A DNA stretch of 42,093 bases, taken from Candidatus Methylomirabilota bacterium (GTDB lineage: Bacteria > Methylomirabilota > Methylomirabilia > Methylomirabilales > 2-02-FULL-66-22). The position numbers and the translations under genes were made by a program. Below the pieces are notes generated by a model. The model had not been told where the DNA came from and searched no databases. It was given only the letters and a program-made list of their open reading frames with translations. Of the stretch, positions 1-42,093 are shown in pieces (positions within the stretch are counted from its first letter, which is position 1; every line of letters begins with the position of its first letter). Location of the stretch: the NCBI GenBank assembly GCA_026387775.1, contig JAPLLC010000013.1, forward strand, positions 1-42,093. Direction: 5' to 3'.

Positions 1-99
1 GAAGGGTACGTCCACCGGATCGAGGCGGATCATCACCTCTCCCAGCGCCACCCCATCCCATTTGCACTGCTCCGCGGGTTTGATATTGAATGTTGCCAT
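1..99 (-). CDS. PfkB-family sugar kinase (2-keto-3-deoxygluconate kinase-like), N-terminal part only, runs off window edge
   Basis: Minus-strand frame from ATG at 99 reads MATFNIKPAEQCKWDGVALGEVMIRLDPVDVPF; the GEVMIRLDP motif is typical of PfkB sugar kinase N-termini. Confidence 0.7.
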   Translation of the reverse strand, partial: MATFNIKPAEQCKWDGVALGEVMIRLDPVDVPF

Positions 100-264
100 G
101 GCGCGCTACTCCTCCGTGAGAGTATCTGGATGGAATCACGACTGCGGATGCGCCGCCTCGCCACGTTCGTGGAGACGATCGCCTGTTGGATTCGGGGCGG
201 AGTAGATAAAGAACTCCGGGGCGTGTCAAATATCGAGGAGGACTGGCAGCACCCAGGAGACCGT

Positions 265-1773
265 TCAGTCGGGTTCCTCTTCGGCGAACTCGAGCCTCCT
301 GTTCCGGTACTGAGTCCACAACCCCCGTAAGATGACCCCGAATGCCAGCAGCATGAAGCCCAGGGCGATCGGGCGGTTGAAGAAGATCGCGTACGATCCC
401 GCGGAGATGGCGAGGGCCTGCTTGAGCGCGATCTCCAGCGGCTGCGCCAGGATCGTGGCCAGCACCACCGGGGCCAGGGGGAAGCCGAACTTGCGCATGA
501 GGTAGCCGATCATCCCGAAGAGCAGCGACATCCAGACGTCGAGCATCAGGAAGCGCACGCTGTAGGCGCCGATCAGCGAGAACACGGCGATCAGGGGCCC
601 CAGGATGGGGAAGGGGATGAAAGCGATCCGCGCCCAGAATCCGACCAGGGGGAGATTCAGCACCAGGAGCATGACGTTGCCGATGTACATGCTGGCGATG
701 ACGGACCAGACCAGTTGCGGCTGCTCCGTCCATAGCCGCGGGCCGGGCTGGATGCCGTACATCATGAGGGCGCCCAGCAGCATGGCCAGAGTCGGCCCCG
801 GCGGGATGCCGAGGGCCAGGAGCGGGATGAACTGCGCGCTGCTGCCGGCGTTGTTAGCCCCCTCCGGACCCGCCACCCCCTCCATGGCTCCCTTGCCGAA
901 CTTCTCCGGATGCTTGGAGAAGCGCTTCTCCACGTCGTAGGCCACGAAGGTGGACACCGCCGGCCCGCAGCCCGGCAGGAGCCCCATGAAGAAGCCGACG
1001 AAGGTGGAGCGGATCATGGTGACCCAGGTGTCCTTGATGTCCTGCCAGGTCGGGAGAAAGCTCTTGATCTTGGTGTCGTAGATATGGGTGATCTCTTTTT
1101 CCAGATTGACGAAGATCTCACCGAAGGCGAAAAGGCCGATGACCACGGCGATGAAGTTGACGCCGGCGATGAGCTGCGAGAAGCCGAAGGTGAGGCGGGT
1201 AGTCCCAGAGATGGGATCCATGCCCACCAGGCTGAACATCAGGCCGGCCAGCATGCCGGCCAGCCCCTTGAGCAGCGCCTTCTCCGACAGGCTTACCACC
1301 AGGCTCAGCGCCATGAACATCAGGGCGAAGTACTCGGGCGGGCCGAAGGCCAGCGCGACACCCGCCAGAGCGGGCGCGAAGAAGGTCACACCGATCAGGC
1401 TGAGCGTCCCGGCCACGAAGGAGGAGATGGCGGCGATGCCGAGGGCGGGGCCCGCACGGCCCTGCTTCGCCAGCTCGTAGCCGTCCAGGGCCGTCGGCAC
1501 GGAGGCGGCCTCTCCTGGAATGTTCACCACGATGGCCGTCGTTGACCCGCCGTACATGGCGCCATAATAGATGGCCGCCATCATGATGATGGCCGGCTCG
1601 GGGGGCAAGACGGTCGTGAGGGGGAGCAGGATGGCGATCCCCGAGGTGGGCCCGATCCCGGGAAGCACGCCGACCAGCGTGCCGATCAGGCTGCCGATGA
1701 ACGCGAAGAGCAGGTTGTATGGCGTGAGGGCGTTCCCGAATCCCTGCCCCAGGAGCTCCCACGAAAAGAGCAT
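265..1773 (-). CDS. tctA: Tripartite tricarboxylate transporter large permease (TctA family)
   Basis: 502 aa, many TM segments, GVLPGIGPTSGIAILLPLT and GLLPGCGPAVSTFVAYDVEKR motifs; adjacent to TctB- and TctC-like genes. Confidence 0.95.
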   Translation of the reverse strand: MLFSWELLGQGFGNALTPYNLLFAFIGSLIGTLVGVLPGIGPTSGIAILLPLTTVLPPEPAIIMMAAIYYGAMYGGSTTAIVVNIPGEAASVPTALDGYELAKQGRAGPALGIAAISSFVAGTLSLIGVTFFAPALAGVALAFGPPEYFALMFMALSLVVSLSEKALLKGLAGMLAGLMFSLVGMDPISGTTRLTFGFSQLIAGVNFIAVVIGLFAFGEIFVNLEKEITHIYDTKIKSFLPTWQDIKDTWVTMIRSTFVGFFMGLLPGCGPAVSTFVAYDVEKRFSKHPEKFGKGAMEGVAGPEGANNAGSSAQFIPLLALGIPPGPTLAMLLGALMMYGIQPGPRLWTEQPQLVWSVIASMYIGNVMLLVLNLPLVGFWARIAFIPFPILGPLIAVFSLIGAYSVRFLMLDVWMSLLFGMIGYLMRKFGFPLAPVVLATILAQPLEIALKQALAISAGSYAIFFNRPIALGFMLLAFGVILRGLWTQYRNRRLEFAEEEPD

Positions 1774-1803
1774 GTGGTCTGCACCCTTTCGGAATCAGCG
1801 GGC

Positions 1804-2274
1804 CTAGTAGAGCAGTTCCAGGGGACCCAGGGGGAAGCCGAGCCCGAGGAACTCGATAAACACGAAGTGGACCACCGCGGCGGTGATCACGCCCAAGAGG
1901 AGCGAAGCCCAGACCCGATAGTGGCCGAGATACCAGGAGAGTCCGGACACGAAAAGGGCGGTGCCGATGGGAAATCCCAGTGGATCCATGAGCCCCATGT
2001 AGAAGACCAGGGAGGCGAAAGCAACGGCGATCCGACGCCGTCCTCCCCAATCCGGCCACTGGACCAACACGGGATCGCCCTGGTACCGCAAGGCCAGCAC
2101 GACGATGCCCGCGCCGATGGCCAGGAGCCCCCAGCCGACCAGGGAGGGGAGGGTGCGGGGGTCGAGACTCTCCCCCGCCATCCCCTTGATTCCCCGCCCG
2201 GCAACCAGAGTGGCCGCACCGAGAAATGCCAGCAGACTCCCGGTGATCAGGTCCGCGGACTTGAGTGTTCGCAT
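1804..2274 (-). CDS. tctB: Tripartite tricarboxylate transporter small permease (TctB family)
   Basis: 156 aa small membrane protein between tctA and tctC. Confidence 0.9.
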   Translation of the reverse strand: MRTLKSADLITGSLLAFLGAATLVAGRGIKGMAGESLDPRTLPSLVGWGLLAIGAGIVVLALRYQGDPVLVQWPDWGGRRRIAVAFASLVFYMGLMDPLGFPIGTALFVSGLSWYLGHYRVWASLLLGVITAAVVHFVFIEFLGLGFPLGPLELLY

Positions 2275-2286
2275 GCGGTCTGCCCC

Positions 2287-3261
2287 TTACTTCTTGATGT
2301 CGGCGCCCTTGAGCGCCTCTTTCCAGAAGGCCTGCTGCCGCGCGATCTCGGCCTTGAACGCTTCAGCCCCCATGGTCCGAGAGACAAATCCGTCCTTGCG
2401 CATCTGCTCCTTGACCTCGGGGCTGTTGGCGATGTCCACGAATGCCTTCTGCAGTCTCTTGACGGCGTACTCCGGTGCCCCGGCCGGCAGCGCGACGCCG
2501 CGCGACACGCCCATCTCGTAGTCGAAGCCCATCTCCTTGAAGGTGGGAACATTCTCGAAGCCCGGGAACCGCTCCTTGGTGGCAAAGGCCAGCGGGATGA
2601 TCTGATCCCGCAGGCGGACCATGTCGTCGCTGTAGGCGGTGATGGCATCCACGTGGCCGCCCAGCAGGTTGGTGACCTGCGAGGCGGAGCCGCTGTGGGG
2701 GACAAACTGCATCTTGACCCCGGCATCCTTCTCCAGGTGAAGATGGAGGATGTGGGTGATGCTCCAGAGGGCCACGCCGCCGATGCTGACCTTGCTGGGG
2801 TTGGCCTTGGCCGCCGCGATCAGATCCTTGACGCTCTTGTAGGGACTGTCCTTCTTGACGGCCAGGGCCATGGGGGTGTACTGGAAGTCGCAAAGAGGGA
2901 TGAACTGTTCGGTCTTGTAGCCCACGTCCTGCATCAGCGGCTGCGTGACGATGGTGGGCAGGTTGGTGCCGGCAATCGTGTAGCCGTCGGGCTTGCTGCG
3001 CACGAACTGAGCCCACCCCACGGCCCCGCCCCCGCCCACCTTGTAGTCGATGACGATCTTCTGCCCCAGCGCCTTCTCGAGCAAGGGCTGCTGCAGCCGG
3101 GCGGTGCGATCCGACTGTCCGCCCGGATCCCAGACGACCAGGTAGGTGATCGGCTTGGTGGGATACCGTTCGGCCTCATTGCCGCGGGCGCACTCCCCGG
3201 AAGCTGCCACCGCCAGAACAACCAGCGCGACGAGCGACACAGCTAAGAACTTAGTCCGCAT
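2287..3261 (-). CDS. tctC: Tripartite tricarboxylate transporter substrate-binding protein (TctC/Bug family)
   Basis: Start re-set to MRTKFLAVSLVALVVLAVAASGECARG (signal peptide) preceded by GGAGGTGAATGGGCA; YPTKPITYLVVWDPGGQSDRTAR is typical of Bug proteins. Confidence 0.92.
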   Translation of the reverse strand: MRTKFLAVSLVALVVLAVAASGECARGNEAERYPTKPITYLVVWDPGGQSDRTARLQQPLLEKALGQKIVIDYKVGGGGAVGWAQFVRSKPDGYTIAGTNLPTIVTQPLMQDVGYKTEQFIPLCDFQYTPMALAVKKDSPYKSVKDLIAAAKANPSKVSIGGVALWSITHILHLHLEKDAGVKMQFVPHSGSASQVTNLLGGHVDAITAYSDDMVRLRDQIIPLAFATKERFPGFENVPTFKEMGFDYEMGVSRGVALPAGAPEYAVKRLQKAFVDIANSPEVKEQMRKDGFVSRTMGAEAFKAEIARQQAFWKEALKGADIKK

Positions 3262-3478
3262 TGCCCATTCACCTCCGTGTTGGTGAGGTACCAACCAGAC
3301 GGCCGAGTCCGATGCCCCCTCCTTCACACGCGCACGATTCAGTCTAGCGACCTGCCGGTTCCGCGGTCGGCCGCCAGGAGCATGTCGCAATCTGTGGGGG
3401 TGCGTCAAGGACCGTTGCAAAATCTTCCGATCCTGCGTCCCGCTGTCCGGTGTCCGACCCGGCTGCCCCGTGGGGCGC

Positions 3479-4240
3479 TCACACCATGTAGCTGCCGCCG
3501 TTGATGTCGATGCAGACCCCGTTGACGTAGCTGGCGTCGTCCGAGGCCAGGAAGGCGATGACCGTGGCCACCTCCTCCGGCATGGCCAGTCGGCGCAGCG
3601 GGAGCGCGGCGAGGATGGCGCGCTGCTCCTCCGGCGGGCGGGCCTCCCACTTGGCCTTCACTCGGGTAGTGAGGACCACGCTCGGCGCCACGCTGTTGAC
3701 GCAGATCCCGAAGGGGCCCAGCTCCACCGCCATGTGCTTGGTAAGCCCCAGGACGCCGGCCTTGGCGGCGCTGTACTGGGGGCCGGAGATGCGGCTGAAG
3801 TTGCGACCCGCGAAGGACGAGACGTTGACGATGCGCCCGGACTTCTGGGTCTTCATGACGGGGACGGCCGCGCGGATTGCCAGGAACGCCGATTTCAAGT
3901 TCAGGGCCACGGTGGTGTCCCAATCCGTCGGGGAGATGGTCTCGACCGGCATGGTAGGGGTCCCCATGCCCGCGTTGTTCACCAGGATGTCCAGCCGTCC
4001 CCACTCCTTCACCACCGCGCCGATCATGGCGTCGACCTGGGCGGGGTCCAGCACGTCGCAGGGAACGACCAGCGCGCGGCCTCCGGCGCTACGAATCCTG
4101 GCCGACACCTGCTCCAGGTCCGACACGGTGCGAGCGCTCAATGCCACCTGGGCGCCACGGCGCGCCAGGACTTCCGCCGTGGCTGCACCGATGCCGCGCG
4201 AGGCGCCGGTGACGAGAGCGACACGATCCTTCAGGCTCAT
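3479..4240 (-). CDS. SDR family NAD(P)-dependent oxidoreductase
   Basis: MSLKDRVALVTGASRGIGAATAEVLARRG, NNAG, YSAAKAG; GGAGGTGGCCTC RBS before ATG at 4240. Confidence 0.93.
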   Translation of the reverse strand: MSLKDRVALVTGASRGIGAATAEVLARRGAQVALSARTVSDLEQVSARIRSAGGRALVVPCDVLDPAQVDAMIGAVVKEWGRLDILVNNAGMGTPTMPVETISPTDWDTTVALNLKSAFLAIRAAVPVMKTQKSGRIVNVSSFAGRNFSRISGPQYSAAKAGVLGLTKHMAVELGPFGICVNSVAPSVVLTTRVKAKWEARPPEEQRAILAALPLRRLAMPEEVATVIAFLASDDASYVNGVCIDINGGSYMV

Positions 4241-4388
4241 GAGGCCACCTCCTGGTGTGTGATGGATATGACTGGGGTACACATTCTGTGAGGCTCTGAA
4301 TTCAACCTCTACCTCCGACCTGCGTCAAGGGGAAAGCGTCGATTGAATGGCCCAACAGTACGATTTCCGGCAGGACCAGCATTTGGTT

Positions 4389-4417
4389 TTGAATGGATCC
4401 GCGCGGGCGCGTATAAT
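4389..4417 (+). promoter_or_regulatory. Sigma70-type promoter for the downstream SDR gene
   Basis: TTGAAT (4389-4394), 17-nt spacer, consensus TATAAT (4412-4417), about 70 bp upstream of ATG at 4488. Confidence 0.6.
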
Positions 4418-4487
4418 CCTCCCACCTTGGACGCCGCAAGGGCGGCGACACGTTGAGGCGCTGTATATTGTGAAGATGGGGGACGCC

Positions 4488-5279
4488 ATGGATCTTGGCC
4501 TGAAGGGAAAGGCGGCCGTCGTGACGGCGTCCAGCCGCGGGATCGGCCGCGCGGCGGCGGAGGCCTTCGCCGTCGAGGGGGCCCGGATCTCCATGTGCGC
4601 GCGGACGGCGGCGGACGTGACGCAGGCCGCCGAGACGATCCGGGCCCGCACCGGGGCGCAGGTGCTGGCGCTGCGAGCGGACCTCACCCAGGCCGGAGAC
4701 ATCCAAGAGCTCGTCCGCCGCACCGTGGAGGCCTACGGGACGGTGGACATCCTGGTGAACAACGCCGGGGGCCCGCCCGCCGGGACCTTTGACGACATGA
4801 CCGATGCGGAATGGCAGGCGGCGTTCGAGCTCACGCTGCTCAGCACCGTCCGGCTCGTCCGCGCGGTGATTCCCCATATGCGACGGGCGGGAGGCGGTGC
4901 GATCATCAATCTGCAGTCGACCTCGGTGAAGGTGCCACTCGACAACCTGATCCTTTCCAACTCCATCCGGACCGGTGTCATCGGTCTGGCCAAGAGCCTG
5001 TCGATCGAGCTGGCCAAGGACAACATCCGGGTGAACAATGTGCTCCCGGGGGCGATCATGACGGACCGGCAGCGGCAGATGCTGGCCCTGCAGTCCAAGA
5101 AGTCCGGGCAGACCGTGGAAGAGGTCAGGCGCCTCAGAGAATCGAAAATCCCGCTTGGTCGCTTCGGGGAGCCCGAGGACCTGGCGGACATGATCGTGTT
5201 CCTGGCCTCGGATCGGGCCAAGTACATCACCGGGGTCACCGTGCAGGTGGATGGGGGGCTGGCCAGAAGCCTGATGTAG
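4488..5279 (+). CDS. SDR family oxidoreductase
   Basis: MDLGLKGKAAVVTASSRGIGRAAAEAF, NNAGGPP; start chosen at MDL. Confidence 0.92.
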   Translation: MDLGLKGKAAVVTASSRGIGRAAAEAFAVEGARISMCARTAADVTQAAETIRARTGAQVLALRADLTQAGDIQELVRRTVEAYGTVDILVNNAGGPPAGTFDDMTDAEWQAAFELTLLSTVRLVRAVIPHMRRAGGGAIINLQSTSVKVPLDNLILSNSIRTGVIGLAKSLSIELAKDNIRVNNVLPGAIMTDRQRQMLALQSKKSGQTVEEVRRLRESKIPLGRFGEPEDLADMIVFLASDRAKYITGVTVQVDGGLARSLM

Positions 5280-5415
5280 GCCTCTCCAGACACCCCGGGA
5301 CGCTCTGGTCGAGGTGAGGAGCGGGGTGCCATTTCCCGACTTTCGCCCCTCTGCTTGGGCTGCTATCCTCCAACCGCGTGCCGGCGTGGCTCTGTGAGCC
5401 GAGAAGTGGGCAAAT

Positions 5416-6084
5416 ATGAGCGCTGTCATCCAGCTCCCGATCTTTCCCCTCCCGGACGTGGTGCGGTTCCCGCACACCATGCTCCCCCTCCACGTCTTTG
5501 AGCCCCGCTACCGACAGATGGTGCAGGAGTGCCTGGCAGGGGATAGAAGGCTGGCCATGGCGCTGCTCAAGCCCGGCTGGGAGAAGGGCTACTACGGGCG
5601 GCCGCCGGTCCATCCGATTGCAGGTGCGGGGGAGATCGTCCAGCATGAGGAGCTTCCGGATGGACGGTTCAACATCTTGGTGCGAGGGACGATGCGGATC
5701 GGCATCACGACGGAGCTGCCGCCGAACAAGCCGTATCGAATCGTCCGCGCCCGGCCGCTGGCGGATCGGTATCCGGATGAGGACCCCGATTCGCTCGCGA
5801 CGCGGATCGAGCGCCTGAAGGTGTTCTATCTCAGAATGCTGGCCGAGATCCAGAAGGGGCAGGGAGAAATGGCGAGAATCTTCAGCGGAGTGAAGGATCC
5901 CGCCATCATCGTGGATCGGATCGCCGGGGCGGCCATCTCGGACACGGAGGCGCGCCAGCAGGTGCTGGAATGCGTGGAGGTTCCCGCGCGGATCTCCCTG
6001 GTGCAGGATTTCCTCGTCGGCATTCTCGCCCGCGTTTCCGACCGGAACACCCCCAGCGAACGAGGCTCCGGACGACAAAACTGA
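5416..6084 (+). CDS. LON peptidase substrate-binding (N-terminal) domain protein
   Basis: LPIFPLPDVVRFPHTMLPLHVFEPRYRQMV is the LON-SB domain motif; no ATPase or protease domain in 222 aa. Confidence 0.88.
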   Translation: MSAVIQLPIFPLPDVVRFPHTMLPLHVFEPRYRQMVQECLAGDRRLAMALLKPGWEKGYYGRPPVHPIAGAGEIVQHEELPDGRFNILVRGTMRIGITTELPPNKPYRIVRARPLADRYPDEDPDSLATRIERLKVFYLRMLAEIQKGQGEMARIFSGVKDPAIIVDRIAGAAISDTEARQQVLECVEVPARISLVQDFLVGILARVSDRNTPSERGSGRQN

Positions 6085-6106
6085 GCGCCTGCCGGGCAGA
6101 GGCGCT
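6084..6106. terminator. Putative bidirectional hairpin between convergent genes
   Basis: AGCGCCT (6084-6090) / AGGCGCT (6100-6106), perfect 7-bp stem, no T-tract. Confidence 0.35.
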
Positions 6107-6136
6107 ACGCGTGGGGACTTGGGCGAGCTTGCGGGC

Positions 6137-6910
6137 TTATGCGTGAGGGGCTTCAGGGTCTAGCGAGGATGGCCGTGGTCCGGCCAGGCCTCCAGGGTCC
6201 GGCTTGCGGAGGCTGCGGACATCCTCGATGATCCGCTCCATGTCGCGCACCCGCTCCGCCAATTTCTCCGCCAGCGGCTGGATCTCATCCAGGACGAGGT
6301 GTAGGTTTTCTGCCCCGTGGGCTCGCGTCATGAGCCGGACGACCTCCTCGACGTATATGGAGGCGGACGCCAGCGGCCGTTCCATCTCGTAGACGGCCGT
6401 GCTGATCGCTTCGGCGATGGCGTTCTGGCGCTCCCGTGTGAGTAGCTCTTCCTGCAGCCGGGTCACCGTCCGCAGCGTCTCTTCGATCCTTCGGTTCTTC
6501 TCCTCCAACTCCTTGCCCCGATCCTGGAGCGCCCGCTCCGACTGCTGCAGACGACGTCGCTCCGCGACCAGGAGGGAGATCGCGATCGAGCTCAGGGCGA
6601 AACCCAGGAAGCGGGAGGCCGCATCCCAGTAGGGAAACACGAGAGATGCCCGTGCGGGGGTCGTGTAGAGATCGACCGTCAGGTAGACGCATGCAGCCAA
6701 GATGGAATAGCCCAGGGACGCGCCCCAGGGCTCGACGAGGGCCAGCGAGACCAGGATGAGGATATAGAACGGGGCGGATGCGACCTGCGGCCCGGTGATG
6801 TAATCGAACCAGCCTGCCGTCAGCAAAAGAATGATCCACGCGACCTGTCGGGGGCCGCGCGGCATTGCGATTCGCTTGGCTTGCTTCTCCAGGAAAGCTA
6901 CAACCGGCAT
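6137..6910 (-). CDS. Membrane protein with coiled coil and degenerate histidine-kinase DHp-like region, no HATPase domain
   Basis: N-terminal TM helices, then coiled coil and AISTAVYEMERPLASASIYVEEV, which resembles an H-box with Tyr at the His position. Confidence 0.65.
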   Translation of the reverse strand: MPVVAFLEKQAKRIAMPRGPRQVAWIILLLTAGWFDYITGPQVASAPFYILILVSLALVEPWGASLGYSILAACVYLTVDLYTTPARASLVFPYWDAASRFLGFALSSIAISLLVAERRRLQQSERALQDRGKELEEKNRRIEETLRTVTRLQEELLTRERQNAIAEAISTAVYEMERPLASASIYVEEVVRLMTRAHGAENLHLVLDEIQPLAEKLAERVRDMERIIEDVRSLRKPDPGGLAGPRPSSLDPEAPHA

Positions 6911-7080
6911 GGTGACATCCCCAGCCTAGTGAAAGATCGCCGTCAACCGTCAGGGCGTCAGTTCCAGGCGATTTGGTATTGGACAGGCAAGAAGCCTCAA
7001 GATCATATTTCAGTCACTACCCCTTGTCAATTCGGTCTCGACCCTGATGACCCCGGAAGTCAACGGGGAAGCAGTAACAG

Positions 7081-7109
7081 GGGACCTGATGAATCGCATC
7101 ACAGGTCCC
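7081..7109. promoter_or_regulatory. Hairpin upstream of cupin gene
   Basis: GGGACCTG (7081-7088) / CAGGTCCC (7102-7109) perfect 8-bp stem. Confidence 0.35.
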
Positions 7110-7241
7110 AGGGTCGGCTGGTTTGTGATAAAGTCCAGCCATTGTCCGCCGAGGAGACGAACGAGACCTGCGGATGGCCGAATCGGATTCGGGTGGCCTG
7201 CCACCAAAGATGACCGAAGACAACCTCGAAAGGAGCGATTC

Positions 7242-7652
7242 ATGCCGGAAATCGAGCGGTACGCAACCGATGAGGAATTCAAGAGTCGGATCACCCATTA
7301 CCCTGATGTGCCCCTGAGCGAGCTTGTTCCTGGCACGACCAGCCACATCGTCCCGGGCGAGCGGGCGCTGGTGAGCTTCCTGACGATGTCGGCGAACTCC
7401 TTCTTCCCCCCTCATCGCCACGAAGCCGAGCAGATCATGATCGTGATTGACGGCCACATGGACGAAATCATCGAGGGCAAGCTTTACCGCGTGAAGAAAG
7501 GGGATGTGATCGTTCTGCCGTCGAATATCGAGCACGGCGGTCGAATCCGCGAGGTGGACTGCAAGGCCATCGACATCTTCTGCCCGCCCCGGATCGATTA
7601 CATCGAGAAGCATCGGAAAGCGCTCGAGGCGCAGAGGGCTCGCAAGCAATAG
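7242..7652 (+). CDS. Cupin domain-containing protein
   Basis: MPEIERYATDEEFKSR..., FPPHRHEAEQIMIVIDGHMDE, GDVIVLPSNIEHGG; AAGGAG RBS upstream. Confidence 0.88.
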   Translation: MPEIERYATDEEFKSRITHYPDVPLSELVPGTTSHIVPGERALVSFLTMSANSFFPPHRHEAEQIMIVIDGHMDEIIEGKLYRVKKGDVIVLPSNIEHGGRIREVDCKAIDIFCPPRIDYIEKHRKALEAQRARKQ

Positions 7653-7727
7653 TCCTGAAAATGACGACGATCGGGCGCGGCCCCACTCTGCGCAATACGT
7701 CCAGGCCACGCGAGCGGCCGCGCCCGA

Positions 7728-7919
7728 GAGCGTCTCAAGCCGAACGCCCGGCAGGTGAAGCCCCGACACGCATCGGACCGAATGCGGCTGGGACTGGTCC
7801 TGCTGGCCCACTGCTTCGCCTGGCGCGAGGCGTTGACGATCGTCCAGCCCGCGACCATCCTTCGCTGGCATCGCAAGGCCTTCCGCCTCTTCTGGCGCTG
7901 CTGGATGCCGATCTCATGA
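7728..7919 (+). pseudogene. Relic of an rve-type (integrase-core) IS transposase N-terminal region
   Basis: Frame reads ERLKPNARQVKPRHASDRMRLGLVLLAHCFAWREALTIVQPATILRWHRKAFRLFWRCWMPIS*; the ALxIVxPATxxRWHRxxFRLFWRW pattern is a recognisable transposase motif, truncated at both ends. Confidence 0.7.
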
Positions 7920-8024
7920 GTGCCACCTAAAGAAAGCAAGACGACGAACTCTCTCTTGCCTTTTCAGCACTCTTCATACCCCTAAACTGCAACCCTATTC
8001 TTCATGTCTTTAGGAAAGAATTTC

Positions 8025-8068
8025 TTGACAGGTTCTCATCGTCAGTGCTAAACGTTTCGCTAAACGTT
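8025..8068 (+). promoter_or_regulatory. Promoter with tandem LacI-type operators upstream of the LacI-family gene
   Basis: Consensus -35 TTGACA (8025-8030); direct repeat GCTAAACGTT at 8047-8056 and 8059-8068, first copy containing palindromic AAACGTTT, overlapping the expected -10/+1. Confidence 0.6.
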
Positions 8069-8082
8069 ACAGGGGAGAAGGA

Positions 8083-9099
8083 ATGGCTACGCTTCACGAT
8101 GTCGCTCACCTGGCCGGAGTCTCCACCGCCACGGTCTCGGCGACGATCAACGGGACTGCCATTGTCAGTCCCGCTCTCCAGGAGAAGGTTCGCAAGGCGG
8201 TCGCGGAGTTGGGGTACAATCCCGACGCGATCGCCAGGAGCCTGAAGACCGGGACGACCCGGACGCTCGGTCTGATCATCTCAGACATTGCAAACCCATT
8301 CTTCGCCGCTGTCATTCGGGGAATCGAGGACGTCGCCAACGAGCGGGGCTATGCACTGATGCTCTGCAATACCGACGAGCGGCCGGAGAAGGAGCGTGCA
8401 TACATGCAGCTCCTTCAATCGCGTCGGGTGGACGGCATGATCATGGCGCCGGTCGGGAAGCGCGAGGATTACGAGGACCTGGGCCGCGCGATGCCGGCCC
8501 CGGTCGTGTTCATCGATCGACGCGTCCCGGCCCAGGCAGACGCCGTGGTCGTCGACAATGTCCGCGGGGCGCGAGAGGCCGTCGGCTATCTTCTCGGCCT
8601 GGGACACCGTCGGATCGGGGTGATCAGCGGCCTTCCGCAGATCTCGACTTCGATAGAGCGGCTGGCGGGCTACCACCAGGCGCTGCACGAGGCCGGCCTG
8701 GAATCCGACCCGTTGCTCTTGAAGGTGGGCTACTCGAGGCTCGAGGGAGGGTATCGGGCCGCGCTGGAGCTCCTGGCGATGCCTGATCGCCCCACCGCGA
8801 TCTTCGCGAGCAACAATCTGATGGTCATCGGTCTCATGCGGGCAGTGGCAGAGCGGGGGCTCGCCTGTCCGGCCGCCGTGTCGGTCGTTGGCTTCGACGA
8901 TTTCGACTGGGCCTCCGTCTTCCAGCCGCGCCTGACCACCGTGGCGCAGCCGACGTACGAGATGGGGGTGAAGGCGGCCGAGCTCCTCTTCGCGCGAATG
9001 GGCGGGGAGCGGAACCGTGAGCGGCAGGAGATTGTCCTGGCCCCTCAGCTGATCATCCGGGATTCGTGCGCCGTGCCGCCGGAGGGAAGTGATGCCTGA
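8083..9099 (+). CDS. LacI family transcriptional regulator
   Basis: MATLHDVAHLAGVSTATVSATING HTH, GLIISDIANPFFAAVIRGIEDVANERGY. Confidence 0.96.
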   Translation: MATLHDVAHLAGVSTATVSATINGTAIVSPALQEKVRKAVAELGYNPDAIARSLKTGTTRTLGLIISDIANPFFAAVIRGIEDVANERGYALMLCNTDERPEKERAYMQLLQSRRVDGMIMAPVGKREDYEDLGRAMPAPVVFIDRRVPAQADAVVVDNVRGAREAVGYLLGLGHRRIGVISGLPQISTSIERLAGYHQALHEAGLESDPLLLKVGYSRLEGGYRAALELLAMPDRPTAIFASNNLMVIGLMRAVAERGLACPAAVSVVGFDDFDWASVFQPRLTTVAQPTYEMGVKAAELLFARMGGERNRERQEIVLAPQLIIRDSCAVPPEGSDA

Positions 9100-10078
9100 C
9101 GCCCGCGTCGACGTGGCATGCCTCGGGGAGGCGCTGGTCGATCTGGTCTCGACCAAGTCCGGCGTTCGACTGGACCGCGCGCCTGCGTTCCGCAAGGCCG
9201 CCGGCGGCGCCCCGGCGAACGTCGCCGTCGGGGTTGCGCGGCTCGGACGACGCAGCGGATTCATCGGCGCGCTAGCGAATGACCCGCTTGGTCGGTTTCT
9301 CGGCGAGACTCTCAGGCGTGCTGGGGTGGACGTTCGTGCGACTCGGCGGTCCCGACACCGGACGGCCCTGGCCTTGGTGTCGCTCGCCTTGGACGGGGAT
9401 CGTGAGTTTCTGTTCTACGGCGACCGAGCGGCCCACTTTGACCTGACACTCACGGCGCAGATGCGCAGGATGATCCGCAACGCCCGTATTTTCCACTTTG
9501 GTTCCATCAGCCTGATCCAGGATCCGGCGCGGACCGCGACGATGGAGGCGATCCGCGAGGCCCGCGCCGCCGGTGCCCTGTGTTCCTATGATCCCAACTT
9601 GCGCCTGAATCTGTGGCCGGACGCCGGCTGCGCCCGCCGGTGGATGTGGGACGCCCTCGGCTTCGCCGATGTTGTAAAGGTCAACGAGGAGGAGATGACC
9701 TTCCTCACCGGCCGAACAGGTGTAGCGGGAGGGCTACGCGCTCTGACGGCGGCCGGTCCCCGCCTGGCGATCATGACCCAAGGTGCGCGCGGCTGCGCCT
9801 TTCGATCGCCGGGCGGCGAGGGACAGGTTCCGGGCTATCCCGCGCACGTCCTGGACACGACAGGAGCGGGGGATGCGTTCATGGCCGGGCTTTTGGCCGG
9901 CTTGCTCGATCCGCTGACAGTGCGCCCGATCGCGCTTCCCCTCGTTCCGCGGTTGGAATGGGTCCTGGCCTATGCGAATGCGGCGGCCGCTCTGAGCACG
10001 GAGCGGCGGGGGGGCATCCCCAGTCTTCCGTCGCGTCGGCGCGTGGACGCTTTTCTTCGGGCGCTACCGGTCCGTTGA
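9092..10078 (+). CDS. PfkB family carbohydrate kinase (fructokinase-like)
   Basis: CLGEALVDLVS, KAAGGAPANVAVGVARLG, DTTGAGDAFMAGLLAG; overlaps the lacI-type gene end by 8 nt. Confidence 0.92.
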   Translation: MPDARVDVACLGEALVDLVSTKSGVRLDRAPAFRKAAGGAPANVAVGVARLGRRSGFIGALANDPLGRFLGETLRRAGVDVRATRRSRHRTALALVSLALDGDREFLFYGDRAAHFDLTLTAQMRRMIRNARIFHFGSISLIQDPARTATMEAIREARAAGALCSYDPNLRLNLWPDAGCARRWMWDALGFADVVKVNEEEMTFLTGRTGVAGGLRALTAAGPRLAIMTQGARGCAFRSPGGEGQVPGYPAHVLDTTGAGDAFMAGLLAGLLDPLTVRPIALPLVPRLEWVLAYANAAAALSTERRGGIPSLPSRRRVDAFLRALPVR

Positions 10079-10150
10079 CAAGTTCACGACTTGCGGAACC
10101 GCATGCGCGTTGTGCTGGAATGGGCTGCGAGCATCCGCATGGAGGGTAAG

Positions 10151-11170
10151 ATGCAGGCAAGTGTCTACCGCGGGCCGGGGAAGATCGGGCTGGAGCCTCG
10201 GGGGGCGCCACGTCCGGGCCCGACCGATCTCGTGATTCAGGTGCGAGCCTGTGGCCTCTGCGGCACCGATATGCACATCCTGGAGGGCGAGTTCCCGGCG
10301 GCTCCCGGGATCGTGCTGGGTCATGAATTCGCCGGAGTGGTGACCGAGGTCGGCGCGGCTGTCACCGCCTTCAAGCCCGGGGATCATGTGGCCGTGGATC
10401 CGAATATCGCCTGTGGCCTGTGCCCGGCCTGTCAGCGCGGAGATGTCCACCTCTGCGACGACCTGCAGGCCCTGGGAGTCACGCGGGACGGAGGGTTCGC
10501 CGAGATGGCCGTGCTCCCGGCCTCCCAGGCCTACCGAGTGCCGGAGCAGCTCTCCCTTGAGGCATGCGCGCTCGCGGAGCCCCTCTCGTGCTGTCTCCAC
10601 GGCCTCGACCAGGCCGGGATCCGGACGGGTGATCGGGTGCTGGTCATCGGCGCGGGTCCGATTGGGCTGCTGATGGTCCAGCTGGCCCGGGGGTCGGGGG
10701 CTGCCGTCGTCGGGGTCACCGACCCCTTCGAGGCCAAGCGCGCGCTGGCCCGTCGGCTGGGAGCGGACCGCGCTGTCGACCCGGCCGGCGGCGATGTCAC
10801 GGATCGGCTCGGGGATCTGGCCCCGCGCGGATTCGATGTGGTACTCGAATGCGTCGGGCGCCCGGCCACCGCGGCCCAGGCGCTGGGCCTCGCACGCCGC
10901 GGGGGAACGGTCGTCTGGTTTGGCGTGAATCCGCCGGGCGCCACCGTCCCTGTCGAGCCCTACATGATCTATCGAAATGAGCTCACCATCCGCGCGGCCT
11001 TCGTGAATCCTCACACCTTCGCTCGGGCGGTCACGCTTCTCGCGCAGAGGCGCATCCAGGCGGAGCCGCTCCTCTCGCATCGATTCCCACTGGGCGGGGT
11101 GGCCGAGGGCATCGCGATGATGAAGACGGGGCAGGCCGTGAAGGCGCTGGTCCTGCCGAACGGTGGGTGA
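10151..11170 (+). CDS. Zinc-dependent medium-chain alcohol/polyol dehydrogenase
   Basis: CGLCGTDMHILEGEFP, GHEFAGVVTEVG, structural-zinc Cys cluster CGLCPACQRGDVHLC; start at MQASVYRGPG with GGAGGG RBS. Confidence 0.92.
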   Translation: MQASVYRGPGKIGLEPRGAPRPGPTDLVIQVRACGLCGTDMHILEGEFPAAPGIVLGHEFAGVVTEVGAAVTAFKPGDHVAVDPNIACGLCPACQRGDVHLCDDLQALGVTRDGGFAEMAVLPASQAYRVPEQLSLEACALAEPLSCCLHGLDQAGIRTGDRVLVIGAGPIGLLMVQLARGSGAAVVGVTDPFEAKRALARRLGADRAVDPAGGDVTDRLGDLAPRGFDVVLECVGRPATAAQALGLARRGGTVVWFGVNPPGATVPVEPYMIYRNELTIRAAFVNPHTFARAVTLLAQRRIQAEPLLSHRFPLGGVAEGIAMMKTGQAVKALVLPNGG

Positions 11171-11198
11171 GCGCACCTGCCCCCCGAGGAGTGCGCGC

Positions 11199-12239
11199 AT
11201 GAGTTCCATGCTGGCTGCCGTCTTGTATCGGCCCAGAGACGTTCGGCTGGAGCGCCGGCCGGTGCCGGATCCCGGTGCGGGAGAGGTGCTCGTCCGGATC
11301 CGCGCGGTCGGCGTCTGCGGCTCCGATGTGCACTATTATGCGGAGGGCCGGATCGGCCGCTACGTCATCGAGCGTCCGCTTGTCCTGGGCCACGAGTGCG
11401 CCGGGGAGGTGGTCCAGCACGGTCCGGGGGTCTCGTCGCCGCGGATCGGCACCCGGGTCGCCCTCGAGCCGGGCGCCCCGTGCCGTCGTTGCCGGTATTG
11501 CCAGGCGGGTCGGTACAATCTCTGCCCGCAGGTGATTTTCATGGCCACCCCGCCGGTCGATGGGGCGTTTGCGGAGTATGTGGCGTGGCCGGCGGACCTC
11601 GCCTTCCCGTTGCCCGAGAACGTCTCCCTGGCCGAAGGGGCCCTGATCGAGCCGCTCGCGGTCGGCATGCATGCCATGCGCCGGGCCAGCCTCGTGCCCG
11701 GCGCAACCCTGCTCATCCAGGGGGCCGGCCCGATCGGCCAGATGACGCTCCTGGCCGCCCGTGCCGCCGGCGCGGGCCGCATCTTCGTCACGGACCTGGA
11801 TGGATCCCGCCTGGCGGTGGCGAAGAACCACGGAGCGGACGCGGTGCTGAATCCGGCCGAGGGAGAGCTGTACGAGGCGCTCGCAGACCTCACCGACGGG
11901 GAAGGGGTGGACGTGGTAGTCGAGGCCGCCGGGTCGGCGCCGACCATCCGGCAGAGTCTCGAACTCGTCCGGCGTGGGGGCACCATCGTCTGGATTGGCC
12001 TGCCAGCCAAGGATCCGGTCGAGGTGAGCGCACTCCAGGCGATCGACAAGGAGGTCAACGTCTTCGGAGTGTTCCGGTATGCGAACGTGTACGCGGATGC
12101 CATTCGGCTCGTGGCGGCCGGCCGGATTCCGCTCGGCGGGCTGGTCACGCATCGCCTGCCGCTGTCGCGAGTCGGTGAGGCGCTGGCGCTGGCCGGGGAG
12201 CGGAAGAGCGCCGCGATGAAGGTGCTGGTCGAACTCTAA
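11199..12239 (+). CDS. Zinc-dependent sorbitol/xylitol dehydrogenase-like protein
   Basis: VGVCGSDVHYYAEGRIGRYVIERPLVLGHECAGEVV is characteristic of SORD/xylitol dehydrogenases; CRRCRYCQAGRYNLC. Confidence 0.9.
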   Translation: MSSMLAAVLYRPRDVRLERRPVPDPGAGEVLVRIRAVGVCGSDVHYYAEGRIGRYVIERPLVLGHECAGEVVQHGPGVSSPRIGTRVALEPGAPCRRCRYCQAGRYNLCPQVIFMATPPVDGAFAEYVAWPADLAFPLPENVSLAEGALIEPLAVGMHAMRRASLVPGATLLIQGAGPIGQMTLLAARAAGAGRIFVTDLDGSRLAVAKNHGADAVLNPAEGELYEALADLTDGEGVDVVVEAAGSAPTIRQSLELVRRGGTIVWIGLPAKDPVEVSALQAIDKEVNVFGVFRYANVYADAIRLVAAGRIPLGGLVTHRLPLSRVGEALALAGERKSAAMKVLVEL

Positions 12240-12307
12240 CGCACGTCCGAGCGGGCCGAGACGCCGCAGAGGTTCTGCGCGGCGCGGCGCGTGGGCGATA
12301 CAGGGTG

Positions 12308-13744
12308 ATGTCCATGTCGATCGGGTACAGAGGGGCGGATGTCGTGGTGGCCGGCGGAGGCGTGGCCGGATTCTGCGCTGCAATCGCTGCGGCTCGGGCG
12401 GGGGCCGATACCCTCCTGGTTGACCGGAATGGGTTTCTGGGAGGGATGTTCACCGGGGGCAACATGACGGTCCTGAACTGCCCTCCGGCGGGGGGGATCG
12501 GCAAGGAGATCGTGGACGCCTTGGCGGCCGACGGGTGCGCCAAACGGTGTCCGGACGACCCCCCCAATTATCCGATCTTCCACTATGCCGCCGAGTACTC
12601 GACTATGAACGTCGTCTACGACGCGGAGATGGCGAAGATCCTCCTGTTCCGCATCGCCAGGCAGGCCGGCGTGCGGCTCCTCTTGCACAGCTTTGTGACC
12701 GGTGCCGTGGTCGAAGGGAGCCGGGTCACGGGCTTCATGGTTGCGAACAAGTCCGGGGCGCAGCTAATTACGGGGAAGGTGGTCGTGGACGCGACCGCCG
12801 ATGGAGACATCGCCGCGGACGCGGGTGCGACCTTCAGGAAGGGGCAGACCGAGAAGGGGATCCTCTTTGCCATGACGATGCTGGTCCGCCTCAGCCATGT
12901 GGACTGGCCCAAGGTGTCGGAATACTCGAAGACGGACTACGGGTTGGACAGGGCCATCGCGGCGGCGATCGCACGCGGAGAGCTTCCGTATTACAAGCCG
13001 CGAGAGCGGAACATGGTCAACTATTGGGGCCACGCGCGGCCGGAATTGAGCCACCTGCTCCATGAGGACGGGGCGCTTCTCTGGGGCGGGACCGTCGAGG
13101 AAGTAGACGGGACGAAGGTGGACGACCTGACGCGCGCGGAGGTGGAAGCACGTGAGCAACTTATCTCCGAGTTGACGTTCCTCAGAAAGCACATTCCGGG
13201 ATTCGGGGCGGCGCGGATCGAGAGCACGGGGACGATCGGTGTTCGGGACACCCGCCATATCGTCGGCGAGGCGACACTCACCGGGAAGGACATCCTGGCC
13301 CGGCGGTCGTTTCCGGACGGGGTGGCGTACAATGTCAAGGGCGGCTTTCCTGCCAACGACATTCCGTACGGCTGCCTGGTGCCCCGGGATGTGGATGGGC
13401 TCCTGGTCACCGGCAACTGCATCTCCGTGATCCCCGGGTCGACGGAGATGGGATTCCAACTCGGCTCCTTCAACAACCTGAAGGACATTCCGACGATGTG
13501 GACGATCGGGGAGGCGGCGGGAGCCGCGGCCGCGCTCAGCGTGCGCATAGGGGCGGAGCCGCGGGCGCTCGATCCCGCGATCGTGCGTCATCACCTCTTC
13601 GCTCAGGGGGCGCTTCTGGCGCCCGATCGCGTTGCAGAACAGGAGGGCGCCCCAATGCCAAGCGGGCGGACCGCGAGGGCGTACTACGAGGCGGTCCTGG
13701 CGGACATGACTGCGCATTGGCGGCGTATGGGTGAGGTGGAGTGA
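12308..13744 (+). CDS. FAD-dependent oxidoreductase (FAD_oxidored-type)
   Basis: ADVVVAGGGVAGFCAAIAAARAGADTLLVDRNGFLGGMFTGG Rossmann FAD motif; VVVDATADGDIAADAGA. Confidence 0.88.
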   Translation: MSMSIGYRGADVVVAGGGVAGFCAAIAAARAGADTLLVDRNGFLGGMFTGGNMTVLNCPPAGGIGKEIVDALAADGCAKRCPDDPPNYPIFHYAAEYSTMNVVYDAEMAKILLFRIARQAGVRLLLHSFVTGAVVEGSRVTGFMVANKSGAQLITGKVVVDATADGDIAADAGATFRKGQTEKGILFAMTMLVRLSHVDWPKVSEYSKTDYGLDRAIAAAIARGELPYYKPRERNMVNYWGHARPELSHLLHEDGALLWGGTVEEVDGTKVDDLTRAEVEAREQLISELTFLRKHIPGFGAARIESTGTIGVRDTRHIVGEATLTGKDILARRSFPDGVAYNVKGGFPANDIPYGCLVPRDVDGLLVTGNCISVIPGSTEMGFQLGSFNNLKDIPTMWTIGEAAGAAAALSVRIGAEPRALDPAIVRHHLFAQGALLAPDRVAEQEGAPMPSGRTARAYYEAVLADMTAHWRRMGEVE

Positions 13745-13809
13745 GGCCGCGCACCCACGCAGAGACTGGAGTCGAGACGCAGGCCGGACCCTAAACAGGA
13801 GGACAGGAG

Positions 13810-15084
13810 ATGAGACACAGGATGCTGGTGGGGATGGCGGGGCTCCTCGCAACGCTGGTGTTACTGACGGGCGCTGTCGACGCCGCGACGACACTCCGCA
13901 TCGTCTTCCCGGGCACATCGGAGACCGAGAAGCAGGGGTCGCTCCGGTTGAAGGCTCTCGCGGAGAGCAAGTTCCCGGACATCAAGATCGAGTTCATGTA
14001 TCTCGGGTGGCCCGATCTGGAGAAGAAGCTGTCTGTCATGCTGCCCGGCGGCGACATCCCGGATCTGGTGCAGCAGCAGGAGGCGACGACGCTGGTGGCG
14101 ATGGGCGCCCTCGAGCCGCTCGACGGCTATCTCAGCCGTCCTGGCAGTCCGAAGAAGGAGCAGTTTGTCGAGGGGGCGTGGGACTTCTCCGTCTATGGCG
14201 GGAAGCTGTACACCATCCCGATCCGTGCCGTCTCGTTCGGCTTGCTGGTCCGGGAGGACCTGCTGAACGCCGCCGGGATGAAATTGACCGACCTCAAGAC
14301 CTGGGATGACCTGAAGAAGGCCGCCAAGGCCATGACGAAGGGCAACGTGTACGGCTACACCTACGCGCTGGGGCAGCCGCGCTTCGCCTGGCGGGAGGGG
14401 CCCTACATCGCGGGATACAGCAACGACGTGGACCTCTCGGACACGAGCGATGCCGCCAAGGCAAAATATCTCGAAGTGCTGCGTCTCTTCAAGGATCTCT
14501 ACCCCTCGATGTCGCCGACGACGAAGGTGATGGGCTTGCGGGACGCGATGCAGGCCTGGGCCCTGGGGAACGCGGCGATGTTCGCGACCGGGGACTACGT
14601 CGTCGCGAACGTGTACCCCATCAATCCGAAATTCCTGGCGTCCACCCGCGCCGTCGCTTTCCCCAAGGGACCCTCGGGAAAGCGCTCCGGCGGAATCATC
14701 TCCAACGTGGGGTGGGCAATGTTCAAGGGCAGCAAGCACAAAGAGGAGGCCTGGAAGGTCCTCAGCCTCTTCACGAGCCTGGAAAACCTCACGGAGGAGT
14801 CGGCCATGCTGAACACGCCGGCTCGCCGCGACATCGACATGGCGAAGGTGTCCGGCTTTGCGGCGAAGTTCTACCCGGACGCCGTGGAGTCCAATAAACG
14901 CATCATCGGCGACTTTGTGGAGAACGTCCATCCCGCGACCAAGGCGATGAACAAGATCCTTCGCCGCGAGGAGATGGAGGTCGTGTTCCAGAAATTCATG
15001 ATCGAGATGCTGGACGGAAAGCTGACCCCCGAGCAGGCGTACGAGAAGATCAAGGTGGAGATCGAGAAGATCAAGCGCGGCTAG
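13810..15084 (+). CDS. ABC transporter extracellular sugar-binding protein (family 1)
   Basis: Signal peptide MRHRMLVGMAGLLATLVLLTGAVDA; GGDIPDLVQQQEATT; followed by MalF/MalG-like permeases. Confidence 0.92.
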   Translation: MRHRMLVGMAGLLATLVLLTGAVDAATTLRIVFPGTSETEKQGSLRLKALAESKFPDIKIEFMYLGWPDLEKKLSVMLPGGDIPDLVQQQEATTLVAMGALEPLDGYLSRPGSPKKEQFVEGAWDFSVYGGKLYTIPIRAVSFGLLVREDLLNAAGMKLTDLKTWDDLKKAAKAMTKGNVYGYTYALGQPRFAWREGPYIAGYSNDVDLSDTSDAAKAKYLEVLRLFKDLYPSMSPTTKVMGLRDAMQAWALGNAAMFATGDYVVANVYPINPKFLASTRAVAFPKGPSGKRSGGIISNVGWAMFKGSKHKEEAWKVLSLFTSLENLTEESAMLNTPARRDIDMAKVSGFAAKFYPDAVESNKRIIGDFVENVHPATKAMNKILRREEMEVVFQKFMIEMLDGKLTPEQAYEKIKVEIEKIKRG

Positions 15085-15090
15085 GGCCGG

Positions 15091-15125
15091 CCCCGGAGGC
15101 CCGATCCACGGGCGGGCCTCCGGGG
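15091..15125 (+). promoter_or_regulatory. Perfect 13-bp hairpin after binding-protein gene
   Basis: CCCCGGAGGCCCG (15091-15103) / CGGGCCTCCGGGG (15113-15125), 9-nt loop, no T-tract. Confidence 0.75.
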
Positions 15126-15318
15126 ATTCGCCGGAACGACGCCATGCAATACTTCCCATTTCGAGCTTTCCGTGAAACTGGATGCCTCGGCGTACGGTTG
15201 TGGGAGCGGCGGCGGCGCGAGATGCCGCCGCCCTCCTGCCGATCGTGCCTACCAAGAGAAGGTCGCGCCAAGAGGGAGATCGCTTGATACTGCCCGGCAG
15301 CGGCCAAGGGAGTTCTCT

Positions 15319-16248
15319 ATGATGGCTGTCCGCCCGACGGAGACGATGCGCTGGCGCTTCGGCGCACGGGTGTGGCAGTACCGGGTCCCGTACCTGCTGC
15401 TGTTGCCCAGCGTCCTCTATCTCGCGGGCTTCACGCTGTACCCCATTCTGAACGTGTTTTATCTCAGCGTGACCGATCTGCACCTCGTGAAGTCCCTGGT
15501 CCCGCACTTCGTCGGGCTCCGGAACTACGTGGAGCTCCTGCGTGACGATGCCGACTTTCGGGGCATCTTCGTGAACACGCTGGTGTGGACGTTCGGCAGC
15601 ACGGCGCTCCAGTTCCTTCTCGGCCTCGGGACGAGCCTGATCTTGAACGCCAAGCTGCCGGGACGCGCTTTCTGGCGGGGCATCATGCTGGTCCCCTGGG
15701 TGACCCCGATCATCGTAGTCGGCATCATCTGGCGATGGATCTATGATGGCAACTACGGCCTGCTCAACTACTACCTCCAGCAGAGCGGCCTCATCGATCG
15801 CTATGTCGTCTGGCTCGCCGACGGGCGCACCGTCTGGCCGGCGCTCCTGCTCGCCAGCACATGGAAGGGGTATCCCTACATGTGCCTGATGCTACTGGCT
15901 GGGTTGCAGACGATCCCGAACGAGATCTACGAGGCTGCGGACGTGGATGGGGCGAGCGGTGTGCGCCGGTTCTGGTACGTGACGCTTCCCTTGCTGAAGC
16001 CAGTGGCGGGTATCGTCACGCTCGTGGCTCTCGTTCTCACCTGGAACAATTTTCAGATGATCTGGGTCCTGACCGAGGGCGGGCCGGCCTACGCGACCAG
16101 CGTCCTGGCGACCTACGTGTTCACCAAGGGCTTCGTGTTCTTCCAGTTGGGCTCCGGGTCCGCCGTGGCCGGCATCTCCACGCTCGTCGTGCTGCTGCTG
16201 TGCCTCGTGTACGGGTGGGCCCTGCGGATCGAGGAGCGCAATCCATGA
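15319..16248 (+). CDS. ABC sugar transporter permease (MalF-like)
   Basis: YLLLLPSVLYLAGFTLYPI; EAADVDGASGVRRFWYVTLPLLKP EAA loop; start at MMAVRPTE. Confidence 0.93.
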   Translation: MMAVRPTETMRWRFGARVWQYRVPYLLLLPSVLYLAGFTLYPILNVFYLSVTDLHLVKSLVPHFVGLRNYVELLRDDADFRGIFVNTLVWTFGSTALQFLLGLGTSLILNAKLPGRAFWRGIMLVPWVTPIIVVGIIWRWIYDGNYGLLNYYLQQSGLIDRYVVWLADGRTVWPALLLASTWKGYPYMCLMLLAGLQTIPNEIYEAADVDGASGVRRFWYVTLPLLKPVAGIVTLVALVLTWNNFQMIWVLTEGGPAYATSVLATYVFTKGFVFFQLGSGSAVAGISTLVVLLLCLVYGWALRIEERNP

Positions 16249-17084
16249 CCCGGCGGCGACTCCGGACCCTGGGCCTGTGGGGCGGACTACTGCTCGTCAT
16301 GGCCTTCACGCTCCTTCCTTACGCATGGCTCGTGATCAGCTCGTTCAAGCCCTCGGTGGAGATCTTCACGCAGACGCCGAGCTGGCGCATCCACGAGTTC
16401 AGTTGGCGAAATTACCAGTGGGCGCTGGGTCCGACGGGCGCGGACCTCGGGGTGTACTTCTGGAACACCATCGTCGCCGCAGGATCGACCGCGATCCTCA
16501 CCGCGATCCTCGCCTCGATGGCGGGGTACGCCATGGCCCGGTATGCGTTCCCGGGCCGACGAATCCTTGCGATGGCCCTCCTGCTCTCGCCCATGTTCCA
16601 GGGTCCGCCGGTGATGATTCCGTTCTATCGCATTCTCTCGGCCCTCCGGCTCCTGAACACGATCCCGGGGCTGGTCCTCGTCTATCTGTCCCTCACCCTG
16701 CCCATCTGCATCTGGCTCATGGCAGGCTTCTTCCGAGGCCTACCCCGAGAACTGGAGGAGGCCGCGCTCGTGGACGGCTGTGGGCCGTACCGCGCGTTCG
16801 TGCGGATCCTATTGCCGCTGACGCTGCCCGGACTGGCAGCGACGTCGCTGTACGCCTTCGTCGTTGCCTGGAACGACTATCAGTACGCACTCATTCTCAC
16901 CAGCTCGACCAACGCCAAGACGATTCAAATGGGACTGGCAGAGCTCATGACGTTCTTCGGACAGACGAACTGGGGCGGCATCATGGCGAGCGGTGTCCTG
17001 ACGACCCTCCCGGTGGTGCTGATCTTCATGTTCATCCAGCGCGCCCTGGTACAGGGAATCACCGCAGGGGCGCTGAAGTCCTAG
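16245..17084 (+). CDS. ABC sugar transporter permease (MalG-like)
   Basis: MTRRRLRTLGLWGG...; EEAALVDGCGPYRAFVRILLPLTLPG EAA loop; C-terminus QRALVQGITAGALKS; ATGA overlap with previous gene. Confidence 0.93.
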   Translation: MTRRRLRTLGLWGGLLLVMAFTLLPYAWLVISSFKPSVEIFTQTPSWRIHEFSWRNYQWALGPTGADLGVYFWNTIVAAGSTAILTAILASMAGYAMARYAFPGRRILAMALLLSPMFQGPPVMIPFYRILSALRLLNTIPGLVLVYLSLTLPICIWLMAGFFRGLPRELEEAALVDGCGPYRAFVRILLPLTLPGLAATSLYAFVVAWNDYQYALILTSSTNAKTIQMGLAELMTFFGQTNWGGIMASGVLTTLPVVLIFMFIQRALVQGITAGALKS

Positions 17085-17132
17085 GATGGACACATATATC
17101 ATCGGGCGACGGCAGCGATGCGGGGGAAAGCA

Positions 17133-18470
17133 ATGCAAGGGCATACGGCGTACGATGTGATCGTGGCCGGTGGCGGTTCCGCGGGAATCGCGGCGGCCAT
17201 CGCCGCGGGACGGGCGGGCGCGAAGACCCTGCTGATCGAGAAGAGCGCCTTCCTGAGCGGAGAGGGATCGACCGGGATTCCGTTCCTGACGTTCCACGCC
17301 ATGGATGGGACCCAGGTGATCCGGGGAGTCGCCCAGGAGATCGTGGATCGCCTCGTGGCCGCGAGAGGGAGCATGGGGCACGTCGAGGGAACCGATGCGC
17401 ATCACCGGACGATGACCCCCATCTACCCCGAGGTCTTCAAGTATGTCGCGCAGGAGATGGTGCTGGAAGCGGGCGTGGATCTGCTCTTTCACGCGCAGGT
17501 GGTCGACGCCCTGGTTGAGGGCGAGTGCGTCCGGGGCGTGGTCGTCCAGACGAAGTCGGGGCGGGAGGTGTATCCGGGGAAGGTTGTGGTCGACACGACC
17601 GGGGACGGGGACGCCTGTTATTATGCCGGCGCCCGGTATGCCAAGGGGCGTGAGCAGGATCGACGCTGTCAGGCGATGACGCTCATGTTCACGGTCGGCA
17701 ACGTCGATGTCGATAAGGCGAAGGCGGTCTTTCCGCGGTGTTGGTTCTCCGCAAAGCGCCCCTGGGAAGATTCCGCCGACGCGCTGATTCACCTCGCCGG
17801 CGACCTGGGGCCCTGGGATGAGATCATTGCCCGCGAGAAGATCTTCGCGGTCGCGAAACACAAGTTCTGGGCGATGGTCCTCTGGGATCGTATCCTCTCC
17901 ATCAACGTCAGCAATGTCACGGGCTTTGATGGGACGGACTCCGCAGACCTCACCCGGGCAGAGATCGCAGCCCGACGCCAGGTCATGGCTGTCGTTGCAC
18001 TCTTGCAAAAGTACGTGCCGGGATTTGAGCACGCCTATCTCCTCTCGACGGCGGCCAAGATCGGCGTCCGGGAGACGCGGAGGATCGTGGGCGACTATGT
18101 GCTGCGCCAAGAGGACGTCCTAGAGGCCCGGACGTTTCCCGACGCCGTCGCCAAGGCATCCTACTGTATCGATATGCACGGACCCGCGAACGAGGGGACG
18201 GAATTTACCTTCATGCGAAAACAGGGCGTCTACGACATTCCGTATCGATGCCTGCTCCCGCGGGGTCTGGAGAATGTCCTGGTGGCGGGGAGATGTTTTT
18301 CGGCCAGCCACGAGGCGCTGGGCTCCGCCCGCGTCATGGCGATCTGTATGGCCATGGGACATGCCGCGGGAACGGCCGCGGCCATGGCAGCCTCGTGCGG
18401 CGCGTCGCCTCGACAGTTGGATGTCGGAGCGCTCCGCGATCGCTTGCGGTCGGAGAACGCATACATCTAG
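17133..18470 (+). CDS. FAD-dependent oxidoreductase (FAD_oxidored-type), second copy
   Basis: YDVIVAGGGSAGIAAAIAAGRAGAKTLLIEKSAFLSGEGSTG; VVVDTTGDGDACYYAGA; GGGGGAAAGCAATG start context. Confidence 0.88.
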   Translation: MQGHTAYDVIVAGGGSAGIAAAIAAGRAGAKTLLIEKSAFLSGEGSTGIPFLTFHAMDGTQVIRGVAQEIVDRLVAARGSMGHVEGTDAHHRTMTPIYPEVFKYVAQEMVLEAGVDLLFHAQVVDALVEGECVRGVVVQTKSGREVYPGKVVVDTTGDGDACYYAGARYAKGREQDRRCQAMTLMFTVGNVDVDKAKAVFPRCWFSAKRPWEDSADALIHLAGDLGPWDEIIAREKIFAVAKHKFWAMVLWDRILSINVSNVTGFDGTDSADLTRAEIAARRQVMAVVALLQKYVPGFEHAYLLSTAAKIGVRETRRIVGDYVLRQEDVLEARTFPDAVAKASYCIDMHGPANEGTEFTFMRKQGVYDIPYRCLLPRGLENVLVAGRCFSASHEALGSARVMAICMAMGHAAGTAAAMAASCGASPRQLDVGALRDRLRSENAYI

Positions 18471-18513
18471 TTGCGAAGGGCGGATCCGGTAGACGAATGG
18501 AAAGGAGCGATGG

Positions 18514-19464
18514 ATGAGCGCCTATGTCATGAAGGGTATCGTACCAGCCCCTGTTCTCCCCATGCTACCCGATTGTTCAATCGACTGGGATTCGTTACGC
18601 TCGTATCTGGCCTGGATTGCCGGGCAACGGCCGACGGCCATTGCGATGAACATGGATGCGAGCGAAGGACCCGCGTTGAGCCGTGCCGAGATGCTCGAAG
18701 TGGTACGCATCTCCCGGAAGATTATCGACGAGGCTTGCCCGGACGGGTCCTGTCCACTCATCTCCGGGCTGATCGTCGGCTCCACGGCGGACGCGGTGTC
18801 CTTCGGCCAGGAACTCAAAGCGGCCGGAGCCCAAGGTTTGGCTGTCTTTCCCCCGTTCCCAACCTTCCTGGGCAATCCGGTGCCCACCGAGATGATCTAC
18901 AAGTACCATAAGGCCATCGCCGACGGCGTGGACCTGCCACTGATCGCCTTTCAATTCCCCAAGGCTTGGGGTCCGGACTTCCCCCCAGAGACGCTGCGCG
19001 AATTAATCAAGATCCCCAACCTAATCGGCCTGAAAGAGGCCTCTTTCGATACGACCAAGACGCTGGAGACGATCGAAGCGGCCCGGATGCTTCCACGCAA
19101 GATCGGCGTCATGACCGGCAGCGACACGTTTATCCTCGAGGCGATGATCTTCGGCTGCGACGGCGCCCTGATCGGCTTCGCAGGGACGGCCACCGACCAA
19201 CTCATCCGGATGTACAACGCGGCGGCCGCGAAGGATTTTGACGCAGCCTTCGAAATCTGGGGCCGCCTGGGGCCGCTGGCCCGGTTTGCGTGGCGCGCGC
19301 CGATTCGGGACTACCGACCGCGGATGAAGGAGGTTCTTGTGATGCAGGGGCTCATCCGGCATGCCACCGTGCGACCACCGCAGCTCCCGGTGGATAACGC
19401 TGAGCGCGGGGAGTTGCGGCGCCTGGCGGCGCAGGCAGGACTACTCACAGCGGGAGCGAAATGA
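18514..19464 (+). CDS. Dihydrodipicolinate synthase/aldolase family protein (DapA-like)
   Basis: MSAYVMKGIVPAPVLPMLPDCSIDWDSL; Schiff-base lysine motif IGLKEAS; AAGGAG RBS. Confidence 0.88.
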   Translation: MSAYVMKGIVPAPVLPMLPDCSIDWDSLRSYLAWIAGQRPTAIAMNMDASEGPALSRAEMLEVVRISRKIIDEACPDGSCPLISGLIVGSTADAVSFGQELKAAGAQGLAVFPPFPTFLGNPVPTEMIYKYHKAIADGVDLPLIAFQFPKAWGPDFPPETLRELIKIPNLIGLKEASFDTTKTLETIEAARMLPRKIGVMTGSDTFILEAMIFGCDGALIGFAGTATDQLIRMYNAAAAKDFDAAFEIWGRLGPLARFAWRAPIRDYRPRMKEVLVMQGLIRHATVRPPQLPVDNAERGELRRLAAQAGLLTAGAK

Positions 19465-19536
19465 GAGAGTGATCAGCCTCTTGGGTGCGGTCGAGGCTGG
19501 TGGAGTCACGTTGCGGCCGACAGGCGAGGGAGGGCG

Positions 19537-20379
19537 GTGGCAGCACTAGAGGGCAAGGTGGCAATTGTGACCGGCTGCGCGGGCGAGCGCGGGCTGGGCC
19601 GTGGGATCGCCCGGCGCCTTGCGCAAGACGGCGTCGATCTCATCGTCACGGATGTCGCGCCGGCCGGCACGAAGGTGGTGCCGGGCAAGCCAGTGCACAG
19701 CTGGGGCGGATTGGAGGCGGTAGCTGCGGAGCTCTGCGCCCTAGGCCGCCGGGCGGTACCTCTGCTCCTGGACATCCGCTCGTCCGAGCAAATCGATCGT
19801 GTGGTGGCCATCGCGATGGAGACCTTCGGTCGCGTTGACATCCTGGTGAATAATGCCGCGGCCCCCCCTGGCGGCGATCGGGTGCACGTGGTGGAGATGG
19901 CCGAGGATGCCTGGCGGGCCGTGCTCGATGTCAATCTGACCGGGACTTTCCTCTGCTGTCGCGCAGTGGTGCGGACTATGCTGCAGGGCGGGGTCCGCGG
20001 CCGGATCGTCAATATTGCCTCCGATCGGGCGAAGAGCGGCAGCGCAAGGCTGGCGGCCTATTGCGCATCGAAGTTCGGCCTGTTGGGTCTGACACAGTCC
20101 TTGGCTCTGGAGGTGGCCGCGGCGGGCATCACGGTGAACGCCGTCTGCCCCGGCGGCGTCGACAGCGAGCGATTGGACTACCTTGGCCGGCGAGCGGATG
20201 GCAGCTACGACGAGGGCCGACGGCTCGAGCAGATCCGCCGCCAGGCAGTGCTCAACCCTATGGGCCGCCTGGCCCGTCCCGACGACGTCGCCGAGGTCGT
20301 CGCCTTCCTCGCCTCCGACGGAGCGGAGTACATCACCGGGCAAGCCATAAACGTCACGGGCGGCGCGCTTATGCATTGA
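19537..20379 (+). CDS. SDR family oxidoreductase (GTG start)
   Basis: MAALEGKVAIVTGCAGERGLGRGIARRLAQDG, NNAAAPPGG, YCASKFG. Confidence 0.92.
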   Translation: MAALEGKVAIVTGCAGERGLGRGIARRLAQDGVDLIVTDVAPAGTKVVPGKPVHSWGGLEAVAAELCALGRRAVPLLLDIRSSEQIDRVVAIAMETFGRVDILVNNAAAPPGGDRVHVVEMAEDAWRAVLDVNLTGTFLCCRAVVRTMLQGGVRGRIVNIASDRAKSGSARLAAYCASKFGLLGLTQSLALEVAAAGITVNAVCPGGVDSERLDYLGRRADGSYDEGRRLEQIRRQAVLNPMGRLARPDDVAEVVAFLASDGAEYITGQAINVTGGALMH

Positions 20380-20582
20380 GCCTGTGATTCGCAAGAAGTT
20401 GTCGTCCGCAAATACTCCATCCGCTGTTCATTCCGTACTGAGAAACTCCCCCGTCTGGCGTTAGAAGCGCATACATTGCCGTGGTTTCCTGTTTGAAGCG
20501 GGGGAGTCCGATCCGTCATGGGAACGGTCGAGCCGTTGATTCACCATTGCCGCGTGGGCGCCGCCTCACCGACTTCGAAGTA

Positions 20583-20675
20583 TTAATGGCTGCATATCCG
20601 TATGTATGGCCCTCGGAGCAGGTTGCAGATGCCCCGGATGAAGTTGGCGAGCTGGGAGTGGGCCTCAGGGGTCAT
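20583..20675 (-). pseudogene. hsdM: Truncated N-terminus of a type I restriction-modification methyltransferase (HsdM) gene
   Basis: Minus frame from ATG at 20675 reads MTPEAHSQLANFIRGICNLLRGPYIRICSH*; xQLANFIxGICNLLRGPY is the conserved HsdM N-terminus and is cut off right after it. Confidence 0.7.
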
Positions 20676-21073
20676 GGCCTTGTCTCACCAGGGGGCTGAA
20701 AGGGGTCATCAATAGAAGAACGCCGACCCTCTGACGAGAATCGACGTCCTATGCATCCTGGGTTCCCTCCAGACGAGTCCGGTAGCTCCCCTCCCGTCAT
20801 ATCCGGGGGTTTCTACAATGTCCCGTTCCCTGTATCAGAAGCCAGCATGCGTTTCAAGGACAACACGGGAGAACACGGCTATTCGTGGCTATCACGCTGT
20901 ACTGTCGGATGGGCTGAACCCGACAGGATTCCTCGGTGCTCACGGGGGGCAGCGCTTCCCACACGGAAGGCCCGCGGCCCCAAACTTGACCTCCCTGGAA
21001 TTCCAGTGCTCGACTCTACCCCATCGCTCACATTGCCAGCGCCGAACCCCGCGGTCCTGGTTCAGGCGAGAGA

Positions 21074-22228
21074 TCACATGGTCCGATAGCGCGCCATGAA
21101 CGATTCGAAGGGTTCCGTCTCGGGTGGTCGGAAGGACTTCAGGGGCCGGTCTTCGATGGGCAGTCGTCCGAAATGCCGGATTGCGGCGATCGCGGTGTGG
21201 ACGTTTTGAGGCGAGGTGCCAGCGGAAATCTCGGTGAAGAAGATGGCCAACCGCTCGGCCTTGGCGCCGGCCAACACGTACCGGCGGCATTGCTCCACAA
21301 TCCGGGGCAGCGGGCCATCCTGAAGAAGGGAAGGGCCAAGCCCCAGCGTGAGAGGCATCTTCTTCTCTCTGGCGTACTCCGCGTACGGCTCCGGTCCGGT
21401 CTCGGCCACGTCCGGGTCCATGCACATCAAGCCCCCCGGGCTCACCGACGCCATCAGGTCGAGCATCTTGACGAACTTCTCCGGATGCGGGTAGAGATAG
21501 CTGTATCCCCAGTACCCCATGCTGGCCACGTTGCCGATCTTCTCGTTCATCCGCGCCACATAGGGCATGACGAACTCTTCCAGGATCTCCACGGTCACGA
21601 TGGGGGGAGAGGCGGCGGCGTCGGCTCCGTTGGCGCGAATCCGGGGTTGGCCGATGGCCTCTCGCTGGGTCTGGACCCAGGGGATCAGGACGTCGTCGGT
21701 CAGGAAGGTCAGAAGGCGATGGGCGAACTGGGGGGCAGTCAGGATATCCATCAACAGATTCTCGATCCCCCGCACGTTCACGGCCAAGGAAAAAGGCGAG
21801 CAGAAGCGCAACCGCACGGGAAGCCCCAGATCATGGGTCCGGCGCATGACATCGAGGACGAAAGGCATCCGGGCCGACCTTCTGAAATCCGGAGGGCGAA
21901 GCCGTTCCAGGTCCGCGGGCTCGCGGATGAGGGGAGTCCGGTGGTCGATGTCGGGCATGCGATCCGATTCCCAGGTGAGACGTTGGCCCAGGGCTTCGGC
22001 CTCGATATTGTAGAGGTCATAGTAGAATCCGGGCATGTCCAACCGGTAATACTCGAAGACGGCCAGGTTCATCTCCACAAGCTTCTTTGCGTCGGTGTAC
22101 GCCTCCCGCATGTCCCCGCCGCAGAGCGTGACCACGTGTTCGTTGATCTGGGCCAGGATCGGAACGGTGTCCACCTCTCCCCTGAAGACCTTCGCGACCC
22201 GCTCACGCGTCTCGGGCAACAGCTTCAT
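21074..22228 (-). CDS. Uroporphyrinogen decarboxylase (URO-D) family protein, possibly a corrinoid methyltransferase-type member
   Basis: 384 aa; NGADAAASPPIVTVEILEEFVMPYVARMNEKIG and GLGPSLLQDGP read as URO-D/MtaA-like. Confidence 0.8.
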   Translation of the reverse strand: MKLLPETRERVAKVFRGEVDTVPILAQINEHVVTLCGGDMREAYTDAKKLVEMNLAVFEYYRLDMPGFYYDLYNIEAEALGQRLTWESDRMPDIDHRTPLIREPADLERLRPPDFRRSARMPFVLDVMRRTHDLGLPVRLRFCSPFSLAVNVRGIENLLMDILTAPQFAHRLLTFLTDDVLIPWVQTQREAIGQPRIRANGADAAASPPIVTVEILEEFVMPYVARMNEKIGNVASMGYWGYSYLYPHPEKFVKMLDLMASVSPGGLMCMDPDVAETGPEPYAEYAREKKMPLTLGLGPSLLQDGPLPRIVEQCRRYVLAGAKAERLAIFFTEISAGTSPQNVHTAIAAIRHFGRLPIEDRPLKSFRPPETEPFESFMARYRTM

Positions 22229-22420
22229 GGCTCAGCCTCTCCGCAACCCTTTTCCTCCACGATGGAATGCACGCCGGACCTCTCTTGGCGCGAGGGCCTT
22301 ATAGCACAAGGCGAGGAGTCTTGTGAAGCAGTCGTCCTGAAACGGATGAATGCAGATAGAGCCATTGCCTACCGCCCCGTTGCTTGCCGTGTTATCCTCC
22401 CCGCAGCCGAGCTGTGACGC

Positions 22421-22439
22421 GCCGGCGAGCCTCGCCGGC
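22421..22439. repeat. Perfect 19-bp palindrome
   Basis: GCCGGCGAG-C-CTCGCCGGC. Confidence 0.6.
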
Positions 22440-22495
22440 CTTGCCGGCGCGGGCCCGGGGGTGGCGTGGACCCATCGATCAAGGGAGGGAATACC

Positions 22496-22963
22496 ATGGA
22501 TACCAAGACCCGTGAAGCGTTGATCGCACAGTACAAGGACGGCGGCCGCGTGGTGGCCGAGGCCCTCGCCGGCAGCACCGAGGCCGAACTGGACGCCCGG
22601 CCGGCGCCCGGGAAATGGTCCGCCCGGGAGATCACGCATCACCTCGCGGACAGCGAGATGATCGCGGCTATCCGGCTGCGGATGCTGCTCGCCGAGGAGG
22701 AGGCGGTGATTCGCGCGTACGACCAGAAGCTCTACGCGGGGCGGCTCTTCTACACCCGGCCGATCCAGGCCTCGCTCGAGGCCTTCCGGGCCGCCCGGCG
22801 CTCTACCGCAGAGATCCTGGAGCAGATGACCGACGTGCAATGGACTCGGCAGGGCACCCATAGCGAGAGCGGTCGGTACTCGCCCGAGCGATGGCTGGAG
22901 ATCTACGCCGCGCATGCCCACACCCATGCCGAGCAGATTCGCAAAGCCCGCGCGGCCGCCTAA
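22496..22963 (+). CDS. DinB family protein
   Basis: MDTKTREALIAQYKDGGRVVAEALAGSTEAELDARPAPGKWSAREITHHLADSEMIAAIRLRMLL; HAHTHAEQI. Confidence 0.88.
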   Translation: MDTKTREALIAQYKDGGRVVAEALAGSTEAELDARPAPGKWSAREITHHLADSEMIAAIRLRMLLAEEEAVIRAYDQKLYAGRLFYTRPIQASLEAFRAARRSTAEILEQMTDVQWTRQGTHSESGRYSPERWLEIYAAHAHTHAEQIRKARAAA

Positions 22964-23065
22964 GCCGTTGTCAAAGAATAACTTGACCGGAGAAATTCCG
23001 GTAACGGCATAAGGAGCCGTAACGAAATTCCAATAGATGGACAAGTTATTTCGTAACGGCTCCTA
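22961..23065. repeat. About 105-bp MITE-like inverted-repeat element
   Basis: GCCGTTGTCAAAGAATAACTTGACC (22964-22988) versus reverse complement of 23039-23060, GCCGTTACGAAATAACTTGTCC; internal ACCGGA-GAAAT-TCCGGT hairpin; 16/17-bp inverted repeat 23012-23028/23048-23064. Confidence 0.65.
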
Positions 23066-23076
23066 AGGAGGCCAAC

Positions 23077-23811
23077 ATGGAATTGGGTGCGAATACCATT
23101 TTGATCACCGGCGGCGCGTCGGGCATCGGCCTCGCGCTGGCCGAGCGGTTCCTCCAGGCAGGCAGCCAGGTCATCGTCTGCGGCCGCCGGGAGGAGAGGT
23201 TGCGCGAGGCGCAAATCCGGTTTCCAGCGCTTGCCATCCGGGTCTGCGACGTGGCCGAGGAAGACGATCGCGGCGCGCTGGCCCGGTGGGCGTCGACGGC
23301 ATTCCCTCGGCTCAACATCCTCGTCAACAATGCCGGCATCCAGCGACGCGTGCAGCTCTCCGCCCTGGAAGAATGGCGCGAGACGCGCCGGGAGATCGCG
23401 ATCAACCTGGAGGCGCCGATCCACCTCTCCAGACTCTTCATCCCACATCTGCTGGGGCAGGAGCGCCCGGCGATCGTGAACATTACCTCGGGATTGGCGT
23501 TCAGTCCGCTCTCGGACGTGCCGGTCTACTGCGCCACGAAGGCGGCGCTCCGCTCGTTCACGCTCTCGCTCCGGCACCAGTTGGCCCGGACGCCGATCCG
23601 AGTCGTGGAGGTCGTGCCGCCGGCCGTGAACACGGACTTGGGCGGCCCCGGTTTGCACACCTTCGGCGTGCCAGTCGCAGAATTCGCCGACCATGTGATA
23701 GCCCCCATCAATCGATCAAGCCAGTTCTCGACCCTATCAGAGGTCCAGACGAGCGTGTCCATGACGTTCAGGGGGGGCCATCAAGGGAGGTTGGAGTGTC
23801 GACGGTCTTAG
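23077..23811 (+). CDS. SDR family oxidoreductase (DltE-like), C-terminus probably altered
   Basis: MELGANTILITGGASGIGLALAERFL, NNAGIQRR, YCATKAALRSFTLSLRHQL; tail after VAEFADHV looks unrelated. Confidence 0.88.
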   Translation: MELGANTILITGGASGIGLALAERFLQAGSQVIVCGRREERLREAQIRFPALAIRVCDVAEEDDRGALARWASTAFPRLNILVNNAGIQRRVQLSALEEWRETRREIAINLEAPIHLSRLFIPHLLGQERPAIVNITSGLAFSPLSDVPVYCATKAALRSFTLSLRHQLARTPIRVVEVVPPAVNTDLGGPGLHTFGVPVAEFADHVIAPINRSSQFSTLSEVQTSVSMTFRGGHQGRLECRRS

Positions 23812-23844
23812 ATCAACAAGCGGAACAAGCGACCGCGCCTGCGA

Positions 23845-24636
23845 CTATTGCTCCTTCGTCCAGGCGTGGTCCGGATCCTCGTACGGGAGGCACGGGCGCG
23901 ACTCGCCGGCCATGAACCAGAGATAGTAGAGCGCGTACCCCGGCGCCACCACGAGGGGATGGTAGCCGCAGGGGATCTTGACCAGGCTGTTGTCGCGGAT
24001 CGCGTAGCTCTCGTCCAGCTTCCGCTCGGGGCTGTAGACGCGCTGGAAGCCGAAGCCCTGGGGCGGGTTGAACTTGTAGAAGTAGACCTCCTCGTGCCGG
24101 GTCTCGTCCGGCGGAGCCTCGCGGTCGTGCTTGTGGGGGGGATAGCTCGCCCACCGGCCGGCGCTGCAGAACGTCTCCCCGACCACGATGCGCTTGGCAG
24201 GGAAGCCGGCGCCGAGGACGTCGTGGACCTGCCGCTCGCAAGCGTCCTTGCCGCGCGTCGTGACCTTCACTTTCTCCGGCCCGATCAGGCGGGGCTCGCC
24301 CGGAAGATCGCTCGGGACCCGGGCGATTGCCGCCTCGACGGTGCCGATCGCCTCGACCTTGAACTTGAATCCCGGCGGGATGTGGAGCGTGGTGGCCCGC
24401 CCGGCGAACACGGTCGCCCGGCCGCCGATCGAGACGAAGCTCGCCTCGCCCACCGTCACGTTGGCGAGGCCGCCCAGGAGAACGATGCAAACCTCCTGGC
24501 CCTCGCTGACGCCCCGATACGCGCTGCCCGGCTGAAGCCGCAGGATTCCGACTTCCAGAAGCTCGATGCCGTCCTTCCCCGGTTTCACCAGCGGGGTGTA
24601 GCCGTCCTTCGGCGTGTACTGTTTCAAGAGGTTCAT
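23845..24636 (-). CDS. iolB: 5-deoxy-glucuronate isomerase (IolB/KduI family)
   Basis: RWASYPPHKHDREAPPDETRHEEVYFYKFNPPQGFGFQRVYS is characteristic of IolB; start set at MNLLKQYTPKDGY. Confidence 0.92.
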   Translation of the reverse strand: MNLLKQYTPKDGYTPLVKPGKDGIELLEVGILRLQPGSAYRGVSEGQEVCIVLLGGLANVTVGEASFVSIGGRATVFAGRATTLHIPPGFKFKVEAIGTVEAAIARVPSDLPGEPRLIGPEKVKVTTRGKDACERQVHDVLGAGFPAKRIVVGETFCSAGRWASYPPHKHDREAPPDETRHEEVYFYKFNPPQGFGFQRVYSPERKLDESYAIRDNSLVKIPCGYHPLVVAPGYALYYLWFMAGESRPCLPYEDPDHAWTKEQ

Positions 24637-25019
24637 CGGACAGGCTTCCTTTCCGTGAGAAGAATCGAGGCGTGATGCTCGCCCTGCGGACGGCCATCCA
24701 GGGGGCCAGTTCCGCGCGAGACCGATCGGCCGGAAACGTACCATCCGGTCGGCGGGCTGTCAATGGACGCCCTGACCCTATCGCTCCGGCGATGAGGCGC
24801 TTGGACGACCAGGGGAGCAGACCCATTTGCCTGATTGCCGAATCGCGCAGTCGCCATGCTGACCGGAATCGAGCTTGACAACCGAGCGGAGGCGGTGTTA
24901 CGAAAGAAATACAAATGGGTAACTGCCGGGATTCCCATCGCATCGAGCGACATGAAGGCTGCGGGGCGACCCTTGGCCCATCCCGGCTTCTGGGGCCTGT
25001 TCGACAAGGAGGAGAAGCC

Positions 25020-26321
25020 ATGGATGACAGTCGACGATTGTCCCGTCGGAGATTTCTCCAGACCGCGGCCGCGTCGGGCGCCATCGCGGCCAGCGACCTT
25101 GCCTGGTGGGAGATGCCCTTCCTCTCGCCGCGCAAGGCCTCTGCTGCCAGCATGGTGCGGTTCCAGTTCAGTGTGCCCGAGCCGCTCCGGATCTCCCTGG
25201 TCGAGTCGCTCATCGAGCGCTTCCACAAGGCGCAGTCGGAGGTCGAAGTCAAGGTTGAGTTCGTGCCGCAGGCCCAGGCGCGGCAGAAGCTGATCACCGC
25301 CATCGCAGCCGGAAACCCGCCGGACCTCAGCATGATGTGGGACAACTGGCTGGGCGAGTTCGACGGGATGGGGGCGTTAGAGGACTTGACCGGTCAGGTC
25401 AAGGGCTGGAAGCACTACGGGGCCACCACGCCCACCGCTTGGCAGACGGTGACGGTCAAGGGGAAGATCGTCTCCTTCCCCTGGGCCCTCACGAACGATG
25501 GCATCTTCGTTCGGACGGACCGGGTGAAGGAATACGGCCTCACGATGCCGAAAGAAGACTGGACCTGGGATGAGTTCCTCACCTTGGCGAAAGGGTTCAC
25601 CAAGCCGGAGAAGAACCAGTACGGCTTCGGGATGCGCGGGGGCGGCACCTGGGCCGTCCTGTACGCCACCGAGTTCATGTACGGCAACGGGGCCCAGGTG
25701 CTGAAGGACGGCAAGGTCGTGATCAACTCGCCGGAGGCGGTCTCTGCCTTCGAGTGGTACATCGATCTCCTGCGAAAGCACAAGGTCACCCCGCCCAGCG
25801 CGCCAACGGACGCCTATCGCCAGATTGTCGAGGGTTTCGGTCGCGGCGTCACAAACATGTACCTCCACAACTCGGGTTCGATCGAAGAGCAGAAGAAGTT
25901 CGTGGGAGAGCCGAACTTCGCCACGCTGCCTATCCCCATCGGCCCCGCCAAGAAGCATGTCTCTTTCTACTTCTCCGAGACGCTCACCATGTTCAAGGCG
26001 GCCAAGAACAAGGAAGGCGCTTGGAAGTTCATGACCTTCCTGATGGACGACGAGCCACACTTCGACTATGCCAAGACTCTCGGGCTTCTCCCCACCCGGC
26101 AGGCCCTCTTGAATCGGCCGCCGTATACCCAAGCCGCGTACGCGGGCTTCGTCAAGTCCTTCCCCTTCTCCATCGTCAGCCCCTACCTGGCGTATCCGGG
26201 GTGGGGCGGCAAGCTGGATTCGGAGGGGGTGCCGATGTTCCAGCAGGCGTTTGTCGGCCAGATCACGCCGAAACAGTGCCTGGACAAGTTTGCCGAGATG
26301 CTGACCAAGAACATGGCGTAG
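25020..26321 (+). CDS. ABC transporter extracellular sugar-binding protein with Tat-type signal
   Basis: MDDSRRLSRRRFLQTAAASGAIAASDLAWW (RRxFL Tat motif); family 1 SBP; AAGGAGGAG RBS. Confidence 0.92.
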   Translation: MDDSRRLSRRRFLQTAAASGAIAASDLAWWEMPFLSPRKASAASMVRFQFSVPEPLRISLVESLIERFHKAQSEVEVKVEFVPQAQARQKLITAIAAGNPPDLSMMWDNWLGEFDGMGALEDLTGQVKGWKHYGATTPTAWQTVTVKGKIVSFPWALTNDGIFVRTDRVKEYGLTMPKEDWTWDEFLTLAKGFTKPEKNQYGFGMRGGGTWAVLYATEFMYGNGAQVLKDGKVVINSPEAVSAFEWYIDLLRKHKVTPPSAPTDAYRQIVEGFGRGVTNMYLHNSGSIEEQKKFVGEPNFATLPIPIGPAKKHVSFYFSETLTMFKAAKNKEGAWKFMTFLMDDEPHFDYAKTLGLLPTRQALLNRPPYTQAAYAGFVKSFPFSIVSPYLAYPGWGGKLDSEGVPMFQQAFVGQITPKQCLDKFAEMLTKNMA

Positions 26322-26338
26322 AAGCCATTTCTGTCCCG

Positions 26339-26370
26339 CCCCCGGAGATCGGTCCACCGATCTCCGGGGG
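26339..26370 (+). promoter_or_regulatory. Perfect 14-15-bp hairpin after binding-protein gene
   Basis: CCCCCGGAGATCGGT-CC-ACCGATCTCCGGGGG. Confidence 0.75.
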
Positions 26371-26408
26371 CATCTTCCACGCGCAGGCTCACAAGTGAAA
26401 GCTCTCAG

Positions 26409-27344
26409 ATGAACAGGGACGCCGGTGTTGCCGTGTCTGTGCCGCGGTCGTTCTTTTCCCGGGCGATGCGGGAGACGCTCGCCAATTACGCCTACCTCTT
26501 GCCGGCGGCCATCTGTCTGGGGGGCACGGTCCTGTTTCCGATCCTCAAGTCCATCCACATGAGCTTGTTCCACAACGTCCTGTCCCGCCCGCAGGACTAT
26601 CGCTTCATCGGCCTCGGCAATTACCTTCGGCTGGTGCATGATCCGACCTTCTGGCTGACCCTGAAGAACTCGCTGGTCTGGGTGTTCTGCTCTGTCAGCA
26701 TCCAGTTCGTCCTCGGGTTCCTGGGGGCCCTGCTCTTGAATGCCGAGTTCAGGGGGCGGGCCTTTTATCGGACGTTGAACCTGCTCCCCTGGATCATCCC
26801 GGGTGTGGTCGTCGGCCTGGTGTGGGAGTACATCTATCAACCGAACTACGGACCGCTGAACGACATCCTCAAGCGCTTGGGGCTGCTCACCGTCCCCATC
26901 GCGTGGTTGAGCCAGCCAGCCACCGCCATGGCCAGCGTCATCTTCACCAATATCTGGCGGGGGATCCCCTTCTTCAGCATCATGATCCTGGCGGGCCTGC
27001 AGGCGATTCCGGACGAGGTGTACGAGGCCGCCACGGTGGACGGGGCCAGCGTCACCCAGCGGTTCTGGCACATCACGCTTCCCATGCTCCGGCCCATCAT
27101 CGTGGTCGCCACGGCGACCCGCATCATCTGGACGTTCAACTACGCCGATCTGATCTTCGTCATGACCAGCGGCGGACCGGCCAACGCGACGCAGATCACC
27201 TCCAGCTACACGCTGCTCACGGCATACACGGACCTGGATTTCGGCTACGCCGCGACGCTGTCGGTGGTCCTCCTGGTCATCATGCTGGTCTTTACGGCCC
27301 TCTATCTGAAGATCTCGAAGGGCGTGGAGTCGGTGTCGGGATGA
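26409..27344 (+). CDS. ABC sugar transporter permease (MalF-like)
   Basis: YAYLLPAAICLGGTVLFPILKSI; EAATVDGASVTQRFWHITLPMLRP EAA loop. Confidence 0.93.
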   Translation: MNRDAGVAVSVPRSFFSRAMRETLANYAYLLPAAICLGGTVLFPILKSIHMSLFHNVLSRPQDYRFIGLGNYLRLVHDPTFWLTLKNSLVWVFCSVSIQFVLGFLGALLLNAEFRGRAFYRTLNLLPWIIPGVVVGLVWEYIYQPNYGPLNDILKRLGLLTVPIAWLSQPATAMASVIFTNIWRGIPFFSIMILAGLQAIPDEVYEAATVDGASVTQRFWHITLPMLRPIIVVATATRIIWTFNYADLIFVMTSGGPANATQITSSYTLLTAYTDLDFGYAATLSVVLLVIMLVFTALYLKISKGVESVSG

Positions 27345-28201
27345 AAAGGCATCAATCCGGGGATCTGTTCGAGCGCATCCTGGGCGGCCCGATCCTCTGG
27401 GCGGGATTGGCGATCATGACGCTGTTTGCCATGGGACCGTTCCTCTGGGCTTTATCCGCCTCGCTCAAGACCCGAGTGGAGCTCTATGCGACGCCCATCA
27501 CCTACATTCCCGCCCAGGCCACACTCCAGAACTACGTGGAGGCCTGGACCTCGCGTCTCACGCCGTTCAGCGTCTTTTTTGCCAACAGCCTGTGGGTCTC
27601 CTCGGTCACCATGGTCGCCACCATCGTGATCTCCACCTCGGCCGGCTATGCCCTGGCGCGCTTTCGGTTCATCGGCAAGAACACCCTGATGCTGGTCTTC
27701 CTGGCCACGCAGATGTTCCCCGCGGTCCTGCTGATCCCGCCCCTCCTCTCCCAGTGGTACGCGCTGGGCCTGATCGACACCTACCAGGCGCTGATCTACT
27801 CCAACTTCTCCTTCACCGTTCCGTTCACGGTCTGGATGCTGGTCGGCTACTTCGAGAGCATCCCGCGCGAACTGGAGGAGAGCGCCATGATCGACGGCTC
27901 CAGCCGGTTCGGCGCCATGCTCAAGATCATCGTGCCCCTGGCGGCGCCGGGGATCGCCGCCACCGCCATCTTTGCCTTCGTCTCCTCCTGGAGCGAGCTG
28001 CTCTTTGCCACCACGTTCACCAGCAGCACCGAGATGCGGACGCTCTCGGCCGGGCTCCTCTACATGGCCGGCCAGTATGAGGTCCAGTGGGGCCAACTGT
28101 CCGCCGGCGTGATGATCAGCACCGTCCCGGTGGCCATCCTTTTCACCTTCCTCCAGAAGCATCTCATCAAAGGCCTGACCGCCGGGGCGATGAAGGGCTG
28201 A
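27341..28201 (+). CDS. ABC sugar transporter permease (MalG-like)
   Basis: MKRHQSGDLFERILGG; EESAMIDGSSRFGAMLKIIVPLAAPG; C-terminus QKHLIKGLTAGAMKG; ATGA overlap. Confidence 0.93.
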   Translation: MKRHQSGDLFERILGGPILWAGLAIMTLFAMGPFLWALSASLKTRVELYATPITYIPAQATLQNYVEAWTSRLTPFSVFFANSLWVSSVTMVATIVISTSAGYALARFRFIGKNTLMLVFLATQMFPAVLLIPPLLSQWYALGLIDTYQALIYSNFSFTVPFTVWMLVGYFESIPRELEESAMIDGSSRFGAMLKIIVPLAAPGIAATAIFAFVSSWSELLFATTFTSSTEMRTLSAGLLYMAGQYEVQWGQLSAGVMISTVPVAILFTFLQKHLIKGLTAGAMKG

Positions 28202-28245
28202 ATGCTTCGCCGGTCCTGCAAGCTCGCAATCAGGGGTGCGTCCGA

Positions 28246-28743
28246 ATGAAGGTGATAACCTCCGTCTTGATCGATGAGTTGATCGCTCGGGCCGCCGCGA
28301 GCGACAGGAGGCGCACCAATCACAATGTCCACGAATCACCGTCCGATCCGATCCAGCGGATGTTTGTGGCGGCGATGCGGGATTCGTATTTCCGGCCGCA
28401 TCGCCATGCGGCGAAATGGGAGTTCGCGGTGGTGATTCGCGGACGGTTCGACGTGCTCCTGTTCGATGACACCGGTTGTGTCACGAGAAGGATTTCCGTC
28501 GGCCCCGCTGCGGAGGCCGTCGGTTTCGAGATTCCACCCGATACGTGGCATTCCTGGATCCCACTGGCCGACGGCTCGGTGTTCGTGGAGGTCAAGCAGG
28601 GGCCGTACGACACTCGAACTGCGGCGGACTTCGCGGTGTGGGCGCCGGCTGAAGGCGCGTCGGATGTCGGCCGGTACGTCGAGAGGTTGAGGAATACAAA
28701 AGTGGGAGACCGCGCGACCCAGCCGCCGCCGACACACCGATAG
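28246..28743 (+). CDS. WbuC-family cupin-fold metalloprotein
   Basis: ASDRRRTNHNVHESPSDPIQRMFVAAMRDSYFRPHRHAAKWEFAVVIRGRFDVLLFDDTG is a WbuC-like arrangement. Confidence 0.8.
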   Translation: MKVITSVLIDELIARAAASDRRRTNHNVHESPSDPIQRMFVAAMRDSYFRPHRHAAKWEFAVVIRGRFDVLLFDDTGCVTRRISVGPAAEAVGFEIPPDTWHSWIPLADGSVFVEVKQGPYDTRTAADFAVWAPAEGASDVGRYVERLRNTKVGDRATQPPPTHR

Positions 28744-28836
28744 ACACGCCAATCGCCCCCCCCAGACCGCCCATCCGTGTGATCCACTTGGCCTCACGCC
28801 GGAGATTCCTGCGGTTCCACGGCATGCGAATTCGGG

Positions 28837-28865
28837 TTGACACGGATGCCGGGCCAGAATAGGCT
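28837..28865 (+). promoter_or_regulatory. Candidate sigma70 promoter for peptide ABC operon
   Basis: Consensus TTGACA (28837-28842), 17-nt spacer, weak -10 TAGGCT (28860-28865). Confidence 0.4.
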
Positions 28866-28976
28866 TCCTGCCCAACCATCATTCACAACCGAAAATGACA
28901 GGGTGCCGGGGACAGCCGTCCCGGCGAGCGTACTGGGCCGATGTATTCCGACTGAGAGCGGAAAAGGAGGTCTCGC

Positions 28977-30542
28977 ATGTTCAAGCGACCCCTCATCTGT
29001 GGGGCCCTGTGTCTGGCGGTAGGACTGCTGTGGGTCGGTGTCGGCTGGGCGGGGGAAAGGCCGACCACCGGGGGGACCTTGCGGTACGCCATGATCGATA
29101 CCCCACCCACGCTTGATCAGCACATCGTGACGGCCACCCTCGGTACCACGATCAGTCAACATTTCTTCGAAACCCTGTTCACCTTCACCGAAGCCTACGA
29201 ACCCGTGCCCTTCCTGGCCAAGAGCGCGGACGTCCGAGACGGTGGCAAACTGATCCTGATTCAGCTCCGCCAGGGAGTCCTCTTTCACAACGGCAAGGAG
29301 ATGACCTCCGCGGATGTCGTCGCCTCCCTGAATCGGTGGGGCAAGAGCGGCGCGCGCGGGCCGGTCCTGTTCGCCAAGGTTGAGAAGGTGGAGGCGGATG
29401 GCAAGTATGGGGTCAAGCTTTTCTTCAAGGAGCCGTTTGCGCCGTGGGCAACGCTACTGGCCTACGCCAATGGTGGGCCGGTGATCTATCCGAAGGAAGT
29501 CGTGGAAACCGCCACCAAGGAGCCGATCCCGCCGAAGAACTACATCGGGACAGGCCCCTATCGCTTCGTCGAATGGAAGGCGGGCCACGAGATCATCCTC
29601 GAGCGGTTCGACAAGTACGTCAAGCGGACCGAGAAGAGCGACGGCTACGCCGGAGAGAGGCTCGCCTACTTCGACAAAATCGTTTTCACCCCTGTGCCGG
29701 ATCCGGGCACGCGGGTGAACGGGGTCAAAGCCGGCGAGTACGACTACGCAGAAAACATTCCCGGCGATCTGTTCGAGGGCCTCGAGAAGGACGCCACGGT
29801 CCGGACCATGATTCGAAAAGCAGCCCAGTTTGGCGAGGTCTTTTTCAATCAGAAAGAGGGGATGATGACCAACCCCAAGCTCCGACACGCCATCCTGGCC
29901 GCCCTGAACATGGAGCCCGTGATGCGCGCGGCCGTCGGCCCCGAAAAGCTGTGGGCCATGAATGGAGCTCTGATGCCCCCCGGGACCAAGCTATATACCA
30001 AGACGGCTGTGGAAGGATACAGCCAGAACAATCCCGAGAAGGCCAAGGCGATGGCGAAGGAGGCCGGGTACAAGGGGGAGACCATTCGCTATATGGTCAC
30101 GACCTCGTATACCGACCATTACAATGCCAGCGTCGTGATCGCGAAGCAGTTGAAAGATGCCGGGTTCACTGTGGACCTGCAGATCTACGACTGGGCCACG
30201 CTGGTGTCGCGGCGGCCCCAACCCAGCCTGTGGGACCTCTATTACACCACGCATGGATTCGTGCCGGACCCGATCTTGTACACCTTTATGAGTCCGGCCT
30301 ACCCGGGCTGGTGGGACACGCCGCGGAAGCGGGAGTACACCGCGGAATTCACCGCCAAGCTGGATCCAGCCAAGCGGATGGAAGCCCTGGAGAAACTCCA
30401 GACGCTCTTTTACCAAGACGTGCCGCTGGCGAGAACGGGGGACATGTTCACCTATGACATCTACAATCCGAAGCTCCAAGGGATCGCCAGCTCCACACTC
30501 CTGAACTTCAACCGCTTCTGGAGCGTCTGGGCAAAGAAATAG
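28977..30542 (+). CDS. ABC transporter substrate-binding protein (family 5, peptide type)
   Basis: TGGTLRYAMIDTPPTLDQHIVTATL; LRQGVLFHNGKEMTSADVVASLNRW. Confidence 0.95.
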   Translation: MFKRPLICGALCLAVGLLWVGVGWAGERPTTGGTLRYAMIDTPPTLDQHIVTATLGTTISQHFFETLFTFTEAYEPVPFLAKSADVRDGGKLILIQLRQGVLFHNGKEMTSADVVASLNRWGKSGARGPVLFAKVEKVEADGKYGVKLFFKEPFAPWATLLAYANGGPVIYPKEVVETATKEPIPPKNYIGTGPYRFVEWKAGHEIILERFDKYVKRTEKSDGYAGERLAYFDKIVFTPVPDPGTRVNGVKAGEYDYAENIPGDLFEGLEKDATVRTMIRKAAQFGEVFFNQKEGMMTNPKLRHAILAALNMEPVMRAAVGPEKLWAMNGALMPPGTKLYTKTAVEGYSQNNPEKAKAMAKEAGYKGETIRYMVTTSYTDHYNASVVIAKQLKDAGFTVDLQIYDWATLVSRRPQPSLWDLYYTTHGFVPDPILYTFMSPAYPGWWDTPRKREYTAEFTAKLDPAKRMEALEKLQTLFYQDVPLARTGDMFTYDIYNPKLQGIASSTLLNFNRFWSVWAKK

Positions 30543-30557
30543 GTCCGGTCCCGCCTG

Positions 30558-30595
30558 GGGCACGCCCGGCAGCCGCATGCCTGCCGGGCGTGCCC
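30558..30595 (+). promoter_or_regulatory. Perfect 15-bp hairpin after binding-protein gene
   Basis: GGGCACGCCCGGCAG (30558-30572) / CTGCCGGGCGTGCCC (30581-30595), 8-nt loop. Confidence 0.75.
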
Positions 30596-30693
30596 GTGTG
30601 GCCGGATGCCCTGCTCCCCCTTTCCCGCGTTCTCCCGCCAAGCCCGTGGGTGCCATCGGATCCGGCTGGCGCAGCGTGAACGAGGTCGTTCCT

Positions 30694-31641
30694 ATGCTGA
30701 TCTTCCTGGGTAAGCGCTTGCTCAGCATGATTCCCACCTTCGTCCTGGCGTCGGTGCTGGTCTTCTCCTTCATGCACATGATGCCGGGCGATCCCGCGGC
30801 GGTGATGCTCGGCGACAGCGCCACCCCCGACCAGGTGCAGGCGCTCCGGGAGACGATGGGGTTCGACCAGCCCATCTACACGCAGTTCACGCGGTGGTTC
30901 ACGGGCATCCTGCGGGGCGACTTCGGCAACTCGATCTTCTTCCACAAGCCCGTCCTGCGAATCATCCTGGATCGTGCCGAGACCAGCCTGTTCATCGCCA
31001 CGCTCTCCATGGCGCTGATCGTCGTCGTCGGGATCCCCATCGGGATGGTCTCCGCCGTCCGGTACAACAGCCTCACCGATCAGACGTTCTCCGGCGGCGC
31101 CATGCTTGCGGCCTCCATGCCCACCTTCTGGCTGGGCTTGAATCTCATGCTGCTCTTCTCCGTCATGCTGGGCTGGCTCCCCAGTTCGGGCTTCCCCTCG
31201 GTCCTGGAGAGCGGCAACCTCGGCAACCTCAAGTACTTGGTCCTCCCCTGCGTGACGCTGGCGGCCCCCAACTCCGCCCTGATCATCCGCCTGACCCGCG
31301 CCAGCATGCTGGACGTGCTCAAGGAGGGCTACGTGACGACCGCCCGCTCCAAAGGACTCTCGGAATTCGCGGTGACGCTCAAGCACGTCTTCCGGAACTC
31401 CCTCATCACCATCATCTCGGTGGTCGGGTTCACCTTCGTGGGGTTGGCATCCGGGACGGTCGTCACCGAGACGGTCTTCTCCCTTCCGGGGATCGGCCGG
31501 CTGGTCGTCGAGTCGGTCTTGCGGCGTGATTACCCGGTGATCCAGGGGGTCATCCTGATCATCGCGGTTGCGTACATGGTCGTCAACTTGCTGATCGACT
31601 GCTGCTACACGTTCCTCGATCCCCGGATCCGGGTCGGCTGA
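30694..31641 (+). CDS. ABC transporter permease (DppB-like)
   Basis: MLIFLGKRLLSMIPTFVLASVLVFSFMHMMPGDPA; TARSKGLSEFAVTLKHVFRNSL. Confidence 0.94.
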   Translation: MLIFLGKRLLSMIPTFVLASVLVFSFMHMMPGDPAAVMLGDSATPDQVQALRETMGFDQPIYTQFTRWFTGILRGDFGNSIFFHKPVLRIILDRAETSLFIATLSMALIVVVGIPIGMVSAVRYNSLTDQTFSGGAMLAASMPTFWLGLNLMLLFSVMLGWLPSSGFPSVLESGNLGNLKYLVLPCVTLAAPNSALIIRLTRASMLDVLKEGYVTTARSKGLSEFAVTLKHVFRNSLITIISVVGFTFVGLASGTVVTETVFSLPGIGRLVVESVLRRDYPVIQGVILIIAVAYMVVNLLIDCCYTFLDPRIRVG

Positions 31642-31657
31642 GAGAGGACACGCGACG

Positions 31658-32506
31658 ATGCGGAAGTTTCTTCAGGTATTGGTGAGGCGAAAGGTCGCGC
31701 TGGCCGGGGCCGGCGTCCTCATCCTCATCCTCGTGCTGGCCATCTTCGCGCCGCTGATCGCCCCGTACGATCCGATGGCGTTGAACCCCGTGGATCGCCT
31801 GCAAACCTCGAGCGCCCGCCATTGGTTCGGCACCGATCATTTCGGCAGGGACATCTTCACCCGCATCGTGTACGGCGCCCGCCTGACGCTCATCAGCGGA
31901 TCGGGGGTCGTCCTGTTTTCGATCTCCCTCGGCATCCTGATTGGTTTGCTGTCGGGATACTACCCGCCGTTCAGTCTGGTGGCCATGCGGCTGGTCGACG
32001 TGGTGATGTCGTTTCCTCCCCTGCTGCTGGCATTGGCGCTACTCGCCATCTTCGGCCCGGGGCTCCTGAACGTCATTCTCGCCGTGGGCGTGACCTATCT
32101 GACCCGCACGGCGCGGATCATCTTCGGCCTCACCTTGAAGATCAAGGAGGAGGCCTTCATCGAATCCGTGCGCTCCCTGGGCGCCGACAATCCGCGCATC
32201 ATCGCACGCCACATCCTCCCCAACCTGGTCTCGCCCCTCATCGTGCAGGCCACCTTCACCTTCGCCTTCTCGCTCCTGCAGATGGCGTCCCTGGACTTTC
32301 TGGGAGTGGGGGTGCCGCCCCAGGTGCCGAGCTGGGGGAACATGGTCAGCGAGGGAAGGCTTTACATCACCCGCGCGCCCGGCGTCCTGCTCTTCCCCGG
32401 GATCTTCATCGTCCTCACGGTCCTGGCATTCAATCTGGTCGGGGACGTGCTGCGGGACAACCTGGATCCGCGGTTTCGCGATCAAATCTCCGGGGCAAGG
32501 CAGTAA
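31658..32506 (+). CDS. ABC transporter permease (DppC-like)
   Basis: VLAIFAPLIAPYDPMALNP; WFGTDHFGRDIFTRIVYGAR; SLGADNPRIIARHILPN. Confidence 0.94.
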   Translation: MRKFLQVLVRRKVALAGAGVLILILVLAIFAPLIAPYDPMALNPVDRLQTSSARHWFGTDHFGRDIFTRIVYGARLTLISGSGVVLFSISLGILIGLLSGYYPPFSLVAMRLVDVVMSFPPLLLALALLAIFGPGLLNVILAVGVTYLTRTARIIFGLTLKIKEEAFIESVRSLGADNPRIIARHILPNLVSPLIVQATFTFAFSLLQMASLDFLGVGVPPQVPSWGNMVSEGRLYITRAPGVLLFPGIFIVLTVLAFNLVGDVLRDNLDPRFRDQISGARQ

Positions 32507-32526
32507 GGGGCCATCATAAAATAAAC

Positions 32527-32960
32527 GTAACTGCTCAGGTGGTTAGGGTTCAGGGTTCAGGGAAGAGGGCAATGAACATGGTCCGCGGCCTGAACCCTGG
32601 TGGCTCAGCGCAGAGAGAGGGAATCGTCTCGGCGGTTGGAAGACGTGGGCGTGTACCCAATTGAGGGCGTCACTCGCAGCCGCGGAGAGGCCGCGGAGAC
32701 CGTGCACCATCTGTTCATGCCCCTGACGGGCGATGAGCCCCAAAACACCTACGCGGAATCTCGTGATCGCTATCCGGAGTGTCTCCGGATGCGTAATGGG
32801 ATGGACCGTACACTGGAGACGCAGTCGTTAGCGCCTGATCGCCGCTGGCCCCAATCGTTCGTGCGGGAGGATGCCGAGGACTCTGGTGCCAGCCCTCGTG
32901 GATTTCCTAAACCCTGAACCCCGAACCCTGAACCCCGAACCCTGAGACCTGAGTAGTCAC
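32527..32960. mobile_element. 434-bp MITE-like element with terminal inverted repeats and internal 7-mer arrays
   Basis: GTAACTGCTCAGGT (32527-32540) versus reverse complement of 32947-32960, GTGACTACTCAGGT (12/14); GGGTTCA-type heptads inside both ends; flanks AAATAAAC (32519-32526) and CAATACAC (32961-32968) match 6/8 as a possible target duplication. Confidence 0.65.
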
Positions 32961-32990
32961 CAATACACGTCATGTAGAGGGGCGCCGGCC

Positions 32991-34571
32991 ATGCCTTTTG
33001 ACATTCTCCTGAAGAATGGAAGAATCATCGACGGAAAGGGGAACCCCTGGTTTCGAGGAGACGTCGCCGTCACGGACGGCCGGATCCAGGCAGTGAGGCC
33101 TCGCATCCAGGGGGAAGCGCGCGAAGAACTGGATGTCAGCCAGTATGTCGTGTGCCCAGGATTCATCGATGCGCACACGCATTCCGACTACGTGTTTTTC
33201 GTTGATCCCACAGCGCAAAGCAAGGTGCGTCAGGGGATCACCACCGAGGTGATCGGGAATTGTGGGATGAGCGGGGCCCCCTATTTCGGGGGGGCGAAGG
33301 AGAAATTCACCTCGGCGCCGGGGGGGTTCGTCCCGTTCTGGGAATCCATTCCGGAATACCTTGAAGCGCTTGCAAAACAGCCGAAGACGATCAATCTCGC
33401 GCTGTTGATCGGGCACGGCACCCTCCGCGCGGCCTTCGTGGGTCACGAGGATAGGCCGCCCACGCCTGACGAACTCACCCGGATGAAGGCATGCCTGTCC
33501 GAGGGCCTCCAGGCGGGTGCTGTGGGGCTCTCAACCGGGTTATACTTTGCCCCAGGCTCCTTCGCCTCGGAGGAGGAGCTTGTGGAGCTGGCAGGCATCG
33601 CCGGCCGCCATGGAACGGTCGTGACCAGCCACATCCGGGACGAGGGAAGCCGGTCCGTCGGGTTCATTCCCGCCGTTCTGGAAATCATCCGCATCGGCCG
33701 CAAGGCACGGGTCCCTGTCCAGATCTCGCACATCAAGGCCTTTGGCCCCGACACCTGGCATACATCCGGTGAGGTGTTACGGATACTCGAGGCGGCTCGG
33801 ATTGAAGGGGTCGATGTCACCTGTGATCAGTATCCCTACGACACGACGGGCGGCGGGCTGGCCGCCGATACGCTGCCGTATTCGTTTCAAAGCGGCAAGA
33901 CTCCGAAGCAGATCTCCGAGGCGTTGCGGAAGCCTGACGTCCGGGAAGCCATCAAAGAAGCGGTTGCGACAAACATCCAGAAACGAGGGGGGCCCAGCGT
34001 CCTCACCATTGCGACGTACCCCGCTGACCCCAGGCTGGAAGGCCATACCCTGCAGGAGATATGCGATTCCCGCAAGAAGGATCCGGCCGAGGTGGTGATG
34101 GACATGCTCAGTGAGGGCTATGAAGCCAAGTGGAACTGTAGATCCCTGAGTCAAGAGGACGTGGATGCCTTCCTGAAATATCCGGCGACCATGATCGGCA
34201 GCGACGGTTCCTCTCTTTCTACTGTAGGTCCTCTCTCGCACGGCAACCCGCATCCGAGAAACTTCGGCGCGTTTCCCAGGGTCATCAACGAATATGTGAG
34301 ACAGCGGGCTGTCCTGCGACTCGAAGATGCGATACGGAAGATGACCTCGTTGCCGGCCCAGCGTTTTTCTCTGACGGATCGGGGAACCCTTGCGGAGGGG
34401 ATGTGGGCAGATATCGTGATGCTGGATGTGGACGCCGTTCGAGATGCGACCTTTGAGCATCCCAAGCAGTATCCAACCGGGATCCCCTACGTGATGGTCA
34501 ATGGGGTATGGGTGATCAAGGACAACGAGTTCACCCGGAACCTGCCGGGGGGGCTGGCTCGAAGGAGATGA
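32991..34571 (+). CDS. D-aminoacylase / N-acyl-D-amino-acid deacylase (amidohydrolase)
   Basis: FDILLKNGRIIDGKGNPWFRGDVAVTDGRI; PGFIDAHTHSDYVF; VTSHIRDEG; MIGSDGSSLS. Confidence 0.94.
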   Translation: MPFDILLKNGRIIDGKGNPWFRGDVAVTDGRIQAVRPRIQGEAREELDVSQYVVCPGFIDAHTHSDYVFFVDPTAQSKVRQGITTEVIGNCGMSGAPYFGGAKEKFTSAPGGFVPFWESIPEYLEALAKQPKTINLALLIGHGTLRAAFVGHEDRPPTPDELTRMKACLSEGLQAGAVGLSTGLYFAPGSFASEEELVELAGIAGRHGTVVTSHIRDEGSRSVGFIPAVLEIIRIGRKARVPVQISHIKAFGPDTWHTSGEVLRILEAARIEGVDVTCDQYPYDTTGGGLAADTLPYSFQSGKTPKQISEALRKPDVREAIKEAVATNIQKRGGPSVLTIATYPADPRLEGHTLQEICDSRKKDPAEVVMDMLSEGYEAKWNCRSLSQEDVDAFLKYPATMIGSDGSSLSTVGPLSHGNPHPRNFGAFPRVINEYVRQRAVLRLEDAIRKMTSLPAQRFSLTDRGTLAEGMWADIVMLDVDAVRDATFEHPKQYPTGIPYVMVNGVWVIKDNEFTRNLPGGLARRR

Positions 34572-34901
34572 ACTCTTTGGCGATCTTTTCGAATTCCGCG
34601 CGGAAATGATTCCTGCGGCCTGACCAAGGGACGCACGCGGGATAGGATTAGGATATCTCCCTTGCAGTCGTCGTACCCATCGGCGACCATCCCAAGGCCG
34701 ATGGACGGTGCCTCCCCTCCCATCGATCCTCCCCGCGTGAGCTGCCTCCAAGAAATCGCTTGATTGTACCGGGTCCCAGGATAGACTGGCGCCCAGCATG
34801 GGTGCGTCTCAACGCCGGTGCGCCGACGAAGATCCTCTCCCTGCTTCGGCGCGCGCTTTTCGTCCGAGCGACGCCCTGATCGCGCACGAGGAGCAGCCTA
34901 T

Positions 34902-34964
34902 ATGGTCCTCTTGGTGCAGCGGCAGTTCATCCGGGGGCTCACCATCGGCGGGCTGAAGGGATAA
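34902..34964 (+). pseudogene. C-terminal relic of a MalG-type ABC permease
   Basis: Frame reads MVLLVQRQFIRGLTIGGLKG*; same C-terminal signature as the two intact MalG-like permeases here (QRALVQGITAGALKS, QKHLIKGLTAGAMKG). Confidence 0.75.
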
Positions 34965-34972
34965 GTCTCGCC

Positions 34973-36496
34973 ATGCGAATCGCGACGCGCGTAACCCTCC
35001 TGCTGCTGCTTGCCGTCGCCTTGGTAATGGCCGGATTTGCCATCCTTCGCAATCACCAGGAACGGCAGCGGCTGGTCGGTGAGGTACAACAGGAAGCCCT
35101 GGTCCTCGCCAGCGCGATCAAGCTGGTGGTGGAGCACGCCCGGCGAGACCGTCGGCCGCAGGACATCCAGCAGATGCTCGCCGAGATGGTGCAAGAACAA
35201 TATCCCATCGACCGGGTTCGGATCTATGACCGCCGGCTGGAAGAAACCGCCAGCGCGAGCTCCGAGGCGGCGGCTCCCCCCGGCGTGCCCCGGGAGGAGA
35301 TCGCCTCCGTCCTGGAGAGCGGTCGAAACCTCGTGCGGTATCTCGACAGTCCCACGCGGCCCGTTGTGTATGTCATCCTGCCCTTGCGCGGTCGTCGAGG
35401 AGAGGCCGTCGGCGTCCTGGAGGTCGTCCAGGCGGCCTCGCGGGTCCGGCGGGAAATCTCCGAGGCCGCCCGCGAGAACATCCTGCGGATCAGTCTTCTC
35501 AGCCTTACCATTGTTCTGGTCATCTGGATGGCGGCTCGCGTGAGCATCCGCCGGCCACTGGACCGGCTGGTTCAGGCGACGCTGGCCTTTGGCCGCGGGG
35601 AGCTGGATCAACGCATCTCTCACCGACGGCGGGATGAGATCGGACAGCTGGCAACGGCGTTCAATCGCATGGCGGAAGAGCTTCAGCGGACCCAGGGAGA
35701 ACTCGTCGAGCAGGGGCAGACCCGGCTGGAGCTGGAGCGCCAGCTTCAACAGGGGCAGAAGCTGGCGGCGGTCGGCCGACTGGCGAGCGAGGTGGCGCAC
35801 GAGGTCGGGACCCCTCTCAATATCATCTCGGGACGCGCGGAGAGCATCCGGAAGGGGCTTCCCGCCGACCATCCGGCGGAACGACACGTCGCCACCATTC
35901 TTCGGCAGACCGAGCGAATCACGGGGAGTCTCCGCGAGCTCCTGGACTACACTCGACCTCGGCGACCCGCGGTCCGCCCTCATCCCGTCTGCCCGCTCCT
36001 GAGCCGGCTCGTCGAGCTGCTGGAGCCGTTGGCGCAGCGGCGTGGAGTCGAGCTGAGAATGCAGGTCGCCGCAGGCCTCCTGCCTATCCAGGCGGACGCG
36101 GATCTGTTCCAGCAGGCTCTCATGAATCTCGTGACGAACGCCCTCGATGCGACTCCGCCCGGCGGTCGGGTGCAGATCGTCGCAGCCGTCGACTCCGAGC
36201 CGGGCCCGGGGGCAGCCGAAGCCAGGCCGTCGGTCCGGCGTGGGGTCAGACCCGATCCCTGTGTGACCATTCTGGTGGAGGATGCGGGCGGGGGGATTCC
36301 GGCGCAACGCCTCGAGAGGATACTTGAGCCGTTCTTCTCCACGAAGGCTCCCGGTCGAGGAACCGGCCTCGGTCTCTCCATCGTCGAAGACATCGTCCGT
36401 GCCCATGGGGGCGCCATCGAGATCGCGAGTGCGGAGGGCCGCGGGACGACGGTTCTGCTGCACTGGCCCGCAGCGCCCGAGTCGGGAGAGGAATGA
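34973..36496 (+). CDS. Sensor histidine kinase (TM-HAMP-HisKA-HATPase)
   Basis: VGRLASEVAHEVGTPLNIISGRAE H-box; NALDATPPGGRV N-box; GRGTGLGLSIV G-box. Confidence 0.95.
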   Translation: MRIATRVTLLLLLAVALVMAGFAILRNHQERQRLVGEVQQEALVLASAIKLVVEHARRDRRPQDIQQMLAEMVQEQYPIDRVRIYDRRLEETASASSEAAAPPGVPREEIASVLESGRNLVRYLDSPTRPVVYVILPLRGRRGEAVGVLEVVQAASRVRREISEAARENILRISLLSLTIVLVIWMAARVSIRRPLDRLVQATLAFGRGELDQRISHRRRDEIGQLATAFNRMAEELQRTQGELVEQGQTRLELERQLQQGQKLAAVGRLASEVAHEVGTPLNIISGRAESIRKGLPADHPAERHVATILRQTERITGSLRELLDYTRPRRPAVRPHPVCPLLSRLVELLEPLAQRRGVELRMQVAAGLLPIQADADLFQQALMNLVTNALDATPPGGRVQIVAAVDSEPGPGAAEARPSVRRGVRPDPCVTILVEDAGGGIPAQRLERILEPFFSTKAPGRGTGLGLSIVEDIVRAHGGAIEIASAEGRGTTVLLHWPAAPESGEE

Positions 36497-36597
36497 CCAA
36501 TGCAAATTCCCAATGACCAATGACCAATGACCAATCCGAAACAGCTCGCCTAGCGAGCGTACTACCATTGGTCATTGGGAATTGGCCATTGGTTATT
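36492..36597. repeat. About 106-bp inverted-repeat element with CCAATGA heptads
   Basis: AATGACCAATGCAAATTCCCAATGACCAAT (36492-36521) followed by two more GACCAAT units, versus reverse complement of 36567-36597, AATAACCAATGGCCAATTCCCAATGACCAAT; central GCTCGC-CTA-GCGAGC hairpin (36544-36558). Confidence 0.75.
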
Positions 36598-36643
36598 GAC
36601 GCTCGAGACGCCGCGATCCGCGCGGGGGGGGGAAGGAGGGGAG

Positions 36644-38032
36644 ATGGCTAGGGAGGTCGCCAAGGTCCTCGTGGTCGAAGACGATCGGGAGATGCTGGAG
36701 ATGGTCCGCGAGCACCTCGAGGGGGAAGGGTATACGGTGGTGGCGCTTGGCAGCGCGACCGAGGCGATGGCGATGCTTCGCCGGGAGTCCTGTGACGTCG
36801 TGGTGGCCGACCTGCGGATGCCTGACGGCGACGGGATGGAGGTGCTCCGGATTGCCCGCGAAACGCAAGGACAGGCCCTCACTATTCTCATCACCGCCTT
36901 CGGGACGATCGAGACCGCCATCCAGGCCATCCGGGAGGGAGCCTACGATTACCTCACCAAGCCGTTCGCCCTGGAGGAGATCAGCCTCCTCCTGACAAAG
37001 GGCCTGGAGGCTCGGCAACTGCGGGAAGAGAATCGGCGGCTCCGCGAGGAAGTGACCGACCGGTACCGATTCGACAATCTACTGGGGGCGAGCCCGGCCA
37101 TGCAGACCGTCTTCTCCCGCATCCGGCAGGCCGCGCCGAGCGATGTCAACGTCCTCATCACCGGCGAGAGCGGGACGGGGAAGGAGCTGGTGGCCAAGGC
37201 GCTGCATTTCAACAGCGCGCGGGCAAAGCGGCCCTTCGTCCCGATCAACTGCGCCGCCGTGCCGGCGGGACTCCTCGAGAGCGAACTGTTCGGGCATGTG
37301 AAAGGGGCCTTCACCGGGGCCGTGGGAGGCCGGCGGGGCCTGTTCCGGGAAGCCAATGGCGGTACGCTGTTTCTCGACGAGATCGGCGACATGGCGCCGG
37401 AGCTCCAGGCCAAACTGCTCCGGACGATCGAGGACCGGACCGTGCGCCCGGTGGGAAGCGACGAGAGCCTCCCCCTGGATGTCCGGCTGGTCGCGGCCAC
37501 CAACCAGGACCTCCCTGCCCGCATCCGGGAAGGCCGGTTTCGCGAGGACCTCTACTATCGGCTCGCAGTCATTCCCATCCATCTTCCCCCCCTGCGCGAG
37601 CGGAAAGACGACCTCCCGCTCCTGGCGGAACACTTTCTCCGTCGTGCCACCGTCGCGGCGAACAAGTCCATCGGCGGCTTCACCCCTGACGCCATGGCCG
37701 CGCTGCTCAGACATCCATGGCCGGGAAACGTCCGCGAGCTAGAGAACGTGGTGCAGCGGGCCGTGACGCTCACGGCCGAGGGCCGAGTGCTCCCGGATGC
37801 GCTGTTGCTGGAGCTTGCCGCTTCCCCCCGGCAAGCCGTGTCTCTTGGCCAGATGGCCGGGCGACCCACCCTGCGCGCCCTGGCGGCCGAATACGTTTCC
37901 CTCATCCTCCAGGAAACCGGCGGAGACAAGGCCAGGGCGGCGGGGGTCCTCGGAATCAGCAGGCGGACCCTCTATCGGTGGGATCGCCAGCCGGAAAACC
38001 GTGACAGCGTGTCACAAACCGAGACAGACTGA
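36644..38032 (+). CDS. Sigma54-dependent NtrC-family response regulator
   Basis: Receiver VLVVEDDREM; AAA+ GESGTGKELVAKALH; GAFTGA motif; C-terminal Fis-type HTH AAGVLGISRRTLYRW. Confidence 0.96.
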   Translation: MAREVAKVLVVEDDREMLEMVREHLEGEGYTVVALGSATEAMAMLRRESCDVVVADLRMPDGDGMEVLRIARETQGQALTILITAFGTIETAIQAIREGAYDYLTKPFALEEISLLLTKGLEARQLREENRRLREEVTDRYRFDNLLGASPAMQTVFSRIRQAAPSDVNVLITGESGTGKELVAKALHFNSARAKRPFVPINCAAVPAGLLESELFGHVKGAFTGAVGGRRGLFREANGGTLFLDEIGDMAPELQAKLLRTIEDRTVRPVGSDESLPLDVRLVAATNQDLPARIREGRFREDLYYRLAVIPIHLPPLRERKDDLPLLAEHFLRRATVAANKSIGGFTPDAMAALLRHPWPGNVRELENVVQRAVTLTAEGRVLPDALLLELAASPRQAVSLGQMAGRPTLRALAAEYVSLILQETGGDKARAAGVLGISRRTLYRWDRQPENRDSVSQTETD

Positions 38033-38035
38033 CAC
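38001..38035. promoter_or_regulatory. Candidate enhancer-binding site cluster (UAS)
   Basis: Palindrome GTGACA-GCG-TGTCAC (38001-38015) plus a third half-site TGACAC (38030-38035). Confidence 0.4.
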
Positions 38036-38207
38036 AGGCGTGATTTTGTAAGGGTTTCCTTCCTTCCTGCGCCAATCCTTTTCGTTCCAGGCTGACAACG
38101 CTTCTCTCTCGCAGACGCCGTCCAGGCCGTGCCGGATGCCTGGGGCGGTCCGGTAACTCCTCGTGCCTACGAGGCTTGACACGGTTCGCGCGCTTCTCGG
38201 ATGTCGC

Positions 38208-38223
38208 TGGCATTCCCCTTGCT
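38208..38223 (+). promoter_or_regulatory. Candidate sigma54 -24/-12 promoter
   Basis: TGGCATTCCCCTTGCT: GG at 38209-38210 and GC at 38221-38222 with the correct 10-nt interval. Confidence 0.5.
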
Positions 38224-38235
38224 CTTAGGAGGGGG

Positions 38236-38658
38236 ATGGGCGAATTCAAGGGAGCATTCATCACGACGAAACCGACGAAGATCTTGCTGGTCGAGGACGA
38301 CAAAGAGATGCGAGATCTCCTCGCAGAGGTGCTCAAGGTCGAGGGGTGCGATATCGCCGAGGCGGCCGATGGTGCGGAAGGCCTCCTCTGTCTTCATCGA
38401 GAGAGCTTCGACGCCATCATCCTGGACAAGAATATGCCCGGGCTGAGTGGCCTGGACCTGTTGCCGGGGATCCGGACGATCTGTCCTCGGACCCCCGTCA
38501 TCCTCATCACGGCGTTTGGGGACGCGCAGGCGTACCTGGATGCCAGGCAGAAGGGCGCGTTCGAGTTTCTCTTCAAGCCTTTCCGTATGGAGGATCTCGT
38601 TGCCGTGCTCCGCCAGGCGCTGGCCTCTCAGGGGTCGCCGGCAGGGCCGAGAGCGTGA
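38236..38658 (+). CDS. Single-domain response regulator receiver
   Basis: KILLVEDDKEMRDLLAEVL, IILDKNMPGLSGLDLLPG, ITAFGD, FKPFRMED; GGAGGGGG RBS. Confidence 0.92.
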   Translation: MGEFKGAFITTKPTKILLVEDDKEMRDLLAEVLKVEGCDIAEAADGAEGLLCLHRESFDAIILDKNMPGLSGLDLLPGIRTICPRTPVILITAFGDAQAYLDARQKGAFEFLFKPFRMEDLVAVLRQALASQGSPAGPRA

Positions 38659-40544
38659 CCGTGGCCGGCAAGCGCCACCTGGAGCCGTGCGCGAATGGGG
38701 CGCGAAGATTGGGGGCCGTGCCATGCCCGGAGGCAGGGGTGGAGTTCTGCGTATGGGCTCCCCGCTGCCGGCAGGTCACGCTAGAGATCGTCGATCCCGA
38801 GCGAACCATGCTCCCGCTTCGACGGATGGAGGGGGGCTACTTCATCGGCACGGCGCAGGGCGGGGCCGGCGTGCGCTATCACTATCTTCTCGACGGGACG
38901 AGGCGCCGACCCGATCCGGCGGCCCGGGCCTTGCCGGATGGAGTGGACGGCCCGTCCGAGGTGGTGGACACATCGGCGCTTCCGCGGGCCGACACTTCGT
39001 GGCGAGGCGTGCCATTGCGAGACATGGTGATCTACGAGATCCATCTAGGGACCTTCACTCCCGAGGGGACCTTCGACGCCGTGATTCCCCGGCTAGAGGC
39101 GCTCCGGGACCTCGGCATCACGGCCATCGAACTGATGCCGGTGGCGAGCTTTCCCGGAGCGCGCAACTGGGGCTATGACGGGGTAGGGCTCTTCGCGCCC
39201 CAGCGCACCTATGGTGGTCCGGCCGGTCTGCAGCGTCTGGTGAATGCCTGTCACGCGCAGGGCGTGGCGGTGATTCTCGATGTGGTTTACAACCACCTCG
39301 GCCCCGAAGGAAACTACCTGGCCGAATTCGGTCCCTATTTCACCGATCGGTACAAGACCCCCTGGGGGCCGGCAATGAACTTCGACGGCGAGGGGTCTCG
39401 GGGCGTCCGCGATTTTGTCATCGGCAACGCCCTGTATTGGGTCCGGGAATACCACATCGATGGCCTCCGCCTGGATGCGGTCCACGGGATCTTTGACGCA
39501 TCCCCGATCCACATTCTTCGCGAGCTGAACGAAGCCGTACAGGCGGCCGCGCTCGAGCTGGGCCGCAGCGTGCCGGTGATCGCGGAAAGCGACCTCAACG
39601 ACCGGCGCGTGATCGATCCGGTCGACCGAGGCGGCTACGGCCTCGCGGGCCAGTGGCACGACGATTTTCATCACTGCCTCCACACGCTCCTCACCGGCGA
39701 GAGGAGCGGGTATTACGCGGACTTCGGCTCCCTCGATCAGCTGGCCAAGGCCTACACCGACGGCTTCGTGTACGATGGCAACTTCTCGGCCTACCGCGGG
39801 CGGCACCATGGGACGACGACGAGGGACCTCCCGGGAGAGCATTTCGTCGTGTGCGCACAGAATCACGATCAGGTAGGCAATCGGGCCCGGGGGGAGCGGC
39901 TGGGTACCCTGACGAATCTCGAAGGTCAGAAGCTCGCCGCTACGGCCGTCCTCCTTTCTCCTTTCGTCCCGCTTGTGTTCATGGGAGAGGAGTACGGGGA
40001 TCCCGCCCCCTTCCTCTTCTTCACCGACTTCGAGGATCCTGCCCTCCGCGAGGCCGTGAGCCGGGGGCGCCGCGAAGAATTCGCGGCCTTCGCATGGGAA
40101 GGAGAGACTCTCGACCCCCAGCATCGCGCGAGTTTCGACCGTTCCAGGCTGATCTGGGCCTGTCAGCAGCGGGAACCGCATCGCTGGTTGCGGGAGTACT
40201 ACCGGACTCTCCTGACCCTACGACGTCGACATCCGATGCTCGGCATTGGAGAGAAGAGGAATCTGAGGGTACGGGTACTCGATGAACAGATCCTGGTCGT
40301 CCTACGGAAGAGAGAGCCACGAGAAGCGACTCTCATAATTCTGTGTTTCGGTCTCGAGGACTGCGGTGTGCGCCTGGAAATACCACCGGGATCGTGGCGC
40401 CGCCTCTTGGACAGCGCAGACAAGCGGTTCGGGGGGAGCGGGGCCCAAAGTCCGCGCCTGCTCCGTGCCGGCAGTGACGGCCGGACAGACTTCGCGGCGC
40501 GCGCCAGGGGAGCCACGCTCTATCTCCTGGAGTCGACAGACTGA
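38655..40544 (+). CDS. treZ: Malto-oligosyltrehalose trehalohydrolase (GH13)
   Basis: YEIHLGTFTPEGTFDAVIPRLEALRDLGITAIELMPVASFPGARNWGYDGV; catalytic motifs DGLRLDAVHGI, VIAESDLND, QNHDQVGNRARGERL; GTGA overlap with preceding gene. Confidence 0.93.
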   Translation: MTVAGKRHLEPCANGARRLGAVPCPEAGVEFCVWAPRCRQVTLEIVDPERTMLPLRRMEGGYFIGTAQGGAGVRYHYLLDGTRRRPDPAARALPDGVDGPSEVVDTSALPRADTSWRGVPLRDMVIYEIHLGTFTPEGTFDAVIPRLEALRDLGITAIELMPVASFPGARNWGYDGVGLFAPQRTYGGPAGLQRLVNACHAQGVAVILDVVYNHLGPEGNYLAEFGPYFTDRYKTPWGPAMNFDGEGSRGVRDFVIGNALYWVREYHIDGLRLDAVHGIFDASPIHILRELNEAVQAAALELGRSVPVIAESDLNDRRVIDPVDRGGYGLAGQWHDDFHHCLHTLLTGERSGYYADFGSLDQLAKAYTDGFVYDGNFSAYRGRHHGTTTRDLPGEHFVVCAQNHDQVGNRARGERLGTLTNLEGQKLAATAVLLSPFVPLVFMGEEYGDPAPFLFFTDFEDPALREAVSRGRREEFAAFAWEGETLDPQHRASFDRSRLIWACQQREPHRWLREYYRTLLTLRRRHPMLGIGEKRNLRVRVLDEQILVVLRKREPREATLIILCFGLEDCGVRLEIPPGSWRRLLDSADKRFGGSGAQSPRLLRAGSDGRTDFAARARGATLYLLESTD

Positions 40545-40584
40545 TATGGGTCGGTGAGGCGAGCGGTATGGGGGCGGAGGAGTG

Positions 40585-40977
40585 ATGGCCATGGAAAAGA
40601 CTGCGTGCATCTTGGTCGTGGATGACGACACGGAGATGAGGGCCCTGCTGCTGGATGTTCTACGGAAAGAAGGGTACGAGGTCGCCGAAGCCAAGGACGG
40701 GGCGGATGCAGTCATCGCCTTGCGGGCCCGGGAGTACGATCTTGTCCTCATCGACAAGAACATGCCGGGCCCCAGCGGGCTGGATCTGCTGCCCGGGCTC
40801 CGTCGGGTCTGCCCGGGCTCCCAGTTCATCATGATGACCGCCTATGGGGACGTCCCGTCCTATATGGAAGCGGTCGAAAAAGGGGCCGCGGAGTTCCTCT
40901 TCAAGCCCTTTCGCATGGAGGAGCTGAAGACCGCGATCGCGAAGGCGCTCGGCGCCAATCCGGCCCGGCAGGGGTAA
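40585..40977 (+). CDS. Single-domain response regulator receiver
   Basis: ILVVDDDTEMRALLLDVLRKEGY, VLIDKNMPGPSGLDLLPG, FKPFRMEEL. Confidence 0.92.
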   Translation: MAMEKTACILVVDDDTEMRALLLDVLRKEGYEVAEAKDGADAVIALRAREYDLVLIDKNMPGPSGLDLLPGLRRVCPGSQFIMMTAYGDVPSYMEAVEKGAAEFLFKPFRMEELKTAIAKALGANPARQG

Positions 40978-40987
40978 GGGGCGGACC

Positions 40988-42093
40988 ATGTGGCGACGCT
41001 GGCTGTCTGCGATTGGGCGTGCCCTGGCGCGCAATCTCACGACGCGCTTGGTCATCCTGCTGATGCTGGCCCTCATGGTGATCACCGGAGTGTACGACTA
41101 CACGCGGCTGGTCCGGGTCCGCGAGAGCCTTGTGGCGCAGACCCAGGAGGACGAGCGAATCTTCGCGGAGACGCTTGCGCTCGCCGTTCGGCAGAACGTG
41201 CGCCGGGGGCGGACCACGGATGAGTTGAGCGAACTCCTGGAAGACATCCTGGCTCGCCCCGGCCTCGTGGCGGTGGTGATCTACGACCCGGAAGGCAAGG
41301 CCATCGCGGCGCGGCTCGCCGCCGGCTATCCCACCCCCGAGCCGGATGATGCCTTGCGGCAGGCGCTGGCCCGGCGGGAGCCCGCCTCCGGTCTGCTGCA
41401 AACCGACGCGGGGCAGATCCTTCGGTACATCCGGCCGTTCCGGTGGCCCGGGGGGCGGGGCGCGGCGATCGAGGTGCGACAGACTTTGCGAGAGACGGAG
41501 CGCGAGTTCCGGCGGGCGGCCCGGGAGAGCATTCTATCCCGGCTGGTGGTCCTGACTCTTTTTGTGGTCTCGGTGGTGGGACTCACGCGCTGGCACATCG
41601 GCCGCCCCATCCGGCTGCTGATGGCCGGGGCGCGGGCCATCGGGACGGGCGATCTGTCTTCGCGCATCGCGGTCAAGCGGCGAGACGAGATCGGGCAACT
41701 TGCCGAGGAATTCAACCGGATGGCGGAGAACCTCCAGGCGACACACGACGAACTCCTCCTCCAGGCCGAGGAGCGCCTGCGGCTGGAACGGGAGGTGCAT
41801 CAGGCTCAGAAGCTGGCCGTGGTGGGGATGCTGGCGGCGAAAGTGGCCCACGAGCTTGGAACGCCGCTGAATGTGATCTCGGGCCGGAGTGAAGTGCTCC
41901 AGCACGTCATCCCGTCCGCCCATCCGGAACGGCGCCACCTCGACGTGATCCTCAAGCAGGTGGAGCGGATCGACGGGATCATTCGAGCGCTTCTGCATTA
42001 CACGCGACCGCAGCGGCCGCGCCTCCGGCCTCTGCCGATCGAGCCCGTGATCCGCCGGGTGACGAACCTCCTCCTGGACCACAGTCGCCGCCA
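40988..42093 (+). CDS. Sensor histidine kinase, truncated by window end
   Basis: Open frame from ATG 40988 MWRRWLSAIGRALARNLTTRLVILLMLALMV...; HAMP-like GRPIRLLMAGARAIGTGDLSSRIAVKRRDEIGQLAEEFNRMAENL; H-box VAHELGTPLNVISGRSE; no stop before 42093. Confidence 0.92.
   Translation, partial: MWRRWLSAIGRALARNLTTRLVILLMLALMVITGVYDYTRLVRVRESLVAQTQEDERIFAETLALAVRQNVRRGRTTDELSELLEDILARPGLVAVVIYDPEGKAIAARLAAGYPTPEPDDALRQALARREPASGLLQTDAGQILRYIRPFRWPGGRGAAIEVRQTLRETEREFRRAARESILSRLVVLTLFVVSVVGLTRWHIGRPIRLLMAGARAIGTGDLSSRIAVKRRDEIGQLAEEFNRMAENLQATHDELLLQAEERLRLEREVHQAQKLAVVGMLAAKVAHELGTPLNVISGRSEVLQHVIPSAHPERRHLDVILKQVERIDGIIRALLHYTRPQRPRLRPLPIEPVIRRVTNLLLDHSRR

What the first reader, a model, noticed from the sequence alone, without database searches (positions are those of the whole stretch)
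32519..32968. 434-bp non-autonomous element with IS66-like termini and telomere-like heptad arrays
Ends GTAACTGCTCAGGT / GTGACTACTCAGGT are inverted (12/14). The flanking 8-mers AAATAAAC and CAATACAC match 6/8, compatible with an 8-bp target duplication; GTAA-type ends and 8-bp duplications are known for IS66-family elements. Just inside each end are period-7 arrays (GGGTTCA twice-plus on the left; GGGTTCG/GGGTTCA units over 32906-32945 on the right), and in the middle a perfect ATCCGGAG-TGT-CTCCGGAT hairpin (32772-32790). No transposase is encoded.
Basis: partly seen in the sequence, partly recalled or inferred. Interest (0 to 1): 0.62.

Follow-up and report, generated by a model that had tools for sequence, protein, structure and literature searches.

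The report
IS66-type miniature transposon with heptad arms
The 434-base stretch is a real non-autonomous "hitch-hiker" transposon: its ends match a single-gene branch of the IS66 transposons, at least five shorter relatives sit elsewhere in the same genome with 8-base target duplications, and one insertion can be seen as an empty versus a filled site.

Summary
The window element (32527-32960) is the longest copy of a small MITE family in its genome. Five other copies were found (C153, C146, C261, C131, C27). Three have perfect 8-bp target duplications and one has 7/8. The C146 copy interrupts a dispersed repeat whose other copies show the uninterrupted (empty) site. Three copies at unrelated loci share the same internal deletion of about 217 bp, so the deleted form itself transposed. 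The ends are those of the ISBst12 (single-ORF) group of the IS66 family. The published active element ISDge4 has ends GTGACTACTCAGCA/GTAACTGCTCAGCA and an 8-bp repeat. Six full-length single-ORF IS66 elements delimited here have GTWAC-type ends with perfect 8-bp duplications. No IS66 transposase was found in the assembled genome, so mobilisation in trans is inferred. The GGGTTCA heptads lie inside the ends of every copy, but related genomes are full of such heptads without IS66 ends: they are a separate repeat type carried by the element. Elements with the same ends and an 8-bp duplication, but unrelated cores, occur in many phyla; one core is a four-helix-bundle gene, also present in this genome. 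Ordinary in kind, well supported, mildly novel.

The parts
32519..32526 (.). left target-site duplication (AAATAAAC), decayed
   Evidence: 6/8 match to 32961-32968; sister copies have 8/8, 8/8, 8/8 and 7/8 duplications in the same position
32527..32540 (+). left terminal inverted repeat GTAACTGCTCAGGT
   Evidence: exact at C27, C146 and C153 copies; 12/14 to one end of ISDge4
32541..32562 (+). left subterminal heptad arm (GGTTCAG units)
   Evidence: TRF row 32541-32562; inverted pairing with the right arm, 25 nt at 84%
32563..32594 (+). conserved left body (about AAGAGGGCAATGAACATGGTCCGCGGCCTGAA)
   Evidence: shared by all six copies
32595..32811 (+). internal segment of about 217 bp absent from C153/C146/C261; its first bases survive in C27, so it is probably ancestral and the other copies deletion forms; contains the 32772-32790 hairpin
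   Evidence: alignment of copies; no match to it in 60 relatives
32772..32790 (.). perfect ATCCGGAG-TGT-CTCCGGAT hairpin inside the internal segment
   Evidence: sequence
32812..32905 (+). conserved right body (TGGAGACGCAG...GGATTTCC)
   Evidence: 86-89% identical to C146, C261 and C153
32906..32946 (-). right subterminal heptad arm (GGGTTCA/GGGTTCG read on the - strand)
   Evidence: TRF rows 32906-32952 and 32910-32945
32947..32960 (-). right terminal inverted repeat GTGACTACTCAGGT
   Evidence: exact at the C153 copy; 12/14 to the other end of ISDge4
32961..32968 (.). right target-site duplication (CAATACAC), decayed
   Evidence: as for the left one

Best explanation
A MITE: a non-autonomous DNA transposon whose 14-bp ends are recognised in trans by a single-ORF (ISBst12-group) IS66-family TnpC transposase. 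The transposase joins the ends to a target cut with an 8-bp stagger, giving an 8-bp duplication. SHOWN by sequence: ends, copies at unrelated loci, 8-bp duplications, an empty site, and spread of an internally deleted form. INFERRED: that an ISBst12-type TnpC does the work, because none is in the assembled genome. The heptads are cargo placed as inverted arms just inside the ends. They probably lengthen the inverted repeats and grow or shrink by slippage. A role as extra transposase contacts is possible but untested.
For: Six family members with shared ends and body in one genome. Perfect TSDs CAGGTGAG (C153), GGGAAATC (C146) and CGAAGATC (C261), and 7/8 at C131. Empty site: C146 flanks joined with one TSD copy align without a gap to four uninterrupted copies of a host repeat. 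The identical internal deletion in C153, C146 and C261 at different sites means transposition after the deletion. Ends match the ISBst12 group: ISDge4 TIRs GTGACTACTCAGCA/GTAACTGCTCAGCA, DR CCTCGATG (PMC12898284). Full-length IS66 elements with a single TnpC of about 490 aa, ends such as GTAACTACTTAGGT, GTAACTATTCAGCC and GTAACTATTCAGCG, and 8/8 TSDs (L176, L301-L305). In the Nitrospirae MAG G076, TnpC genes are followed directly by the end GTAACTATTCAGGT, and that genome also holds a MITE with these ends (L134).
Against: No IS66 transposase detected in the own genome (PF03050; TnpC protein, which had no positive control), so the partner is missing or unassembled. The window copy's own TSD is only 6/8. 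No empty site at the window locus: dppC of two congeners is not followed by the amidohydrolase gene. The body shows no trace of TnpC, so descent from a full-length IS is not shown.
Confidence: 0.92

Rival explanations
1. A chance or drift-made intergenic sequence with heptad slippage and accidental inverted ends, never transposed.
For: Heptad arrays without IS66 ends are common in related genomes; the window copy's flanking match is only 6/8.
Against: Six exact end occurrences against 0 for the control pattern, three perfect 8-bp duplications, and an empty site.
Confidence: 0.02
2. A MITE of another transposon family with 8-bp duplications, not mobilised by IS66.
For: No IS66 gene in the assembled genome; several IS families make 8-bp duplications (general knowledge; IS6 and IS66 members in PMC3281130).
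Against: The 14-bp ends match ISBst12-group ends at 12/14, including the left/right difference published for ISDge4. TnpC-bearing IS66 elements carry the same kind of ends.
Confidence: 0.05
3. The heptad arrays are the functional core (for example subterminal transposase-binding repeats or a regulatory repeat) rather than passive cargo.
For: All copies in this genome have heptads just inside the ends; 4 of 14 duplication-verified elements from other genomes have period-7 arrays against 1.6% of random stretches.
Against: 10 of those 14 elements lack them at that threshold; the autonomous IS66 ends displayed here do not show them; relatives carry heptads without the ends.
Confidence: 0.12

Closest known systems
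ISBst12 group of the IS66 family (ISDge4, ISGka4)
   Same: 14-bp ends of GTRACTRCTCAG type, 8-bp target duplication, two slightly different ends (ISDge4)
   Different: The window element has no transposase gene, is 434 bp instead of about 1.5-1.6 kb, and shares only the ends
Bacterial MITEs in general (e.g. MITEAba12, MITEPsy1)
   Same: Short, non-coding, terminal inverted repeats, multiple copies
   Different: IS66-type ends; subterminal inverted heptad arms; low copy number; no partner IS in the assembly
BrickBuilt MITE of Porphyromonas gingivalis (PMC4596501)
   Same: A MITE that contains a tandem repeat
   Different: 23-nt repeat and different ends; here 7-nt units arranged as inverted arms
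Heptad/STRR-type intergenic repeats (e.g. TAACTGA in Beggiatoaceae, PMC4679880)
   Same: Period-7 intergenic arrays spread over unrelated lineages
   Different: That paper does not mention MITEs, transposases or IS66; here the arrays sit inside a transposon

Membership tests
MITE (non-autonomous DNA transposon) | terminal inverted repeats | tested here: met
   12/14 inverted ends; shared by sister copies
MITE (non-autonomous DNA transposon) | target-site duplication of fixed length | tested here: met
   8/8 at three copies, 7/8 at one, 6/8 in the window
MITE (non-autonomous DNA transposon) | several copies at unrelated sites, no transposase gene | tested here: met
MITE (non-autonomous DNA transposon) | empty site without the element | tested here: met
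   C146 copy against uninterrupted copies of the target repeat; not available for the window locus
IS66 family, ISBst12 group | GTAA/GTGA-type ends as in ISDge4 and related elements | tested here: met
   12/14 to each ISDge4 end
IS66 family, ISBst12 group | 8-bp target duplication | tested here: met
IS66 family, ISBst12 group | encodes a single IS66 TnpC transposase | tested here: not met
   no IS66 coding sequence in the element or the genome; hence related by its ends, not itself an IS66 insertion sequence
IS66 family, ISBst12 group | mobilised by a TnpC in trans | not testable with these tools
   needs a transposition assay

The most novel reading that the evidence does not exclude
ISBst12-type ends serve as a general, phylum-crossing carrier. 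The same 14-bp ends with 8-bp duplications have repeatedly enclosed unrelated cores (heptad arrays, common palindromic intergenic repeats, a four-helix-bundle protein gene), so part of the unexplained intergenic repeat load of many uncultured bacteria was spread by trans-acting IS66 transposases.
Probability: 0.35. Interest if true: 0.6.

Novelty: new member of a known kind. Interest (0 to 1): 0.42.

Why it matters
It is a clean case of an IS66/ISBst12-type MITE. No paper in the searched open-access library holds both ISBst12 and MITE, and a 2024 review of prokaryotic MITEs does not mention IS66; ISfinder itself could not be searched. It gives a route by which intergenic heptad arrays, and in one case a small protein gene, can be carried between sites and perhaps between phyla.

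Tried and rejected
Rfam found nothing. Orthologous empty site at the window locus and at C153: flanks are not contiguous in congeners, so uninformative. IS66 transposase in the own genome: none; in the order only two genomes have one, and no such ends were found around them. A general link of four-helix-bundle genes (PF05635) with these ends: only the C87 copy of 30 loci inspected, rejected as a rule. A general link of GGGTTCA heptads with these ends: rejected, 26 heptad loci of relatives show no convincing end within 600 bp. Plasmid and phage collections: only heptad matches or none. Most of the 119 stretches with the exact 14-mer in GTDB contigs are probably chance: only 14 distinct elements passed the inverted-end plus duplication test (random-start control 3 of 2380).

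Full report
Observation. The window holds exactly what was described: ends at 32527-32540 and 32947-32960 (12/14 inverted), flanking 8-mers matching 6/8, heptad arms just inside both ends, a perfect hairpin at 32772-32790, and no transposase. It lies between an OppC-type permease gene (31658-32506) and an amidohydrolase gene (32991-34571). The pattern GTRACTRCTCAGGT occurs six times in the 4.46-Mb genome and the reversed control never.

A family of copies. A search of the own genome found further copies, read: C153:36777-36986 (210 bp, duplication CAGGTGAG 8/8), C146:20725-20961 (237 bp, GGGAAATC 8/8), C261:3676-3891 (216 bp, CGAAGATC 8/8), C131:11583-11692 (110 bp, CTCAGAAG/CTCGGAAG 7/8; the C100 contig end is the same locus) and a truncated copy at C27, from 3292 downwards. 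The alignment shows that C153, C146 and C261 lack the same internal segment of about 217 bp that the window copy has. C27 keeps its first bases (CCTGGTGGCTCAG). The window copy is therefore probably nearest to the ancestral form, and the deleted form spread to three sites. C131 is a further deletion form.

Empty site. The C146 copy lies inside a dispersed host repeat. Joining its flanks with one copy of GGGAAATC gives a sequence that aligns without a gap at the junction to four uninterrupted copies of that repeat (C82 twice, C188, C132). This is direct evidence of insertion. At the window locus and at C153 the congeners have different gene neighbours, so no empty site can be read there.

Which transposase. 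The ends are those of the ISBst12 group of IS66, which has a single TnpC gene. ISDge4 of Deinococcus geothermalis, seen to move, has TIRs GTGACTACTCAGCA and GTAACTGCTCAGCA and an 8-bp repeat (PMC12898284). Each window end matches one of these at 12/14, including the G/A differences between left and right. Independently, full-length IS66 elements were delimited here. L176 is 1639 bp with a 490-aa TnpC, PF03050 E = 1.8e-53, ends GTAACTATTCAGCC and duplication GCCACGGC. L301-L305 on plasmids have perfect 8-bp duplications and ends such as GTAACTACTTAGGT, GTAACTATTCAGCG, GTAACTATTCAGCC and GTTACTGCCCAGGC; a seventh candidate, L300, gave no clear ends. In a Nitrospirae MAG the end GTAACTATTCAGGT follows TnpC directly. 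Other IS66 elements also make 8-bp duplications (PMC3281130). No IS66 gene was found in the window's assembly (PF03050; TnpC protein, no positive control). Trans-mobilisation is thus inferred; the partner was lost, is unassembled, or was transient.

The heptads. In this genome every copy has GGTTCA-type heptads inside the ends; where both ends are intact they lie in inverted orientation, so they act as an extension of the inverted repeats (z = -3.9 for folding). Of the genome's GGTTCA arrays most lie in such elements; three loci (C30, C261:932, C27:3122) do not. In related genomes such arrays are common and lie outside any IS66 end. They are therefore a separate repeat type, carried here as cargo. 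Elsewhere 4 of 14 verified elements have period-7 arrays against 1.6% of random stretches. The association is real but not defining.

Wider picture. They come from Cyanobacteria, Chloroflexi, Elusimicrobia, Nitrospirae, Verrucomicrobia, Armatimonadetes, Desulfobacterota and others, with unrelated cores. One (L120, Ca. Desulfaltia) carries a four-helix-bundle (23S-IVP type) ORF between heptads. The window's genome has a counterpart at C87:17544-18016, 86% identical at the DNA level.

Verdict. A well-supported ISBst12/IS66-type MITE family. It is ordinary in kind. The subterminal heptad arms and the broad set of cores under the same ends are the points of interest.

Noticed in passing
G000:C87:17544-18016 (L222) and L120: A 473/474-bp element with IS66-type ends and heptad arms carrying a four-helix-bundle (PF05635) gene, 86% identical DNA in two distant lineages; at C87 the duplication is CATTTTG plus one shifted base.
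   Followed up: partly
G000:C146:20500-21030, C82, C188, C132: The MITE at C146 is nested in another dispersed repeat of about 260 bp with ends AAGGTACCGGACACCT/AGGTGTCCGGTACCT, many copies in this genome.
   Followed up: partly
window 36492-36598: Two more period-7 arrays (AATGACC, CATTGGT units) between a sensor kinase gene and a response-regulator gene, without IS66 ends.
   Followed up: no
L117, L184, L192: Near-palindromic units of about 50 bp with IS66-type ends at both sides (GTAACTGCTCAGGTAGCCGCCC...GGGCGGCTACCTGAGCAGTTAC), some next to decayed IS66 fragments.
   Followed up: no
L154, L134, L104, L076: Sequences that look like common intergenic repeats (such as CGTCATTCCGGCGAAAGCCGGAATCC) sit as cores between IS66-type ends with 7/8 or 8/8 duplications.
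   Followed up: partly
G021:C11:1613-1990 and G015:C206:3667-4029: PF05635 genes of relatives lie directly beside GGGTTCA heptad arrays without IS66 ends.
   Followed up: no
G000:C131 end and G000:C100 end: The two contig ends are the same locus in opposite orientation, overlapping across the MITE, i.e. an unjoined assembly overlap.
   Followed up: no
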